Assembly (NCBI GenBank): GCA_026388185.1
Contig: JAPLKG010000014.1
Location: 143,281-207,280 of the forward strand
DNA from: Candidatus Eisenbacteria bacterium
GTDB lineage: Bacteria > Eisenbacteria > RBG-16-71-46 > JAFGJU01
Reading direction: 5' to 3'
Length of the DNA: 64,000 nucleotides
Shown: in pieces, positions 1 to 64,000 of the stretch
Layout: each line of letters begins with the position of its first letter
Numbering within the stretch: position 1 is the first letter of the stretch
Program-made: the position numbers and the translations under genes
Notes under the pieces: generated by a model
Seen by the model: only the letters and a program-made list of their open reading frames with translations
The model's database searches: none
Told to the model about the DNA's origin: nothing

Positions 1-299
1 TAACGCATCGAGAAATCCTGAGCCAGCCTTACCATGGTCTCGTATACGGCCACCGTGCCGTGCGGGTGATAGTTGCCGGTCACGTCGCCGGTGATCTTTG
101 CGGACTTCCTGTAAGCGTGATCGTGGAGAAGGTTCAGGTCCCTCATGGCTACGAGCACGCGCCTCTGAACCGGCTTCAGCCCGTCTCTCATGTCCGGAAG
201 CGCCCTCGAAACGATGACGCTCATCGCATAGTCGATGTACGAGCTTTTCATCTCGTCTTCAATGTAGACGGCTCTTACTCTTTCCTTATGAGGGTTCAT
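1..299 (-). CDS. gyrA: DNA gyrase subunit A, N-terminal part (cut by window edge)
   Basis: ATP-dependent negative supercoiling of DNA; GyrA carries the DNA breakage-reunion active site and works as an A2B2 complex with GyrB. The first 99 residues are in the window, starting at the ATG at 299-297. The opening matches the family ([10 protein letters not shown] at 21-30, then [16 protein letters not shown]). The segment [15 protein letters not shown] contains the quinolone-resistance region. Residue numbering coincides with E. coli up to here, so position 83 is Val and position 87 is Glu. It follows gyrB on the same strand after 87 bp, so the two are probably cotranscribed. A topoisomerase IV A subunit cannot be excluded from this fragment, but the neighbouring gyrB and the origin location favour gyrase. 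Confidence 0.93.
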
Positions 300-386
300 G
301 TCGCATTCCCCCGTCCCCCTATCTTCCACTTCGTGCGCCGGCGCCCCCGTCTTTCCCGAAGGACGGCGCGCGTCCGAGCCCTCTCC

Positions 387-2336
<1,950 letters not shown>

Positions 2337-2621
2337 TCAGCGTGCGAGGGAAAAGACAATGTCTTCTATGACCCTCTCCCCTAGCCTTGCATTGAGCCTT
2401 CTAAGAATCTCCTCCTTCATGAAAGAAAGCTCGTGCATCCAGATGGTAGTAGCAACCTGGACGAAGAGCTTTGAATCCCGATAGGTCACCGGCCTTGTAT
2501 TCGCGGCTATGCGCGGTCCCACAACCTCCCCCCACACATCTAGAACGCTCCACCCTAAAACCCTTCTGTCAAGCTCGAGCTTCTTCAGAAGTCCTTCGAG
2601 AGACTGCGCAATGTGCTCCAT
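2337..2621 (-). CDS. DUF721 / DciA-like protein
   Basis: A 94-residue DUF721 protein. The family includes DciA, the ancestral loader/operator of the replicative helicase DnaB in bacteria lacking DnaC or DnaI. Visible features are a helix-rich N-terminus, the central conserved W-x-x-V-V-G-P-x-I-A-x-N-T block (around residues 30-42), and the L-F-V-Q-V-A-T-x-x-W-M-H-E-L block (around 52-65) that forms the KH-like fold. The protein is short compared with DciA members that carry an extra C-terminal domain. It sits 7 bp after dnaN and 15 bp before gyrB, so it belongs to the dnaA-dnaN-gyrBA transcription unit. The helicase-loader role is inferred from family and location. Confidence 0.85.
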   Translation of the reverse strand: MEHIAQSLEGLLKKLELDRRVLGWSVLDVWGEVVGPRIAANTRPVTYRDSKLFVQVATTIWMHELSFMKEEILRRLNARLGERVIEDIVFSLAR

Positions 2622-2628
2622 CCGGGAT

Positions 2629-3738
2629 CTACTCCGTTAATCTCAACGGCATGATCAGACAGAGCAAATCCTCTCCTTCCTCTTTCTGGGCCGGCTCAAC
2701 GAGACCGGCCGTAAGAGGCGTGTTGAGGGAGAAGTTGACCTCATCACAATCCATACTCTTGAGAATGTCAAGAATGTAGTTGGCATTGTAACCGACGTCC
2801 AGCTCCTCGCCCTCAAGCGTCGCGGGCACGGTCTCCTGGGCTTCGCCAATGTCTGCCGTGCTCACGCTGAGATTCACCCTGTCCCTGCGGAGGGAAAACT
2901 TGATCTGGTGAGTGACGTTATCTGAAAGTATGGAGACTCTCTTTATTGCGGCCATGAGCTCTTCCCTGTTCACTGTGAGCTTCTTGTTCGTCTCTTTCGG
3001 AATCACCTGTTCGTAATTGGGAAACGGACCTTCGAGCACCCTGGAACATATCACCGTTTCCCCGATCTCAGCCATGATGTAGCTCTTGCTTAGAGCAATC
3101 TCTATGTCCCCGCCTTCCTCCGGAATCAGTCTCACAATTTGTCTGACGGCCTTGGGGGGAAGAACCACCTCAGATTTCTCTTTGACAAAGCTTCCCGAGA
3201 AGGACGCCTTGGCAAGTCTGTGGCCGTCGGTCGCCACCATCCGGAGCTCGTTCGTCAGCAGTTGAAGAAAAACGCCGTTGAGAACGGGTCTGCTCTCGTC
3301 AGTGGACGCCGCGTAAAGACACCGTCTGTCACCCGTTCTGAGGATTTTGGACGGAAGGGTGAATCTCAGTTCCGACTTGAAGGCCGGCATCTTTGGAAAA
3401 TCAACCGACTCCATGCCCATTATGCCGAATTTTCCACGCTTGCACTCCAGCTTCACCCGAAAATCTTCCACTGCCACTCTGACTTCATCCGTTGGCAATT
3501 CCTTGACTATGTCGGCAAAACGTTTGGCCGGAATGCAGACGGAACCCTCCTGGGAGACTTCGCACGCGACCCTCGCGGAAATGGACATGTCCAAATCAGT
3601 CGAGGTCGCCATCAGGAGGTTTTCTTTGGTTTCAAGCAGCACGGTCGACAGTACGGGAAGAGTGCTCTTGGGAGGAACCACGCTTATCACCCTGTTCATG
3701 AGCAGCGCAAGTTCCGGCCTCATGATCGTGAATCTCAT
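2629..3738 (-). CDS. dnaN: DNA polymerase III sliding clamp (beta subunit)
   Basis: Ring-shaped processivity clamp that tethers the replicative polymerase to DNA and docks many partner proteins. It has 369 residues, the normal length for three repeated clamp domains. Recognisable are the N-terminus with V-V-P-P-K-S-T-L-P-V-L-S (about residues 19-30), the domain 2 motif L-R-M-V-A-T-D-G-H-R-L-A (about 166-177), F-P-N-Y-E-Q-V-I-P (about 246-254), and the C-terminal I-M-P-L-R-L (M-P-x-R-L family hallmark). It is transcribed leftwards from the 654-bp spacer that separates it from dnaA. That spacer looks like part of the origin, so dnaN may have its own promoter there. Confidence 0.98.
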   Translation of the reverse strand: MRFTIMRPELALLMNRVISVVPPKSTLPVLSTVLLETKENLLMATSTDLDMSISARVACEVSQEGSVCIPAKRFADIVKELPTDEVRVAVEDFRVKLECKRGKFGIMGMESVDFPKMPAFKSELRFTLPSKILRTGDRRCLYAASTDESRPVLNGVFLQLLTNELRMVATDGHRLAKASFSGSFVKEKSEVVLPPKAVRQIVRLIPEEGGDIEIALSKSYIMAEIGETVICSRVLEGPFPNYEQVIPKETNKKLTVNREELMAAIKRVSILSDNVTHQIKFSLRRDRVNLSVSTADIGEAQETVPATLEGEELDVGYNANYILDILKSMDCDEVNFSLNTPLTAGLVEPAQKEEGEDLLCLIMPLRLTE

Positions 3739-4012
3739 CTTACCCCTCCATAAGAACTAACCCAAACAAAGACAGACTCAGCTACATCTGCAGGGTGGTC
3801 GTTTGTCCTCAGTAGTGTTTGAAAAAGAGTCCTTCAAAAGCCGAGAAGCAGACCCCCAGGATTGGCCCAATTAAGAGTGGTTTAGTGTGTTGCAAAAACA
3901 ACAGTTTTCTTGGGTTGAGTATATGAAAGACAACGTTCCTTTTCAAGGCAAAAAGTGACGTTCTCTGGTTACGACGAACATCAGACCGGAGGTTTAATGT
4001 TACTGCAACACC

Positions 4013-4110
4013 CCAAAAACCAAGTATCCAAAGAATGCCAAAAAAACCAATTTGTAAGAGTCCCAAAAACCCAAAATTCTGAAAGAACAAAAACCAAAAT
4101 GTTAGAGACC
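4013..4110 (+). repeat. Four imperfect 25-bp direct repeats (iteron-like)
   Basis: Units begin at about 4013, 4038, 4063 and 4088. Each opens with CCAAAAACC or a close variant (CCAAAAAAACC in the second) followed by an A-rich, purine-rich tail ending near AAGA. The oligo-A tracts start at 4015, 4040, 4065 and 4089, spacings of 25, 25 and 24 bp. They lie directly beside the AT-rich stretch of the dnaA-dnaN spacer, as iterons do in replication origins. The binding partner is unknown. Confidence 0.6.
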
Positions 4111-4296
4111 GGCCGAGACGTTTATATACATCTTTTTATACTTCTACATACTTTATATCTAAAGATAGTTGAATATGTAGGGGACGTAAAATGTGTTAAT
4201 CAACGATACATTCTCTCCTAATTGTTTATAAGACAATTGGTTATCAATTGATGTGTTGTTGGTTTGTTTCTGAATAATCCCGGGGTTTTGTCTGTT

Positions 4297-4367
4297 TTCT
4301 GCACATGTTAGACACTGGTTTCCTTTTTCCCCAGGATGCCCACAGCCAGTTCACTGGTTTCTTCACA
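4297..4367 (+). promoter_or_regulatory. Two DnaA-box-like sites beside the AT-rich spacer
   Basis: TTCTGCACA at 4297-4305 and TTCTTCACA at 4359-4367 each differ from the consensus TTATNCACA at the third base only, and both are on the same strand. They flank the 3' end of dnaA and lie next to the AT-rich stretch at 4116-4260. Confidence 0.45.
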
Positions 4368-4392
4368 AGAGACACAATCGGGCGGCAAGGTC

Positions 4393-5775
4393 TCAAACCT
4401 TCACGGGGGAGCACAGAAAAGAGGATACGAGGGCAATGATTCTATCGATCGTTTCTCTAACAGTTTTGTCAGAGTCCAACAGCTTTTCAATCTTATCGCA
4501 CGCGTAGAGCACCGTTGTGTGGTCCCTGTTGCCAAACCTTGTGCCAATGTCGGCGAGAGAAAAATCCGTCATCTTGCGGCAGACATACATCGCAATCTGC
4601 CTAGGAAACACAATGGAGCTTGTCCGCCTTTTTCCCTTTATGGCCTCAACAGGCAATCTGAAATAATCCGCCACCGTCTTCTGAATGTCATCGATCCGCA
4701 GGCTTCTTTCGGGAGTCTTTATGAGTTCCTTGAGAACTTCCTTTGCAAAGGCGCACGTGAGTTCCGACGACGGGATGGAGGCGAGCGATGCAAACGCCAG
4801 CAGCCTGAGGAGCGATCCCTCCAACTCACGAATGTTTGATTTGATGTGCGAGGCGATGAGAAGAGCCACGTCGTCCGGCAACCGTACGTGTTCTACCTCT
4901 CCCTTTTTCTGAAGGATGGCGATTCTTGTCTCCAGGTCGGGCGGCTGAATGTCTGTAACGAGTCCGCCATTGAAACGCGAGATCAACCGCTCTTCCAGCA
5001 TGTGGATTTCCTTCGGGGGCCTATCGCTCGTTACGACTATTTGTTTCTGGGCATCGTAAAGCGAGTTAAAAGTGTGGAAGAACTCTTCCTGGGTGCTCTC
5101 TTTGCCGGCCAGGAATTGCACGTCGTCTATCAAGAGCATGTCCGCACTGCGGTATTTTCTCTTGAACTCCATGGTGCGTCCGTGCTGGATCGCGTCGATC
5201 ATCTCGTTCATGAATTTCTCTGATGAAACGTAGTACACCCTGCTGGTCGGCCTTTCGCCCCTTATGTAATGACCTATGGCCTGCATTATGTGCGTCTTTC
5301 CAAGCCCCACGCCGCCGTAGATGAACATTGGGTTGTACACGACGGCAGGTTTTTCGGCAACCGCCAAACAGGCAGCGTGCGTCATCTGATTACTGCTGCC
5401 GACTACGAACGTGGCAAAAGTGAAGCGAGGATTGAGTTGGCTCTCATCAAACGCGACCGAGGAGCGTTTGTGTGCGGGGGCTCCAATGCGTTCAGCTTTT
5501 CTGAGCGCGCGGTTCTCTTCCTCGGGTGCTATGCAGAAAGAGATGCGCAGGGGCGACCCGGCGACCGCTCTTGCAGCCTCCTCGATGGCGGACAAGTAGT
5601 GCTGCTCAATCCAGTCGGCGCAGAAGGAATTGGGTACCTGGATGAGCATTCGCCCATCAGTCATTGACTTGGGCTGCACGGGCTTAAGCCAGGTCTGAAA
5701 GCTCTGCTCGTTTATCTTGCCGTGGAGCAATTCACAGACTTTGCCCCAAAAGTGCTGGACCTCGGGAGTTTCCAA
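4393..5775 (-). CDS. dnaA: Chromosomal replication initiator DnaA
   Basis: AAA+ initiator that binds DnaA boxes, melts oriC and recruits the helicase. It has 460 residues, normal length. Domain I is at about residues 5-85 (W-x-K-V-x-x-L-L and F-x-x-W-L-x-P). A short linker follows. The AAA+ core has Walker A GGVGLGKTH (about 155), Walker B LLIDDVQFLAG, sensor I I-V-V-T-S-D-R-P-P and the arginine-finger region ERLISRF. Domain IV carries the DNA-binding signature GNRDHTTVLYACDKI near the C-terminus, a variant of the usual GGRDHSTV. The start is TTG at 5775-5773, with GAGG about 11 bases upstream on the minus strand. Boxes upstream (5782-5897) suggest autoregulation. dnaN is downstream across the candidate origin spacer. 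Confidence 0.98.
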   Translation of the reverse strand: METPEVQHFWGKVCELLHGKINEQSFQTWLKPVQPKSMTDGRMLIQVPNSFCADWIEQHYLSAIEEAARAVAGSPLRISFCIAPEEENRALRKAERIGAPAHKRSSVAFDESQLNPRFTFATFVVGSSNQMTHAACLAVAEKPAVVYNPMFIYGGVGLGKTHIMQAIGHYIRGERPTSRVYYVSSEKFMNEMIDAIQHGRTMEFKRKYRSADMLLIDDVQFLAGKESTQEEFFHTFNSLYDAQKQIVVTSDRPPKEIHMLEERLISRFNGGLVTDIQPPDLETRIAILQKKGEVEHVRLPDDVALLIASHIKSNIRELEGSLLRLLAFASLASIPSSELTCAFAKEVLKELIKTPERSLRIDDIQKTVADYFRLPVEAIKGKRRTSSIVFPRQIAMYVCRKMTDFSLADIGTRFGNRDHTTVLYACDKIEKLLDSDKTVRETIDRIIALVSSFLCSPVKV

Positions 5776-5781
5776 CGGAAA

Positions 5782-5897
5782 TTATCCTCAGCAATCAACA
5801 ACTAATTCACAAGGCATTCCACATAGGCACGCCAAGTTAAATATCGAATTCACACCAAATGCGGAAGAGGCGCCCAAGTTGTCCACATTCATCCACA
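5782..5897 (+). promoter_or_regulatory. DnaA-box cluster upstream of dnaA
   Basis: Four sites on the plus strand are each one base off consensus TTATNCACA: TTATCCTCA (5782-5790, overlapping the dnaA ribosome-binding region), TAATTCACA (5803-5811), TTGTCCACA (5879-5887) and TCATCCACA (5889-5897). The last two are tandem with one base between them. They may control dnaA expression and/or form the upstream half of a bipartite origin. Confidence 0.55.
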
Positions 5898-6249
5898 GGT
5901 CAATTTGCCTGATTTTGGGCACACTAATAGCACGCTTCGCGCAAATGGTAAACTCTCGACCTGCCAGGCAGGAATCTGAAGTCACGCAAAGAAGCAAAAG
6001 CTGTGCGAGAAACCCGGCATCGCAGAGGAAAGCCGAGAGAAAGAAGAGCATCGGCACTGAGAACAACGAATCTCTGTCTGATGCGTGGGGATGTTAGCAC
6101 AACGCACAAGTGCGCGCAAGAGAAAACCTTCACGACACAAAAGACTGTTTTGAGCGCGCGGCGAGCGGTCCCACACTGAAAAGTTGGCGCCCGGCGCGGC
6201 ATCAATTCCGCGCATGCGAGATCGCACTCCATTCGTGCTGAGTACTAGT

Positions 6250-6278
6250 TTGACAAGAGCGGTCCGAGAACGTATGCT
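6250..6278 (+). promoter_or_regulatory. Predicted sigma70-type promoter for the 5'-nucleotidase
   Basis: TTGACA (6250-6255), a 17-base spacer, then TATGCT (6273-6278, four of six consensus bases). The leader to the chosen start at 6381 is about 95 bases. Confidence 0.5.
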
Positions 6279-6380
6279 CTCGGCGATTTCGTTTCCTTGG
6301 CGAGGGCGCTCCGGGGTACCCCGAGGGCCCGTGTCGAGACTTCCGAGTCAACGTTTCCGGTTTCGCGGGAGATGACAAAA

Positions 6381-7982
6381 ATGCAACTCAACTCCTTCTT
6401 GCTCTCGAACAAGAATCTCCGGTTTCGGATCGTCATCCTTGCTTTGGGCCTCGCGCTGGGCCTCGCGCTTTCTCTGTCGGGAGCACAAGCGGCCCCGTCA
6501 GGGGCCGAGCGCGACACCTGCGACACGCGCCTCACCATTCTCTCTATCACGGACTTACATGGAGCACTTCTTTCCGAAGACAAAGACTTCGCTACGGGGA
6601 AACCCGTTGGCGGAGCAGCCGTGGTGGGCGCCTACATAGAGGCCGAGAGAGACAGCTCGACGGGGCCGGTACTTGTTCTCGCGAGCGGTGACATGATGCA
6701 GGGTTCGGCGATTTCGAACCTGAGCATGGGGGAGGCGGTGATCGAGTTCATGAACCGGCTCGGTTTCGAAGCCTGCGCGGTCGGCAATCACGAATTCGAT
6801 TGGGGTGTGGATGTGCTCAAGGAGCGGATCAAACAGGCGAAGTTTCCTTTTCTGGTCGCGAACATTTTCTCCGGCTCCGGGTCAAAGAGACCGAATTGGG
6901 CCGTCCCCTACACCGTGGTTCAAAAAGGGAATCTCAAGATCGGAATCATCGGCGTGATTACCGAAGACGCCCCGGTCGTCATCAATCCGAAGAGTATCGA
7001 GGGCCTCAGGTTCGATCGCCCCGACTCGCTGGTAAACAAGCTCGCGGCGCAGCTTCGACATGAAGGAGTAAACGTCATAATAGTCCTGGCGCACACCGGG
7101 GGGACCCAAGAGGAAAACGGCACGGTCACGGGTCCCATTGCAGGCTTTGCCTCGAAACTCGAGGGCGTTGACGCGGTTTTGGGTGGACACAGCCACACCG
7201 TTGTCTCGGGCACAGTGAATTCGATTCCCGTAGTCATCGCCGGCGCGAACGGCGTGCGGCTTGGGATTGTGCGGCTTCGGGTCGACGTGTGCGAGGGAGG
7301 GAGCTCTCTCCTCGAGGAGACGGTCAAGCCCACCTTTGCCGAGGATGTGGAGCCGGACCAAGCGGTCGCGTGTATGATCGAATCTTACCGGGAGAAGCTT
7401 GCGAGTCAATTGGACAGGGTGGTCGCCATCGCGTCCGGCCCGATCGTGAGGGGCCGCCAGGAAAGCGCCCTGGGGGACCTCGTCTGCGATATCATGCGGA
7501 GTGCGGTTGGAGCGGCAGTGGCCTACCAAAACTCGGGCGGAGTCAGGGCCGACCTGGATGAAGGGCCCATCACGGGAGGGGAAATATACAGAATCATGCC
7601 CTTCGACAATACGATTGTTACGATGTATCTTACCGGCGCACAAGTGAAAGAGGCGCTCGAGCAGGGCACGACAGAAAGAGGAGTAGTGCAGGTTTCGGGA
7701 ATACACTACACCTACAAGCCGGGCAATCCTTCCGGCCAGAGGATACAATCCGTGACGCTGGAAGACGGAAAGCCTATCTCTCCCAAGAAGCTTTATCTGG
7801 TTGCCACCAATGACTTCATGGCAAACGGCGGCGATAGATTCACGGTTTTCAAGGCAGGAAAGAAGATACGTAACACCCAGCTTCTGGTACGGGACGCCGT
7901 AATATCCTGGATGGAGGCGCGCAACAAGGCTGGCGAGAAGATCGCGTCTCCCAAGTTGGGAAGAGCTGAGATGGTTCAGTAG
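6381..7982 (+). CDS. Secreted bifunctional metallophosphatase / 5'-nucleotidase
   Basis: Periplasmic or surface enzyme of the UshA/5'-nucleotidase family, which hydrolyses nucleotides and often UDP-sugars. From the chosen ATG it has 533 residues with a hydrophobic signal peptide ending near A-Q-A-A. The calcineurin-like domain shows I-T-D-L-H-G, L-A-S-G-D-M-M-Q-G, the catalytic V-G-N-H-E-F-D, A-H-T-G-G and G-G-H-S-H, which together bind two metals. The C-terminal 5'-nucleotidase domain shows Y-Q-N-S-G-G-V-R-A-D, I-M-P-F-D-N-T and A-T-N-D-F-M-A-N-G-G-D. The ATG at 6381 is chosen because GGGAG at 6367-6371 is correctly spaced from it; the ATG at 6372 would sit directly on that site. A small gene follows at 8074. 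Substrate specificity is not evident. Confidence 0.92.
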   Translation: MQLNSFLLSNKNLRFRIVILALGLALGLALSLSGAQAAPSGAERDTCDTRLTILSITDLHGALLSEDKDFATGKPVGGAAVVGAYIEAERDSSTGPVLVLASGDMMQGSAISNLSMGEAVIEFMNRLGFEACAVGNHEFDWGVDVLKERIKQAKFPFLVANIFSGSGSKRPNWAVPYTVVQKGNLKIGIIGVITEDAPVVINPKSIEGLRFDRPDSLVNKLAAQLRHEGVNVIIVLAHTGGTQEENGTVTGPIAGFASKLEGVDAVLGGHSHTVVSGTVNSIPVVIAGANGVRLGIVRLRVDVCEGGSSLLEETVKPTFAEDVEPDQAVACMIESYREKLASQLDRVVAIASGPIVRGRQESALGDLVCDIMRSAVGAAVAYQNSGGVRADLDEGPITGGEIYRIMPFDNTIVTMYLTGAQVKEALEQGTTERGVVQVSGIHYTYKPGNPSGQRIQSVTLEDGKPISPKKLYLVATNDFMANGGDRFTVFKAGKKIRNTQLLVRDAVISWMEARNKAGEKIASPKLGRAEMVQ

Positions 7983-8073
7983 AACGTGTGAGTGCAGTGG
8001 GTGGCAGAGCAAAGACAGTCGCTGCTGCGGCGAGAGCTGGACTTCTTCACCAGGGAGTGACTTCGGAGGTACA

Positions 8074-8310
8074 ATGAACGAGAAGGCAACCACTCACGAG
8101 AGAATCAAGGTGTTTGTCAACGGGAAGCAGTTGTCTATTTCGCCGACGTTCTCCGTGAGGCACGCCCTGCTTGCCTATGACGAAGATGCCCTCGCTGATG
8201 TCATAGGGGGCGAAGCCTACGTCGCCGACGCCAGGGGCAACGAGGTGGGCCTGGACGGTGCCCTCTTCGACGGGATGCGGCTGTACGTCAAGAGCGTCGA
8301 AGTGGAGTAA
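8074..8310 (+). CDS. Small protein of unknown function, possible beta-grasp fold
   Basis: A 78-residue protein with a strong GGAGG ribosome-binding site at 8065-8069, so probably a real gene. It has no signal peptide or membrane segment and is probably cytoplasmic. The pattern I-K-V-F-V-N-G-K-Q-L-S-I, then F-S-V-R-H-A-L-L-A-Y, and a C-terminal G-A-L-F-D-G-M-R-L-Y-V is reminiscent of ThiS/MoaD or ferredoxin-like beta-grasp proteins. It lacks a C-terminal Gly-Gly, so a sulfur-carrier role is unlikely, and lacks cysteines, so it binds no iron-sulfur cluster. It follows the 5'-nucleotidase by 91 bp and could be cotranscribed. I do not recognise a named family. Confidence 0.6.
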   Translation: MNEKATTHERIKVFVNGKQLSISPTFSVRHALLAYDEDALADVIGGEAYVADARGNEVGLDGALFDGMRLYVKSVEVE

Positions 8311-8406
8311 CGGGCGCGACGACCCTAGAGAAGCGGGAGGCATGCCAACACACGTATCTTAACCCTTCCACATCACAAAATCAACTACTTCTTGCTCGCT
8401 ATTGTC

Positions 8407-8436
8407 TTGACAATTCTGGAAGATTTCGGGTAATAT
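8407..8436 (+). promoter_or_regulatory. Strong predicted sigma70-type promoter for the lipoprotein at 8506
   Basis: Perfect TTGACA (8407-8412), an 18-base spacer and TAATAT (8431-8436). An overlapping perfect TATAAT at 8434-8439 would need a 21-base spacer. The transcript would start about 60 bases before the ATG. The promoter of the paralogous gene at 44564 also has an 18-base spacer. Confidence 0.65.
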
Positions 8437-8505
8437 AATCACAACAGGCTAACAGCAACAGGCACTCACTCTGCATCTACTCTGGCTCGGCTTAGGGGGG
8501 TTGTC

Positions 8506-9114
8506 ATGACCCGGCGATTGGCTTTTTTCGCGCTGACAGGTGTTTGCGTCGCGTTCCTTTTTTTGGCGGGCTGTTCGGAATCAACGAAACCTCGAACGCG
8601 AGAGCGTGAGAGCCTCGTTGCCCGAAACACTCCTGAAAATGTTCTGAAGGATCTGAGGATAATCTACAGCGTCATGGACGATGACGTGAGCACTCCCGAG
8701 GACGCTCATTCCCTTGCCCTCAAGTACAGAGAGCTCTTTCATCCCGATTTCAAGTTTTACTTTGTGCCTGGCGACACCCCACCCGGCTTCCCCATGGGCT
8801 GGTGGGGCAGGTTTGATGAAACGGCCGCTTTCGACAGCATGATGGTTTACAGGGCGGCCGGGCAACTAACCGACGTGAAACTCAGTTGGAGCCCCGCGGC
8901 CCCCGACTCCGACAACAGGGTAGACCCAGATACTCAGCTTCCTCTTCACCCCGACTGGATGTACATAAACGTAGCCTCTGTCCTTCTCGATCTCGTTGCA
9001 GGCCAGTTTACCTATAGAGTCTCTAACGGCATGGCTGATTTCTGGTTTGCACCCGATCCCGCAGACACCACTTTGTGGGTAATTGCGGAATGGCAGGACC
9101 GGCAGGCCCCATAG
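8506..9114 (+). CDS. Predicted lipoprotein, paralogue of the lipoprotein at 44564
   Basis: A 202-residue exported protein. The signal peptide ends in lipobox F-L-A-G-C (Cys about 23), predicting lipid attachment. The mature part is acidic and aromatic-rich, with no family I can name. Blocks shared with the product at 44564 are N-V-L-x-x-L-R-x-I-Y, P-x-D-A-H-S-L-A-L-x-Y-R-E, W-W-G-R-x-D-E, L-S-W-S-P, V-A-x-V-L-L-D-like, T-Y-R-V-S-N-G and, near the C-terminus, W-F-A-P-D-P-A-D-T-T-L-W-V-I. The alternating pattern with a C-terminal W-x-x-x-E-W-x-D could suit an NTF2/SnoaL-like fold, which is speculation. It stands alone under its own strong promoter, between the 5'-nucleotidase pair and the rpmH operon. 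Confidence 0.8.
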   Translation: MTRRLAFFALTGVCVAFLFLAGCSESTKPRTRERESLVARNTPENVLKDLRIIYSVMDDDVSTPEDAHSLALKYRELFHPDFKFYFVPGDTPPGFPMGWWGRFDETAAFDSMMVYRAAGQLTDVKLSWSPAAPDSDNRVDPDTQLPLHPDWMYINVASVLLDLVAGQFTYRVSNGMADFWFAPDPADTTLWVIAEWQDRQAP

Positions 9115-9238
9115 AGACCGGCGCTCGGCGCGAGTAGCGCTTAAGTGCCGACCGGATTACCTGCGCCGCGCCGCCCCGCCCCAGACGTCCCCTTCCCCGA
9201 CACTTTCGCTCCGGAGAGAGCCCGTTGTCATTAAAGTC

Positions 9239-9268
9239 TTGACTCTGACTCCCCGCGTTCCATAGAAT
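9239..9268 (+). promoter_or_regulatory. Predicted promoter of the rpmH-rnpA-yidD-yidC operon
   Basis: TTGACT (9239-9244), an 18-base spacer and TAGAAT (9263-9268), each five of six consensus bases. The leader to the rpmH start is about 175 bases. The surrounding 9115-9451 spacer shows no gene. Confidence 0.55.
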
Positions 9269-9451
9269 CCTCCTGGCTTGGGCTGCGTAACTTGCCGGCG
9301 TTGTGAGCGGGTCACTCGCAGCCTCCGACTTAGCACCGGCTAGGCTCGTGTGCGGCATCGCGCGCAAGATCGCTTCACTGCCCGGCCAAATCTTTTTTCA
9401 GAATATTGCTTGCCGTTCCTGCTCGACGGCAGACGCTACCGGAGGTTTCTC

Positions 9452-9586
9452 TTGAAAAGAACGTTTCAACCCCACAACAAACCGAGAAAGAAGACGCACG
9501 GCTTTCGCAAGAGAATGAGTACGTCTCAGGGGAGGAAGGTGCTCAACAGGCGACGGGCGAAAGGCCGAAAGCGCGTCTCCGTCTAG
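9452..9586 (+). CDS. rpmH: Ribosomal protein bL34
   Basis: A 44-residue component of the large ribosomal subunit. It begins K-R-T-F-Q-P-H-N and includes the family hallmarks K-T-H-G-F-R-K-R-M and [15 protein letters not shown]. The start is TTG at 9452-9454, with GGAGGT at 9441-9446 five bases upstream. The longer in-frame reading from 9350 adds residues unlike L34. It is the first gene of the conserved rpmH-rnpA-yidD-yidC-jag-mnmE-mnmG-rsmG series beside the origin, with rnpA starting 35 bp downstream. Confidence 0.97.
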
Positions 9587-9621
9587 CCGTGTCTCCGCCC
9601 TGTCTCTAACGAAAAGCCCCG

Positions 9622-9981
9622 ATGAATAAAGTCAATGAGAGCTTTCCGCGCAAAGAAGGCCTTCGAGGCAAGAAGACCTTTGAGAGGGTTTACAGAAACG
9701 GCAAGGTTTATCAAACGCGGAGCATAGTGCTGTTTTGCCTAAGAGAAGACGTGGAGGGAAGGAAAGCGGCATTCGTCACAAGCAAGAAGCTGGGCAAGGC
9801 GGTCGCTCGGAATCGAATACGCAGACGATTTCGCGAGGCGTACAGAAGAATGAAGGTCGGCCTACCGGACAACGTATATCTTATCTTTGTGGGCCGCAAG
9901 GGAATAGGAGAGTTGGAATGGGATAACCTGTTGGCCGAAATGGCAGCCATCCTTGGGAAAGCCGGCCTCAGGTCATCGTAG
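9622..9981 (+). CDS. rnpA: Ribonuclease P protein component
   Basis: Protein subunit of RNase P, which helps the catalytic RNA bind and cleave 5' leaders of precursor tRNAs. It has 119 residues, normal length. The RNR signature is present in K-L-G-K-A-V-A-R-N-R-I-R-R-R-F-R-E-A-Y-R (about residues 53-72). The F-x-x-V-Y-R-N-G-K region (about 20-28) forms part of the leader-binding cleft. It lies between rpmH and yidD in the standard order. Confidence 0.97.
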   Translation: MNKVNESFPRKEGLRGKKTFERVYRNGKVYQTRSIVLFCLREDVEGRKAAFVTSKKLGKAVARNRIRRRFREAYRRMKVGLPDNVYLIFVGRKGIGELEWDNLLAEMAAILGKAGLRSS

Positions 9982-10014
9982 ATTGGTGACTCGAAGCTCT
10001 CTGTCTGGGGAATC

Positions 10015-10224
10015 GTGAAACAAAGTATCTTGTTGCTTCTTAGAGGATATAGGGTCCTTATCTCGCCAATCTTTCCTCCTAGTTGCAGGTTCTATCCTAG
10101 CTGTTCAGATTACACGTCTCAAGCCGTGAGCAAGTACGGCGCCGGCAAGGGAGTCTGGTTGGGACTCAAGCGACTCCTGAGGTGTCACCCATTTGACCCG
10201 GGCGGCATCGACGAACTAAACTAG
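10015..10224 (+). CDS. yidD: Membrane protein insertion efficiency factor YidD
   Basis: Small inner-membrane-associated protein that assists YidC-dependent insertion. It has 69 residues from a GTG start at 10015. Family hallmarks are an N-terminal amphipathic helix (L-L-L-L-R-G-Y-R-V-L-I-S-P), then C-R-F-Y-P-S-C-S-D-Y with its conserved cysteines, and C-H-P-F-D-P-G-G-I-D at the end. It sits 33 bp after rnpA and 33 bp before yidC, the universal arrangement. Confidence 0.96.
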   Translation: MKQSILLLLRGYRVLISPIFPPSCRFYPSCSDYTSQAVSKYGAGKGVWLGLKRLLRCHPFDPGGIDELN

Positions 10225-10257
10225 CCCGCATCTTACGAGAAAGAAGAGGTTCATCGG

Positions 10258-12045
10258 ATGGACAGAAGAACACTTCTCGCGCTGGCTCTCACAGCAATGG
10301 CAGTCATGATATTTCAGGTACTGTACTTTGCGCCAGCCGAGAAAGCGGCCTACGCAAAGAAGCAAAAGGCGCTTCTGGCCCAGCGAGCTGCAGACTCGCT
10401 CGGAATGGGAGCGAGTGAAGTTTCGGATACGACTGCGATTGGGATCTCGAGTTCGATTGGTGCCGGCGCAGGAATTCCCAACGGTAACATCGCCGCGGAG
10501 GCACAGGGCCAAGTGCCGGTATCCGGCGCCCTTCCCGCCGGTGGCTTCGTGAACGTAGCGGGCGCGACCCTGCAAGACATAACGGTTGAAACGGATCTCT
10601 ACGAGGCCACGTTTAGCTCGCGAGGCGGCACGCTTACTGCGATGAAGCTCAAGCGATTCGTCGCCGGGAAGGATGGCGAACCGGTCAACCTCGTGCGCGA
10701 CCCCGAGAAGGGTGAAATCGGGCTCGTGCTTAAGTCTCAGAAGGGACAGCTCGATCTCAGTTCGACGGTTTTCTCGGTGAGCGACAGCCTGGATGCCAAG
10801 ACCGGCAGGATAAGAAGACTTACTTTTCTTGCGGTTGACGACGCAGGGGCGTCGGTCAGAAAGACGTTCATTTTCAAGGATGGCAGCTACGTAGTGGGTC
10901 TCGAAATAGAGCTGCGCGGAATCTCCTCTCAGCAAGAGAAACTCGAGTGCCTGGTCGGCTGGCGCGGAGGACTTTCTCTCACGGAAACAAACATGAAAGA
11001 GGAGCTTCGTAGCCTTGCCACGGTCTCTCTCCTCGGTACCGAGATGTTCCGGGACGACATCGGTTCCTTCAAGAAAGTCGCGCTCAAGGAGCACTCCGGC
11101 AGCGTCAGATGGACCGCCGTCAGAAGCAGGTATTTCATTGCCGCGTTCATACCCCCGGAGGGGACGGTCTCCACGGTCCTGAGTTTTGGCGATCCACAGA
11201 AGGATCTCTCCGGTGCGTTACTTGCGATTCCCCTCTCTGCAAGCGGAGTGACGCAGACCGCTCTCACGCTTTACCTTGGACCACTTGATTTGTGGAAAGT
11301 CAAGGCGCTGGGCGTGGGGCTTGACCGCACCGTCAACTTGGGCTGGAACTGGATAAGACCCGTCAGCCAGAGCATTCTCTGGTTCCTCGTCGAGTCTCAC
11401 AAATTGCTTCCCAACTACGGCCTGGTTATTATCCTCCTCTCGGCGTTGACGAAGATTCTTTTCTATCCGCTCACGAGAAGCAGCACGAAGTCGATGCGAG
11501 AAATGCAGAAGCTACAGCCTGAAATCCAGAAGCTGCGGGAGAAGTTAAAGAAGGATCCCCAGAAGCTCAACAAGGAGGTGATGGGGCTTTACAAGAAGCA
11601 CAAGGTCAATCCATTGGGCGGGTGCCTTCCCCTTCTATTGCAGATGCCGGTTTTCATCGCACTCTACAACGTGTTGATGAGCTCGATCGAGATGAGAAGA
11701 GCGAATTTTGTGTGGTGGATTACCGATCTTTCGTCGGCCGACACCGTAGCAGTCGTAAGTGGAGTGGCAATACACGTGTTGCCACTCATCATGGGCGCGA
11801 GCATGTTCTGGCAGCAGAAGATGACGCCCACGGACCCGCGGCAGGCGGCGATGACCTATTTCATGCCTGTTTTGATGATCGTTTTCTTTTACAGCCTTCC
11901 TTCGGGCCTTGTTCTCTACTGGACAGCGAACAACTTCATGACGATCGCGCAACAATATATGATGCAAAGAGGTGAAAAGAACAAGCAAGCGCTGGAACTT
12001 GTCGCCGATGAGCACGGGGCGCCGGCAGTCCAGCCCGCCAGTTGA
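10258..12045 (+). CDS. yidC: Membrane protein insertase YidC
   Basis: Oxa1-family insertase that folds membrane proteins into the inner membrane, alone or with SecYEG. It has 595 residues, the long Gram-negative form: an N-terminal transmembrane helix (about residues 5-24), a low-complexity linker, a large periplasmic P1 beta-sandwich (about 100-340), and the conserved five-helix core with cytoplasmic coiled-coil hairpin L-Q-P-E-I-Q-K-L-R-E-K-L-K-K-D-P. Core motifs are N-P-L-G-G-C-L-P-L-L-L-Q-M-P-V-F and the C-terminal T-A-N-N-F-M-T-I-A-Q-Q. It follows yidD, and jag follows 137 bp downstream. Confidence 0.97.
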   Translation: MDRRTLLALALTAMAVMIFQVLYFAPAEKAAYAKKQKALLAQRAADSLGMGASEVSDTTAIGISSSIGAGAGIPNGNIAAEAQGQVPVSGALPAGGFVNVAGATLQDITVETDLYEATFSSRGGTLTAMKLKRFVAGKDGEPVNLVRDPEKGEIGLVLKSQKGQLDLSSTVFSVSDSLDAKTGRIRRLTFLAVDDAGASVRKTFIFKDGSYVVGLEIELRGISSQQEKLECLVGWRGGLSLTETNMKEELRSLATVSLLGTEMFRDDIGSFKKVALKEHSGSVRWTAVRSRYFIAAFIPPEGTVSTVLSFGDPQKDLSGALLAIPLSASGVTQTALTLYLGPLDLWKVKALGVGLDRTVNLGWNWIRPVSQSILWFLVESHKLLPNYGLVIILLSALTKILFYPLTRSSTKSMREMQKLQPEIQKLREKLKKDPQKLNKEVMGLYKKHKVNPLGGCLPLLLQMPVFIALYNVLMSSIEMRRANFVWWITDLSSADTVAVVSGVAIHVLPLIMGASMFWQQKMTPTDPRQAAMTYFMPVLMIVFFYSLPSGLVLYWTANNFMTIAQQYMMQRGEKNKQALELVADEHGAPAVQPAS

Positions 12046-12182
12046 GGGTCTGTTATCCGAGGATTGGAAGTCAATCGAATCTCAATCACGATGGCTGGTT
12101 CAACCAGATCCCAATCAGGTGTGTGACGGCCACATCTGACTCAATACTTTCCCGCTGCCGCCAAGAAAGGGAGTGGATTTTC

Positions 12183-12842
12183 ATGGACGAACATCTGGCC
12201 AATTGCATCGAGACAGAAGGCAAGACAGTGGATGACGCAGTAAAGAACGCAATTTCGAGATTGGGCGTGCAAGACAACGACGTCGAGATAGAAGTGTTGG
12301 ACGAAGGGAGCCGCGGTGTTTTCAACATACTGGGCACCAGGCAGGCTCGCGTGCGCGTTCGGCTCAAGACTCCACCCGCGCTGCCCATGGAGCCCGCGGA
12401 GGTCGTCAAGGGCCTCATTTCAATAATGGGGTTCGACGCACCCGTGCATTCCTCCGAGGCTGAGGATGCGACCGTCGTCACGATCGGTTCGACGGGCGCG
12501 GACGGTCTTCTTATCGGCAAGAGGGGCGAGACGCTGGAGTGCCTTCAACACATCGTGAGCAAGATGCTGAACCGTGGCGCCACGGAGGACTGGAAACACG
12601 TGGTGGTGGACGTCGGTGACTACAGGAAGCGCAGAGAGTCCCAGCTTGTCAAGCTCGCGCGTTCGATGGCCGAGCGCGTGCAGGCAACAAGAGAAGAGTT
12701 TGTCACGGAACCCCTTAAAGCCTCCGAGAGGCGCGTTATCCACGTCACCCTGAAGGACAGCCCGACCGTCAAGTCCTTTGCAGTCGGCGAGGGCCTTGTG
12801 AAGCGAGTGGTGATTGCAGTGAAGGAAGCCGGCCAAACCTGA
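12183..12842 (+). CDS. jag: Jag/KhpB-type RNA-binding protein
   Basis: A 219-residue cytoplasmic protein with the standard three parts: a Jag_N domain (about residues 5-55, E-T-E-G-K-T-V-D-D-A-V), a KH-II domain with V-T-I-G-S-T-G-A-D-G-L-L-I-G-K-R-G-E-T-L-E (about 95-115), and a C-terminal R3H domain with E-R-R-V-I-H (about 182-187). Homologues act with KhpA on RNAs and influence cell elongation and division. The ATG at 12183 is chosen because AAGGGAGTGG lies just upstream and because the Jag_N domain begins at once; longer in-frame readings run back into yidC and are spurious. Confidence 0.93.
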   Translation: MDEHLANCIETEGKTVDDAVKNAISRLGVQDNDVEIEVLDEGSRGVFNILGTRQARVRVRLKTPPALPMEPAEVVKGLISIMGFDAPVHSSEAEDATVVTIGSTGADGLLIGKRGETLECLQHIVSKMLNRGATEDWKHVVVDVGDYRKRRESQLVKLARSMAERVQATREEFVTEPLKASERRVIHVTLKDSPTVKSFAVGEGLVKRVVIAVKEAGQT

Positions 12843-12855
12843 TTCACACACTCGA

Positions 12856-12872
12856 TCGCTCCGCCGGAGCGA
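12856..12872. other. Perfect 7-bp stem-loop after jag
   Basis: TCGCTCC, loop GCC, GGAGCGA. No T-tract follows, so it is not a typical intrinsic terminator. It lies 14 bp after the jag stop codon and could pause transcription or stabilise the upstream mRNA end. Confidence 0.35.
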
Positions 12873-13022
12873 ACCCCCAGATCGCTGACTTCGACCGACG
12901 GGTGATGGGTCTCTCTTTTGTGTCGCCTACTTGATTCTCAACGACCTTTCATTAGGGTGTGTCCCGTCTTGCGTTCGGAGGGCCTGCCAGGTTTCCCGGC
13001 GAGCGTTACAGGAGGATATGGG

Positions 13023-14462
13023 TTGGCCTCGGACACCATTGCCGCAATCTCGACTGCTCCGGGGCGAGGGGCCATTGCCGTAGTGCGCTTGAGCGGCCCG
13101 GAATCGGTGGAAATCGTAGACAACCTGTTCCGGGGAAAAGAAACGCTCGCCCGAACGCGGTCACATTCTGTGAGACACGGCAGACTGATTGATCGCGGCG
13201 GAAGGCCGCTTGACGACGTTCTCATCACCGTCATGAGGGCGCCGGACACCTACACCGGCGAGGACGTGGTTGAGATCAATTGCCACGGCGGGATGCTCGT
13301 GAGCCAGCTCGTGCTTCAGGCTCTCGTCGAGGCCGGGTGCAGGCTGGCCGAGCCAGGGGAATTCACTAGAAGAGCTTTTCTCAACGACAGAATCGATCTT
13401 GCTCAGGCCGAAGCCGTGGCCGAGATCGTCGCAGCCAAGACCAGAAAGGCGGCGGAGCGAGCGCTGAGGCAGCTTGAGGGAGGGCTTTCGGAGCGCATAC
13501 GCGCCGTCAAGACCTCAGTCGTGGGAGTTCTTGCAGAGCTGGAAGCAAGGATAGATTTTCCGGAGGACGTTACCGAGAGTCTGGAACTCGATGTTCTCTG
13601 TGCGACACTGAATGAATGCGCGCGTTCGCTCGAAGAGATCGTCTCGGAAAGAGCTAGTCATACTCTCCTAAGCGAGGGCGTCAGAATACCAATTGTCGGC
13701 AAATCAAACGTGGGTAAGTCCAGTCTGTTCAATGCAATAGTGGGTCGCCCGAGAGTAATAGTTTCGTCTCTCCCAGGCACCACACGTGACACCGTCGAAG
13801 AAGAAATAGAACTTGAGGGCGTACCAGTCAGGCTTGTCGACACCGCCGGCCTGAGAAGCGCCTCGGAGGTAATCGAGGAAGAAGGGGTGCGAAGAACCAT
13901 GGAAGAGCTTCGCCTCGCCGATCTTGTCATTCTTGTCGTCGATGCCTCTGCCGGACCCAACGTGCCTTGCGCATACTCGGACGACGTCGAGATCCTGACA
14001 TTGATCGGCGAAACACCTTGCTTGATTGTCGTGAACAAGATCGATCTGGCTTCTCCCGCAGCAGCTCACTCCGCTCTCGAAGCTCATGCGCGCGAAGCGC
14101 GTTCACGCCTCGCTTCCCCGAGCGAAACCTCTCCGCGGATACAACGGTCCGAGGTCGTCGACGTGTCAGCTATTGAAGGGACAGGAATTTCTCGGCTCAG
14201 AGACACTCTTGCGTCACGACTCACTGCGACCGGTGTTGATTTTAGTGATGCTGCATGCGCAAGCCAGCGACACGTCGATTTGCTGCGGTCAGCGATGGAG
14301 AACATACAGCGTGCAAGGCGCGCGCTTGAGCCCGAGACGTCCGATGAGCTTGTAGCGTTTGAACTCAGAGAAGCCGCCCAGGAATTGGGCTCGATCACGG
14401 GCGAGCGGATCGGCCCGGACATACTCGACAGCATCTTTTCGAGGTTCTGCGTAGGAAAATAG
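13023..14462 (+). CDS. mnmE: tRNA modification GTPase MnmE
   Basis: Acts with MnmG to install the carboxymethylaminomethyl (or aminomethyl) group on wobble U34 of certain tRNAs. It has 479 residues from a TTG start at 13023, which has GGAGGA at 13011-13016 six bases upstream; the protein then begins L-A-S-D-T-I-A-A-I-S-T-A-P-G-R-G-A-I, exactly the family N-terminus. The tetrahydrofolate-binding N-domain is followed by a helical domain with an inserted G domain: G1 V-G-K-S-N-V-G-K-S-S-L-F-N (Ser-Asn in place of the usual Pro-Asn), G2 T-T-R-D-T, G3 D-T-A-G-L-R, G4 N-K-I-D. The C-terminal F-C-V-G-K corresponds to the catalytic Cys motif. mnmG follows at 14523. Confidence 0.97.
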   Translation: MASDTIAAISTAPGRGAIAVVRLSGPESVEIVDNLFRGKETLARTRSHSVRHGRLIDRGGRPLDDVLITVMRAPDTYTGEDVVEINCHGGMLVSQLVLQALVEAGCRLAEPGEFTRRAFLNDRIDLAQAEAVAEIVAAKTRKAAERALRQLEGGLSERIRAVKTSVVGVLAELEARIDFPEDVTESLELDVLCATLNECARSLEEIVSERASHTLLSEGVRIPIVGKSNVGKSSLFNAIVGRPRVIVSSLPGTTRDTVEEEIELEGVPVRLVDTAGLRSASEVIEEEGVRRTMEELRLADLVILVVDASAGPNVPCAYSDDVEILTLIGETPCLIVVNKIDLASPAAAHSALEAHAREARSRLASPSETSPRIQRSEVVDVSAIEGTGISRLRDTLASRLTATGVDFSDAACASQRHVDLLRSAMENIQRARRALEPETSDELVAFELREAAQELGSITGERIGPDILDSIFSRFCVGK

Positions 14463-14522
14463 TGAGGAGCCGCTCGAACGCGCGTTTGGAAACCTGAACG
14501 CCCGCCCGGAGAATGGATAGCC

Positions 14523-16496
14523 ATGTCTTGTCCCGCCGGCGCAATGAGATACGACGTTGTTGTTGTGGGTGCCGGCCACGCTGGATGCGAGGCCGCTCTT
14601 GCAGCATCGCGCATGGGATTCAGCACCCTTCTTTTGACTCTGAATCTCGACAGCGTCGCGCAAATGTCTTGTAACCCTGCGATCGGCGGCCTGGCGAAAG
14701 GTCACCTCGTGAGAGAGATCGATGCCATGGGCGGCGAGATGGGCAAGGTCATCGACCTCACAGGAATCCAATTTCGCATGCTCAACACGGGGAGGGGGCG
14801 AGCCGTCCAGGCCATCCGGGCACAGGCCGACAAGAAGGCCTATCAGCATGTCATGCGACGCACGATCGAATCCCAGGAGCGACTCAGGCTCATGCAGGGG
14901 AACGTGGTGCGCTTGACACCGTTGGCTCCGCGTGACGGCCAGAAGAACATTGAGTGTCGCGGGGCCGGAAGAACAACGCCGGCTGACAGAATCGCGGAGC
15001 AGTGTTCGTGGCAGCTTGAGACCGAGGCCGGCCTTGCCTTTCTCGCGAGGTGTCTCATACTCTCACCAGGCACTTTTCTCAACGGCAGGATTCATGTAGG
15101 AACGAGCGCGTTTGAGGGAGGTAGGGCCGGAGAGCTCTCTGCGCCGCACCTATCCCGGTGCCTGGCGGACCTTGGATTCGAACTCGGTCGCCTCAAGACC
15201 GGCACGTCGCCCAGGTTGGCGCGCAGAAGCATTGATTTCTCTAGGCTTACGCCTCAGCTCGGCGATGTCCCCCCACCCTTCTTTTCATACTCTACCGTGG
15301 GGCACAGGGTGGAGCAGGTGCCCTGCCACATCGCTTGGACGAATCCCAAGACTCACCTGATCCTCCGTGAAAACCTGGATCGTTCGCCTCTGTTCACTGG
15401 CAGAATCAAAGGCGTAGGTCCGAGGTACTGTCCGTCTATTGAAGACAAGGTGGTCAGATTTCCTGCGCGCGAATCGCACCAACTCTTCCTCGAGCCCGAA
15501 GGCGTGGATTCGGAGGAGATCTACGCGAGCGGCATTTCTACGAGCATGCCGGCCGATGTCCAGGAAGAGTTCGTGCACTCGATCGAGGGTCTTGAGAGAG
15601 CGGAGATAATGCGGCCCGGCTACGCAGTGGAATACGACTTCGTTCCGCCAACATATCTCAAGGCATCGCTTCAGACTCGATCCTACCCCACCCTCTTTCT
15701 TGCCGGTCAGATCAATGGGACTTCGGGCTACGAGGAAGCTGCGGCGCAGGGATTGATGGCGGGCATAAACGCAGCGCTCCTACTTCGCGGTGAAGAGCCA
15801 ATCGTGCTGGATCGCGCCGAAGCCTACGTCGGAGTGCTGATAGACGATCTTGTAACTCGTGGAACGAGCGAACCCTATAGAATGTTTACGTCTCAGGCGG
15901 AGTATAGATTGCTTCTCCGACATGACAACGCCGACGAGCGGCTCATGCAGTACGGTCACCGGCTGGGCCTCATCAATCAGGCCCAATACTCGAGTTCCTG
16001 TGCGAGGATGGAAGAAGTGAAGTCGGAGCTTGAACGGCTCGAGAAATCCTTTGTCAGTCCTGAGGATGCAGATCGACTTCTGGCATCCGCGAGCGCGCTG
16101 CCCGGGGCGGTCGCTGGCACGAGTGGCACAGTGTCGATAGGGTCGCTCCTCAGGAGGCCCGAGGTGAACTATGGCCTCTTGGTCAAGCATGGTATGGCGT
16201 CTGAGCGGCCAGAGATTGGAGAGTTGGTCGAGATACGAATCAAGTACGCTGGTTACATCCGTAGGCAGGAAAGAAGCATAGAGCAGTTCAGGAAGCTGGA
16301 AAACGTAATGATACCGCAGGAGCTCTTTTCGGAGGATCTTCGCTCGGTGTCCAAAGAGGCGCGGGAGAGACTTTGCGAGGTCAGGCCCCGCTCTATCGGC
16401 CAGGCGTCGCGGCTCCCAGGGGTTTCCCCGTCCGACATTTCCGCACTGCTGATTTATCTCAAGAGGGCTTCGGCCCGGAATTCTGGCAAGACATGA
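14523..16496 (+). CDS. mnmG: tRNA uridine-5-carboxymethylaminomethyl modification enzyme MnmG
   Basis: FAD-dependent partner of MnmE for U34 modification. It has 657 residues, slightly longer than usual. An N-terminal dinucleotide-binding motif V-V-V-V-G-A-G-H-A-G-C-E-A-A is followed by N-P-A-I-G-G-L-A-K-G-H-L-V-R-E-I-D and a variant N-T-G-R-G-R-A-V-Q-A-I-R-A-Q-A-D-K (usually N-T-S-K-G-P-A-V-R-A). The second signature is G-Q-I-N-G-T-S-G-Y-E-E-A-A-A-Q-G. A conserved C-terminal MnmE-binding helical domain ends near the stop. Either ATG 14523 or ATG 14544 (M-R-Y-D-V-V-V) may start it. It sits between mnmE and rsmG in the conserved order. Confidence 0.97.
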   Translation: MSCPAGAMRYDVVVVGAGHAGCEAALAASRMGFSTLLLTLNLDSVAQMSCNPAIGGLAKGHLVREIDAMGGEMGKVIDLTGIQFRMLNTGRGRAVQAIRAQADKKAYQHVMRRTIESQERLRLMQGNVVRLTPLAPRDGQKNIECRGAGRTTPADRIAEQCSWQLETEAGLAFLARCLILSPGTFLNGRIHVGTSAFEGGRAGELSAPHLSRCLADLGFELGRLKTGTSPRLARRSIDFSRLTPQLGDVPPPFFSYSTVGHRVEQVPCHIAWTNPKTHLILRENLDRSPLFTGRIKGVGPRYCPSIEDKVVRFPARESHQLFLEPEGVDSEEIYASGISTSMPADVQEEFVHSIEGLERAEIMRPGYAVEYDFVPPTYLKASLQTRSYPTLFLAGQINGTSGYEEAAAQGLMAGINAALLLRGEEPIVLDRAEAYVGVLIDDLVTRGTSEPYRMFTSQAEYRLLLRHDNADERLMQYGHRLGLINQAQYSSSCARMEEVKSELERLEKSFVSPEDADRLLASASALPGAVAGTSGTVSIGSLLRRPEVNYGLLVKHGMASERPEIGELVEIRIKYAGYIRRQERSIEQFRKLENVMIPQELFSEDLRSVSKEARERLCEVRPRSIGQASRLPGVSPSDISALLIYLKRASARNSGKT

Positions 16497-16571
16497 TGAG
16501 TGGTCGCGTGTTGCGTGCTGGCGATTTTCGTTGTGAGGACTGCAATTAGTGCGTGAGCCCGGAGTAAGGAA

Positions 16572-17261
16572 TTGAGCAGGAATCCGTCAGTTTTTGGAGA
16601 TGACGAGCTGAGAATGCTGAGGGAGATCTCGAGAGTCATCGACGTTCCCGTGCCTCCCTCTTTCAGGCACTCGTCCGAGACTTTTCTTGCTGAACTCGTC
16701 AAGTGGAATAGGAGGATCAATCTAATTTCTGCCCGAGACGAAGACCGAGTCGTCGAACGACACCTGCTGGATAGCCTCTGTCTACTCTCCGTTGAGCGAG
16801 ACCTGTCAGGAAAGAAGCTGCTGGATGTCGGATCCGGAGCCGGGTTCCCCGGCGTTGTACTGGCTATGTGGGAGCCGAATTGCCAGGCCGTGCTAGTTGA
16901 GAGCAAGAGCAAGAAGGTCGCCTTCCTCAATGCGGTCCGACGGCGACTCGCGCTAGACAATGTCCGGGTAGTCCATTCAAGGGTCGAGAGATTATGCGAG
17001 GGCAAGGAGATTCCGTGGCCGGTCGATCTGGTTGTATCCAGGGGGGTTGGGGGCGTTGTTGCCCTGGCGGCTTCGTTGGGTGACATACTGGCCGAGCGTG
17101 GCTCCTTCGTTCTATACAAGGGGGCTGGGGCCGCGGATGAACTGAGGACGAGCAAGACCGACGTAGAACTTAACGACCTTGGATTTGAGGTGGAAACCGT
17201 GAAGCCCGCCTGGCAGAAGCTTACCACTCTTGTTGTCTTGAAGAAAACACGCCACCAGTAA
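16572..17261 (+). CDS. rsmG: 16S rRNA (guanine-N7) methyltransferase RsmG
   Basis: S-adenosylmethionine-dependent methyltransferase for G527 of 16S rRNA. It has 229 residues from a TTG at 16572, preceded by GGAGTAAGGA. Family motifs are W-N-R-R-I-N-L-I-S-A-R-D (about residues 46-57), E-R-H-L-L-D-S-L, the SAM-binding L-L-D-V-G-S-G-A-G-F-P-G-V-V-L-A, and V-V-S-R-G-V-G-G-V in place of the common S-R-A. It is the last gene before the parS region. Confidence 0.95.
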   Translation: MSRNPSVFGDDELRMLREISRVIDVPVPPSFRHSSETFLAELVKWNRRINLISARDEDRVVERHLLDSLCLLSVERDLSGKKLLDVGSGAGFPGVVLAMWEPNCQAVLVESKSKKVAFLNAVRRRLALDNVRVVHSRVERLCEGKEIPWPVDLVVSRGVGGVVALAASLGDILAERGSFVLYKGAGAADELRTSKTDVELNDLGFEVETVKPAWQKLTTLVVLKKTRHQ

Positions 17262-17291
17262 GCAGTCGACCTTTGTGCCCCACATTTCAAA

Positions 17292-17307
17292 CGTTTCACG
17301 TGAAACA
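17292..17307. promoter_or_regulatory. parS site 1
   Basis: CGTTTCACGTGAAACA, one mismatch at the first base from the universal parS TGTTNCACGTGAAACA. Confidence 0.9.
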
Positions 17308-17371
17308 TTCAGGATGCTTCGAGTCTCCGAATCGGGTGCACGACTAATACCGGCAATTTCCGGTGCTTGGA

Positions 17372-17387
17372 TGTTTCACGTGAAACA
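17372..17387. promoter_or_regulatory. parS site 2
   Basis: TGTTTCACGTGAAACA, a perfect parS palindrome. Confidence 0.96.
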
Positions 17388-17460
17388 CTCGGGGCCAAGC
17401 GCCGCGCTCCTCGAACCCTGGCGAGCCACGTGCCAGGAGAGCAATCGGACTGGCGTCGAA

Positions 17461-17476
17461 TGTTCCACGTGAAACA
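17461..17476. promoter_or_regulatory. parS site 3
   Basis: TGTTCCACGTGAAACA, a full match to TGTTNCACGTGAAACA with C at the variable base. Confidence 0.95.
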
Positions 17477-17953
17477 ATGCCGCGCAGTCGGGATCGCGCA
17501 CCCTAGATGCGCGTCTGCGACCCAGGGGGTACAACGCGATTCAAAGCGAGAACTCGAGCCGTACGCACTGGGTTCGACCATCCGCATGGCTTCCCCGATG
17601 CTGTGTGGGGTGAGGGGCGATTCGAGGCGGCAAGCCGAGCTGCAACGTATTGCCCCGGTCGCAAGTCCTGGCCACAAGGCCAGTGGACAATCCGCAGCCC
17701 TGGCATCCTTTTCCGTTGACACGCGTCTGGTTCATGATATTCTTAACCCAACTCGTTTCCGCGCTTGGCGTCCGTCCCTGGCGACGGAGTGCGGCTTGAG
17801 TCTTTCTATCTTGATGTCGTGTTCCAGGTTGAATGGGTCGGTGAGGATGGTTGAGAGAGAGCGTCGCGGTTACGGCTGTACGGGGCTGACGGAGGCGAGG
17901 CTTAGAAGAGATTCTCAAGTGACTCTCTAGAATCGTGCTGGCACAAAAAGGGA

Positions 17954-17969
17954 TGTTTCACGTGAAACA
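17954..17969. promoter_or_regulatory. parS site 4
   Basis: TGTTTCACGTGAAACA, a perfect parS palindrome. Confidence 0.96.
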
Positions 17970-18033
17970 ATCGGGATGTTCTGAGATCGCGGCCAGGAGG
18001 CGGAACTCTCGTAGGAGCTCCCGGAGGTCCGAA

Positions 18034-18049
18034 TGTTCCACGTGAAACG
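18034..18049. promoter_or_regulatory. parS site 5
   Basis: TGTTCCACGTGAAACG, one mismatch at the last base. Confidence 0.9.
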
Positions 18050-18206
18050 TTTCAATAGACTCAGAATCTCTGGCCCCGCGAAGAAGTCGCCATGGATAGC
18101 GCGATGCGCGCTCGATGGCAGTACATCGTTGGATGGTGTGATAGGGTGCCCGGGAGCAGCCGGTCTAGCGTGAAGCCATTGAATCAGAGTGTCTGGAGGA
18201 AGGGAA

Positions 18207-18968
18207 ATGGGTAGGGTCATAGCTGTAGCTAATCAGAAGGGTGGAGTTGGGAAGACCACAACCGCCGTGAACCTGTCTGCCTGCTTGGCGTACTTGGGCC
18301 GGAAGGTGCTTCTGCTGGACGTGGATCCACAGGGGAACGCCTCAAGTGGGCTGGGAATCGACGGAGACAATGCGGAGACTTCCATCTACGACGTCTTGGT
18401 CAGCGGCGTCCCGCTCGAGAAGGCCGTCGTCCCCGGTCCGTTGCCCACGCTGGAAGTCGTCCCTTCGTGCCAAAAACTCATCGGCGCGGAGATAGAACTT
18501 GTTGGAATGCTCGCCCGCGAGAGCAGGCTCCGCAGCAGTATGAAGGAGGTCAGAGACAAGTACGATTTTTGCGTCCTTGACTGTCCTCCCTCGTTGGGAT
18601 TGCTTACCGTCAACACTCTGACGGCTGCCGACTCGGTCCTGATTCCCGTGCAATGCGAGTACTACGCCCTGGAAGGAATTGGGCAACTTCTGGCTGCAAT
18701 AAGACTTGTGCAGCAAAACCTAAACCCTACCCTCAGAATCGAGGGGGTTCTGCTTACCATGTATGACTCACGGCTGAACCTGTGTCAGCAGGTGGCAGAC
18801 GAGACGAAGAATTTCTTCGCCGAGAGAGTGTATAGAACTGTGATACCAAGAAACGTTAGGCTCAGCGAGGCACCGGGGTTCGGCAAGCCGATCTTACTCT
18901 ACGACTCCAAGTGCCCGGGTGCGCAGAGTTACATGGAACTGGCAAAGGAAGTGATCGAAAATGGCTAG
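18207..18968 (+). CDS. parA: Chromosome-partitioning ATPase ParA (Soj)
   Basis: Walker-type ATPase that binds nucleoid DNA and drives segregation of ParB-parS complexes. It has 253 residues from the ATG at 18207, with GGAGGAAGGG immediately upstream; an in-frame GTG at 18189 would place this ribosome-binding site inside the gene. The deviant Walker A motif K-G-G-V-G-K-T-T-T-A-V-N-L is at about residues 11-23. Walker A' is L-L-L-D-V-D-P-Q-G-N-A-S-S-G-L-G, and the Walker B region is F-C-V-L-D-C-P-P-S-L-G. Near the end R-L-S-E-A-P-G-F-G-K-P is typical of chromosomal Soj. The gene overlaps parB by 8 bp. Confidence 0.97.
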   Translation: MGRVIAVANQKGGVGKTTTAVNLSACLAYLGRKVLLLDVDPQGNASSGLGIDGDNAETSIYDVLVSGVPLEKAVVPGPLPTLEVVPSCQKLIGAEIELVGMLARESRLRSSMKEVRDKYDFCVLDCPPSLGLLTVNTLTAADSVLIPVQCEYYALEGIGQLLAAIRLVQQNLNPTLRIEGVLLTMYDSRLNLCQQVADETKNFFAERVYRTVIPRNVRLSEAPGFGKPILLYDSKCPGAQSYMELAKEVIENG

Positions 18969-19824
18969 AAAAGTTCTTGGTCGAGGCATTAAGACATTAT
19001 TACCAGAGGACATAGGGCTCACCACAATGAGACCGAGCGCCGGACTTCTGGAAATCCCCGTGGATGAAATAAAGCGCAATCCCAGGCAACCCAGAAGCTC
19101 GATGAACGAGCGGGCACTTGCCGAGCTGTCAGAGTCAATCAGACTGCGAGGAGTAATCCAGCCAGTGGTGGTCAGAAGAACCGACACCGGATACGAACTT
19201 GTGGCGGGGGAGCGACGATTTCTTGCGTGTAAGAAGGCTGGCTTCAATAAGATACCTGCGATCGTGAAGGAGGCCGGAGAAGAAGATTCGATGGAGCTCG
19301 CGCTGATCGAGAACATCCAGAGGGAAGACCTCAACTCGGTAGATGAGGCTCGAGCCTACCGGACTCTCATGTCTGAGTTCTCTCTCACGCAGGATGAGCT
19401 GGCGATGAAGGTTGGAAGGGAACGCTCGTCTGTGGCTAATTGCTTGCGTATATTGAAGTTACCGGATACGATCCTGGACATGATTGCGTCCGGGGCGATA
19501 AGCTCCGGCCACGGGAGAGCGCTTCTTTCTTTGGAAGAGACCGGCGAACAAATCTCCATCGCACGGAAAGCGGCGGCAAAAGGGATGAGCGTGCGGGAGA
19601 CCGAAGCTCTGGTTAACCGGCTCATAAGAAGACGAAAGAGGCCGGGCCACGGAAGGGCACGCCCCTCGGAGATAGTCGATCTTGAGGACAAGCTGAGGAG
19701 TTTCCTGGCGACCAGCGTGCGCATAAGTTGGAGGGGGCGAAAAGGGAAGATCGAGATTGAGTACTACAGCAACGAAGAACTCGAGCGCATCCTGGAACAG
19801 ATCGGCGTGCTGGCTCATGAGTGA
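18961..19824 (+). CDS. parB: Chromosome-partitioning protein ParB (Spo0J), CTP-dependent clamp
   Basis: Binds parS and, using CTP, slides along DNA as a clamp. It has 287 residues. The N-terminal R-K-V-L-G-R-G-I-K-T-L-L contains the ParA-contacting tail. The CTPase core carries N-P-R-Q-P-R and G-E-R-R-F-L-A-C (the G-E-R-R-x-x-A CTP motif), then E-N-I-Q-R-E-D-L-N. The parS-binding helix-turn-helix (V-G-R-E-R-S-S-V-A-N-C-L-R-I-L-K-L-P) is followed by S-S-G-H-G-R-A-L-L. A C-terminal dimerisation domain ends with a leucine-rich helix. Five parS sites lie upstream of the operon. Confidence 0.97.
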   Translation: MARKVLGRGIKTLLPEDIGLTTMRPSAGLLEIPVDEIKRNPRQPRSSMNERALAELSESIRLRGVIQPVVVRRTDTGYELVAGERRFLACKKAGFNKIPAIVKEAGEEDSMELALIENIQREDLNSVDEARAYRTLMSEFSLTQDELAMKVGRERSSVANCLRILKLPDTILDMIASGAISSGHGRALLSLEETGEQISIARKAAAKGMSVRETEALVNRLIRRRKRPGHGRARPSEIVDLEDKLRSFLATSVRISWRGRKGKIEIEYYSNEELERILEQIGVLAHE

Positions 19825-19840
19825 GAGACCCTCCGGGACG

Positions 19841-19861
19841 CGAGCGCGGGAGTTGCGCTCG
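19841..19861. terminator. Stem-loop after parB, terminator-like but without T-tract
   Basis: CGAGCGC (19841-19847), a 7-base loop and GCGCTCG (19855-19861), a perfect 7-bp GC-rich stem 16 bp after the parB stop. No run of T follows, so it may end transcription poorly or act as an mRNA 3' stabiliser. Confidence 0.35.
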
Positions 19862-19953
19862 AATTCCTCGGATCAGTCACGATTATAGAGCACGGCTACG
19901 GAGGTCACACTTCCAGAAGCACGGCTTGTCAGACCGTCACACTTTGCCAGGTC

Positions 19954-20718
19954 ATGAAGATGGGGCGACACAATCGAGTCTTCAGCATCATACTGGTCCC
20001 GCCCGGCGGAGGAAAGCCGCGGAGTCTCAGGTTCGGCAAGAAGCAAATGCTTTTTGCCGCGACTGCGGCCGGCATCTTGGTGGTCTTGCTCGTGGTTTCC
20101 CTCACTGTCTTGGGGAGGATGGGGCGTTTCTCCATCGCAATAGCGCGGCTCAAGAGTGAAAACACAAAACTAAGAGAGGAGAGGCAAAAGCTCGCACTAC
20201 TTGAGGACGAGCTCGGTCGTCTCAGGGTGCTCGAGGGCAAGCTTGCGGCCCTCCTCGGGGTGGAAAAGAAGAACGTCCGGGGGCTCACGGTGAGTCCCGC
20301 GAGCGTGTTCACGCAGGAGTTGACGGAACAGCGCGCTTCTGGGGGGAACGCGCCTACGCTGTGGCCCGTGCGAGGGAGGGTGTCGCGAGGTTTTTCGAAT
20401 GAGCCGGGGGGACACAAGGGGATTGACATAGCAGTTCGGGGAGAAACACCCGTGAGGGCGGCAGGGAATGGATTGGTTGAGGTTGCGGGCCAGGATGCAG
20501 TCTTTGGCAACATGGTAATAGTCAACCACGGCTCGGGAATCAGCACTCTCTACGGACACAACTCAAAGCTGAGCGTAACGAGAGGTGACAGCGTCAAGAA
20601 GGGCCAGACAATCGCGTATTCGGGAAGCAGTGGCAACAGCACGGCACCGCACCTGCACTTTGAGATAACTCGCAACGGTAAACAGGTGGATCCGCTCACC
20701 TTCTTGAGCGAACAGTAG
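19954..20718 (+). CDS. Membrane-anchored M23 (LytM) peptidoglycan endopeptidase
   Basis: A 254-residue bitopic protein. A short cytoplasmic tail (F-S-I-I-L-V-P-P-G-G-G-K-P-R-S-L-R-F) is followed by a transmembrane helix (about residues 33-55), a coiled coil (about 62-100) and a LytM domain (about 137-250). Zinc and catalytic motifs are intact: H-K-G-I-D-I-A, Y-G-H-N and P-H-L-H-F-E. An active zinc endopeptidase cleaving peptide cross-links is expected. The bactofilin gene starts 20 bp downstream. Bactofilin-M23 pairs are known from several phyla, where the cytoplasmic tail of the peptidase docks on the bactofilin polymer; the V-P-P/S-L-R tail here is a plausible docking motif (inference). Confidence 0.9.
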   Translation: MKMGRHNRVFSIILVPPGGGKPRSLRFGKKQMLFAATAAGILVVLLVVSLTVLGRMGRFSIAIARLKSENTKLREERQKLALLEDELGRLRVLEGKLAALLGVEKKNVRGLTVSPASVFTQELTEQRASGGNAPTLWPVRGRVSRGFSNEPGGHKGIDIAVRGETPVRAAGNGLVEVAGQDAVFGNMVIVNHGSGISTLYGHNSKLSVTRGDSVKKGQTIAYSGSSGNSTAPHLHFEITRNGKQVDPLTFLSEQ

Positions 20719-20738
20719 GCAACCGAGAGGAGGCCATC

Positions 20739-21128
20739 ATGTTCGGGTTTAGCTTTCGAAAGGAAGGGGTTATTGAGGGGAAGCTCAACTGCATCGTGGG
20801 GGAGGAATCAACGTTCAAAGGCGACATCAACGTGAGTGGAAGCGTGAGGATCGACGGCGAATTCGAAGGGCACATTGCCGCAACGCAATCCCTGCTGATT
20901 GGGAAGACGGGCATCGTCAAGGCCGACGTGGAGGTGAGAGACTTGATGGTAGCCGGTGTGATTGTAGGAAACCTGAAGGCCGTAGATAGGGTAGAACTAC
21001 ATACGGGGGCCAGGGTTGACGGCGATATAGAGACCGGTAGCCTTGTGGTGGACGATGGGGTCGTCTTTAACGGCAGATGTTTCATGCACGAAGCACCGCA
21101 GGAGGTGTCCACCCAGCCCGTTGGGTAG
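20739..21128 (+). CDS. Bactofilin
   Basis: Cytoskeletal polymer-forming protein of 129 residues. The central bactofilin domain (about residues 13-105) is made of short repeated beta-strands with regularly spaced hydrophobics and glycines, e.g. F-K-G-D-I-N-V-S-G-S-V-R-I-D-G and V-I-V-G-N-L-K-A-V-D-R-V-E-L. Short flexible tails flank it. The N-terminal M-F-G-F-S-F is a hydrophobic patch often involved in membrane association. It is coupled to the upstream M23 peptidase, suggesting that it positions cell-wall cleavage and so shapes the cell. Confidence 0.93.
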   Translation: MFGFSFRKEGVIEGKLNCIVGEESTFKGDINVSGSVRIDGEFEGHIAATQSLLIGKTGIVKADVEVRDLMVAGVIVGNLKAVDRVELHTGARVDGDIETGSLVVDDGVVFNGRCFMHEAPQEVSTQPVG

Positions 21129-21197
21129 GGACAAGTTGGGGTATTGAATGATGCCGGCGCGAAGAGCGCTGCCGACCGGCGTGAATTGCTTCTCAAA

Positions 21198-21313
21198 CGT
21201 GGATAATTGTGGAAATGTGGAAAACCACCCCAAAAAGCTCAAATAGCCCTAACATCTTTAATATGAATGAATTACGCGAGCACTCCGCATGAGGGAGCCA
21301 AGAGTTATGCACA
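21198..21313 (+). promoter_or_regulatory. DnaA-box cluster between bactofilin and moxR genes
   Basis: CGTGGATAA (21198-21206, one mismatch to TGTGGATAA), TGTGGAAAT (21208-21216, two mismatches) and TGTGGAAAA (21216-21224, one mismatch) are tandem in one orientation. A perfect TTATGCACA (21305-21313) is in the opposite orientation. An AT-rich stretch lies between them (about 21238-21280). The 247-bp spacer (21129-21375) has no gene. It may be a DnaA-regulated promoter for moxR, a titration site, or an accessory origin element. Confidence 0.5.
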
Positions 21314-21375
21314 CGGAGGCGGAGTCCGTTGAGGCGAGCGGCTTCCGGGCTTCATAGGGTACGAAAGGCTAGGGT

Positions 21376-22380
21376 ATGGAGAAGAACCAGCTACAACATA
21401 TTGAGGACTTGAGAAACGCACGGCAGAGAGTTGCATCGGAACTTCACAAGGTCATCATAGACCAAGAGCGCGTAGTGGAAGAGTTGCTCGTAGCTCTGTT
21501 TGCCGGCGGGCACTGTCTGATCGTTGGTGTCCCGGGCCTCGCAAAGACTCTTCTGGTAAGCAGCATCGCCAAGGTGCTGGACCTCAAGTTCGCGAGGATT
21601 CAGTTCACGCCCGACCTCATGCCCTCCGATATTACCGGAGCCGACATCCTGCACGAGGATCCGGTTACGAAGTCGCGCGTCTTCAAGTTTGTCAAAGGCC
21701 CCATCTTCTCGAACATCGTTCTTGCGGACGAGATCAACCGTACCCCACCCAAGACACAGTCCGCCTTGCTCCAGGCAATGCAGGAGTACGAGGTGACTGC
21801 CGCCGGAGAAACCTACAAGCTGGACATGCCTTTCTTTGTCCTGGCCACGCAGAACCCAATTGAGCTCGAGGGAACCTACCCTCTTCCGGAGGCTCAGCTA
21901 GACAGGTTCATGTTCAACGTCTACATCGATTACCCCTCCGGAGCCGACGAGAAGCTCATAGTGACTTCGACGACCGGCACAGCCGCGCCCACGCTTGAAC
22001 ACGTGCTGAGCGCCGCTGACGTGCTTGGGCTGCAGAGGACTGTCAGGAGTGTACCCGTGAGCGACTACGTCGTGGACTACGCCGTTCGCTTGGTCAGGGC
22101 CACGAGGCCGACGCAGGACGGCGCTCCAGATTTCGTTAAGTCGTGGGTCAACTGGGGAGCAGGACCTCGGGCTTCTCAATACTTGATACTCGGGGCGAAG
22201 GCAAGGGCCGTTCTCCGCGGAGAGTTGACTCCTTCGTGTGAAGACGTTAGGCAAGTGGCTACGAGCGTCCTGAGGCACAGAGTCCTGACAAACTTTAGCG
22301 CCGAGGCCGAAGGAGTCACGGCGACAGACTTGATAACAAAACTACTCGGAACAGTTCCCGAAGAGGGGCGAAAGGCCTAA
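21376..22380 (+). CDS. MoxR-family AAA+ ATPase
   Basis: Cytoplasmic AAA+ chaperone of 334 residues. Walker A is G-V-P-G-L-A-K-T-L-L (about residues 51-60), Walker B is I-V-L-A-D-E-I-N-R-T-P-P-K-T-Q-S-A-L-L, and sensor 1 is L-A-T-Q-N-P-I-E-L-E-G-T-Y-P-L-P-E-A-Q-L-D-R-F (spelled in parts; continuous in the protein). The C-terminal AAA lid is intact. MoxR ATPases act with vWA proteins, and here the DUF58 and BatA-type vWA genes follow directly, the standard trio. Members of this set are linked to stress tolerance and to maturation of periplasmic or membrane complexes. Confidence 0.94.
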   Translation: MEKNQLQHIEDLRNARQRVASELHKVIIDQERVVEELLVALFAGGHCLIVGVPGLAKTLLVSSIAKVLDLKFARIQFTPDLMPSDITGADILHEDPVTKSRVFKFVKGPIFSNIVLADEINRTPPKTQSALLQAMQEYEVTAAGETYKLDMPFFVLATQNPIELEGTYPLPEAQLDRFMFNVYIDYPSGADEKLIVTSTTGTAAPTLEHVLSAADVLGLQRTVRSVPVSDYVVDYAVRLVRATRPTQDGAPDFVKSWVNWGAGPRASQYLILGAKARAVLRGELTPSCEDVRQVATSVLRHRVLTNFSAEAEGVTATDLITKLLGTVPEEGRKA

Positions 22381-22408
22381 TTCGGGCGTGGGACGACGGA
22401 ACGTAACA

Positions 22409-23311
22409 ATGGCCGATCAAAACGAACGAAACTTCCTCGATCCGCTCGTCGTATCAAAGCTCTCCAATCTTGAACTGAGGGCGAGACTGGTCGTCGAGGG
22501 ATTCATCGCGGGTCTGCACAAGAGTCCATACAAAGGCTTCAGCGTCGAGTTCGCCGAACACCGGCAGTACATGCCGGGCGACCCCATAAAGAATATCGAC
22601 TGGAAGGTCTATGCACGGAGAGATCGCTTCTACGTAAAGGAATTTGAAGAGGAGACTAACCTCAGGGCCTATCTTCTTCTGGACTGCAGCGCCTCCATGG
22701 GATACAGCTCCGGCGCCAGCGTCAGTAAGCTGAACTATGCCTGTTCGCTTGCAGCCGCGCTCTCGTACCTGATGCTTCGCCAGCAGGACTCGGTGGGCCT
22801 CCTGACTTTCACGAGCCAGATAAGGAAGTACGTTCCTCCGCGCTCAGCGAAGGGGCATCTCAAGGTAATACTGGCAGAACTCAACGGGTTGTCCGCCGGA
22901 GACACCACGAACGTTTCAAGGAGTTTGGAGCTTCTGGCGCGCAGAATAAGGCGCAGAGGTCTGATAATTCTCTTTTCTGACCTGATGGACGATCAGCGCG
23001 CTGTCCTGAGCGGGCTGAAGCACTTCAGACACAGAAAGCACGAGGTGATAGTCTTTCATCTGCTGGACCAGAGCGAAATAGGCTTCCCGTTTGATGAAGA
23101 GCTTGCATTCGTGGACATGGAAACGCACGAAGAAGTCATTGCTAATGCAAGGCAAATAGGAGCTCGCTACAAGCGCAGCATAGAGCGCTGGACGGCCGAG
23201 TACAGGAGACAGTGTCACGAACATCTAGTGGAATATGCGCTCCTCTGCACCTCTACCCCTTATGATGTTGCCCTCACGCGCTACCTGGAAAAGAGGGCAA
23301 GGTTACATTAG
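22409..23311 (+). CDS. DUF58 (vWA-like) protein
   Basis: About 300 residues, no signal peptide. The DUF58 signature is F-A-E-H-R-Q-Y-M-P-G-D-P-I-K-N-I-D-W-K-V-Y-A-R (about residues 48-70; continuous in the protein). A degenerate vWA-type fold follows with the MIDAS-like L-L-L-D-C-S-A-S-M-G and later L-I-I-L-F-S-D-L-M-D-D. The ATG at 22409 is favoured, but an in-frame GTG at 22388 is also possible. It lies between MoxR and the BatA-type protein and is presumed to be a MoxR adaptor. Confidence 0.9.
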   Translation: MADQNERNFLDPLVVSKLSNLELRARLVVEGFIAGLHKSPYKGFSVEFAEHRQYMPGDPIKNIDWKVYARRDRFYVKEFEEETNLRAYLLLDCSASMGYSSGASVSKLNYACSLAAALSYLMLRQQDSVGLLTFTSQIRKYVPPRSAKGHLKVILAELNGLSAGDTTNVSRSLELLARRIRRRGLIILFSDLMDDQRAVLSGLKHFRHRKHEVIVFHLLDQSEIGFPFDEELAFVDMETHEEVIANARQIGARYKRSIERWTAEYRRQCHEHLVEYALLCTSTPYDVALTRYLEKRARLH

Positions 23312-23322
23312 AGAATAATCCT

Positions 23323-25530
23323 ATGCCCACCTTCCTCTTCCTGAATAAACCGTTTCTCCTGGGGCTGTTCGCGGTCGCGATCCCGCTCCTCATTCATCTT
23401 TTTACGAGGAGGAAGGCCAGGAGGCTGGACTTCAGCACCGTGAATTTCATCAGAGACGTCGCAAAGAGGGAGACAAAGAGACTGCGCGTGCGGAATCTCG
23501 TTCTGATGGCCCTGAGGATGGCGGCGATCGCCACTTTTGTCCTGGCAATGGCAAGGCCGGCTTTCGTCGGGCCCTTTGCCGGTGGCAAGGGGAGCGCGGC
23601 TGTTGTCGTGGTTCTGGACAACTCTGCGAGCATGGGCCGGCTCAAGGAAGGAAAGAGTCTTTTCGACTATGCCCGTGACGCCGCACGTCAACTGCTTGGA
23701 AGCCTCGGAGACGAAGACGAAGGGAGCGTGGTGCCCGTCTGCGGCGCTCTCGAGGGTGTTGGCGAGGGCGTCACCGAAAGTGCCGCTCTGGTGGCGGGTC
23801 CCGCGAGGCTCGTTGGAATGGTCGGGCTCGTGAATCTGTCGAACGGAAGTAATTCGCCCAAAGAAGCCCTTGCCGTGGCGAATTCTCTTCTGGAAGGTTC
23901 CAAGAATATCAACAAGGAACTGTACGTTGTCTCGGACTTCCAGCGAACCAGATGGCAACTTTCAGAGGTCTCGCAGCCACTGGGCGGACCGCCGCAGCGA
24001 GACCGGAAGGAAACAGACAAGAAGCAAAGAGGGCAGCGGGGGATAAGGACGATCCTGGTTCCGATTCCACCGTCTCCATCGGATTCTCCCGCCGGAAATC
24101 TCTCGATTGAAAAGGCCGGGATAGTTCCCCGGGCATCGACTCAGGAGCAGACGCTCGAATTCGCCGTCGTCAATCATGGCCGCTCAGTCGCGAGGGGCGT
24201 GCCCGTACGGGTCATGAGCGGAGGAAAGGAGATTGCCGCGAAGTATCTCGACGTGGAGCCCGGCAGCTCTGCCAAAGTGAGTCTCAGACTTGCGGCCGGC
24301 CACAACGAAACGAGCGCGAGGGAAATCGACATAGTCCTTCCGCCCGACGCTTTTCCTCTCGACAACACGTACTTTCTGGCGTTAGAACCGGCGAGACAAA
24401 CAGACGTGCTAATAGTGGGGGACGGGGAATTGACTCCCGAAGGGAAAGCCTCCGGCGAGGGAGCTTCACGCGTGGATTTTGTCTCTCTGGCGCTCAGGCC
24501 GGTCGCCGCAGGAGCGCCAGGCAATCTCTGGGGATTCGTGCCCCACAGAATCGCCAGCGCTGAATTGGACGAGGCAGAGCTCAGGAGAGCGAAATGCGTG
24601 ATTCTCGAAAACGTGAGCAGGTTGTCGGGTCGGGGGATCGATTTGTTGCGAGAATTCAGAGACTCGGGCGGGAAACTGCTGATAGTCCTCGGAGACAGAG
24701 TCGACATACGCCACTACAACGAGAAACTTCTCCCCTCGCTTTTCCCCGCGAGGCTTGTGGGAGTGGAAGCAGCACTGGATGGGCAAGACAGTTTCTTTTC
24801 GCTCGTTGCAACAATTGCATCGCATCCGATTCTAAAGGGCTTCGACGTTTCGAGGGGCGAGGCGGTGTCCAGTGCAAGGTTCTATCGCTTCATCAGGACC
24901 GAGGGACTGGAAGGAAGCAGGGTCGTCGCCGAGTTCTCGCACGGACTTCCCGCCATCCTGGAGGCAAAGGGAGTTCTCCTTTTCACCGGTTCATTTGAAC
25001 CCGAATGGAACGACCTGGTCGTGAGCGGCGCCTTTCTTCCGATGCTCCATGAAATGCTCAGATACCTCTGCGGAGTAGGGTCGTCTTCCGCGCGAGAGTT
25101 TCATCCGGGAGACGCGCTGGAGGAAGAGCTTCCCGCGGGACAAGAATCATCCCTCTCGTTGGTCGCTCCGAGCGGCAGGGAGCCACGAATATCGAAAATC
25201 AAACTCGGCACGTCGCTCGTTCTCAGGTCGGAGCCCATGAACGAGCTGGGTATCTACAGGCTTTTCGCCGGCAATGAGGAGATTGGCACTTTCAGCGTCA
25301 ACCTTGATCCCGTCGAGTCGCAGGCCGATCCGCTTGGCAAGAGAGAGCTCATCAGTAGGTTCCCGGGCGCAAGTATGGCCGGCGAAGGTGTTCGCGGCGA
25401 ACTCGCCGGCATCGCACGGTCGGGCCAGGAGCTGTGGCCCTTCTTTCTTCTTCTGTGTCTCGGCTTCTTGGTTGCCGAGGTGCTTGTGGCGAGATCGATA
25501 GCTCCGTCGGATCGCAGTGTCCATTCATGA
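23323..25530 (+). CDS. BatA-type membrane protein with vWA domain
   Basis: A 735-residue membrane protein. The N-terminal aerotolerance-regulator (BatA) segment has P-F-L-L-G-L-F-A-V-A-I-P-L-L-I-H-L-F (about residues 11-28), R-R-L-D-F-S-T-V-N-F and a second transmembrane helix near 62-82. A vWA domain with MIDAS motif V-L-D-N-S-A-S-M-G follows (about 100). A large extracytoplasmic region contains a CARDB-like beta-sandwich and a GATase-like section (L-I-V-L-G-D-R-V near 455). The C-terminal helix (about 704-723) anchors it. It closes the MoxR-DUF58-BatA operon, 11 bp after DUF58. Planctomycete and Bacteroidetes homologues have the same architecture. Function is unknown beyond the MoxR link. 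Confidence 0.88.
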   Translation: MPTFLFLNKPFLLGLFAVAIPLLIHLFTRRKARRLDFSTVNFIRDVAKRETKRLRVRNLVLMALRMAAIATFVLAMARPAFVGPFAGGKGSAAVVVVLDNSASMGRLKEGKSLFDYARDAARQLLGSLGDEDEGSVVPVCGALEGVGEGVTESAALVAGPARLVGMVGLVNLSNGSNSPKEALAVANSLLEGSKNINKELYVVSDFQRTRWQLSEVSQPLGGPPQRDRKETDKKQRGQRGIRTILVPIPPSPSDSPAGNLSIEKAGIVPRASTQEQTLEFAVVNHGRSVARGVPVRVMSGGKEIAAKYLDVEPGSSAKVSLRLAAGHNETSAREIDIVLPPDAFPLDNTYFLALEPARQTDVLIVGDGELTPEGKASGEGASRVDFVSLALRPVAAGAPGNLWGFVPHRIASAELDEAELRRAKCVILENVSRLSGRGIDLLREFRDSGGKLLIVLGDRVDIRHYNEKLLPSLFPARLVGVEAALDGQDSFFSLVATIASHPILKGFDVSRGEAVSSARFYRFIRTEGLEGSRVVAEFSHGLPAILEAKGVLLFTGSFEPEWNDLVVSGAFLPMLHEMLRYLCGVGSSSAREFHPGDALEEELPAGQESSLSLVAPSGREPRISKIKLGTSLVLRSEPMNELGIYRLFAGNEEIGTFSVNLDPVESQADPLGKRELISRFPGASMAGEGVRGELAGIARSGQELWPFFLLLCLGFLVAEVLVARSIAPSDRSVHS

Positions 25531-25549
25531 CCTGTGAGCTTTTGAGATT

Positions 25550-28500
25550 ATGTCGAGGCTAGGCGAGAGATTCATTTCTAGGCTAAGGGACTGCGACGCG
25601 GCTGGCGAAGTCGTACGCGCGTTGCGGACCGAGGCCAAACCCAGAATCACTGTCAGCGGGCTCACCGGCTCGTCGCGTGCACTTTTTGCGGCTCTGGTTA
25701 AGACGGACACGCAGCGGCCAGTGGTCGTCGTCTTGCCTGACGAACGGCCGGCCGAGGATAGAAAGGAAGACCTCGAATTCTTCCTCTCCACCGAGCCTTC
25801 CTCCGGGGAAGTCGTGTTCTTTCCGCAGGAAGACGTTCCTCCGTACAGGGAGAGCAGAACGCTTTCTTCCGTTTCTGACGCCAGGATGAGTGCTCTTGAC
25901 TCCTTGAGTCGAAAACCTCCGGGTGTGCTTATCACGACAGTGCGGGCATTGATGGAGAAGGTGCCTTCAAGAAAACTCTTTTCTTCTTTTTCCTTACCAG
26001 TCAAGAGAGGACAGGAAGTTCACCTCCAAGACCTGGCACGCAGACTCGTTCTCATGGGCTTCGCGCCGCAACCTACCGTCACTCAGGTAGGAGAGATGAG
26101 CATGAGGGGCGGCATCGTGGACGTGTTCTCATTCGGGAGCGGCAGCCCATGGAGAATAGAGCTTGATGGCGACACGGTGAGTTCAATAAGACTTTTCGAT
26201 CCCGACACGCAACGCTCCATTTCCGAAGAAAAAGAAGCCCGCATCTTGCCACTCTACGAACTCGTGCTGTCAGAAGAAATCCTTGGCCGACTCGAACAGA
26301 CATCGCAGGAAGACTCCGTGTCGCGGGTCTCCCCGGAGACCGAGCTTTTCTTGAGGATACACGATGGGATTTCTCTGGCTTCCCTGCTTAGCTCGAGAGG
26401 GTTCTTGATGCAGGATCTCACGAGCGTGCTCGAGTACCTGCCTCGAGATAGTGTGATTTTCTTCGAAGACGAGAAGAAGGTTCTCGATAAGGCCACGTAC
26501 TTCGAAAAGGAGGTACTTCAAGCGTGGCAAGAGATTCCGAAGAAAGACACGCCTCTCTCGTCTCCCCACGAGCTCTATCTGACCGGCGACGAACTCAAGC
26601 GGCGCGTCCACGACTTCGCTGGAGTGTCCGTGGCCGGCGTCGTGGAGGCGCGAGAGGAAGGCAGCACGAAGTTTGAGATAATCTCGAGAGAGCCAGACTC
26701 TATTGGCAGAGACATCCGGCTTCTCCATCGCTATCTGGACGAACTCTGTTCCTACGGCACGGAAAGCTACATTCTCTGTGACAATGCCAGCCAGCAGGAA
26801 AGGCTTCGCGAGCTTGTCGGCGACCGTAACGTGACAATCGAGGTAGGCCGGCTGAACTTCGGCTTCATCATGCCGGATATCAAACTTGCGGTTCTCACGG
26901 ACAGGGAGCTTTTCTCGAGATATCGATGGAAAAGGTTCAGGCGCAGACTAAGTCTAGGCATCACGGTGAGGGACATATCTGCTCTCAGGCTGGGGGACTA
27001 CGTCGTACATGACGAATACGGGATAGGCATCTACCGGGGCTTGAAGCGGCTCTCGGTTGACGGACACGAGACGGATTGCTTGCAGATGGACTACGCAGGT
27101 GGTGACAAGCTCTTCATTCCGGTCGATCAACTGAATCTCATACAGAAGTACGAGTCGGAAGAGGGGCACGTGCCGTCCATCCACAGGATAGGCGGCACCC
27201 TCTGGAAGCGCACCAAGGTGCGAGCAAAGAAAGCCATAAAGGACATGGCGAAGGAACTGCTAGAGATTCAGGCCGCGAGAAGGGCTCTCAGCGGACACAG
27301 CTTTTCTCCCGACACCGTCTGGCAGAAGGAGCTGGAAAGCTCATTCAAGTACGAGGAGACTCCCGATCAGCTTCGGGCTTGCGAGGACGTGAAGGGGGAC
27401 ATGGAAAAGAGTTCGCCCATGGAGCGCTTGGTCTGCGGAGACGTCGGCTACGGCAAGACCGAGGTGGCCGTCAGAGGAAGCTTCAAGGCACTGATGGACG
27501 GTAAGCAGGTTGCGATCCTGGTGCCGACGACCGTCCTCGCTCAACAGCACTACAACACGTTTTCGGAACGACTGGCAGATTACCCCGCAAGAATTGAGAT
27601 GTTGAGCCGTTTCAAGAACAAGGCCGAACAAAAGAAGGTAGTCCAGGGGCTCAAGGCGGGGGTGGTGGACGTCGTTATCGGCACGCACAGGCTTCTTCAA
27701 AGGGACGTCGAGTTTAGAGACTTGGGCCTGCTCGTGATTGACGAGGAACAACGTTTCGGCGTTGCCCACAAGGAGGCGCTCAGGAAAAGAAAGAAGCTTG
27801 TAGATGTTCTAACGATGACCGCAACTCCCATTCCGAGAACGCTACACATGTCCCTCGTGGGAGCCAGGGACATGTCGCTGGTCAACACGCCTCCTCGAGA
27901 CAGGATACCCATCAAGACGGAGATCGTGGAATTCAACGAAGAGCTCATCCGAGAGGCCCTGTTGAGGGAACCCGACAGAGGCGGGCAGTCCTTCTTTGTT
28001 CATAACAGAATCTACTCCATTGATTCGATGGCGTGTTTCCTCAAAGCACTTGTGCCGGAACTCACGTTCGCGGTTGCTCACGGCCAGATGCGCGAGAGAG
28101 ATCTCGAGGAAGTGATGCTACGGTTCATCAACAAGGAATTCGATGTCTTGGTCTGCACGATGATCATAGAGTCTGGAATCGACATGCCCAACGTGAACAC
28201 GATGATTGTGAACAGGGCCGACTGCTTCGGACTTGCTCAGCTCTATCAGTTGCGGGGCAGGGTGGGTAGATCGAAGGAGCAGGCGTACGCTTACCTGCTC
28301 GTGCCGCCGGGAAAGGCTCTGACCGAGGCTGCCGAGAAGAGACTGAGAGTCATCGAAGAATGCGACGAGCTTGGTGCAGGATTCAAGATAGCCATGAGAG
28401 ACCTTGAGATACGTGGCGCGGGCAATATACTCGGTCCCGAGCAACACGGCTTCATCCTGAGCATCGGATTCGATCTCTATTGCCGGTTGCTTGAGGAAGC

Positions 28501-28981
28501 CAGTCGAGAGTTGAAGGGGGAAGTTACCGTTGAAGACAAATTGGCGCGTCTCAAGGCCGAGACGAGCGCCTACATCCCGGAGGACTACGTCGAAGACGAC
28601 GTTGAGAGGATGTCTCTGTATAGGAGGCTTGCAGACACGCGTTCAGTCGAGGCAGTCGACGGGATAGAACAAGAGATGGTGGACCGCTTCGGGAAAGCGC
28701 CTTTCCCCGCTCTTTCTCTTCTCGACATCAGGCGCATAAGGCTACTCAGCAAGGGGCTCCCGCTGGAGTCCATCTCGGTCGGGCGAACTCACAGCCAGTT
28801 CATCTTATCCAGACGCCTTTCAAAAAAAGAAGCAACTTGTCTTGTGCGGTCACTCAAGTTCCAGATCGGATTCGCCGTCGGCCATGCTATGCAGATCAAG
28901 CTAGAACATGGTGGCGCACACGCGTTTCAAAGGACCAAAAATCTATTGAAAGCACTCCACTCGTGTGTTAGCGTAAGGTAG
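25550..28981 (+). CDS. mfd: Transcription-repair coupling factor Mfd
   Basis: ATP-dependent translocase that removes RNA polymerase stalled at lesions and recruits UvrA. It has 1143 residues, full length. The N-terminal UvrB-homology module has F-F-P-Q-E-D-V-P-P-Y and V-G-E-M-S-M-R-G-G-I-V-D-V-F. The CarD-like RNA-polymerase-interaction domain has L-R-L-G-D-Y-V-V-H-D-E-Y-G-I-G-I (about residues 480-495). The RecG-like motor has Walker A G-D-V-G-Y-G-K-T-E-V-A, the D-E-E-Q box in V-I-D-E-E-Q-R-F-G-V, T-A-T-P-I-P-R-T-L, and Q-L-R-G-R-V-G-R. The C-terminal TRCF domain is present. It starts 19 bp after the BatA gene, and two PPIase genes follow. Confidence 0.97.
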   Translation: MSRLGERFISRLRDCDAAGEVVRALRTEAKPRITVSGLTGSSRALFAALVKTDTQRPVVVVLPDERPAEDRKEDLEFFLSTEPSSGEVVFFPQEDVPPYRESRTLSSVSDARMSALDSLSRKPPGVLITTVRALMEKVPSRKLFSSFSLPVKRGQEVHLQDLARRLVLMGFAPQPTVTQVGEMSMRGGIVDVFSFGSGSPWRIELDGDTVSSIRLFDPDTQRSISEEKEARILPLYELVLSEEILGRLEQTSQEDSVSRVSPETELFLRIHDGISLASLLSSRGFLMQDLTSVLEYLPRDSVIFFEDEKKVLDKATYFEKEVLQAWQEIPKKDTPLSSPHELYLTGDELKRRVHDFAGVSVAGVVEAREEGSTKFEIISREPDSIGRDIRLLHRYLDELCSYGTESYILCDNASQQERLRELVGDRNVTIEVGRLNFGFIMPDIKLAVLTDRELFSRYRWKRFRRRLSLGITVRDISALRLGDYVVHDEYGIGIYRGLKRLSVDGHETDCLQMDYAGGDKLFIPVDQLNLIQKYESEEGHVPSIHRIGGTLWKRTKVRAKKAIKDMAKELLEIQAARRALSGHSFSPDTVWQKELESSFKYEETPDQLRACEDVKGDMEKSSPMERLVCGDVGYGKTEVAVRGSFKALMDGKQVAILVPTTVLAQQHYNTFSERLADYPARIEMLSRFKNKAEQKKVVQGLKAGVVDVVIGTHRLLQRDVEFRDLGLLVIDEEQRFGVAHKEALRKRKKLVDVLTMTATPIPRTLHMSLVGARDMSLVNTPPRDRIPIKTEIVEFNEELIREALLREPDRGGQSFFVHNRIYSIDSMACFLKALVPELTFAVAHGQMRERDLEEVMLRFINKEFDVLVCTMIIESGIDMPNVNTMIVNRADCFGLAQLYQLRGRVGRSKEQAYAYLLVPPGKALTEAAEKRLRVIEECDELGAGFKIAMRDLEIRGAGNILGPEQHGFILSIGFDLYCRLLEEASRELKGEVTVEDKLARLKAETSAYIPEDYVEDDVERMSLYRRLADTRSVEAVDGIEQEMVDRFGKAPFPALSLLDIRRIRLLSKGLPLESISVGRTHSQFILSRRLSKKEATCLVRSLKFQIGFAVGHAMQIKLEHGGAHAFQRTKNLLKALHSCVSVR

Positions 28982-29074
28982 ATTGAAGGTTGGCTCTGAC
29001 GGGGGATTCAACTTCCCCATTTTCTTTGGGACAGAATCGGCCTGGTACTGCCGGCCGTAGGGAGAACTGAGAGC

Positions 29075-30784
29075 ATGAAAAGACTTTTCTATCTGCTTGC
29101 CATTGCGTTGATTGCGTTTACTTCCTGCGCCAGGGATGATTCGAACAAGGTGTTGGCAAGGGTCGGGAGCAGAAAGATAACAGTGGGAGAATTCCGCGAA
29201 GCTTACGCCCAGATACCACCCGCATACCTGCCCAAGGAAGGCGGCATGGCCGCAAAGAAGCAGGTCTTGGACGACCTTATAAGCAAGGACCTTCTGACGC
29301 TCCAAGCGTACGAGCTGGGCCTGGATAAAGACAAGGGCCTGCTCGACAACGTGGAAAAGATGAAAGAGCAGGTCCTGCTGAAAGAGCTATACAATCGCGA
29401 AGTGGCTGCAAAAGCAAAGGCCACGGAGAAAGAGCTCAAGGAACGTTACGAACGGATGGCCCGCGAAGAGGAGATCCACGCCAGGCATATAGTTGTTGGC
29501 ACGCCCGAGAAGGCACAGGAGGTGCTGAAAAAGGCCAGGGCCGGCGAGGACTTTGCCAAGCTTGCCGAGACGTACTCCGAGGATCCGTCCACCGCTTCAA
29601 ATGGGGGAGACCTCGGATTTCTTGAGAAGGGCGCCATGTTGCCCCCCGAGTTTCAAGACGCCCTGTTCAAGCTGGAGGTCGGCCAGGTGAGCGACGTCGT
29701 CCAAACCAACTTCGGTTATCACATCATCAAGGCCGACGAGAAAAGGAAGAGAAAACTCGAACCTTTCGAACAGATGAAGGGCACAATCGAGTCGAACGTG
29801 GTCCAGGACAAGACGATGGAACTTGCCAAGAACTACGTGGAGAAGGTTAGAAAAGACTACCAATTCAAGATAAACGAGGTGAACATCAAGGCGTTGGTCG
29901 ACGAGATAGCAGCGGCCGCCGCGCCCAACGGGATCAGCTTGACTGAGTTTTCCGGGCGTCTCGCCCCAGACCAGAAAGCCCGTCCCTTGGCCACAACAAC
30001 CGTGGGCAACTACACAATCCGAGATTTCCTCACCAGCCTGCAGAACTCCGGTGCGAGCGCGCTTCCTCCGCAAGTCAACGTTGACCAGATCAAGAGGATA
30101 GTGGAAGCCGAAGCCATCACGAAGCCCTTGGTGGCAGACGCCAGGAAGATGGGTATAGAAAAGCAGAAGAGCGTTCGGAGCGACCTCGAACTTCTCAAGG
30201 AAAAGAAGATGCTTGAGATCCTCTACCAGAAGCAGATTCGGGATAAAGTCACCATTTCTGACGAGGAAATCGCTTCCTATTACGCCGCACACGCCCAAGA
30301 ATACGGACAGCCCGCAACCGTGACTGTCGTAAAGCTAGTCGCCTATGACAAGAAGGCCGCTGATTCACTCGCCACTCTTGCCCGGCGAGGAGCGGACTTC
30401 GGCAAGCTAGTTGCGGAGAACTCCGTCGATCGTGAAAGCGCGACCCGCGGAGGGCGGGTGGAAGTTGGGGTGGGAACCGATCCCGTCATTGACTCGCTTA
30501 CGCAAAAGATGAAGATCAACGACATCGCCGGTCCGGCTGTCACGGGCGAAGGCTTGGTGGTTATGAAGCTGCTTGAGAGGAAAAAGGAAGTAGTGACTCC
30601 TTTTGAGATTGCTCGACCCTACGCCAAGAGCGACCTCCAACGAAAGAAGGAGGAGGAAGGGTTCCAGGTCTTTCTCAAGAAGGCGCGCGACAAGTACAAG
30701 CCGTCTATCAACGAGAAGCTCTTAGCGGGGCTCAAGCTCGAAACTGCAACAACAAACGCGCCTAACTCACGGGCGCCTAAGTGA
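29075..30784 (+). CDS. Parvulin-type peptidyl-prolyl isomerase lipoprotein
   Basis: A 569-residue periplasmic folding factor. The signal peptide ends in I-A-F-T-S-C (Cys about 18), so it is a predicted lipoprotein. A SurA/PrsA-like N-domain follows. The first parvulin domain (about residues 132-230) is intact, with I-H-A-R-H-I-V-V, S-E-D-P-S, G-G-D-L-G-F and F-G-Y-H-I-I-K. A second parvulin-like region (about 400-500) keeps F-G-K-L-V-A-E-N-S but has lost the G-Y-H motif and is probably inactive. Its end overlaps by 4 bp the longest reading of the next PPIase gene. The pair probably chaperones outer-membrane proteins. PpiD and PrsA are relatives. Confidence 0.9.
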   Translation: MKRLFYLLAIALIAFTSCARDDSNKVLARVGSRKITVGEFREAYAQIPPAYLPKEGGMAAKKQVLDDLISKDLLTLQAYELGLDKDKGLLDNVEKMKEQVLLKELYNREVAAKAKATEKELKERYERMAREEEIHARHIVVGTPEKAQEVLKKARAGEDFAKLAETYSEDPSTASNGGDLGFLEKGAMLPPEFQDALFKLEVGQVSDVVQTNFGYHIIKADEKRKRKLEPFEQMKGTIESNVVQDKTMELAKNYVEKVRKDYQFKINEVNIKALVDEIAAAAAPNGISLTEFSGRLAPDQKARPLATTTVGNYTIRDFLTSLQNSGASALPPQVNVDQIKRIVEAEAITKPLVADARKMGIEKQKSVRSDLELLKEKKMLEILYQKQIRDKVTISDEEIASYYAAHAQEYGQPATVTVVKLVAYDKKAADSLATLARRGADFGKLVAENSVDRESATRGGRVEVGVGTDPVIDSLTQKMKINDIAGPAVTGEGLVVMKLLERKKEVVTPFEIARPYAKSDLQRKKEEEGFQVFLKKARDKYKPSINEKLLAGLKLETATTNAPNSRAPK

Positions 30785-30843
30785 GCCCCACCATGAATGC
30801 GTGGGTGTCACTTGGAGTAGGAAACAAGGGGGTAAAGACCAAA

Positions 30844-32160
30844 ATGAAGAAACTCACGTGTATCGTCCCCGCGACACTGATTTTGCTTCCGTTCGCACTT
30901 TTCCTGTTGGGTCTTCTCGCTCCTCCCGTGCACGCCGCCGATGTAGTGGAGGGCGTGGCGGTGGTTGTTGGAGATGAGATAATTCTTAAGAGCGAACTGG
31001 ACGAACAGGTCGCGTTCTACTTGATTCAGGCGCAAGTCGATCCCGCGGATACGGCGAAAGTCAGCCAGGCGAAGAAAGAGATACTTGACAGAATGATCGA
31101 CGCCAAGGTTATCGTAAATGAAGCCCGAAAGCGTCAACTGACCATCTCCAAGCAGGAGCTCGATCAGGCCGTCGAGGATGCGGTGAAGGAAGTCAAGACA
31201 AGGATGGGCTCCGAGGAAAAGTTCAAACTGGAGCTGGAGAAGGAAGGTCTCAACGAGGAGAAACTCAGGGACAAGTACCGGCAAGAGCTGGAATCCCAAC
31301 TTCTGGCCATGAGGCTGGTGGAGAGAGAAGTCCGCGCTAAGGTCAAGGTGACGGACCAAGATGTTGACAACTTCTACAAGGAAAGAAAACAGGATCTTCC
31401 GAAGAAACCGGCCGAGGTCACACTGGCACAGATAGTGATACTCGCAGAGACGGACTCGGTCGTGGATAGAAAGGCGAGGGACAGGGCCGAGCAAGTACTC
31501 AGGGCCATCAGGGAAGGTCAGAACTTCGAGAAGCTGGCCGCTCAATACTCCGACGACCCAAGCGCCGAGAATGGTGGAGACGTGGGGGTCGTGCAAAAAG
31601 GGGATTTCGAAGAGAGTTTCGAGAAGGCCGCCTTTGTTCTCGAGCCTGACCAGGTTAGCGATCTGGTCCGGAGTCGTTTTGGCTATCACATAATTAAGAT
31701 GGTCGAGAAGAGCGACCAGGGCTATCACGTGAAACACATTCTCATAAAAGTGGTGCCGACCGACGAAGCCGAGCAGAAGGCGAGAAGTCTCGCCACGGAG
31801 CTGAGGAAGAGAATCGAGGCCGGAGAGAGCTTTGAAGGCATTGCGACGAAATACTCCCAGGATAAGGAATCCGCGGCCAAGGGTGGAGTGGTAGGGAGCT
31901 ACCCGGCGGATGGACTGGCCCCCGCCGTGAAGGCCGCGATAAAGGGTATTCCGGAGGGAGGCGTGAGCGAAGTAATTCCACTGGACGTCGGCTACCACAT
32001 GCTCAAGGTGGTCGCAAAGACACCGGAGCGAGAATACACGTACGATGAGATAAAAGATCAACTGCGCCAGATGGTCATTCAGGAAAGGATGCAGAACAAG
32101 TACGAACAGTGGTTGGCCGAGATAAAGAAAAAGACCTTTATCGACGTGAAAGGCAGCTAG
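30844..32160 (+). CDS. surA: SurA-like periplasmic chaperone / peptidyl-prolyl isomerase
   Basis: Periplasmic chaperone for outer-membrane proteins. From ATG 30844 (AAGGGGG upstream) it has 438 residues, beginning with a clear signal peptide that ends P-V-H-A. The longer GTG reading at 30781 would precede this with 21 polar residues. The SurA N-domain (V-V-V-G-D-E-I-I-L-K-S-E-L-D) is followed by two parvulin domains, both with recognisable signatures: T-L-A-Q-I-V-I/F-G-Y-H-I-I-K and V-K-H-I-L-I-K/V-G-Y-H-M-L-K. The surA-(S4)-pdxA order with rsmA further on recalls the surA-pdxA-ksgA order of Enterobacteria. Confidence 0.9.
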   Translation: MKKLTCIVPATLILLPFALFLLGLLAPPVHAADVVEGVAVVVGDEIILKSELDEQVAFYLIQAQVDPADTAKVSQAKKEILDRMIDAKVIVNEARKRQLTISKQELDQAVEDAVKEVKTRMGSEEKFKLELEKEGLNEEKLRDKYRQELESQLLAMRLVEREVRAKVKVTDQDVDNFYKERKQDLPKKPAEVTLAQIVILAETDSVVDRKARDRAEQVLRAIREGQNFEKLAAQYSDDPSAENGGDVGVVQKGDFEESFEKAAFVLEPDQVSDLVRSRFGYHIIKMVEKSDQGYHVKHILIKVVPTDEAEQKARSLATELRKRIEAGESFEGIATKYSQDKESAAKGGVVGSYPADGLAPAVKAAIKGIPEGGVSEVIPLDVGYHMLKVVAKTPEREYTYDEIKDQLRQMVIQERMQNKYEQWLAEIKKKTFIDVKGS

Positions 32161-32169
32161 AGAGGCTCC

Positions 32170-32442
32170 TTGCGGATTGACCTGTTCCTAAAGAGGATTT
32201 GCATTGTGAAGAGCAGATCCGCCGCGGCAAGACTATGCGAGGAGGAAAAGGTGGCGGTCAACGGCAAGGCCGCCAAGAGCAGCAAGGCCGTCAAGCCAGA
32301 GGACGAAGTCTCCGTTGTCCTGGGCCCCAAGGAGCTTACCTTCTCGATTGTAGCCTTGCCTGAGGGCAATGTGAGCAAGGCCCAGGCGCCTTCCTTTTAC
32401 AGAATAACAGGTTTGAAGCTAACTCCCGGGGTTTTCGAGTAG
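32170..32442 (+). CDS. S4-domain RNA-binding protein (Hsp15/RlbA-like)
   Basis: A 90-residue protein from a TTG at 32170, beginning R-I-D-L-F-L-K-R-I-C-I-V-K-S-R-S-A-A-A-R-L-C, the S4 fold start that binds structured RNA. The hallmark V-A-V-N-G-K-A-A-K-S-S-K-A-V-K follows, then a D-E-V-S-V strand. Small stand-alone S4 proteins of this type recycle stalled large subunits (Hsp15) or act in ribosome quality control (RqcH partner RqcP). Which role applies here cannot be told. It starts 9 bp after surA and precedes pdxA, so it is in the same operon. Confidence 0.88.
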   Translation: MRIDLFLKRICIVKSRSAAARLCEEEKVAVNGKAAKSSKAVKPEDEVSVVLGPKELTFSIVALPEGNVSKAQAPSFYRITGLKLTPGVFE

Positions 32443-32482
32443 CACGGGATTTCTTGTTCCTTCTACTCTCACGCTCATCCCG

Positions 32483-33547
32483 ATGAGAAATCCTTCTTCA
32501 CCCATACCAATTGCGATCTCAATGGGCGACCCCCTCGGTGTGGGGCCTGAGGTGATACTGAAGGCCCTCCTCTCGAAGGAAGTCGCCGGCAAAGTGATAC
32601 CTATTGTCGTTGGTGTCCCTTCCATCATGCGCAAAGCCGCACGGTTGGTGGGGGGGCGGGCTTCGATCAGACTTCTGTCGGGGGGCAAGGTTCACGAGGC
32701 TTCCGACGCAGGTGTGGTTTATGTGCTTGTCCCAAGAAATTTGTTGGGCACCGGAGAGTTAATGCGGCCAATCGGGCCTTCGCGCGCCGGAGAGTTCGCG
32801 TCTCGACTTGCTCAGAGAGGAGCCGTAGCCTCCGCCTGTGTGAAAGAGGCCGCCGGCCTCTGTATCCGGGGCCGCGCATCCGCGCTAGTTACGGCGCCGC
32901 TCTCAAAAGCGTCTCTCGGCGCAGCGGGAATCGGTCATTCCGGGCACACGGAGATGCTCAGAGATCTTTGCCGATGCAAAGACACCCTCATGATGTTCGC
33001 GCGAGGCAAGCACAGGGTTTCGCTCGTCACTACTCATATTCCCATCGGGAAGGTCAGGGGGGGTCTCACGCGACGACGTGTCGAGCGGGCAATCATGCTT
33101 ACGAGCCGAGGCCTGGAGCTCCTTTTCAGTATCCCTGCCCCGAGGCTTGCCGTTCTTTCGCTGAATCCGCACAAAGGGGAGGACGGGCTCCTTGGTCGTG
33201 AGGAGGAAACCGTGATCGCACCGGCGATGGAGGTCGCCTCGAGGAAAGGTGTAAGTGTGTCCGGCCCGTTTGCCGCAGACAGTTTTTTCTCGCGCGGCGA
33301 GTGGAAGAGATTCGATGCCGTCGTCGCAATGTATCACGACCAGGGTCTCATAGCGGCAAAACTGATCGGCGGAGAAAGAGTCACGAACATCACTCTGGGG
33401 CTCCCGTTTGTGCGCACTTCCCCCGGTCATGGAGTGGCCGAGAACATCGCATGGAAGGGAATCGCCGAACCTCAGGGCATGATATCTGCAATCCTTCTTG
33501 CGGCGGAGCTCGCCCGAACTGTAAGATTGCCGCTGAAGTGGGACTGA
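32483..33547 (+). CDS. pdxA: 4-hydroxythreonine-4-phosphate dehydrogenase PdxA
   Basis: NAD-dependent oxidation of 4-phosphohydroxy-L-threonine, feeding PdxJ in the DXP-dependent pyridoxal phosphate pathway. It has 354 residues. Motifs are I-S-M-G-D-P-L-G-V-G-P-E (about residues 12-23), metal and substrate His in G-H-S-G-H-T-E-M-L, L-S-L-N-P-H-K-G-E-D-G, G-P-F-A-A-D-S-F-F, M-Y-H-D-Q-G-L-I-A-A-K and R-T-S-P-G-H-G-V-A. Lys-Gly replaces the common Ala-Gly in the NPHAGE block and His-Gly is kept in the last motif. The gene for its partner PdxJ is at 47004. Confidence 0.96.
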   Translation: MRNPSSPIPIAISMGDPLGVGPEVILKALLSKEVAGKVIPIVVGVPSIMRKAARLVGGRASIRLLSGGKVHEASDAGVVYVLVPRNLLGTGELMRPIGPSRAGEFASRLAQRGAVASACVKEAAGLCIRGRASALVTAPLSKASLGAAGIGHSGHTEMLRDLCRCKDTLMMFARGKHRVSLVTTHIPIGKVRGGLTRRRVERAIMLTSRGLELLFSIPAPRLAVLSLNPHKGEDGLLGREEETVIAPAMEVASRKGVSVSGPFAADSFFSRGEWKRFDAVVAMYHDQGLIAAKLIGGERVTNITLGLPFVRTSPGHGVAENIAWKGIAEPQGMISAILLAAELARTVRLPLKWD

Positions 33548-33634
33548 CGCGCACAACGGGCGCTCGGCCGAAGAGGTCCGGGCCAAGGCGTTGAATCCGG
33601 AACCTTGCATGCTACAGACAAGCAGGAGACAGAA

Positions 33635-34369
33635 TTGATACGCTTTTTTCACGTGACGAAGACCTACCCCAACAACCGGATCGCACTCGATGACGTGAGT
33701 TTTGAAATGGATCCGGGCGAGCTTCTTTTCGTTGTCGGGCCGAGCGGCGCAGGCAAGAGCACGGTGCTCAAGATGATCTACATGGACCAAACGCCCACTT
33801 CGGGCCAGGTAATCGTCGGCCGCTTCCTCAGTACCACGATCTCCCGGCACAAGATTCCGGCGTTGAGAAGACAGGTGGGTACGGTTTTTCAGGATTTCAG
33901 GCTTATGCAGGACAGGACAGCCTTTGAAAACGTGGCTCTGTCTTTGAGAATTGCCGGCAGATTTTCCGGAACGGAGCTGAAACAAAAGATCATGAGTGTT
34001 CTGGGCAAAGTCGGTCTTTGCCACAGGCGGAATTCTTTTCCCGGGGAGCTGTCCGGCGGAGAGCAGCAGAGGGTTGCAATAGCAAGGGCGATCGTCAACA
34101 ATCCCATGGTGTTGCTCGCCGATGAACCTACCGGCAATCTGGACGCGAGGGTGGGGGCAGACATCATTCAGCTCATCTGTGATATCAATACGGGTGGAAC
34201 GGCCGTCATTGTTGCAACGCATGACGAGAACATTCCGAAAAAACTCGGCTGCAGGATTGCGAGAATTAGAGAAGGAAGACTGTCCGAATTGGGCGTAGGG
34301 GCGGTGGGAGGCTTCTCCGCCGCCGGGGAAGGGTCTGGGGGCACTGGCATGTTGGGCGGAGGGCGTTGA
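33635..34369 (+). CDS. ftsE: Cell-division ATP-binding protein FtsE
   Basis: ABC-type ATPase that, with FtsX, drives conformational control of peptidoglycan amidases at the septum. It has 244 residues from the TTG at 33635, preceded by AGGAG at 33624-33628; this gives the canonical N-terminus I-R-F-F-H-V-T-K-T-Y. Walker A is G-P-S-G-A-G-K-S-T, followed by Q-D-F-R-L-M, signature L-S-G-G-E-Q-Q-R-V-A-I-A-R-A and Walker B V-L-L-A-D-E-P-T-G-N-L-D. An unusual Gly/Ser-rich tail of about 23 residues follows the last ABC strand. ftsX begins 4 bp after the stop, then an EnvC-like gene overlaps ftsX. Confidence 0.96.
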   Translation: MIRFFHVTKTYPNNRIALDDVSFEMDPGELLFVVGPSGAGKSTVLKMIYMDQTPTSGQVIVGRFLSTTISRHKIPALRRQVGTVFQDFRLMQDRTAFENVALSLRIAGRFSGTELKQKIMSVLGKVGLCHRRNSFPGELSGGEQQRVAIARAIVNNPMVLLADEPTGNLDARVGADIIQLICDINTGGTAVIVATHDENIPKKLGCRIARIREGRLSELGVGAVGGFSAAGEGSGGTGMLGGGR

Positions 34370-34373
34370 TTTG

Positions 34374-35255
34374 ATGCCGGCATTCACAAGCGAAATTTTC
34401 TATTTCCTTCGAGAAACCCTGCAGGGTCTTGGAAGGCACAAGTCTCTTTCCGCGGCCACGCTTGTGTCAAACGTGGCGACTTTTCTGGTGTTGGGCGTGA
34501 TTCTCCTGGTGACGGCCAACGTCAGATCTGTCGCGAAGCAGCTCGAGGAGAGAAAGGGCATCGTCGCTTTCATTGAAGAAGGGGTTTCACAACAGAGGGC
34601 CGACTATCTGAAGTCGGAGATCGAAAAGCTCCCCCAGGTTGAAACGGTGACTTTCGTCAGCAAGGAGGAAGCGCTCGAGGAGTTCCGCAAGTCCCTCGGC
34701 AGGGAAGAACTCCTTGACGCTCTTGGTTCTAACCCGCTGCCTGCTTCCTTTGATGTCAGGCTGAGACAAAAGCAAAGAAGCGTCGAGAAGATCGAGGAAG
34801 TTGCCGCCTTCATCGGGAATCTTCAGGGGATCGAAGAGGTGAGCTTCGGCGGAGAGTGGACCCTGAGCCTTGACAGGATTTTGAGGACTCTCACTATTCT
34901 CAACATAATCATCGGTTCCATCGTCGGGCTTGCGGTCACCTTCATAGTTGCCAACACTGTTCGGCTGACCGTGCTGGCGCGGAAAGACAGCATCGAAATT
35001 ATGAAAGTGGTAGGCGCGACCCGCAATTTCATAAGGACTCCCTTTCTTCTGGAAGGGATTCTTCACACGTCCTTCTCCGCCCTCCTGGCGCTGGCCATAC
35101 TGTACTTCGCTCACAACGCCATGAGCCACAGACTCCCCGACGTGGCCTTCCTTTCTCCGTTGCTGATTGTTCTATTCATAGTCGTAGGTCTTGGAGCTGG
35201 AATAGTAGGGACTCATTTCTCAATCAACGAAGTTCTCCGTGAGAAGAAAGATTAG
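34374..35255 (+). CDS. ftsX: Cell-division protein FtsX
   Basis: Integral membrane partner of FtsE, 293 residues. There is one N-terminal transmembrane helix (about residues 28-48), then an extracytoplasmic loop (about 50-175) with the family pattern V-E-T-V-T-F-V-S-K-E-E-A-L and N-P-L-P-A-S-F-D-V. Three C-terminal helices include A-R-K-D-S-I-E-I-M-K-V-V-G-A-T, the cytoplasmic coupling motif. ATG 34374 is taken; a TTG one codon earlier is possible. It overlaps the EnvC-like gene by 17 bp, predicting translational coupling and one functional complex. Confidence 0.95.
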   Translation: MPAFTSEIFYFLRETLQGLGRHKSLSAATLVSNVATFLVLGVILLVTANVRSVAKQLEERKGIVAFIEEGVSQQRADYLKSEIEKLPQVETVTFVSKEEALEEFRKSLGREELLDALGSNPLPASFDVRLRQKQRSVEKIEEVAAFIGNLQGIEEVSFGGEWTLSLDRILRTLTILNIIIGSIVGLAVTFIVANTVRLTVLARKDSIEIMKVVGATRNFIRTPFLLEGILHTSFSALLALAILYFAHNAMSHRLPDVAFLSPLLIVLFIVVGLGAGIVGTHFSINEVLREKKD

Positions 35256-36531
35256 GTCCATCATATTTCTTGTCCTTTCGCTGGCGCTTGCCGTTTCCTC
35301 GCCTTCTCTCGGCCAGCAGGCTGCCCAGCCCGGTTCTCGACCCGCGAGTCAATCCGCCGCTCAGCCAAGCGCCCGGCCCGCCGGCCTGCCTGCTGCGCAA
35401 CCAGGCACGCAACCCACCGAGCTCGAAAAACAGATTCGGGGACAGGAGAAAGAGCTTGAGCAGACGAAGAAAGAGCTCGAACAGAAACGCAAGAAAGCGC
35501 GACTGCTCATGGGGAAAGAGAAGACGGCCTTCCAGGCGTTGAAACGCACGGAGGAAGAGCTTCGGCTTACCGAGAAGTACGTGCAGAAGTTGACGAAAAG
35601 AGAAGAGACGTTTGAGAGAGAGCTGACGGCTACAAGAGACGAGGTGACCGGGGCGCGTGAGGCACTCAGGCTCCAGACGGAGCTTCTGGCGTGGAGGCTC
35701 AGAGAGATCTACAAGTATGGCCGGACGAACTCACTCGAGTTCTTGCTTTCATCTGAGTCTTTCGCGCAGTTGCTCAGCCGATTTCGCTATCTTGCACTTG
35801 TGGCGGAGAGCGACAGAAATCTCATGCAGGGATTCGACCATGAAAGGCTTCAGTTTGAAGCGAGCGAAGCCAAGTTGAGCCACCAGTTGGCCGGGGTTTC
35901 CTCTCTCAGGAACGAGAAAGAAAAGGAGAAGGGAAATCTACTCACGCTGAAGACGAGAAAACGCCAGACGGCCAGTCAGATTCAGAATGAACGAAGGAGC
36001 TACGAGGAAGCAGCGAAGGAGCTCGAAGGAGCGGCGGCCAGGATACAGGCCGTCCTTGAGCAACTGGAGAGAAGACGCAGGGAGGAACTCGCCAAGAAGA
36101 TCCCCGCTCCGGAGTGGATGGCCCAGGCGGAGTTCGAGAAGAATCGTGGCACACTCAATTGGCCGGTTTCCGGGTCGATCACGGGCAAGTTTGGCAACAA
36201 CACGCATCCGCGCTTTGGAACCACCACGTTCAATCCGGGCGTAGACATCTCCGCACCTTTAGGAACCGAGATAAGGGCCGTGGCGAAAGCACGCGTGGAT
36301 TACTCAAGCTGGCTTGCCGGTCTTGGCAATTGCATCATACTTGACCACGGAGGAGGCTACTATACGATTTATGCACACGCCTCCGAGGTTTTCGTGAGAG
36401 TAGGGCAAGAAGTCGCTATCGGGCAGGCCATAGGAAAAGTAGGCGACAGCGGGTCTCTGAAGGGTAGCTGCCTCCATTTCGAGATAAGAAAAGGAAAGCA
36501 GGCGCTCGACCCGACGGCGTGGCTCAGGTAG
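35239..36531 (+). CDS. EnvC-like murein hydrolase activator with degenerate LytM domain
   Basis: A 430-residue secreted protein with a GTG start inside ftsX. After the signal peptide (about residues 1-26) come a Pro/Ala/Gln-rich linker (27-58), a long coiled coil (about 60-295) and a C-terminal LytM domain (about 310-428). The zinc motif reads N-P-G-V-D-I instead of H-x-G-x-D, and the H-x-H motif reads C-L-H. One zinc ligand and the catalytic His are therefore lost, as in E. coli EnvC. It is predicted to activate an amidase rather than cut peptidoglycan. Coupling to ftsEX supports the FtsEX-EnvC division pathway. Confidence 0.92.
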   Translation: MRRKIRSIIFLVLSLALAVSSPSLGQQAAQPGSRPASQSAAQPSARPAGLPAAQPGTQPTELEKQIRGQEKELEQTKKELEQKRKKARLLMGKEKTAFQALKRTEEELRLTEKYVQKLTKREETFERELTATRDEVTGAREALRLQTELLAWRLREIYKYGRTNSLEFLLSSESFAQLLSRFRYLALVAESDRNLMQGFDHERLQFEASEAKLSHQLAGVSSLRNEKEKEKGNLLTLKTRKRQTASQIQNERRSYEEAAKELEGAAARIQAVLEQLERRRREELAKKIPAPEWMAQAEFEKNRGTLNWPVSGSITGKFGNNTHPRFGTTTFNPGVDISAPLGTEIRAVAKARVDYSSWLAGLGNCIILDHGGGYYTIYAHASEVFVRVGQEVAIGQAIGKVGDSGSLKGSCLHFEIRKGKQALDPTAWLR

Positions 36532-36543
36532 GGAGGAAGTTGA

Positions 36544-37659
36544 ATGGGTTTCAGGGACGTCATAAATCAGGAGCGGGCGAAGAAGTTCTTGAGCAACTGC
36601 ATCGCCTCGGGTCGAATCGCGAACGGATACCTTTTCCATGGTCCCCGCGGCGTTGGAAAGTCCACCTTGGCCCTGGCGTTCGCCCAGGCTCTCAATTGCG
36701 ACAACTGCGACCCCGAAGGATGTGGCGTCTGCCGTACCTGCGGCAGGATTGCCAGGTTCCATCATCCTGACGTCACGTTCATTTTTCCCACGTCCTCAAA
36801 GAACGAACAGGAAGAAATTGCGGGCACGTTCAAGAGCCGAAGCGAGAATCCTCTGTTTATTCACACATTTTCGGAAGCAGCCTACATAAAGATTAAGACG
36901 ATTCAAAGCCTTCGAACGGATCTTGCGATGGGCGTGCGGGAAGGCAGGAGGCGGGTCGTCATCCTCGCGTACACCGAACGCATGATGCCGGAGGCTTCCA
37001 ACTGTCTCCTCAAGATACTCGAGGAACCGATTGGCGGTGTCACCTTTGTGTTGACGGTGACAAGCCAGCACGTCCTTCTTCCAACGATTGTCTCGAGATG
37101 CCAGGCCGTCAAGTGCGACCCCCTCCCGGCAAGGGAAATCGAACGAGTTCTTGTTGAAAGAAAAGTGGCATCTCCCCAGGCGAGCGCGACTCTCGCCCGT
37201 CTTGCGGGAGGGAGCCTGTCAGTCGCTGTGGAATTAGCCGAGCAAGATATAGTAGAATATAGGAAACAGAGCTTGCACTACCTCAAGGAGATACAAAACG
37301 GGGAACCCGGGAAAATTCTCAAGATCGCCGAAGCGCTCGCGGCTCGAGGCGACAGGAACCAGGTCAGGATGTTCGCACACCTGGCACTCCTCTGGATGAG
37401 GGATCTGCTCTTGGTCAAATGCGGAGCAAGGGCGGCAGACATAGCGAATCCGGACATGACGGATTCCCTGAGGGGGGAGGCTTCCGGAGTAGAGTTCGCC
37501 GAGCTGAGAAGGCGAATAGAGATCCTCGAAGAAATAGTCTCTTCCATGGAGCGGCACGTAGAGCTTTCTTTACTTCTTTCTTCTTCCTTTCTTAGACTGG
37601 CTGGCGTTGTGAAGGAGCCTTCACGACCGCTGGACATATGGAGGCAGGTTGGTGGCTGA
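36544..37659 (+). CDS. holB: DNA polymerase III delta-prime (clamp-loader) subunit
   Basis: Clamp-loader subunit that helps open DnaN for loading on primed DNA. It has 371 residues. A Walker-type loop H-G-P-R-G-V-G-K-S-T-L-A (about residues 32-43) is present, then a zinc module with four cysteines (C-D-N-C ... G-C-G-V-C-R-T-C). Sensor-like regions are M-M-P-E-A-S-N-C-L-L-K-I-L-E-E-P and T-I-V-S-R-C-Q. GGAGG lies upstream of ATG 36544. Unlike E. coli delta-prime it keeps a good P-loop, so a gamma/tau-like role cannot be excluded. The gene order holB-ricT-metG-tatD-rsmA mirrors the Firmicute holB-yaaT-metS-tatD-ksgA region. Confidence 0.9.
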   Translation: MGFRDVINQERAKKFLSNCIASGRIANGYLFHGPRGVGKSTLALAFAQALNCDNCDPEGCGVCRTCGRIARFHHPDVTFIFPTSSKNEQEEIAGTFKSRSENPLFIHTFSEAAYIKIKTIQSLRTDLAMGVREGRRRVVILAYTERMMPEASNCLLKILEEPIGGVTFVLTVTSQHVLLPTIVSRCQAVKCDPLPAREIERVLVERKVASPQASATLARLAGGSLSVAVELAEQDIVEYRKQSLHYLKEIQNGEPGKILKIAEALAARGDRNQVRMFAHLALLWMRDLLLVKCGARAADIANPDMTDSLRGEASGVEFAELRRRIEILEEIVSSMERHVELSLLLSSSFLRLAGVVKEPSRPLDIWRQVGG

Positions 37660-38530
37660 GAATGCGGCAAACGAGGTAGTAGAGATTCTCTTCAAGGGTG
37701 AGAGAAAGGACGTTTTCCTCAACCCTTCATCCGTACCCCTCACTATCGGAGAGCACGTGATTGTTCAGGTAGAAAGAGGGGAAGACATGGGAAAAGTGAT
37801 TCAGAAGGGTGGGCTGGCGGAAGGAAAGGGTCGTTCCCGTCATCTCAGGCAGATAGTTCGCAAGGCGACCCAAGAGGACATGACGAAGCTGCAGGATAAT
37901 GACAAGCTCGAAGAGGATGCTTTCCGGATATGTCAGGAAAGAATAGCCGCCCGCGAGCTCAGGATGAGACTCGTGGACGTGGAATGTCAATTCGACCGCA
38001 ACAGGATAACTTTCTACTTCACGGCCGAGAAACGAGTGGATTTCCGAGAACTTGTCAAAGACCTGGCGGCCACTTTCAAGACAAGAATCGAGCTCCGTCA
38101 GATAGGCGTGCGCGACGAAGCGAGGAGGATGGGGGGGTACGGCGTCTGCGGAAAGAAGTACTGCTGTTCGACATTCCTGAGGGAATTCGAACCGGTGACT
38201 CTGAGGATGGCCAAGGAGCAGCAGCTTTCGTTGAGCCCCACGAAAATCTCCGGCGCGTGCGGACGCTTGATGTGCTGTCTCATGTATGAGGTTGATTTCT
38301 ACAGGAACGAAGTCAAGAAATTTCCGAAGGTGGGAACGAAATTTCAGTTGGGCGAGACGGAGCTAACCGTAACAAGGCTGGATTTCTTTGACGAGGCAGT
38401 TTTTGCGCAGGATGCCGCCGGAGTCGAGAAGAGGCTTTCTCTCGATCAGGTACCCGTCCAGAGGCAGGAGAGGCCGCCGATGAGAAGGCGGAAAGGCCCG
38501 AGACGGGACGGCGACGGTCCAAGAAGGTAG
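37649..38530 (+). CDS. ricT: PSP1-domain protein (RicT/YaaT-like)
   Basis: A 293-residue cytoplasmic protein; the TTG at 37649 overlaps holB, with an alternative GTG one codon later. The PSP1 C-terminal domain shows I-T-F-Y-F-T-A-E-K-R-V-D-F-R-E-L-V-K-D-L-A (spread over two strands and a helix) and R-I-E-L-R-Q-I-G-V-R-D-E-A. A conserved cysteine set follows: Y-G-V-C-G-K-K-Y-C-C-S-T and S-G-A-C-G-R-L-M-C-C-L-M-Y-E. In B. subtilis RicT, part of the RicAFT complex, such cysteines bind Fe-S clusters and the complex modulates RNase Y. The basic Arg/Pro-rich tail (about 268-293) is an addition. No ricA or ricF is in the window. Confidence 0.92.
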   Translation: MVAENAANEVVEILFKGERKDVFLNPSSVPLTIGEHVIVQVERGEDMGKVIQKGGLAEGKGRSRHLRQIVRKATQEDMTKLQDNDKLEEDAFRICQERIAARELRMRLVDVECQFDRNRITFYFTAEKRVDFRELVKDLAATFKTRIELRQIGVRDEARRMGGYGVCGKKYCCSTFLREFEPVTLRMAKEQQLSLSPTKISGACGRLMCCLMYEVDFYRNEVKKFPKVGTKFQLGETELTVTRLDFFDEAVFAQDAAGVEKRLSLDQVPVQRQERPPMRRRKGPRRDGDGPRR

Positions 38531-38545
38531 GCGTAGAGAAGAAAG

Positions 38546-40084
38546 ATGGGGCAAGACAAGTTTTTTCTTACAACGGCGATTGACTACGTGAACAACGTTC
38601 CACATCTAGGGACGGCCTACGAGAAGATTGCCGCCGATGCGATTGCAAGATTCAGGAGGCTTCTCGGCGAGGACACGTACTTCCTGATGGGAAACGATGA
38701 ACACAGTGCCAACGTTGAGAAAGAGGCGGTGGCGAGGGGAATGGCACCGCAAGCCTACTGCGACAAGATGGCAGAGACCTTCGAGGGCATATGGAAAAAG
38801 CTCAACATCTCTTACGACGGATTCATAAGGACGACCGATCCAAGACACGCTAAGGCCGTCCAGAAGCTATTCACGAAAATTCACGAACAGGGAGACATAT
38901 ACACCGGAGCGTACGAAGGCTGGTATTGCTTGTCCTGTGAGGCTTTCTACACCGAGAAGGACCTGGTGGAAGGAAGGTGTCCCGTCCACAAGGCGGAACC
39001 CAAGTGGATTTCGGAGAAGAACCATTTCTTCAGACTCTCAAGATACCAGGACAGGCTGCTAGGGCACATCGAGGCGCATCCCGACTTCATTGTGCCGGAG
39101 ATAAGGCGCAACGAGATCCTGAACGTCATCAAGTCGGGGCTCGAGGACGTCAGCGTTTCGCGGTCCAGCTTTCGATGGGGGATACCGCTGCCCATCGATG
39201 CATCGCAGACTATTTACGTCTGGTTCGACGCTCTCATCAACTACATTTCTGCAATCGGCTACGGCGACGACACGCCATTCTTCTCCAAACACTGGCCCGC
39301 CGACCTTCACATAATCGGCAAGGACATTACGCGCTTCCATTGCATTCTGTGGCCGGCGATGCTGATGAGCGCCGGCCTGGCCCTTCCCAGGACCATTCTC
39401 GGCCACGGATTCGTTTCGTTCAAGGGCGAACGAATGAGCAAGTCACTCGGGAACATCGTCAATCCTCTGGACGTGGTCGACAAGTTTGGGGCAGATCCAT
39501 TGAGATACTACCTGCTCCGCGAAGTTCCTCTCGACAGAGACGGGGATTTTTCGTGGGAGCTCTTCGTAGAGAGATACAACGCCGATCTGGCCAACGACCT
39601 CGGTAATCTCTTGAGCAGAACGCTTGCCATGCTGGTGCGCTACAACGGAGGTCGCGTCGAGGACGCGCCGATCGATGGCGGGAAGCCAGGCGAACTCAAG
39701 GCGGTTGCAGAAAGTTGCATAGGCGAGTACGTCGGGTTCATGAAAAGTTACGAGGTGGACATGGCCGTTCAATCCACCTGGAGACTCATAAGGCGGGCCA
39801 ACCAGTTTATCGAGGAAACCGCTCCCTGGCAGTTGGCAAAGGATCCCTCAAAGAGGGGGCTCCTTCTTTCCGTGCTGAACGGGCTGCTTGAGTCCATAAG
39901 GATCATTTCGGTTCTGCTTGTTCCGATAATGCCGGCAAAGGCGAGTGAGATGTGGAGGAGCGCACACTTTAGTGGTGCTCCAGACGACGGACAAATGCAG
40001 TCGTTGCGCTGGAGCGAGAAAGTCATCGAACCCGGTCGCGTGGTGACTCAGCCGGCGCCTCTCTTCCCCAGGATTACTACATAG
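38546..40084 (+). CDS. metG: Methionyl-tRNA synthetase
   Basis: Charges tRNA-Met. It has 512 residues. The class I HIGH motif appears as P-H-L-G-T-A-Y-E (about residues 19-26), followed by the family block M-G-N-D-E-H-S. A connective-peptide zinc knuckle has C-L-S-C-E-A-F-Y and C-P-V-H. The KMSKS loop is E-R-M-S-K-S-L-G-N. An anticodon-binding helical domain contains N-D-L-G-N-L-L-S-R. The C-terminal EMAP/Trbp111-like tRNA-binding domain found in many MetG proteins is absent. It lies between ricT (15 bp) and tatD (abutting). Confidence 0.96.
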   Translation: MGQDKFFLTTAIDYVNNVPHLGTAYEKIAADAIARFRRLLGEDTYFLMGNDEHSANVEKEAVARGMAPQAYCDKMAETFEGIWKKLNISYDGFIRTTDPRHAKAVQKLFTKIHEQGDIYTGAYEGWYCLSCEAFYTEKDLVEGRCPVHKAEPKWISEKNHFFRLSRYQDRLLGHIEAHPDFIVPEIRRNEILNVIKSGLEDVSVSRSSFRWGIPLPIDASQTIYVWFDALINYISAIGYGDDTPFFSKHWPADLHIIGKDITRFHCILWPAMLMSAGLALPRTILGHGFVSFKGERMSKSLGNIVNPLDVVDKFGADPLRYYLLREVPLDRDGDFSWELFVERYNADLANDLGNLLSRTLAMLVRYNGGRVEDAPIDGGKPGELKAVAESCIGEYVGFMKSYEVDMAVQSTWRLIRRANQFIEETAPWQLAKDPSKRGLLLSVLNGLLESIRIISVLLVPIMPAKASEMWRSAHFSGAPDDGQMQSLRWSEKVIEPGRVVTQPAPLFPRITT

Positions 40085-40930
40085 TTGATCTTGCCCTTCA
40101 ACGATTCGGGTGGGGAATTGGTAGACACTCACGTTCATCTCTTGAGCAGACAGTTCGGTCGCGACAGGGAAAGCGTGATCGAACGCGCCTTCCAAGCCGG
40201 GAACGAATTTCTCGTCGAGGTGGCCACAGATTTACTCACGAGCGAGCGCGCGGTCAACCTGGCTCTAAAGTTTGATGGAATCTACGCCGCTGTCGGCATA
40301 CACCCTCACGACGCACAGACATTCGACGATAAGGCACTGGGACTTCTTGAAAAACTCGCCGGCAAACCCGGCGTCGTCGCCATTGGTGAGACGGGCCTGG
40401 ATTTCTACAGGGACCTTTCCCCCAGGGACGTTCAGGCAAGAGTGTTCGCGGAACAAATATCTCTGGCGAGACGGCGTAATCTTCCGCTGGTCATCCACAT
40501 CCGGAACGCGTACCACGAGGCCCTGGAAATCCTTGAAAGGGAACAAGCCTTTGAGGTCGGCGGTGTGCTTCACTGTTTTTCCGGTGACGCCGCGTCTGCC
40601 GAAAGGGCCCTCGGACTGGGTTTCGCGCTCGGCTTCGGAGGAACAATCACCTACGAAGGGAGTGGGAGCAGTCGGCTCGCGACAACCCTTCCGCTGAAGA
40701 ACATTGTTCTGGAAACCGACTGTCCTTATCTCTCACCGGTACAACACAGGCAGGAGAGGAACGAGCCCGCCTACGTGGGCCTTGTGCTGGATTGCCTCGC
40801 CAAGCTCAGGGGCATTCCCAGAGAGAAGGTAGACGAGCTGACGACTCTAAACGCCCACGAGTTGTTTCGCGTCAAAAGGAGCCTCGTCTCAAGGAAGTCG
40901 AACCCGACGGACAAGAAGGACACAAGATGA
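40085..40930 (+). CDS. tatD: TatD-family metal-dependent deoxyribonuclease
   Basis: TIM-barrel hydrolase of the amidohydrolase superfamily, with 3'-5' exonuclease activity in studied members. It has 281 residues from a TTG directly after the metG stop; an internal TTG at 40118 giving V-D-T-H-V-H-L-L as the N-terminus is equally plausible. Metal ligands are visible in V-D-T-H-V-H, G-E-T-G-L-D-F-Y, I-H-I-R, L-H-C-F-S-G and L-E-T-D-C-P-Y-L. G-I-H-P-H-D is also typical. The stop overlaps the rsmA start (ATGA). Confidence 0.94.
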   Translation: MILPFNDSGGELVDTHVHLLSRQFGRDRESVIERAFQAGNEFLVEVATDLLTSERAVNLALKFDGIYAAVGIHPHDAQTFDDKALGLLEKLAGKPGVVAIGETGLDFYRDLSPRDVQARVFAEQISLARRRNLPLVIHIRNAYHEALEILEREQAFEVGGVLHCFSGDAASAERALGLGFALGFGGTITYEGSGSSRLATTLPLKNIVLETDCPYLSPVQHRQERNEPAYVGLVLDCLAKLRGIPREKVDELTTLNAHELFRVKRSLVSRKSNPTDKKDTR

Positions 40931-41874
40931 GTCTTCCCGAGGCAAGTCCTCGCGCAACTCCTCTACTCGATCCCCATTCTGCTCGCCAGATTTTGCGCTC
41001 CAATGGGTTGAGGCCCCGCAAGAAGCTGGGCCAGAATTTTCTCGTGGATTCCAACGTATCAAAGAAGCTGGTCGGCATGCTCGCCCCACGCAGCGGAGAG
41101 GCATTTCTGGAGATCGGGGCCGGCCTCGGGGCGCTGACCCTGCCGCTGGCAGAGAGCGGGGCGAAAGTGTTCGCCGTGGAAATCGACCCGAGACTTACGC
41201 CATTACTGAGAGCGATTGTCGGCAGATTCGAGAACGTTCGGTTGATAGAGAAAGGCATTCTTGAGGTGGAGATCCCGGCCCTACTCGCACAGGCGGGCGT
41301 TCGTCGCATACACGTCCTGGGAAATCTGCCTTACAACATAACCACGCAGATACTGCTCTATCTCGTGGAGAATCGAAAACACATCGGGAAGGTTCTCGTC
41401 ACAGTGCAGAAAGAGTACGCCGAGCGCCTGGTCGCGAAGCCAGGAACGCGCCTCCGTGGCTCTATCAGTGTGCTCGCGCAGTTCCATTCTACAATTGAGA
41501 AGATGATGGCGATCTCTCCGACCTGTTTTTTCCCCGAACCTGACGTAACCTCCACCGTTCTGAAGCTTGTGTTTCGCGAGGAACCGGCCATCAGGGTCAA
41601 AGACGAAGGCATCTTCAGGGACCTGGTGCGCGCGGCCTTTGCGCACAGAAGAAAGATGCTGCTCAATAGTATCGCCGAGTGGCTACGGCTCGGCAAGTCG
41701 AGGATCGCGGTGTTGCTCGAGGCCGCTCGCGTGGATGGCTCAAAGAGAGCGGAGCAGCTTACGTTGGAGGAATTGGCCAGAATTGCCGATGTTTTCTATG
41801 ACGAGAGGCTTTCCTTTCCGGCGGAACGACGGTCGACAGAACGACACCGGGATGGCAGGTCGGGGATGGAATGA
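40927..41874 (+). CDS. rsmA: 16S rRNA dimethyladenosine transferase RsmA (KsgA)
   Basis: Dimethylates A1518 and A1519 of 16S rRNA, a late 30S assembly checkpoint. It has 315 residues from the ATG at 40927, which overlaps the tatD stop. The N-terminus has R-P-R-K-K-L-G-Q-N-F-L-V-D (about residues 32-44). SAM motif I is L-E-I-G-A-G-L-G-A-L-T, and the catalytic motif is G-N-L-P-Y-N-I-T-T-Q-I-L. F-F-P-E-P-D-V-T-S-T-V and F-A-H-R-R-K-M-L lie in the C-terminal helical domain. A short Arg-rich tail follows. Confidence 0.96.
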   Translation: MSLPEASPRATPLLDPHSARQILRSNGLRPRKKLGQNFLVDSNVSKKLVGMLAPRSGEAFLEIGAGLGALTLPLAESGAKVFAVEIDPRLTPLLRAIVGRFENVRLIEKGILEVEIPALLAQAGVRRIHVLGNLPYNITTQILLYLVENRKHIGKVLVTVQKEYAERLVAKPGTRLRGSISVLAQFHSTIEKMMAISPTCFFPEPDVTSTVLKLVFREEPAIRVKDEGIFRDLVRAAFAHRRKMLLNSIAEWLRLGKSRIAVLLEAARVDGSKRAEQLTLEELARIADVFYDERLSFPAERRSTERHRDGRSGME

Positions 41875-41911
41875 AAATAGAATCACCAGGTGAACGCGGA
41901 GCGAATACAGA

Positions 41912-43807
41912 GTGAGGACAGAGCGGGGACGAAGCGACTGTAGGACGAGGGCGCACAAGGCCGTGCGCCCGCGAGTGTTTTTCGCTGCTTTATGCGTGCT
42001 GGTGTCGGCGTTCGCCGCGTCGAGTCTCACTCCGGTCCAAGCTCAAACAAGTGGCGAAGCCGACGGTTCGGGGGAGCCGGAAGCGTCGATTGGGCCGATT
42101 ACATACAACACCGGCTACACGCTCAACCGGACAACCGCCAACTGGGATCAAGACTTGAGTCTCGACTTCTCCGCGAGAGGCATTTCCGTGTTCACTCGGA
42201 CAAACGGAACCGTATATTCCGACACGGAATCGAAGAGCAAAAGGCGAAACAGTGCAAGCAACCTGTCCATCAGTTACGCTGCGAGTGAACGGCTTTCCGT
42301 GGGACTCGATTTGGACATATCTCGTTACAACGACAATTTTCTCCGCAAGCAATACAACTCTGACCAAGTGTCAGCCAGAGCGGTGTATTCGCTTCCCAAG
42401 TCACGTGGGTTCTCAGCCGATCTGACCGCAACGGCGGGCTCTGTCAATGACGTGAAGCCCACATATAAGGGCTCGGGCACTACTTCCAGCCTGAAGCTCA
42501 ACAGTAAATATTCTTTCGCTCTGCCCTGTACGTTACAGGTCAATGCGTCCGGCGATCTCGCCAACAGACGTTCGCAGGACTTGAGGACCGAATTCTTGAC
42601 TCGCGATAAGGACGTCAAGGAATCGATTGACGCAACGCTGGGCGTGAAACCTCACAAAAGCACGGACATCCGCCTTGGGTTCAGCAATTCCAATAGCAGG
42701 CTTCAATACCCGCTCTCCGGACAGCAAGAAACCTGGACGTCCGCGTCGACGATCGTGAACGGCAACCTGGACTTCAAGGCAAGAGGAGACATTACGTTGA
42801 CTGCCACAGGGAAATACAGTGACAGCGATGTGACCTACGATCTGGACAGGACGAAGTCCAGCACCTTTCTCTCAAAATCTATGTCCACACGGCTCAGCGT
42901 GCCCGCGATATTGGGGACGAGCGTCTCCTCCAACTTCGACATGGAAAATGCGCACAGTGTGATGGGGAGCGGACGAAACGGCGACATCAAGACAAGGACT
43001 CTCTCCGGAAGAATCGGGCGCCGCCTTACGTCCGGCATCTCTTCTGAAATAGTGGGAAGCATCAGTCTCGCCCAGTATTTCTTCTACGACGTGGGCAGCA
43101 TCGGAGATGACAGAGACATTTACAAGGACGGCATCTCCGTCGGCGTGACGATTGGGAAGCCCGGCTCACCCTACAGCGGCTCTGCTACGATAAAGAGAGA
43201 TCTCGAAGAGATGGTCTACGTTCGTTCGATGAATTCCGGCAACAACAGGAACGCGGAGATCTACTCCGCCACGGGTTCCTTCAGTTACAAGCGGGGTACG
43301 CTCACCTTCACGCAGATTGCGTCATCGACACTGAACTACACTCTGTTTCACTTTAGCGAGGACCAGAACGCGCTATCCAGAACGACGAGCATCTCCTCGA
43401 TGGTGGATTTTCCCTGGACCAAGAAGGCGTCGTTCAAGCTGGCTCACACCTACAGATTACAGGACAGTGGACGCTACACGACTGTGGTGGGGGGAGGCAG
43501 TGACGTTTACCAAAGGTCAGGGGGCAGCGTTACGGAGGAGCTGAACCTGACGAGCGACTACAGCCTCACGAGCGATCTTAAGGTTTCAATTGGGCAAAAA
43601 TTTCACCAATCGAGGAATTTTCGCTTCGTGAGCGGGGGAAAGAAGTATTCTTCTCCCGTGAGGCTTCTCGAGCTTCTGCAGAATCTGAGTTTGAGCTACA
43701 GTATGGGAGACAACGGCAGCGTCCAGATAACGGTGTCCAAAACACTTTCGGCTTTCGGTACGAGCTACTGGAATGCCGCGGCGGCACTTTCGCGGACTTT
43801 CTTCTAA
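41912..43807 (+). CDS. Predicted outer-membrane beta-barrel protein, family not recognised
   Basis: A 631-residue exported protein from a GTG start (a second GTG at 41963 is possible). The signal peptide has a hydrophobic core near residues 23-36 and ends near V-Q-A-Q. The mature part is Ser/Thr/Gly/Asn-rich with long alternating polar/hydrophobic strands throughout and almost no Cys, typical of a large beta-barrel. The last residues are A-L-S-R-T-F-F; the terminal aromatic Phe is the usual BAM recognition signal. I cannot assign a substrate. Two lipoprotein genes follow, the first only 14 bp after the stop, so barrel and lipoprotein may form a unit. Confidence 0.72.
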   Translation: MRTERGRSDCRTRAHKAVRPRVFFAALCVLVSAFAASSLTPVQAQTSGEADGSGEPEASIGPITYNTGYTLNRTTANWDQDLSLDFSARGISVFTRTNGTVYSDTESKSKRRNSASNLSISYAASERLSVGLDLDISRYNDNFLRKQYNSDQVSARAVYSLPKSRGFSADLTATAGSVNDVKPTYKGSGTTSSLKLNSKYSFALPCTLQVNASGDLANRRSQDLRTEFLTRDKDVKESIDATLGVKPHKSTDIRLGFSNSNSRLQYPLSGQQETWTSASTIVNGNLDFKARGDITLTATGKYSDSDVTYDLDRTKSSTFLSKSMSTRLSVPAILGTSVSSNFDMENAHSVMGSGRNGDIKTRTLSGRIGRRLTSGISSEIVGSISLAQYFFYDVGSIGDDRDIYKDGISVGVTIGKPGSPYSGSATIKRDLEEMVYVRSMNSGNNRNAEIYSATGSFSYKRGTLTFTQIASSTLNYTLFHFSEDQNALSRTTSISSMVDFPWTKKASFKLAHTYRLQDSGRYTTVVGGGSDVYQRSGGSVTEELNLTSDYSLTSDLKVSIGQKFHQSRNFRFVSGGKKYSSPVRLLELLQNLSLSYSMGDNGSVQITVSKTLSAFGTSYWNAAAALSRTFF

Positions 43808-43821
43808 GGTGGTTGCGTGAT

Positions 43822-44418
43822 ATGGTTTGCAGGATGAGATTCTGGGGCGCCTTTTCAATATTCGTTCTGGTTTCGGTTCTCGTTTGCGGCTGCGGGCTTT
43901 TCGAGCCTCGCACGCCGGAAGCTCCCGGGACCGGGGGTACGCCGTGGATACCGCCCACTGCACCGGAGACGGTGCTTGTCAACATTGAGAACTCCATGTA
44001 CGGCAAGGTAATCGGCAACTACGTGCAGAACTTCACGGACGATCTGGCGTTTCATCCCGATCCTTCCGATTCTGTCGAACTGTCGGCAACGCAACCCACC
44101 GTCTATGACAACTGGACACTCGACGTGGAACGCACAGTCACGCAGGCGATATTCGATCAGGCGGCTCTCCTCGACCTGGCGTTTACACAGCGCGACGCGC
44201 CCGTCTACGTCGATTCAGACCACTGCGTTTTGTACTACACGTACCTGCTCCAAGTTACGCTCAAGACGGGCGGCACCGAGTACTTCCGCGGCCTCGTCGA
44301 ATTCCACATGCGCAGAGAGGGCGGGTCGAACTGGTACGTCTACGTGTGGATAGACAAGAGAGACCCCGACTTTCTCAGCTCCAGGACGTGGGGTAACCTC
44401 AAGGGAACAAAGAGATAA
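43822..44418 (+). CDS. Predicted lipoprotein downstream of the beta-barrel gene
   Basis: About 198 residues from the ATG at 43822, with AAGGTGG at 43806-43812; TTG 43813 and GTG 43816 are alternatives. The signal peptide ends L-V-C-G-C (Cys about 24), a lipobox with an unusual Cys at -2. A Pro/Gly linker (about 28-45) leads into a compact domain beginning P-E-T-V-L-V-N-I-E-N-S-M-Y, with F-T-D-D-L-A-F-H-P-D-P-S-D and ending W-Y-V-Y-V-W-I-D-K-R-D. The opening resembles the start of the lipoproteins at 8506 and 44564 (P-x-N-V-L-x-N-L-R-x-I-Y), so it may be a distant relative of NTF2-like fold. Function is unknown. Confidence 0.75.
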   Translation: MVCRMRFWGAFSIFVLVSVLVCGCGLFEPRTPEAPGTGGTPWIPPTAPETVLVNIENSMYGKVIGNYVQNFTDDLAFHPDPSDSVELSATQPTVYDNWTLDVERTVTQAIFDQAALLDLAFTQRDAPVYVDSDHCVLYYTYLLQVTLKTGGTEYFRGLVEFHMRREGGSNWYVYVWIDKRDPDFLSSRTWGNLKGTKR

Positions 44419-44474
44419 CGGGATTCGGCTCCGAGGCGCCCCTCTCCACTGCAATCAGTCGCTTCGAATTGAGT

Positions 44475-44504
44475 TTGACCGCGGCGCCAGGTGTGTGGTA
44501 TAAT
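44475..44504 (+). promoter_or_regulatory. Strong predicted sigma70-type promoter for the lipoprotein at 44564
   Basis: TTGACC (44475-44480), an 18-base spacer and perfect TATAAT (44499-44504). It lies between the stop at 44418 and the start at 44564. Confidence 0.65.
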
Positions 44505-44563
44505 ACATGAGGACAGGACTGGAGTTCGGGCATGGACGTGGGGATATTTCTGGAGGACATCAA

Positions 44564-45184
44564 ATGAGACGCAACTGCTTGGTTCCTTTCCTGTCGGCTC
44601 TCGTGTTCGTGCTGCTCCTCGCAGGGTGTTGGAATCCCTTCAAGCCGCCCGAAGAGCCAGATCCTGGCAACCCGCCCCCAGTAGAGCTTCTTCCTCGCAC
44701 TACTCCACAGAACGTTCTATACAATCTCAGAGTGATTTACGGGACGAAGGACAACAGTGTGAACACTCCCGACGACGCTCATTCCCTTGCCCTCACGTAC
44801 AGAGAGATCCTTTATCCCGGTTTCAAGTTCCACTTCCTGGCGGCCGACAAGCCACCCGAACTTCCTGAAGACTGGTGGGGTAGGAATGATGAAGTGGCCT
44901 CTTTCGACAGTCTCGTCACGAAGAGAGCACTCGGCATCGTCAACGAGATCCAACTCAGTTGGAGCCCCGGAGTAGCCCAAGAGGACAATAGGCTGGACGA
45001 GTATGGCGCGCTTCTTCACCCCGGTTGGATGCGTATTGATGTGACATCCATTCTTCTTGATGTCGTCCAGGGTGAAACCACGTATAGAGTCTCGAACGGC
45101 ACGGCCAACCTCTGGTTCGCACCCGACCCGGCGGATACTACCTTGTGGGTCATTTCCGAATGGCAGGACTGGCAGCCCCTATGA
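44564..45184 (+). CDS. Predicted lipoprotein, paralogue of the lipoprotein at 8506
   Basis: A 206-residue protein from the ATG at 44564, which has GGAGG at 44552-44556 seven bases upstream. The signal peptide ends L-L-L-A-G-C (Cys about 22), so it is a predicted lipoprotein. A Pro-rich linker follows (about 25-45). The rest aligns along its length with the protein at 8506, including P-x-D-A-H-S-L-A-L-x-Y-R-E, W-W-G-R-x-D-E, L-S-W-S-P and W-F-A-P-D-P-A-D-T-T-L-W-V-I. The two genes are 36 kb apart, each with its own strong promoter, indicating a dispersed family. Function is unknown. Confidence 0.82.
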   Translation: MRRNCLVPFLSALVFVLLLAGCWNPFKPPEEPDPGNPPPVELLPRTTPQNVLYNLRVIYGTKDNSVNTPDDAHSLALTYREILYPGFKFHFLAADKPPELPEDWWGRNDEVASFDSLVTKRALGIVNEIQLSWSPGVAQEDNRLDEYGALLHPGWMRIDVTSILLDVVQGETTYRVSNGTANLWFAPDPADTTLWVISEWQDWQPL

Positions 45185-45776
45185 GGAGTTGGGACTGACG
45201 CTCGGCAGGGGTAGAATAGAACTAGACGGCAGAGCGACTCTTTTCGCCGGCGCACACGCACTGCTTCTCGCGCCGCTTCTGATTCTTGTTCTTGCGGTGG
45301 GACGTCTGCCTTTCTGAAGACTTCTTTGTTCGCTCACCACCACTTTTCGTGCTTTTCCACGCTGCGACTCCAGAATGTCCCTCACACGGTTGTCATGAGA
45401 TTCCAGGGCCCGTCTCACTCGATTGTCCCGGCGCGCCCGGCGCCCCTTCCCCTTTCGCTAAAGCCAAGCCTTTACTTTGTCGAAGAATAAGATGGGCTTG
45501 ATGCATTGTAGGCCGGGGCGCCGACCTGGAAGAGTTGTGGTCACCGCCTCTCTCTTTCTTGTTTGGTGCCCCTGGCCGGCCTGTTTTGTTTGCCGCCCCT
45601 TCCGCCGCCTCGTCGTCCGCCGTGCCCGTTGGGGCGAGCCCCCGTTCCTGAGAGTCGCCTGCGCGCGCCCCACTCCATCGGTAGCCCACTCCTTGACACT
45701 CGGGCTTCCCGCGTTTAGTATGACTGGCCTAACGTTTACGCAGCATCGTCACGCGTCTGTGACGTAGCTTTGAAGG
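45185..45776. other. 592-bp spacer without a recognisable gene
   Basis: Pyrimidine-rich, GC-rich DNA. Short open frames on both strands read as Arg/Pro-rich low-complexity peptides without ribosome-binding sites, so I do not call them genes. The only signal I can support is the promoter at 45693-45721. I see no tRNA cloverleaf or clear terminator. Confidence 0.6.
45693..45721 (+). promoter_or_regulatory. Predicted sigma70-type promoter for the deacetylase-like gene
   Basis: Perfect TTGACA (45693-45698), a 17-base spacer and TAGTAT (45716-45721). About 50 bases of leader precede the gene at 45777. Confidence 0.6.
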
Positions 45777-46976
45777 GTGTGCTCCGGAGGGAAGACCACG
45801 TTGGCGGCAAGAAACGCAAAGAGGGGCAGGTTGGCCAAGAAGACGCTCCTCCCAGTCGTTCTTCTGGTTGCGCTCATTCTTTCTCTCATGACGTTTTCGT
45901 TCCTCCGCACCGAGCGGGGAGAACGGATAGCACACAGAGCTGCACAGTCGGTACGCTGGGGAGCCAAGCGGACCGGCCCCGCCGAGTTTGGAGAGAGGCT
46001 ACGGCAGATCGCGAAAGCGTATGCAGCCCGGCCTCAAGACATAAAGGTGCGCGCCGCAGGAAAGTTGTCACCGGAGAAATGGACGATTCACATTCCTGCA
46101 AACCAGTCTCTGCTCAAGTGTAATCTCGCAGTCACCGATGAAGTCGCTGCATCGAGGGGCAAAGTCGAAGATGCCGTCGAGCGCGTGTCAAGGGAGGGCA
46201 GCCAGTATCTGGAAATGAAGCTCTCCTTCGGCGGCAAGGTAACTCACATTGTCGTCTTTGACAGGTCGAAAGAGATCGCTCCGGTTCAACGCGCTTCTAT
46301 CGCAATTGTGATAGACGATCTCGGTTACGGCGAGGAGCGTCTCGCGGATGAATTCCTCGCGCTGGACTATCCACTGACGTTCTCGGTCCTACCGGGATAT
46401 CGGAAATCAAAGAGTGCGGCGGAGGCCGTTCTGGCCAAAGGGAAGGAATTGATTCTGCATCTTCCGATGGAACCCCACGGCTATCCTGGCATCAATCCCG
46501 GGAAAGCCCCCATTCTGGTCGACCTGTCCGGGGGTGAAATAAGGGCGAGAATCGCAAAGCATTTGAGCGGCCTTCCCAAAGTGTCTGGAATCTCAAGCCA
46601 CATGGGTTCGCTCGCCACTCAAGACCCCGAGGTCATGAAGGCCGTCCTTGAAGACACAAAGGCGAGGGGCATGTTCTTCTTGGACAGCATGACCTCGCCG
46701 GGTTCCGTTGCCAAGAAAGTGGCGGCGCAGGTGGGAGCCCGATGTCTGCGCAGCGATCTTTTCCTGGACATGCAGTCAAGAGACGAAAAGAAGATAGCGA
46801 AAGTGTTCGAGAGAGCCGAGGGAATAGCTCTGTCAAAGGGCAAGGCGATTGTCATAGGTCATCTCTACGGCGGCACCCTGAAAGTGCTGAAGAACAAGCT
46901 CCCGGAACTGGAGAAGAAGGGAATAAAGTTGGTTCCCCTCTCCTCCTTTGCGAACGAGCCGGATCCTGTGCTATGA
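45777..46976 (+). CDS. Divergent polysaccharide deacetylase (YibQ/DUF610-like)
   Basis: About 399 residues from GTG 45777; a TTG at 45801 with GGAGGGAAG upstream is a good alternative. It has an N-terminal transmembrane/signal-anchor helix (about residues 25-43) and a basic linker. The C-terminal domain (about 175-395) has the family signature I-A-I-V-I-D-D-L-G-Y-G, then L-T-F-S-V-L-P-G-Y, L-H-L-P-M-E-P-H-G-Y, S-S-H-M-G-S, F-F-L-D-S-M-T and I-G-H-L-Y-G. This 'divergent polysaccharide deacetylase' family often neighbours EnvC-like genes in other genomes. Here it is separate, next to pdxJ (27 bp). Envelope localisation is expected; the substrate is unknown. Confidence 0.9.
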   Translation: MCSGGKTTLAARNAKRGRLAKKTLLPVVLLVALILSLMTFSFLRTERGERIAHRAAQSVRWGAKRTGPAEFGERLRQIAKAYAARPQDIKVRAAGKLSPEKWTIHIPANQSLLKCNLAVTDEVAASRGKVEDAVERVSREGSQYLEMKLSFGGKVTHIVVFDRSKEIAPVQRASIAIVIDDLGYGEERLADEFLALDYPLTFSVLPGYRKSKSAAEAVLAKGKELILHLPMEPHGYPGINPGKAPILVDLSGGEIRARIAKHLSGLPKVSGISSHMGSLATQDPEVMKAVLEDTKARGMFFLDSMTSPGSVAKKVAAQVGARCLRSDLFLDMQSRDEKKIAKVFERAEGIALSKGKAIVIGHLYGGTLKVLKNKLPELEKKGIKLVPLSSFANEPDPVL

Positions 46977-47003
46977 TTCCGCCGAACCATCAAGGGGGAA
47001 GCA

Positions 47004-47723
47004 ATGGTCGAGCTTAGCGTAAATGTTGACCACGTTGCCACCATCAGGGAGGCTCGCAAGGAACAGGAGCCGGATCCCGTTGCGGCAGCCATAGAAGCCG
47101 AGGTCGCGGGCGCCAGCGGGATCACCGTCCACTTGAGGGAAGATCGACGCCACATACAGGATCGGGATCTCAGGGTTTTGAGAGAGGTCGTCAAGACCAC
47201 GCTCAATCTTGAAATGGCTGCTACCGAAGAAATGCTCTCAATTGCCATGGCTATTCGCCCCGACCAGGTGACATTCGTTCCCGAGAAACGGCAGGAACTC
47301 ACCACCGAGGGTGGTTTGGATGTGGCCGGTCTTGAGGGGGGTGTTCAGAGGGCAATCTCGATGATACAAGAAGTCGGCATCAAGGTCAGCCTTTTCATCG
47401 ATCCCGAACTCTCTCAGGTTCAGGCCGCGGCCAAGGTCAGGGCAAACTGCGTGGAAATTCACACCGGTCGTTACGCTGAAGCTTTCAAGACGTTGCAGGA
47501 AGACCTCGAGCTTGATAGGGTCATCAATGCAGCCTCGCTCGCTGCACGACTCGGGATGCGTGTACATGCCGGCCACGGCCTTGATTATCGCAACACCCGC
47601 AAGCTCGTCGAGACAGGCAAGGAAATCCGGGAAGTCAGCATCGGGCACGCGATTGTTGCGCGTGCGGTCTTCGTCGGGATGGCTCAAGCGGTGACGGAAA
47701 TGCTTCGCCTTCTTTCGCATTGA
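47004..47723 (+). CDS. pdxJ: Pyridoxine 5'-phosphate synthase PdxJ
   Basis: Condenses 1-deoxyxylulose 5-phosphate with the PdxA product to give pyridoxine 5'-phosphate. It has 239 residues, normal length. Motifs are L-S-V-N-V-D-H-V-A-T-I-R (about residues 4-15), P-D-P-V-A-A-A, I-T-V-H-L-R-E-D-R-R-H-I (active-site His/Arg), V-P-E-K-R-Q-E-L-T-T-E-G-G-L-D-V, E-I-H-T-G-R-Y-A and V-H-A-G-H-G-L-D-Y. With pdxA at 32483 the organism has the DXP-dependent vitamin B6 route. The stop overlaps the -35 element proposed for secD. Confidence 0.97.
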   Translation: MVELSVNVDHVATIREARKEQEPDPVAAAIEAEVAGASGITVHLREDRRHIQDRDLRVLREVVKTTLNLEMAATEEMLSIAMAIRPDQVTFVPEKRQELTTEGGLDVAGLEGGVQRAISMIQEVGIKVSLFIDPELSQVQAAAKVRANCVEIHTGRYAEAFKTLQEDLELDRVINAASLAARLGMRVHAGHGLDYRNTRKLVETGKEIREVSIGHAIVARAVFVGMAQAVTEMLRLLSH

Positions 47724-47748
47724 CATTGGGGGTCGAGCTCAGTATCGT
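47720..47748 (+). promoter_or_regulatory. Possible promoter for secDF
   Basis: TTGACA (47720-47725), a 17-base spacer and TATCGT (47743-47748). The -10 is only four of six. The -35 overlaps the pdxJ stop codon. Confidence 0.35.
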
Positions 47749-47831
47749 AATAAGGTTATCGTTCGTTCTCTCGGTGTTTTCTGATTTTTCCTGACCTTGT
47801 AACAACTTGTTGTGTAACTAGGGGATGGGAG

Positions 47832-49430
47832 ATGTATAAGAACCTAAAATGGAAAGCCCTTCTCGTAGCTTTAGTTGCCGTAGCCTCTATCTACTTCCTC
47901 ATTCCATCCATAAGGTTGTACAGAATGAGCCCGCAGCAGAAGGCTGCCTTGACCCCCGAAGAAAGTGAATCTCTGAGAGATAAGTCCCTCAAACTGGGGC
48001 TGGACCTTCAGGGGGGTATGGATGTTGTCCTCGAGGTTGACAAGACTGGACTCAAGGAAGAAGAGGCCGCTGACGCAGTCGATCGTGCGATGGAAATCCT
48101 GAGGAACAGGATTGACCAGTTGGGCGTGACCGAGCCCCTCATTCAAAAGCAGGGCCAGAACAGAATACGCGTGCAGCTCCCCGGGCTTCTCGACCCCGAA
48201 AGGGCCAAGACCCTCATAGGACAGACCGCCATGCTTGAGTTTGTCCTCGTTGCAACGGCCGACGAAACCAAGGAACTCATTGACAGGCTGGACACCATTG
48301 TCGCTAAGAGAGTCCCGGCGGTCAGGGACACGGCGAAGTACCCTTATTTCGATCCTGCAAAGCCGATCTCCTCAAGAATGCTCACTATTGAATTCGGCGG
48401 CGTTTTCTTCAGCGAGGAGGACGCCCCGGATGTTCAGAAGTTCTTGGAAGAAGCAGGGACCGATTCGTCCTTGTCTCTCGATGCCAGGCTGGCCTGGAGT
48501 GCGGAACCCGAGAATTTCCAGGGAAGACCGGGAAGAGTGCTTTACTTCCTTAAGAAGAAACCGGAGCTGACCGGCTCCGAAGTTGCCGAGGCGAGGGTGG
48601 GGATTGGCCTTGATGCGGAAAGACCCAATGCTCCTGGCGTGACGTTGACCCTCACCCGAGCAGGTTCCGCGGTCTTCTCAAGGGTCACGGGTGCCAACAT
48701 CGGCAGGCAACTGGCGATTGTCCTCGACGGAAAAGTCCGTTCCGCTCCAGTCATTAAGACCAAGATACCTCGTGGCGAGGCCTCGATCACCGGCAGCTTT
48801 ACGGACGAAGAGGCCAAGGATCTCAGAATCGTCCTGCGGTCAGGAGCCCTGCCCGCCGCTCTTACGATGATAGAGGAAAGAACGGTGGGGCCGTCGCTAG
48901 GCCAGGATTCGATCGCAAAGGGAATAACCGCGGGCCTCGTAGGCACGCTGCTCGTTGTTGTTTTCATGTGCACTTACTACAGGCTGTCAGGCATCCTGGC
49001 GATTTTCGCCATGCTACTCAACGTCTGGTTTCTTCTTGCCGGGCTGGTCGCTATTCCCATGGCATTCAGGAGCGGCCCCGGCACTCTCACGTTGCCTGGT
49101 ATCGCGGGCATTATTCTCACAATAGGAATGTCCGTGGATGCCAACGTTCTCATATTTGAGCGCATCCGCGAGGAGCTTCGTACTGGGAAAACCATCGCAA
49201 GGTCCATAGAATTCGGGTACGAACGGGCCTTTCGCACCATTCTTGATTCAAACGTGACCACACTAATCAGTTCCGCGGTTCTGTGGAAGTTCGGTACGGG
49301 GCCGATAAAAGGATTTGCCGTGACGTTGAGCATCGGCCTCATTGCCAACATGTTCACCGCGGTTTTTGTTACCAAGTTGATCTACGACGTGATTGTTTCC
49401 AGGCGGCGACTAGAGAGCCTCAGCATATAG
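47832..49430 (+). CDS. secD: Protein translocase subunit SecD
   Basis: RND-type membrane component that uses the proton gradient to assist Sec-dependent export. It has 532 residues. The N-terminal transmembrane helix is followed by G-L-D-L-Q-G-G-M-D-V-V-L-E-V (about residues 56-69) and a large periplasmic P1 region with I-R-V-Q-L-P-G. The SecDF core includes G-R-Q-L-A-I-V-L-D-G-K-V-R-S-A-P-V, I-E-E-R-T-V-G-P-S-L-G, M-S-V-D-A-N-V-L-I-F-E-R-I-R-E-E and about six C-terminal helices. secF follows after 15 bp. Confidence 0.97.
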   Translation: MYKNLKWKALLVALVAVASIYFLIPSIRLYRMSPQQKAALTPEESESLRDKSLKLGLDLQGGMDVVLEVDKTGLKEEEAADAVDRAMEILRNRIDQLGVTEPLIQKQGQNRIRVQLPGLLDPERAKTLIGQTAMLEFVLVATADETKELIDRLDTIVAKRVPAVRDTAKYPYFDPAKPISSRMLTIEFGGVFFSEEDAPDVQKFLEEAGTDSSLSLDARLAWSAEPENFQGRPGRVLYFLKKKPELTGSEVAEARVGIGLDAERPNAPGVTLTLTRAGSAVFSRVTGANIGRQLAIVLDGKVRSAPVIKTKIPRGEASITGSFTDEEAKDLRIVLRSGALPAALTMIEERTVGPSLGQDSIAKGITAGLVGTLLVVVFMCTYYRLSGILAIFAMLLNVWFLLAGLVAIPMAFRSGPGTLTLPGIAGIILTIGMSVDANVLIFERIREELRTGKTIARSIEFGYERAFRTILDSNVTTLISSAVLWKFGTGPIKGFAVTLSIGLIANMFTAVFVTKLIYDVIVSRRRLESLSI

Positions 49431-49445
49431 AAGAGGGGTATCAGA

Positions 49446-50351
49446 ATGTTCCAATTGTTCAAAGAAACGCACATCGGATTCATGGGGGCGAGGAAATACG
49501 CGTACGCGTTCTCCGCAATCCTCTTTGTTGCTACGATTGTTACTCTCGTCGCCCGGGGTGGGCCCAGAATGGGAGTGGACTTCACGGGCGGCACGGTGAT
49601 CGAGGCCGTCCTGACGCCGAACGAGCCTGCGGATCGGGTTAGAAGCGCGCTCGACAAGGCCGGCATTCGCCAGGCCGAAATCCAGAGGGTGGGGACTGCG
49701 GGCGATTATCTGTTCAGATTCCAGCAGACAGGTGCGACGAAAGACCCGTTCGTTTCGATAAAGACGGCCATTCAAAACGAGATGCCGGGCACGGAGGTTG
49801 TGCTCAAGCGGGCGGATACCGTCGGGCCGAAGATCGGCAAAGAGCTGAGAAGCAAGGCCATCTGGGCCGTTCTGTTCGCCCTGGGCGGAATACTGATTTA
49901 CGTTGGTCTGCGATACGAGTTCATCTTCGCCGTCGGTGCCGTCATATCACTTTTCCACGACGTCATAATAACACTCGGTGTCATGACTTTCTTGGGCAGA
50001 GAATTCACTCTCACCGTCCTCGCGGCCCTGTTGACGATAGCCGGATACTCCATCAACGATACCATCGTTGTCTTTGATCGCATTCGCGAGCAATCTCGTC
50101 TCATGAGGCGCGAGTCGCTGAAGGACGTGATCGACCTGAGCGTCAATCAGACCCTGAGCCGCACAATCCTCACCTCATTCACCGTGATCTTGACCGTGAT
50201 TGCGCTGCTGGTTCTGGGTGGAGAGGTAATACGTGATTTCGCCCTCTGCATGTTGATAGGCGTTGGTTTTGGCACTTATTCCTCTACCTACGTGGCGAGC
50301 GCACTCGCGCTTGACATTCACGGCCCCGCAGCCAAGGGGATGCGGAGGTAA
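49446..50351 (+). CDS. secF: Protein translocase subunit SecF
   Basis: Partner of SecD, 301 residues. The first transmembrane helix (about residues 20-38) is followed by M-G-V-D-F-T-G-G-T-V-I-E (about 42-53), then I-G-K-E-L-R-S-K-A and the RND core with S-L-F-H-D-V-I-I-T-L-G and Y-S-I-N-D-T-I-V-V-F-D-R-I-R-E. Further helices run to the C-terminus. The overlapping or closely spaced secD-secF order is standard. The DUF4783 gene starts only 6 bp downstream, so read-through is likely. Confidence 0.97.
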   Translation: MFQLFKETHIGFMGARKYAYAFSAILFVATIVTLVARGGPRMGVDFTGGTVIEAVLTPNEPADRVRSALDKAGIRQAEIQRVGTAGDYLFRFQQTGATKDPFVSIKTAIQNEMPGTEVVLKRADTVGPKIGKELRSKAIWAVLFALGGILIYVGLRYEFIFAVGAVISLFHDVIITLGVMTFLGREFTLTVLAALLTIAGYSINDTIVVFDRIREQSRLMRRESLKDVIDLSVNQTLSRTILTSFTVILTVIALLVLGGEVIRDFALCMLIGVGFGTYSSTYVASALALDIHGPAAKGMRR

Positions 50352-50357
50352 CGGCTC

Positions 50358-50918
50358 GTGGGACGCTACCCCTTGACCTTGCCCTCGATCTTGCGGTGTC
50401 TTCGTGCGGTTCTCTCCGTCACGCTCGCGACCTGTTGTCTCACCTTGATCGCAGGCGGCGTGCCCGAAGCAGCGAGCTCCCCAGCCGACCCCGACACGAG
50501 TGGAGCGAGTCCTCGGGTAGAGGCAGAGGGGCGACAACTGCAGCGAGAGAGCAGTCCCCTCGTCACCCTAGCCGCGATAGAGCAAGCGTGGAACATGGGA
50601 TGGGTGGACTCCATCGTTACCTTCTTCCCCGAGGGAAAGATCGCCCTGCGTCTTGACAAGAATGTGCCGGAGTCTGCGTCCTTTACTCAGAAGCAAGCGA
50701 GCTACATGCTCAGAGATTCCTTTCGGTACAGAATCACCGAGTCCTTCGAATTCCTTGAATTCAAATACAAGGCGAGCGGAAAGAAACCTCCCTTTGGCAA
50801 GGCTCAATGGTCATTTCGAAGAGAGCCGGCAGGCAAGACAATCGTTGCGAAAGTCCACGTTACACTCAGAAAAGAGGGAGAACGCTGGCTCATTTCGGGT
50901 ATAAGAATCCAGGACTAG
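50358..50918 (+). CDS. Exported DUF4783-like protein
   Basis: A 186-residue protein from a GTG start 6 bp after secF. The signal peptide hydrophobic core is near residues 13-32, followed by a Ser/Pro/Glu-rich linker (about 36-65). An NTF2-like domain (about 68-185) has the pattern of DUF4783: V-T-F-F-P-E-G-K-I-A-L-R-L, F-T-Q-K-Q-A-S-Y-M-L-R-D-S-F, A-K-V-H-V-T-L-R and ending W-L-I-S-G-I-R-I. DUF4783 proteins are small secreted proteins known mainly from Bacteroidetes and relatives, function unknown. It is the first of a series of exported genes running to 59309. Confidence 0.75.
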   Translation: MGRYPLTLPSILRCLRAVLSVTLATCCLTLIAGGVPEAASSPADPDTSGASPRVEAEGRQLQRESSPLVTLAAIEQAWNMGWVDSIVTFFPEGKIALRLDKNVPESASFTQKQASYMLRDSFRYRITESFEFLEFKYKASGKKPPFGKAQWSFRREPAGKTIVAKVHVTLRKEGERWLISGIRIQD

Positions 50919-51021
50919 TCTTTGGAGTGGGCCGTGGTTACCCGCCGGAAGGCACGTTCTAGCGTTTGAGCGTCCTGCTTCCAGCTACCCCCTTTCTTAC
51001 GAGAGAGAGCATCCGAGTCCT

Positions 51022-51753
51022 ATGCGTGGTAGAAAGGTTCTTTCGGTTGGTCGATGCATTCCTGTGCTCGCCCTGCTCTCGGCCGCCATCATCGTCTCCT
51101 TGCTCGTAACGAGCAAGGCTAGTCAGGCGAGAACAGTAATCAAGAGGCCCGTTTACGATGGGTTCATTATCGCGAGAGTCAAGTACGGCGGAGGCGGTGA
51201 CTGGTACGGTAACAAGACGTCGCTGAGAAACTTGCTCCGCGCCCTGAAGGAAAGGACGAGCGTCAAGGTGGCCTCCGACGACGAGGCGACCACCGGCATA
51301 ATGGACGAGGATTTCTTCAATTACCCCTTTCTGTGGATATCGGGTCACGGGAACGTGCGGTTCACCAAGAAGGAAGTTGAGAGGCTGAGGAAACATCTCA
51401 CGACGGGCGGGTTCTTGTTTGCCGACGATGACTACGGAATGGACAAGTCTTTCAGGGAACAGATGAAACTCGTGTTTCCGGACAAGGAACTTGTGGAGTT
51501 ACCGTTTTCTCACCAGATCTATCACTGTTTCTACGATCTCCGCAATGGTCTGCCCAAGATTCACGAGCACGACGGCCTCCCTCCCCAGGGTGACGCGATT
51601 GTTCACGATGGAAGGGTTGTGGTATTCTATACGCATGAGGCGGATATTGGTGACGGGCTGGAAGACCCAGAAGTCCATAACGACCCTCCCGAGAAGAGGG
51701 AGGAAGCCTTGAAAATGGCGATAAATGTAGTCGTCTACTCGCTCACTCAGTAG
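51022..51753 (+). CDS. Exported DUF4159 protein
   Basis: A 243-residue protein with an N-terminal signal or anchor helix (about residues 12-30). The DUF4159 domain covers the rest: F-I-I-A-R-V-K-Y-G-G-G-G-D-W-Y (about 48-62), L-W-I-S-G-H-G-N-V, L-T-T-G-G-F-L-F-A-D-D-D, F-P-D-K-E-L-V-E-L-P and D-I-G-D-G-L-E-D-P-E-V-H. The fold is a class I glutamine-amidotransferase-like Rossmann fold without a catalytic Cys-His-Glu triad. DUF4159 genes usually lie beside MoxR-DUF58-BatA and DUF4175 genes. Here DUF4175 is next while the MoxR set is 26 kb away. Confidence 0.85.
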   Translation: MRGRKVLSVGRCIPVLALLSAAIIVSLLVTSKASQARTVIKRPVYDGFIIARVKYGGGGDWYGNKTSLRNLLRALKERTSVKVASDDEATTGIMDEDFFNYPFLWISGHGNVRFTKKEVERLRKHLTTGGFLFADDDYGMDKSFREQMKLVFPDKELVELPFSHQIYHCFYDLRNGLPKIHEHDGLPPQGDAIVHDGRVVVFYTHEADIGDGLEDPEVHNDPPEKREEALKMAINVVVYSLTQ

Positions 51754-51868
51754 CCGAGATTGGCGCAAACGATTCCGTGGCCGGCTCAAGAGTCGCGGTC
51801 GGTGCAAGGTCGCTGGCTCCGCGCCATTACACTCCTGCCGGGTTCTTGTGATCGCCGAGGATTCCCAG

Positions 51869-54800
51869 ATGCCCCCTGATGCATACGATGGTTTGTGGAG
51901 AAATCTCGTCAGTGCCCGGCGAATGCTGGCCAGGGGCTCTCTCGGCCTCTCGCTGCTCAGGGTCATCACCCTCGTTGCAGCGCTCCTCTTTGCATCAACG
52001 GGTCTTGTCCTTCTAGCCGGGACTGAATCTCCGGCCACAACAGTCCTCGGAGTGCTCGTGGTTTTCGGCGTGCCAGCTCTCATTCTCTCTGCCGTTATCG
52101 TCCCCCTGCTCAGAGTTCCAGCTGTGGAAAGAATAGCGGTGATGGCCGACAGACTGGAAGGAAAGAGAAATATCCTCATCTCGTCCCTCCAGCTCGGCCG
52201 GAGTATGGATGAGCTCTCATTCTCCTACTCCAAGGCGATCATCGAAGCCATCGTTAGCGAGGGCGAAACCTTGAGCGGGGCAGTGGATTTCAGGAGACTT
52301 CTTCCCTCACGAAAGCTTCGTTCGTGGAGCATCGCCTGTCTGTTGACGACGTTGTCTCTGGTTGCCTTTCTCGCACTCGTGCCGGGCGCGTACGAGCCCT
52401 CTTTTTCGTCCATCGTGTCCGGTCCGTTTGAAGAACGCGTGTCTGTATCGATCGAGCCCGGCGACGTCGAGATCGAACCGGGAGAAATCGTGCACGTCAG
52501 CGTGATTGTGAAGGGGAGCCTCTCGGAGCCGAAATTGCGCGTGAAGTCGGGCCCGGGCCCATGGGGCTACGTCGCCCTCGGTCGCGCCTCCAGAACGCCG
52601 GGAGCCGGTGAGAACGCGTCGGTTTTCGAAACGACCCTCACAAATATTGACACGAGCACTCAATATGCCGCGGAGCTCGGGAAGACGCAGACGCCGATCT
52701 ACACGATATCCGTGACGACGCCTCCCGAGGTTTCCGAGTTCCTCATTTCGTACGAATTTCCCGAATACGCCGGCGTTGAACGGCGAATCGTGCGCTCCGT
52801 GGTGGGAGACATCTCTGCGCTTCGCGGGACGACCGTGTGGATCGAGACGGCCTTGTCCAGGGGGGTCACGTCTGCCGGCCTCGTTTTCGGCGACGGGAAG
52901 AGTATTCCGATGGAAGCGCGGTCGGAAAAGAGTTACGTCGGCAGCTTCTCGCTCATGCAGAGCGGGACCTACCAGGTTTGCACGACGGACGCGCGCGGCA
53001 GGAGGTATTTCTCTCCCTCGTACGAGATTCACTGCCAGGAGGACATGAGTCCGTTCATCAAACTTGTGTCTCCCTCGTCGGAAGTTGACGTCGACGAAAG
53101 CATGGGATTCCCCCTGGAGCTCGTGTGCGCCGACGACTACGGCCTCTCCACGCTTCGACTTCATTACTACAAGGATCCTCGGGACGTCCGCTCGGAAGAG
53201 ATAAAGAGCTTCAGGGCGAGAACGAAGGAGGCCGCGGTAAGCCATTTCTGGAATCTCGGCCCCGCACAACTGCTGCCGGGAGAGACCGTCAGTTATTTTC
53301 TCGAGGTTTACGACAACGACGTCGTATCGGGGCCGAAGTCTGCAAGGACACCGTTGATGACCGTGCGCTTTCCCACGCTGGCTGAGCTGTACAGCGGAAC
53401 GGAGGAGCAACAAGGCGCGAACATCGCCGACCTCCGGCAGATTCTTGACGAGGCCCAGACCATGAGAGAGGAGCTCGAAAAGGCCGGCAGAGAGATCAAA
53501 CAGGAAAGCGGTCTCTCCTGGGAACGCAAGAAAGAAATCGAGAATCTTGAGAAAACGTACGCACGTATGGCTGAAAACATAGATCGCGTCAGCCAAGAAC
53601 TTGAGGCGAGTGCGGAGAAACTGCAAAGCTACGACCCTACGAGCCTGGAACTTGCGCAGAAGATTCTCGAGGTTAAGAAGTTATTGGATGCAATAAGCAG
53701 TCCGGAACTGAAGAGCGCGATCGAGAGACTTCAGGAAGCCATGTCAAAGTTCGATCTCAATCAAATCGAAAGGGCGCTCGCAGATTATGCCATTCCTCAG
53801 GAAGAGCTCCTGAAGGGCTTGGACAGAGCGATTGAGCTCCTCAAACAGATACAACTTGAAGAGAAACTGCAGGCGGCCGTAGAGCGGGCCAACGAGCTGG
53901 CTCAGAAACAGAGTGAGGTTGGACAGAAGCTGGACGAAAAAGCGCCGGACTTCTCTGCGGCCTCGGAGCAGCAATCCGATGTCGGCGAGTCGCTCGAGAA
54001 ACTCAAGGGAGAGATCGAGGAGATCGCCAGGGAGGCTCAGGACGAGGAACTTTCGCGCACGCTCGAGGATATTGCCAGTTCGATCAGCAGCGGCGGGCTT
54101 CTCGACAAGATTTCCCAGTCCGGAGAAATGATCCGTTCGAAACAGGCGGCCGGACTGAAAAAACTGGTTCACACAATAGAAGACGGCCTGCGTGCCGTCG
54201 TTGATCAACTTACGAGCGCACAGCAGAGCCATTCGTCCAACAAACTGTCGGACGTGACCGAAAGAGTGAGGCGGGCGATGCACGAGCTGGTTCGCCTTTC
54301 GAGGGCGGAAGAAGAACTCTCGACGTCCAGTGGCGGAGAGTCGGCCCAAGATCTTGCGTTGCGACAGCAGAGCATTCTTGAAGGTACCACGATTGTCGCG
54401 GACCGACTGTTCGAGCTCAGCAAGGAGACGCTCTTCATGCAGCACGTCACCACTGTCACCCTCGGGACCGCGTTGAGACAGATGGAAAGGGCTATGAGGA
54501 GTTTTGATTTGCACGTAAAGGGTGACGGGTTCAGGGCAAGTCTGCAAGCCTACCAGGCGCTCAATAGCGTGCTCACCACGCTTCTCGTGGCCGAGCAGTC
54601 CATGTGCTCGGGTAAGGGCGAAGGTATGGGGATCGGTCAGGGCTTTCAGAAAATGAGGGCTCTATCGGGGCTCCAGCAGGGAATCAACAGATCCACCGAT
54701 GAGCTTTACTCCGCGATGGGCAAACAGGGAAGGTTGAGCCATTCCGAGGAAGAGACGCTGGGCCGCCTTGCGGCTCAACAAGAAATGGTGAGAAAAGGCA

Positions 54801-55186
54801 TGGAAGAGGTCTCAAGGGCCTTCGGCCAGAGAAGGGACATTCTCGGAAGGCTGGAAGAGATTGTCGACGACATGAAGAACGTAGAGGAACAAATGGGCAC
54901 AAGGCAGTTGGATCAGGACGTGATCCACAGACAGAACAAGATCCTGAGCAGGCTTCTTGACGCCCAGAAATCAGTCCAGCAGCAAGACTACACGGGGAAA
55001 CGATATTCGAGGCCGGGAAAGGATTTCTCGGACAGGCAGTCTCCGCCCGAACTTCCGCGAGAACTCCTGGACCAGCGTGAGAAGATACGCCTCGATATGC
55101 TGAGGGGGAGAACTGACCGTTACCCGGATAGCTACCGAGAATTGGTCGAACAGTACATGAGGGCGCTTTCGAGGACCACCAAATGA
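51869..55186 (+). CDS. Large DUF4175-family membrane protein
   Basis: About 1105 residues from the ATG at 51869, which has GAGGA at seven bases' spacing; a GTG at 51848 is also in frame. Two transmembrane helices lie near residues 30-75 and a third near 148-170. A large extracytoplasmic beta-rich region follows (about 175-510), with Ig-like strands such as I-E-P-G-E-I-V-H-V-S-V. A long Gln/Glu/Lys/Leu-rich coiled-coil region runs from about 515 to the C-terminus. The last part (about 1030-1100) is Arg/Asp/Pro-rich. The architecture matches the DUF4175 family of Bacteroidetes/FCB bacteria; function is unknown. Its stop overlaps the TPR gene start (ATGA). Confidence 0.82.
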   Translation: MPPDAYDGLWRNLVSARRMLARGSLGLSLLRVITLVAALLFASTGLVLLAGTESPATTVLGVLVVFGVPALILSAVIVPLLRVPAVERIAVMADRLEGKRNILISSLQLGRSMDELSFSYSKAIIEAIVSEGETLSGAVDFRRLLPSRKLRSWSIACLLTTLSLVAFLALVPGAYEPSFSSIVSGPFEERVSVSIEPGDVEIEPGEIVHVSVIVKGSLSEPKLRVKSGPGPWGYVALGRASRTPGAGENASVFETTLTNIDTSTQYAAELGKTQTPIYTISVTTPPEVSEFLISYEFPEYAGVERRIVRSVVGDISALRGTTVWIETALSRGVTSAGLVFGDGKSIPMEARSEKSYVGSFSLMQSGTYQVCTTDARGRRYFSPSYEIHCQEDMSPFIKLVSPSSEVDVDESMGFPLELVCADDYGLSTLRLHYYKDPRDVRSEEIKSFRARTKEAAVSHFWNLGPAQLLPGETVSYFLEVYDNDVVSGPKSARTPLMTVRFPTLAELYSGTEEQQGANIADLRQILDEAQTMREELEKAGREIKQESGLSWERKKEIENLEKTYARMAENIDRVSQELEASAEKLQSYDPTSLELAQKILEVKKLLDAISSPELKSAIERLQEAMSKFDLNQIERALADYAIPQEELLKGLDRAIELLKQIQLEEKLQAAVERANELAQKQSEVGQKLDEKAPDFSAASEQQSDVGESLEKLKGEIEEIAREAQDEELSRTLEDIASSISSGGLLDKISQSGEMIRSKQAAGLKKLVHTIEDGLRAVVDQLTSAQQSHSSNKLSDVTERVRRAMHELVRLSRAEEELSTSSGGESAQDLALRQQSILEGTTIVADRLFELSKETLFMQHVTTVTLGTALRQMERAMRSFDLHVKGDGFRASLQAYQALNSVLTTLLVAEQSMCSGKGEGMGIGQGFQKMRALSGLQQGINRSTDELYSAMGKQGRLSHSEEETLGRLAAQQEMVRKGMEEVSRAFGQRRDILGRLEEIVDDMKNVEEQMGTRQLDQDVIHRQNKILSRLLDAQKSVQQQDYTGKRYSRPGKDFSDRQSPPELPRELLDQREKIRLDMLRGRTDRYPDSYRELVEQYMRALSRTTK

Positions 55187-56076
55187 ACAAGTTAGGGCTT
55201 TCAGCGAGCGCTCTCGGACGGTCCGGGGTGGGCGTGATCTGTTCGATCTTCCTGTGTTTGACAAGCGTCGCCACTGCTTTTGCGATTTCTCCTGCGACAC
55301 TCCTACAAAGCGCAGCGAGCGATTTTCGAGCGGGGGAGTTTGCTTCGGCGTCCATCAAGTATCATGACCTGTTGGAGCGTAATCTCACCTATCCTCAGCT
55401 CAGGGACGTCCTTCTCTCCTACTGTGAGAGCGCACTGCGCGAAGGCAAGCTCGCCACGGCAGAATCCCTAACCGTCGTGGCCAGAGAGAAGCTCTCTGAT
55501 CCTCCGGCGATTGGGCGCGTCACGTTTCTTAGGGCAGAGATTCTCTATTTCAAGGGTGACATGAAGCAGGCACTCGATGAGTACATGGACTTTTTGAGCG
55601 GGAATACGGGAAGTCCGCTCGTCAACGACGTGATAGATCGCCTGCTTCTCATCGACGAGAACGGTGGCGACAACGGGGAGCCGCTCGTTGCCTATTCTCG
55701 CGCCGAGTTCCTCGAGTTCGCAGGAATGCCGGACAGTGCCGTCGCGGCCCTGCGCGAGCTGCTGAAGAGTTTCCCGAGCTCACAGATCGCGGACGACGTC
55801 CGGATGAAGATCGGCGACATTCTAAGCTCCCAGGCAAAGTTCTCCGAGGCCGTGGAGGAATACCGCGTTCTTGAATCGAGCCTTCCTAAGAGTCAGCTAG
55901 TGCCGCTCGCAAAGCTAAAGATAGCGCAGCTCTACCTGGATAGACTCCGCGAACCGGACAAGGCCACGGCTGAATATGAGAGCATTGTGACGAGTTTTCC
56001 GGAAACGTCGTTCGCCGCCGAGGCAAGGAGCGAGCTACACAAACTGAAAGCGGGGCCGAGAGGTCGAAGCCGCTGA
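55183..56076 (+). CDS. Exported TPR-repeat protein
   Basis: A 297-residue protein with a signal peptide ending near A-T-A-F-A. It is otherwise all-helical with tetratricopeptide repeats: A-S-D-F-R-A-G-E-F-A-S-A-S-I-K-Y (about residues 44-59), R-A-E-I-L-Y-F-K-G-D-M-K-Q-A-L-D-E-Y, F-P-S-S-Q-I-A-D-D-V-R-M-K-I-G-D-I and A-E-Y-E-S-I-V-T-S-F-P-E-T-S-F-A-A-E-A. It resembles CpoB/YbgF and BamD-like periplasmic scaffolds. It is translationally coupled to the DUF4175 gene, so it is probably a binding partner of that protein in the periplasm. Confidence 0.82.
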   Translation: MNKLGLSASALGRSGVGVICSIFLCLTSVATAFAISPATLLQSAASDFRAGEFASASIKYHDLLERNLTYPQLRDVLLSYCESALREGKLATAESLTVVAREKLSDPPAIGRVTFLRAEILYFKGDMKQALDEYMDFLSGNTGSPLVNDVIDRLLLIDENGGDNGEPLVAYSRAEFLEFAGMPDSAVAALRELLKSFPSSQIADDVRMKIGDILSSQAKFSEAVEEYRVLESSLPKSQLVPLAKLKIAQLYLDRLREPDKATAEYESIVTSFPETSFAAEARSELHKLKAGPRGRSR

Positions 56077-56214
56077 TGATATACGGGCGCCGGAGACACG
56101 ATCTGCGGGTCGCGGTCGGCCCTGGCCGCGCGTAACGGGTGTCGGCGCCGCGGGTAGCACGTGCTGGCGCCATGCGCCCCGGGTGCGAACCGGCAACCAA
56201 CGGAGATAAACGGT

Positions 56215-57486
56215 ATGTACATCAATCGGTCGCGGTTCTTCTTAGCGCTCGCCGTTCTCCTGGTCGTAACCGTGACCACGTGCTTTTCTTCTGCTGATAT
56301 TCTTGTGAACATGGATCTTAAGCAACGAGATCATCTCCGGGCCTACGGTCTTGCATACAAGTGTCTCGAGAAAAGGACGAGCATAGAGTGGCTTCTCAAC
56401 TACAGGGGTGGTTCCTTTCTCATCAGGGGAGGCGAAGAGAGCGCGAACCTGGCCAACTTGATGGGAGTGTCCTTCGAGCGCGTGTCCGGCACCGACATTG
56501 CCCGAATTGAGAGCGAAATCGAAGAAAACAACATGGAGGTCCTGGTGCTCGAGAAGGCTCCCAAGATAGCGGTCTATATTCCGCCTACCGCTTTGCCCTG
56601 GGACGACGCCGTGACCCTGGCGCTCGAGTACGCGCAGATACCTTACACCAGAGTGTGGGACGACGAGATACTACTCGGAAAACTCAGTCAATTCGATTGG
56701 CTGCATCTCCATCACGAGGATTTCACCGGCCAGTACGGAAAATTCTACGCCGCCTATCGAAACGCCGACTGGTACAAAGCGCAGCAGCAGGACTACGAGG
56801 AGGCGGCCGGAAGGGCAGGTTTTGCCAAGGTTTCCCAGCACAAGGCCGCTGTCGCTCAGAAAATCAAAGACTACGTGGCACAGGGTGGGTTCTTGTTTGC
56901 AATGTGTTCAGCTACGGACACGTATGATATCGCTCTGGCTGCGCAGGGCGTCGACTTCATCTGGGATCAATACGACGGCGATCCTCCCGCGCCCGACGCC
57001 GAGCACCGCCTGGATTTCTCGAAGACGTTTGCCTTCGAGGGTTTCAAGCTCCAGATGAACCCATTAGTGTACGAATTCTCCGACATAGACGTGAACGACG
57101 AGGCATTGAGACGAGGCCCGAACATTTATTTCACGCTTTTCGAGTTTTCCGCAAAGCAGGACCCCGTTCCCACGATGCTGACGCAGGACCATCTTGCTGC
57201 GATTCCGGAATTCCTTGGTCAGACAACGGGTTTCAACAGGAAGACCCTAAAGAGTTCGGTCACCGTCCTCGCCGAGGTACAGGGTACCGAAGAAGTCAAA
57301 TACATTCACGGGAACTACGGACGAGGGACTTTCACTTTCTACGGCGGCCACGACCCGGAGGATTTCAGACACAACGTCGGCGATCCACCCACGGATCTTT
57401 CCTTGCACAAGAACTCGCCCGGCTACAGACTGATTCTCAACAACGTTCTCTTTCCCGCAGCAGAGAGGAAGAAGCAAAAAACATGA
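56215..57486 (+). CDS. Exported amidotransferase-like protein ('asparagine synthetase B'-like, FCB family)
   Basis: A 423-residue protein from the ATG at 56215 (GGAG at 56202-56205), with a signal peptide ending near S-S-A-D. It then shows I-L-V-N-M-D-L-K-Q-R-D-H-L-R-A-Y-G, E-W-L-L-N-Y-R-G-G-S-F-L, W-D-D-A-V-T-L-A-L-E-Y-A, D-W-L-H-L-H-H-E-D-F-T-G-Q-Y-G-K, G-G-F-L-F-A-M-C-S-A-T-D-T-Y-D-I-A-L-A, Y-G-G-H-D-P-E-D and a basic tail R-K-K-Q-K-T. Bacteroidetes homologues are often labelled asparagine synthetase B, but I see no synthetase motif. The fold looks like a ThuA/GATase1-type domain. Its stop overlaps the start of the M1-like gene. Confidence 0.82.
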   Translation: MYINRSRFFLALAVLLVVTVTTCFSSADILVNMDLKQRDHLRAYGLAYKCLEKRTSIEWLLNYRGGSFLIRGGEESANLANLMGVSFERVSGTDIARIESEIEENNMEVLVLEKAPKIAVYIPPTALPWDDAVTLALEYAQIPYTRVWDDEILLGKLSQFDWLHLHHEDFTGQYGKFYAAYRNADWYKAQQQDYEEAAGRAGFAKVSQHKAAVAQKIKDYVAQGGFLFAMCSATDTYDIALAAQGVDFIWDQYDGDPPAPDAEHRLDFSKTFAFEGFKLQMNPLVYEFSDIDVNDEALRRGPNIYFTLFEFSAKQDPVPTMLTQDHLAAIPEFLGQTTGFNRKTLKSSVTVLAEVQGTEEVKYIHGNYGRGTFTFYGGHDPEDFRHNVGDPPTDLSLHKNSPGYRLILNNVLFPAAERKKQKT

Positions 57487-59309
57487 GAAGACTCGGACTC
57501 GTCGTTTCCTTGGGGCTTGTCGCGGCACTGGTCTTGCCGGTTGCGTTTGAAGGTGCGGCCCTCGGAGCACCCGGCGTCATCTTGGACGACTACAAGATCA
57601 AAATAAGTCCGTCACGAGAAAACGAAGAAATCACCGCTATTGCGGAGTTCGACGTGATCACGAACTCAGAATCAGGGACCGATTCGCTCTGCCTGTTCTT
57701 GCACAGCGAGCTCGAGGTCGACAGCGTCTCCGACGCAAGACGCGAAAGACTTGAGTTTACGCAAACCAAAGTATCTTGCCCGCTCAGCTACTCTCTTGCA
57801 GCAAACAGAATCTGCCTGAGACTCGCCGAACGGTTGTCCAAGGGCGACACTCTCGGGCTGGTCGTGTCCTATCACGGAAAGTTCACGGCGTCGCCCCTGA
57901 GGAGAGCTTCGGACTTCATGAGACTCGATAGCGACGGGCTTTTCCTGAGGGGCCCCGGGTGGTCTCTCTGGTTCCCCACGGCAACTGCAACGGCCGAAGC
58001 GATCAGCGCGCATGCGAGTATGACCGTGGAAGTAGTGGCGCCGCCGGGTTGGAAGGCCCTCTGTGAGGGGGAGCCTTCTGTAAATCGTGATGCCGGCTTG
58101 TGGTCGTTCAAGTGGGAAGCGAGGGACAAAATTCCCGCCGCTTCCGCCGTATTGATTGCCTCAAACTACGACACGCTTTCCGCTCGCGTTGGAGGGCAGA
58201 AACTCTCGTGTTGGTATTTCTCTTCCGCAGAAGACAGCAGTGCGTCCGTCAAGCTCTTTGAGGCATCGAAAGAGCTCCTGGGCTTCTTTGTTCAGAACTA
58301 TGGAGATCCGCTGGGGCCCGCGTCTCCACCGCGTTTCACGATGGTCGAGATGCCCATATACGGCGACTTCTTCTCGGGAACCATAATGGGCATAAGCAAG
58401 GGTCGCATGCGAGAGACAATCTCATCTCAGAAACGTGCAGAGCTGACCTCTCTCATTGCCAGCGAGATGGTTCGCAAGTTCACGGTGCCGGCGGTGGATT
58501 CTTCTGCGCCCGGCGCTCCGTTCCTGCTCGAAAGCGTGCCGTCCTATGCATACGTGCCGGCGATCGAACGGATTTTCGGCAGACCGTTCGTTTGGGAAAG
58601 CTCCGAGTTGGTCATGCGGCGTTACGTTGCCGGAAGGAAGAAGGCGGAGTCGCGCGAGGCAGGCTTTCTCGCAGAGAAGCCGCTCGCAGAGCTATCCATG
58701 TCTGACGTAGGGCGATACAAGGACGCTTTCCTTCTGGAGGGAAGGGGAGCTTACGTCCTCCACATGTTGAGGAAGCTCATCGGGGACGAGAGCTTCTACT
58801 TGGCAATAAGAAGCTACATGGCGGCCTTCGCAGAGCGGCCCGCGGGTGCGAGAGCGGTGAGCGGCACGGTGGTTGGTGACAATGCGCCCCCCGGTAAAGT
58901 CGGCAGGCCCGCCCCCAAGCGTGCGCGCCTGGAAGACTTCGTTCAAATCGCGGAAGCAGCAAGCGGGAAACGGCTCGACTGGTTTTTCAGTCAGTGGCTC
59001 TACGGGGACGCTCTGCCCGACTACAGGATTGCGGACGTGAGGGTGAGCGTCTCGCGCGACACGACTTTCGTGGACTTGAAAGTGGAGAACATTGGGACGG
59101 GACTCATGCCAGTTCCTGTCGCGCTGTTCACAGACAAGGGGCAACGAACCAGCGAGGTCTGGCTCGCGGCCCACGAATCGGCCCAGATGAGATTTGTCAG
59201 CAGGTCCAGGCCCAAGAGGGTTGAGATAGATCCCGAAAAGTGGATACTCCAGGCGGACATTAGTAATGATGGAGTGGACATAAGCCCTCCTAAGCCGTCT
59301 GGGAGCTGA
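57483..59309 (+). CDS. Exported M1-peptidase-like protein lacking the HExxH zinc motif
   Basis: A 608-residue protein with a signal peptide ending near L-G-A. The N-terminal beta-sandwich resembles the M1 N-domain (D-T-L-G-L-V-V-S-Y-H-G-K-F). The central catalytic-like domain has M-V-E-M-P-I-Y-G-D-F-F-S-G. Where M1 enzymes have H-E-x-x-H, this one has S-E-M-V-R; L-N-E-G-F is replaced by L-L-E-S-V. The C-terminal part has the typical L-D-W-F-F-S-Q-W-L-Y-G. It is therefore an M1-fold protein without the two zinc-binding histidines, predicted non-catalytic. It is coupled by 4 bp to the upstream amidotransferase-like gene and is the last gene of the exported series. Confidence 0.82.
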   Translation: MRRLGLVVSLGLVAALVLPVAFEGAALGAPGVILDDYKIKISPSRENEEITAIAEFDVITNSESGTDSLCLFLHSELEVDSVSDARRERLEFTQTKVSCPLSYSLAANRICLRLAERLSKGDTLGLVVSYHGKFTASPLRRASDFMRLDSDGLFLRGPGWSLWFPTATATAEAISAHASMTVEVVAPPGWKALCEGEPSVNRDAGLWSFKWEARDKIPAASAVLIASNYDTLSARVGGQKLSCWYFSSAEDSSASVKLFEASKELLGFFVQNYGDPLGPASPPRFTMVEMPIYGDFFSGTIMGISKGRMRETISSQKRAELTSLIASEMVRKFTVPAVDSSAPGAPFLLESVPSYAYVPAIERIFGRPFVWESSELVMRRYVAGRKKAESREAGFLAEKPLAELSMSDVGRYKDAFLLEGRGAYVLHMLRKLIGDESFYLAIRSYMAAFAERPAGARAVSGTVVGDNAPPGKVGRPAPKRARLEDFVQIAEAASGKRLDWFFSQWLYGDALPDYRIADVRVSVSRDTTFVDLKVENIGTGLMPVPVALFTDKGQRTSEVWLAAHESAQMRFVSRSRPKRVEIDPEKWILQADISNDGVDISPPKPSGS

Positions 59310-59357
59310 GCGTACTTGCTGGCAGGTTCCCGCAAGTTCAGAACATTTCCCAGGATA

Positions 59358-59366
59358 TGGTATACT
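59358..59366 (+). promoter_or_regulatory. Possible extended -10 promoter for the dsrC-like operon
   Basis: TGG followed by TATACT (59361-59366) forms an extended -10 element. The -35 candidate TTCAGA (59337-59342, spacer 18) is weak. The leader to the ATG is about 48 bases. Confidence 0.4.
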
Positions 59367-59419
59367 TTGACTTTTGAGTCGAGAATGACTAGACCACGCA
59401 GAATACCGAGGAGTGCGCG

Positions 59420-59740
59420 ATGCCTTCTATCCAAGTTGGAGACAGGAAGATAGAGCTTAACGAAGAAGGGTTTCTGGCGCGCCCACAAGAATGGGGCAAG
59501 GACGTTGCCGAGGTCCTTGCAAAGCAGGAAGAAGGAATAGAAGTCTTGACCGAAAATCATTGGTCAGTCATCAACTACATTCGGGGGTATTACCTCGAAA
59601 AGAACCTGGCCCCCATGGTTCGTAAGATTTGTCAGAACACCGGCGTTCAGCTCAAGCTGATCTACGAGCTGTTCCCCTCGGGTCCCGCCAAGGGGGCCTG
59701 CAAGGTTGCGGGGCTTCCCAAGCCGGATGGTTGCGTGTAG
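59420..59740 (+). CDS. dsrC: DsrC-family sulfur carrier protein
   Basis: A 106-residue protein. The N-terminus has L-N-E-E-G-F-L-A-R-P-Q-E-W, then H-W-S-V-I-N-Y-I-R-G-Y-Y, and the C-terminal arm reads G-A-C-K-V-A-G-L-P-K-P-D-G-C-V. Both redox cysteines of true DsrC (the penultimate Cys and the one eleven positions before it) are present, whereas TusE relatives retain only the penultimate one. DsrC carries sulfur as a trisulfide between its cysteines and passes it to the membrane DsrMK(JOP) complex. DsrM-like and DsrK-like genes follow directly. No DsrA or DsrB gene is in the window. Confidence 0.92.
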   Translation: MPSIQVGDRKIELNEEGFLARPQEWGKDVAEVLAKQEEGIEVLTENHWSVINYIRGYYLEKNLAPMVRKICQNTGVQLKLIYELFPSGPAKGACKVAGLPKPDGCV

Positions 59741-59776
59741 GGAAGAGGCCCTCGCGCGCGAGGAGAGAAATCCCGC

Positions 59777-60424
59777 ATGCCACTGCTCTTGAGATACGGA
59801 GTAGCCCTCTCGTTCCTTATCTGCGTTGTCCTCCTTTCGTTCGAGATTGTGAGTACTTTCGCGTTCGACCAAAGGTCACATTGTGCAAAGCCCAAGGCCG
59901 GCGGCTTACGAGGAGTGCTCTACGCCTTCGGTCGAGGCATGATGCCGTGGGAAAAAGAAAGCGCGGCGAAGCATCCGATCACTTACTTCGCCGGGGTTGC
60001 CTACCACGCCGGTATATTCGCGGCCCTGTTCTACATTTTCTGCCTCGCCCTTTCTGTAGAACTGGGTGTCCTGACGCTCTCTCTTCTTCGCTTACTCCTC
60101 ATCCCGGGGTTCCTGTGCGGGTTGGGTCTTTTTCTGAGAAGGGCCTTCAGTTCAAACATGAGAACACTCAGCAGCCCCGATGATTACGCCTCAAATCTTA
60201 TCGTGGACGCGGTCCTTCTTCTGGCCGCCATCGACACCCGTCTTGGCGGTGTCACCCATCCGGCAAACACGACCTGGTTGCTCTTGTCGGTCTCAATCAT
60301 CATGTTTCTGTACGTTCCGCTCGGGAAAATCCGGCACTGCTTTTTCTTTTTCTACGTCAGAGTTCTTCTCGGTCGGTTCTACGGTCGGCGAGGCGTTTTG
60401 CCTCCGAGACCGCACGAGGCATGA
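59777..60424 (+). CDS. DsrM-like membrane cytochrome b subunit
   Basis: A 215-residue integral membrane protein with about five helices (near residues 8-28, 66-92, 95-118, 140-160 and 167-190). Candidate haem ligands are His in K-H-P-I-T-Y-F-A-G-V-A-Y-H-A-G, T-H-P and G-K-I-R-H, the placement typical of NarI/DsrM/TmcC-type cytochromes b. It is short compared with full DsrM (about 330 residues) but has the core fold. It lies between dsrC and the DsrK-like gene (3 bp), predicting a quinone-linked membrane complex with DsrK that oxidises or reduces DsrC. Confidence 0.8.
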   Translation: MPLLLRYGVALSFLICVVLLSFEIVSTFAFDQRSHCAKPKAGGLRGVLYAFGRGMMPWEKESAAKHPITYFAGVAYHAGIFAALFYIFCLALSVELGVLTLSLLRLLLIPGFLCGLGLFLRRAFSSNMRTLSSPDDYASNLIVDAVLLLAAIDTRLGGVTHPANTTWLLLSVSIIMFLYVPLGKIRHCFFFFYVRVLLGRFYGRRGVLPPRPHEA

Positions 60425-60427
60425 AGG

Positions 60428-61759
60428 ATGAACGAAGAGAGGATAGCCCGGCTGACGCCGGAAGACTTGAAGAAAGCCCTTCGAGTCTTCCGAGAGAAGA
60501 TACATTCTGAATACGCCGCCTACCTCAATTCCTGCGTCCACTGCGGTCTTTGTGCGGAATCCTGCCACTACTACGTGGCCGACGGCGAGATCGAGTCGAT
60601 TCCGGCTCACAAATTGAATCTCATCACGGGAGTTTTCAAGAGATATTTCACGTCCGCCGGCAAGAGCATTCCCTGGTGGGTGGGTGCGAAGGAATTGGAC
60701 GGCGAAACAATGAGGGAATGGGTGGACTCACTCTTTGGAAGATGCAGTTTGTGCGGCAGGTGTTCGCTGAACTGCTCCGTCGGCTTGAACATTCCCTACC
60801 TCATCCGCGCGGCAAGAAGCGCGATGGCTTCTATTGACTTGGTTCCGCTCGGCCTGCAATCCACCGTGAACACCGCCATCGAAAAAGGCAATAACATGGG
60901 CATACCCGAAGAAGAATGGATTGAGACGGTGCGGTGGATTGAGGGAGAGCTCCAGAGCGAAGTCGGCGACAAGAACGCCAGGCTCCCCATGGATGAAAGG
61001 GGAGCGCGACTTCTCTACACGGTGAATCCCCGCGAGCCCATGTTCTTCCCTCTATCCATTGCGGCCGCCGGCAAAATCTTCTACGCCGCGAGAGAGAGTT
61101 GGACTTTTTCCAGCAAGCACTACGACGTGACCAATTACGGCCTCTACAACGGTGACGACGAAGCGGCCGCGGTCATGTCGGGTAGACTTGTCACGTCCAT
61201 GGAAGAACTCGATTGCGAGACCCTTGTTCTAGCAGAATGCGGGCACGGCTTCAATTCGAACAGGTGGGAAGCTCCAGAATGGCTGGGCAGAAAATACGAC
61301 TTTGAGGTGAAGAGCGTTCTGGAGATCGTGGCCGACTACATCCGCCAGGGTCGCATCACACTCGATCCTTCGCGCAACCCGGCTTCCGTCACGCTTCACG
61401 ATCCCTGTAATCTAGTTCGTCTCGGTGGAATAGTGGAAGAGCAGCGATACATTCTCAGACGCTCGGCTGCCAATTTCGTTGAGATGACTCCCAACAGGGA
61501 GAAAAATTTCTGCTGCGGAGGCGGAGGTGGGCAGCTCTCGATGACTCAATTTGCCGAGAGGCGGCTGAAGGCCGGGAAGGTGAAGGCCGATCAGATCAGG
61601 AGAACCGGCGCGAAGGTGGTTGTGGCTCCTTGTCACAATTGCATTGATCAGCTCACGGAGCTCAACAAGCATTACAAGCTTGGCGTCGAGGTCAAGACTG
61701 TTTGCGAGATTGCGGCGAATGCGCTCGTATTAGGGAGGGGCGAGGAGGACGCTTCCTGA
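60428..61759 (+). CDS. DsrK/HdrD-like iron-sulfur protein
   Basis: A 443-residue cytoplasm-facing subunit. Two [4Fe-4S] ferredoxin motifs are C-V-H-C-G-L-C-A-E-S-C-H and C-S-L-C-G-R-C-S-L-N-C (about residues 36-47 and 105-115). L-V-L-A-E-C-G-H-G follows, as in DsrK. One full CCG domain carries H-D-P-C, then F-C-C-G-G-G-G-G after 34 residues, and A-P-C-H-N-C after 38, the pattern that binds the noncubane cluster for disulfide/thiol chemistry in heterodisulfide reductase. With the DsrM-like subunit it should exchange electrons between DsrC thiols and the quinone pool. Its last 68 bp overlap the convergent cysteine desulfurase gene. Confidence 0.88.
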   Translation: MNEERIARLTPEDLKKALRVFREKIHSEYAAYLNSCVHCGLCAESCHYYVADGEIESIPAHKLNLITGVFKRYFTSAGKSIPWWVGAKELDGETMREWVDSLFGRCSLCGRCSLNCSVGLNIPYLIRAARSAMASIDLVPLGLQSTVNTAIEKGNNMGIPEEEWIETVRWIEGELQSEVGDKNARLPMDERGARLLYTVNPREPMFFPLSIAAAGKIFYAARESWTFSSKHYDVTNYGLYNGDDEAAAVMSGRLVTSMEELDCETLVLAECGHGFNSNRWEAPEWLGRKYDFEVKSVLEIVADYIRQGRITLDPSRNPASVTLHDPCNLVRLGGIVEEQRYILRRSAANFVEMTPNREKNFCCGGGGGQLSMTQFAERRLKAGKVKADQIRRTGAKVVVAPCHNCIDQLTELNKHYKLGVEVKTVCEIAANALVLGRGEEDAS

Positions 61760-62912
61760 CCGATTCTGCTATTTCTCCGACCGCTTGAATCGCAGCTCTT
61801 ATGTGCTCCTCCGTGTTGAACGGGCCCACGCCGAACCTCACGCCTCCGTGAATCTTGTCTATCCCCAGTTGCTCGTGAACAAGCGGGGCGCAGTGGAGGC
61901 CGGTTCTACAGGCGATGTTGTGGTCCACGTCGAGCATCGTTCCGGTGTCGAGGGCCTCGAGACCGTCGATATTGAATAGCAGCACACTAATGTGATCTGT
62001 CAGATCGTCCTGACAATACAGAGTTACACCGTCGATTCTCTTCAGTCCGTCCCGCAGCAGCGCGGCGAGCTTCATTTCGTGCTCGTGGATGTTTTGCAGA
62101 CCTTTCTGTTTGAGCCAGCTCATGCCCGCATGAAGCCCCGCGACGCCGAGCGTGTTCAGAGTTCCATATTCAAGCCTGTACGGGTATTCGAAAAGGTGAG
62201 TGCGAACTGCGGAGCGAACACCGGTGCCCCCCGCTCGAGAGTGCCGTATCTCTATGCCCTTCCCGACGTAGAGGCCGCCGATTCCGGTAGGGCCGAGGAG
62301 AGACTTGTGACCGGTGAAGGCGACCACGTCCACGTTCATGTCCTCGACGTCGATGGGCACTTTTCCGGCCGATTGAGAAGCATCGATCGCGAAAGGTATT
62401 CCCTTCTCTCTACAGCGCTTTCCTATTTCCTTCACGGGTTGAACCGTGCCTATCACGTTGGAGGCGTGGTTGACGATCACAAGCCTGGTGTTCTTCTTGA
62501 ATTTCCTGGAGAAGTCGTCGGGATCAACGAAGCCCCTTTCGTCGAAGGGGACGTGATCGACTTCGACGCCCGCGCTCATCTGCTGGTGGTATAGGGGCCT
62601 GAGCACGGAATTGTGCTCGATGGTCGTCGTTATCGCGTGATCGCCCTTCTGCAGCATGCCGCTGACAATAAGATTCAAGGCGTCTGTGGAGTTGTAGGAA
62701 AAACAGAGTCTGTCGGGGTCGTCTCCGTTGAAGAATTCCGTCAGCATTTTCCTCGTCGTCTCTACTATTTCGCCGGCTTCCATGCAGAGGTCATATCCGG
62801 AACGGCCTGGGTTAACACCGTATTTCCGGTAGAAGCCGTCCATGAACGTGTAGACTTCCTCGGGCTTGGGAAAGGACGTTGCTGCGTTGTCGAGATAGAT
62901 GAGCTGTTCCAT
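61692..62912 (-). CDS. Cysteine desulfurase-family protein (class V aminotransferase fold)
   Basis: PLP enzyme expected to mobilise sulfur from cysteine as enzyme-bound persulfide. It has 406 residues from the ATG at 62912, which gives I-Y-L-D-N-A-A-T-S-F-P-K-P as in the family; longer readings add non-homologous Arg/Pro-rich residues. Motifs are T-T-I-E-H-N-S-V (PLP-stacking His), I-D-A-S-Q-S-A-G, the PLP lysine in F-T-G-H-K-S-L-L-G-P-T-G, and the active-site Cys in C-R-T-G-L-H-C-A-P. The C-terminal Arg/Ser-rich tail (about 25 residues) extends past the usual end and antisense into the DsrK-like gene. It is the only minus-strand gene right of dnaA. Confidence 0.92.
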   Translation of the reverse strand: MEQLIYLDNAATSFPKPEEVYTFMDGFYRKYGVNPGRSGYDLCMEAGEIVETTRKMLTEFFNGDDPDRLCFSYNSTDALNLIVSGMLQKGDHAITTTIEHNSVLRPLYHQQMSAGVEVDHVPFDERGFVDPDDFSRKFKKNTRLVIVNHASNVIGTVQPVKEIGKRCREKGIPFAIDASQSAGKVPIDVEDMNVDVVAFTGHKSLLGPTGIGGLYVGKGIEIRHSRAGGTGVRSAVRTHLFEYPYRLEYGTLNTLGVAGLHAGMSWLKQKGLQNIHEHEMKLAALLRDGLKRIDGVTLYCQDDLTDHISVLLFNIDGLEALDTGTMLDVDHNIACRTGLHCAPLVHEQLGIDKIHGGVRFGVGPFNTEEHIRAAIQAVGEIAESVRKRPPRPSLIRAHSPQSRKQS

Positions 62913-63178
62913 GCACGGCCTCCGTGGCCCCTTGAGCCTCCAGGAATTCCACTTCGTCTCGCGCTGCGCCCTCTCCGTTCGGGTCTTGCCGGTACGAGGT
63001 CGTTCGGGCGCCCCCGGTGACGGAATGGGACAACCGACCACTTTACCTCATTTGGGCGGTCGGACGCAATTGGTTCGTGTTGCAGACAAAGAGGCCTCCG
63101 TGCCGCGCGCTCGTAACCAGAGAAAGGGTCCCCTTGGTTGCCGATACTCCGCCACGTGCGGCCGCCGCCCGCTTCAGC

Positions 63179-63207
63179 TTGAAATCGCCGGAGTATCGCT
63201 CTATACT
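63179..63207 (+). promoter_or_regulatory. Predicted sigma70-type promoter for the NfeD-like gene
   Basis: TTGAAA (63179-63184), a 17-base spacer and TATACT (63202-63207). It lies in the 357-bp divergent spacer between the cysteine desulfurase start and the NfeD start, which otherwise holds no gene. Confidence 0.6.
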
Positions 63208-63247
63208 GCTCGGAAGCCCGAATACTTCTCAGAAACCCGAGTAACCT

Positions 63248-63265
63248 TGCTCGACATATCGAGCA
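63248..63265 (+). promoter_or_regulatory. Perfect stem-loop covering the NfeD ribosome-binding region
   Basis: TGCTCGA, loop CATA, TCGAGCA: a 7-bp stem ending four bases before the ATG at 63270. The only purine-rich ribosome-binding candidate (GAGCAG) is inside the stem, so the hairpin could regulate translation. Confidence 0.45.
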
Positions 63266-63269
63266 GTTC

Positions 63270-63701
63270 ATGGACAAAATGGTTTGGATTGAGTCTCGCC
63301 CCTTGCTCAAGAAGTTCCTCGTCATCCTCGGTCTCGTCGTCTTCTTCGCCGCCGACGAGGTCCTCCTGGTCATTCTTTTCTTCAAGATCGGTTTCCCGCA
63401 CTTGCCGGTCGCAATTTGGGCGGCGATTATGGTCTTCGTGATTCTTCTCAACGTTTCCCTGGCCGCCGTCGTCTACAGGGTCATGTTGAGACGTCCCACC
63501 ACCGGCGCCGAGGGGCTCGTCGGCGCCACCGGTGTTGTTCTTGTGTCTCAAGGTAGAAGAGGAAAGGTGGAGGTGAGAGGAGAGCACTGGAACGCGGAGT
63601 TCGAGGAAGATCTTAATCCTGGAGACGAGGTGCGCGTGCGCACCCTCAAGGGCTTGACTCTCGTGGTGGAGAGTAGTGATAACCAGGCTCGCCGCGATTA
63701 G
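63270..63701 (+). CDS. NfeD-like membrane protein
   Basis: A 143-residue protein with two transmembrane helices (about residues 15-38 and 47-70) followed by a cytoplasmic OB-fold domain: E-G-L-V-G-A-T-G-V-V-L (about 80-90), G-K-V-E-V-R-G-E-H-W-N-A and L-N-P-G-D-E-V-R-V-R-T-L-K-G-L-T-L-V-V. This is the short NfeD form without the ClpP-like protease domain. NfeD proteins usually pair with stomatin/SPFH-family genes in membrane microdomains; none is visible before the window ends. An MFS gene follows 25 bp later. Confidence 0.88.
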   Translation: MDKMVWIESRPLLKKFLVILGLVVFFAADEVLLVILFFKIGFPHLPVAIWAAIMVFVILLNVSLAAVVYRVMLRRPTTGAEGLVGATGVVLVSQGRRGKVEVRGEHWNAEFEEDLNPGDEVRVRTLKGLTLVVESSDNQARRD

Positions 63702-63726
63702 GGCAAGCCTGACGGTGTTTTCATAA

Positions 63727-64000
63727 ATGTCTACCGTCTCACCTTTGCGTTCTTTCCTACAGAGTTTCTTCTTGGGACGCACGATACGGACCCAGGACAG
63801 GCGCGTCCTCGTCCTCGTCTTCTGTAGAGGCATCACCGCGCTGGGTTTCTCCGTCGTTTTTCCCTTCCTGAGCATTTACCTGCACAACGTGATGCACATC
63901 TCCATGACTGCAATCGGGACGGTCTTTCTCGCTTCCAGTCTCGCAGGCGCTCTTTCCGCCGTGGTAGGGGGTGAGCTTTCCGACAAGTTTGGAAGAAAGA
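63727..64000 (+). CDS. MFS transporter, N-terminal part (cut by window edge)
   Basis: The ATG at 63727 opens a frame that runs off the window end, about 91 residues seen. After a basic N-terminus it has a transmembrane helix (about residues 36-55, G-F-S-V-V-F-P-F-L-S-I-Y-L), a second (about 63-80), and then the MFS motif A variant G-E-L-S-D-K-F-G-R-K. It is a drug/proton-type major facilitator; the substrate is unknown. It is probably cotranscribed with the NfeD-like gene. Confidence 0.85.
   Translation, partial: MSTVSPLRSFLQSFFLGRTIRTQDRRVLVLVFCRGITALGFSVVFPFLSIYLHNVMHISMTAIGTVFLASSLAGALSAVVGGELSDKFGRK

Follow-up and report, generated by a model that had tools for sequence, protein, structure and literature searches.

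A divergent DnaA-box element of conserved spacing downstream of the parAB operon in a Candidatus Eisenbacteria genome and its relatives, a candidate extra-origin control site

DnaA-box clusters outside the replication origin are already known as a kind, represented by datA and DARS in Escherichia coli and by clusters in Bacillus subtilis and Streptomyces. The B. subtilis clusters outside oriC were reportedly described by Okumura et al. in 2012, and the Streptomyces cluster is said to have been reported by Smulczyk-Krawczyszyn et al. in 2006. To our knowledge, the control of re-initiation in bacteria without Hda, SeqA, datA and DARS is largely open beyond model species. According to passages of one paper (PMC10950094), datA lies downstream of the glyV-X-Y transcription unit, is said to inactivate DnaA-ATP and is reportedly tuned by read-through from the preceding operon; the same passages ascribe datA-like roles to clusters of this sort in B. 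subtilis and in Streptomyces and cite the Streptomyces cluster as analogous to datA. Joint loss of the B. subtilis clusters leads to early initiation according to sections of two papers (PMC5295017, PMC13220808), and a section of the former, a review, judges these clusters to be without a significant role in initiation control (PMC5295017).

The element described here comes from a Candidatus Eisenbacteria genome (2.62 Mb, 20 contigs, 98% complete) and was analysed within a window, the whole stretch of 64,000 nucleotides, that is part of contig C14. Similar to datA, it is a non-coding DnaA-box cluster outside oriC that follows a transcription unit, but the perfect boxes of datA in strain MG1655 point in the same direction and lie 162 bp apart (4392744 and 4392906), whereas those of the element diverge at 75-100 bp. 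datA is found ~467 kb from oriC and the element 10-15 kb from dnaA in the four genomes measured, and datA has an IHF site between its essential boxes, whereas in most copies of the element the IHF consensus does not stand out. With DARS1 and DARS2 of E. coli the element has in common that three DnaA boxes, not all facing the same way, are packed into a short piece of non-coding DNA. The DARS-type boxes of E. coli lie at 813107, 813121 and 813133 (bioD-uvrB) and at 2969135, 2969149 and 2969161 (rppH-mutH), triplets that we take to be the DARS cores, in line with the map positions in part of PMC5295017; they have a convergent layout (+ - -) with steps of 14 and 12 bp, whereas the element reads - - + at 20/21 and 88/90 bp. 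Identity with datA or DARS by layout was rejected, as orientation and steps do not match. The B. subtilis clusters likewise lie outside oriC, but there are six of them per genome as opposed to one strong match per genome to a model of the element, and the sections of PMC5295017 and PMC13220808 that deal with them mention no fixed geometry across lineages, unlike what is found for the element. A literature search (titles and abstract openings of non-subscription papers) returned no site with such a layout and constant geometry across lineages.

In the window, the minus strand up to 5775 holds gyrB, dnaN and dnaA, an ordinary origin neighbourhood. The plus strand carries, in this order, a nucleotidase-like gene, rnpA, yidC, jag, mnmE, mnmG, rsmG, parA, parB, an M23-like endopeptidase gene and a bactofilin gene, and beyond them moxR, DUF58, batA and mfd (Table 1). 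A sequence-only reading of this DNA had noted three DnaA sites of the same orientation and a perfect opposite site within 116 bp, 15 kb from dnaA. Scoring against TTWTNCACA places these sites at exactly 21198-21313, 15.4 kb from dnaA, and the observation of clustered DnaA boxes is confirmed. The left-pointing boxes are spaced 10 and 8 bp apart, the last two overlapping by one base (21216). The cluster had also been called denser than the sites at dnaA, which proved wrong since 5782-5897 and the dnaA-dnaN gap each also hold four sites in 116 bp, and closer to consensus, which proved right, with two perfect boxes here and none in either dnaA-flanking set. An AT-rich stretch was said to separate the boxes; the GC content of 21216-21305 is indeed lower than that of the window (46% versus 56%), but the enrichment in AT is merely mild. 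No open reading frame of at least 100 amino acids runs over the boxes, one antisense frame stopping at 21196, and neither a sigma-70-like promoter nor a terminator was found by consensus in 20900-21600. A structured RNA was considered and rejected, with no Rfam match in 20500-22000 and 0 consensus pairs across 13 element sequences.

Table 1. Features of the window around dnaA, the parAB genes and the DnaA-box element
Feature	Position	Strand	Basis and remarks
dnaN-dnaA gap	3739..4392		AT-rich, 50-bp window up to 82% AT; part of likely oriC
dnaA	4393..5775	-	Pfam
Four DnaA-box-like sites upstream of dnaA	5782..5897	+	1 mismatch each; part of likely oriC
parS cluster, five sites	17292..18049		Sites at 17292, 17372, 17461, 17954, 18034; 0-2 mismatches to TGTTTCACGTGAAACA
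parA	18189..18968	+	NCBIfam ParA-type matches, under cut-off
parB (Spo0J/Noc family)	18961..19824	+	NCBIfam TIGR00180, over cut-off
M23-like murein endopeptidase gene	19954..20718	+	NCBIfam M23 enzyme matches, under cut-offs
Bactofilin gene	20739..21128	+	Pfam PF04519; closes parAB-M23-bactofilin run
Intergenic gap, bactofilin to moxR	21129..21375		247 bp, contains all four boxes
DnaA-box-like TTATCCACG	21198..21206	-	1 mismatch; upstream accessory box
DnaA-box-like ATTTCCACA	21208..21216	-	1 mismatch; same tandem in G002, G003
DnaA box TTTTCCACA	21216..21224	-	Perfect; left conserved box (L1)
Spacer	21225..21304		80 bp, constrained length, poorly conserved sequence; second left box (L2) absent in window
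DnaA box TTATGCACA	21305..21313	+	Perfect; conserved right-hand box (R), L1-R distance 89 bp
moxR	21376..22380	+	Pfam; first gene of moxR-DUF58-batA; not constant partner of element

Single boxes carry no meaning in this genome, as perfect boxes are about as frequent as the reversed control pattern (70 versus 76) and thus not enriched. The tightest pair among the 70 perfect sites is that of L1 and R, and the runner-up pair lies 488 bp apart. Over 124 kb of own-genome DNA, three clusters of at least four sites per 116 bp were found, compared to none in each of 60 dinucleotide shuffles, and by the window scan the three are the one in the bactofilin-moxR gap and one on each flank of dnaA. When local intergenic sequence was shuffled (n = 20,000), a cluster of at least four sites arose twice and one with two perfect sites never. 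In 812 kb of class DNA, some stretches of which were counted twice, divergent pairs (70-100 bp, one mismatch allowed) were found at 17 elements and two other places, one before dnaA in G003 and one where a contig of G045 begins, compared to one occurrence of the convergent control. The concern that clusters of this kind might be frequent is therefore not borne out in the DNA examined (own genome and class DNA). A chance run of DnaA-like words within an AT-richer gap is highly improbable as an explanation: a single genome would permit part of the pattern, with ~0.2 pairs within 100 bp expected among 70 perfect sites by our estimate, but the fixed spacing is kept across several families and outside the class.

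The class was searched with the pattern TGTGGAWAAN{70,98}TTWTNCACA (47 genomes, family labels assigned by software). The divergent pair is present in 15 of the 47 genomes, compared to none for the reversed control, and 14 of these matches represent the same element, found at one place per genome with the pair 85-100 bp apart. It occurs in 3/3 genomes of family f1, 1/1 of f2, 8/9 of f4, 1/1 of f6 and 1/1 of f11, and the f4 genome without it (G020) has no parB match either. The fifteenth match (L131, G045:C433:28-125) is a divergent pair at 89 bp in a different context, and the family of that genome, f8, is without the element after parB. A model of the element, R1, was built from sequence alone using 13 of the 14 copies, with G022 left out. 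In the class it finds one strong place per genome at E 1.5e-7 or better, including G022 itself (E 1.5e-7), followed at a distance by the next best match (E 0.012); R1 searches over more than 40 genomes used stricter filters that lose weak matches.

The geometry of the copies is well kept. The spacing between L1 and R is 89-90 bp in 10 of the 14, 88 in G024 and 85 in G007, while the values of 98 (G001) and 100 (G022) correspond to roughly one extra helical turn. Nine of the 14 copies carry L2 20-21 bp in and the right box at 85-90 bp, each with at most one mismatch, and G022 (R at 100) and G025 (L2 with two mismatches) are similar to these. The right box is TTATGCACA in 12/14 copies, TTATACACA in G001 and TTTTGCACA in G024. 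Family f1 lacks L2, the window and G002 carry tandem boxes immediately upstream, and G003 (f2) has both features. Mean column identity across 13 aligned genomes is 0.94 for L1 and 0.98 for R, compared to 0.55 for the spacer. The length of the spacer is thus kept but not its sequence, which is what a protein complex bridging both sides would need. The IHF consensus was compared with shuffles in 19 spacers. In 14 of these at least a fifth of the shuffles score as well, and in the remaining five, the window's included, a one-mismatch match was equalled in 3-11% of shuffles. As the consensus does not stand out in 14/19 spacers, naming the protein that would form a loop is a guess.

In family f9 the divergent pair is found at 75-76 bp in four of five genomes, following bactofilin in G012, G026 and G033 (the last with two mismatches in total) and following M23 in G029, which gave no bactofilin match; in G021 there is just one site. 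No pair lies downstream of parB in f8 (0/18 loci, of which one has hardly any sequence past parB) or in f3, f5, f7 and f10. G004 (f3) has several boxes there but no such pair, and G015 (f10) two boxes arranged differently; in f7, G023 and G009 have a single box apiece and G031 has none, and in G006 (f5) no box was found within the 470 bp examined past bactofilin. Part of the class can thus do without the element. A DnaA tree (28 proteins and that of E. coli) unites f3, f5, f7, f8, f9 and f10 (support 83/89) and leaves outside this group the families in which the pair is 85-100 bp apart; its root is weak, and G020 was scored as element-bearing by family despite its lack of a parB match. The tree fits, as far as its weak root allows, an old element that was reduced in the f3/f5/f7/f8/f9/f10 group.

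For the genomes outside the class (n = 338), this label means no more than membership of the same domain. The simple pair occurs in 72 of them, among the matches listed often in dense arrays, and it is also found at named parB loci, showing that the pair alone is not specific. R1 matched 12/338 genomes at E ≤ 0.001. Five of these matches lie within ~0.6 kb downstream of a bactofilin gene (G052, G149, G201, G286 and G318), two beside dnaA (G168 and G354) and five elsewhere (G051, G174, G181, G310 and G362). Since R1 was made from class elements, its matches outside the class are biased to class geometry; the bactofilin context is not visible to R1 and the copies in family f14 were found via parB, and both are therefore independent of the model. 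The gene order in G318 (M23-bactofilin-element-moxR-DUF58-batA-mfd) is the same as in the window, and parA-parB-M23-bactofilin-element is found in G201, G052 and G340, the last of which was found by the pair pattern and has its divergent pair at 90. The three-box geometry is present in six non-class genomes, in five of them just past bactofilin, with values of 21/90 in G201, G318, G052 and G181 and 20/88 in G149 and G286. In G181 (L249) and G286 (L257) the three-box element lies beside V-type ATPase genes. In f14, identified by the parB survey and not by R1, boxes are found at 0, 11 and 76 in G049 and a pair at 76 in G337, in both cases immediately past bactofilin.

There were 275 non-class genomes in which ParB was matched, and the survey of parB loci took in 80 of them, for the most part as they came in the list of matches; some contig-edge loci and some further ones were left out. 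Bactofilin lies within 5 kb of parB in 34 of the 80, and only G049 has an adjoining pair, which is absent at the other 33 of the parB-bactofilin loci surveyed. Among 80 parB loci from named organisms, mostly Clostridia and 70 of them with at least 2 kb of downstream sequence, the 4 kb following parB never contain the pair. Two perfect boxes in divergent orientation, 79-103 bp apart, are present at 19 of these loci, 18 times ~8-9 kb upstream of parB and once (L220) ~9 kb downstream, and the ten examined have extra boxes around them. At clostridial loci such as L171, L197 and L202, with the pair at 79-81 bp, extra boxes stand at about -23, -11 and +27, and the whole is probably part of the origin. 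A scan of 1.68 Mb of comparison DNA for the three-box geometry found G318 and one place in G088, and the latter, with three imperfect boxes inside a reading frame, was taken as a likely chance match.

The main uncertainty thus concerns the function of the element and not its existence. On balance, and judging from sequence comparison, we favour by a modest degree a conserved extra-origin DnaA-binding element that would limit re-initiation. By analogy with datA and the B. subtilis clusters, it is probably best read as an extra-origin control site near parS that works like these. Titration of DnaA in the manner of datA, one of three ideas put forward in the sequence-only reading, fits best, as each genome has one strongly conserved, origin-proximal non-coding element, and that reading as a whole is partly supported. 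The own genome encodes one DnaA-family match, implying no Hda by that family, as well as four HU/IHF-family genes, and no YabA match was found in it (98% complete). Its DnaA retains the arginine finger and the sensor arginine, and among the positions that contact DNA in the E. coli protein, domain IV matches E. coli at those compared except 423 (alanine for P423). With these residues kept, TTATNCACA-type sites should be read.

A possible mechanism starts with DnaA binding to the left box or boxes (L1, joined by L2 in many relatives) and to the opposite R at its fixed distance. With the spacing constant, DnaA molecules bound on either side may come into contact through bending or looping of the spacer, possibly aided by an HU/IHF-type protein. 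Lying so close to dnaA, and ~3 kb from parS in the window, the element is expected to be replicated very soon after the fork has set out, and its high-affinity sites, now doubled, would then draw DnaA off oriC or promote its inactivation through ATP hydrolysis. Tuning by read-through as in datA would be allowed, since no terminator match separates bactofilin from the element. We more tentatively propose, at somewhat less than even confidence, a new class of DnaA site, in which a three-box nucleoprotein scaffold whose geometry is fixed (20-21 bp between the two left boxes and an opposite box at 88-90 bp, or 11 and 76 in a shorter form), near parABS in several lineages beyond the class of the window, would serve as an origin-proximal brake or switch. 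If true, an extra-oriC DnaA regulatory site would be conserved far more widely than is known for datA or DARS. An element of one geometry near parS would provide a testable cis-acting candidate and a geometry-based way to find such sites, and it offers a possible link of DnaA to the ParABS region.

The genes around the element differ between families. It lies directly 3' of parB in f2 and f4, after parB-M23-bactofilin in f1 and most of f9, and after a parB end fragment (contig start) and M23 in f6, while in f11 an ABC-2 gene and an NHL gene flank it, 3.8 kb ahead of moxR, with the rest hidden by the end of the contig that carries parB. The next gene past the element is moxR in f1 and f4, a BsuPI-domain gene followed by moxR in f2, a convergent Lar_N gene in f6 and an FGE-sulfatase gene in G026 of f9. 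Within the class, what stays constant beside the element is the parAB operon end rather than moxR, and as the element persists where moxR is not a neighbour, the link to moxR is a local fact and not a rule. In the single contig of G002 (L063, L064), parAB-bactofilin-element and the start of moxR are found ~1.5 Mb from the remainder of moxR-DUF58-batA; both stretches contain N runs, and the split is probably a scaffolding error.

The motif had been expected upstream of moxR in relatives, and there it is kept, in 2/2 family members and in 8/8 f4 genomes with a parB match. The suggested tie of moxR-DUF58-BatA to replication does not generalize, however, given elements without an adjoining moxR in f6, f9 (G026), f2, f14 and f17. 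An operator or promoter responsive to DnaA, by which this envelope/stress operon would follow the DnaA level, is quite unlikely. The element does lie immediately 5' of moxR in the window, f1, f4 and G318 (f225), with its right box ~60-110 bp ahead of the moxR start, and in the window no terminator match stands between it and bactofilin, but it is kept next to other genes in f6, G026 and f2, the last with the BsuPI gene intervening. In G049 and G337 (f14) and G052 and G201 (f17) the stretch examined has no moxR match, in f11 the distance given above and other genes intervene, and the window region scanned (20900-21600) has no sigma-70-like promoter.

The proximity of the element to the segregation genes invites another explanation. 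The parS consensus TGTTTCACGTGAAACA was used to call the five sites at 17292-18049, and with up to three mismatches the window contains 6 matches compared to 0.26 expected. The five sites form two groups in the stretch from rsmG to parA, and within a group neighbouring sites are ~80-90 bp apart. DnaA bound to the element, within a region of parS coated by ParB, could meet ParA/Soj and so set origin firing or separation. We consider this coupling unlikely. It would agree with the constant place of the element at the parAB operon end in five class families (f1, f2, f4, f6 and f9), with the five parS sites ~3 kb away in the window, and with ParA/Soj being a known DnaA regulator in B. subtilis, as stated in part of PMC13220808. 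The distance between element and parB, however, is ~20 kb in G286 (f114) and ~34 kb in G181 (f146), and gene order near the origin is generally well kept, so the parAB neighbourhood may be passive.

Apart from acting as the extra-origin control site that we favour, the element could be the true oriC or its remote second half, which had been the third idea and is improbable; the element is probably not the origin. Origins typically contain tandem and inverted DnaA boxes, outside the class the simple pair often sits in origin-like dense arrays among the matches listed, and G003 has a divergent pair upstream of dnaA. From -10 to +40 kb, however, cumulative GC skew in the own genome reaches its minimum at 6595, near dnaA and not at 21.2 kb, and among three f4 contigs G022 likewise turns near dnaA. 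The skew is not clean, as over 124 kb of the own contig it is lowest at the left end, which is 60 kb ahead of the first window position, and G008 and G017 show no turn at dnaA; skew alone thus does not settle the origin. Genes at 6.3-21 kb would be oriented against the fork if replication started at the element. The best 50-bp AT content across the 14 elements is 0.48-0.68, spacers of relatives have a GC content of up to 64%, and an AT-rich unwinding stretch conserved across the 14 was not found, as opposed to the 82% AT of the dnaA-dnaN gap. Of the features of an oriC, the element thus has the DnaA-box cluster but neither the AT-rich unwinding element nor the turning point of the GC skew. Six f4 genomes (L036, L037, L039, L041, L043 and L045) carry an inverted repeat of the kind GGGGCGTAACG...CGTTACGCCCC immediately before the tandem boxes upstream of dnaA, with one arm slightly altered in L039, and this repeat could be an operator or a terminator.
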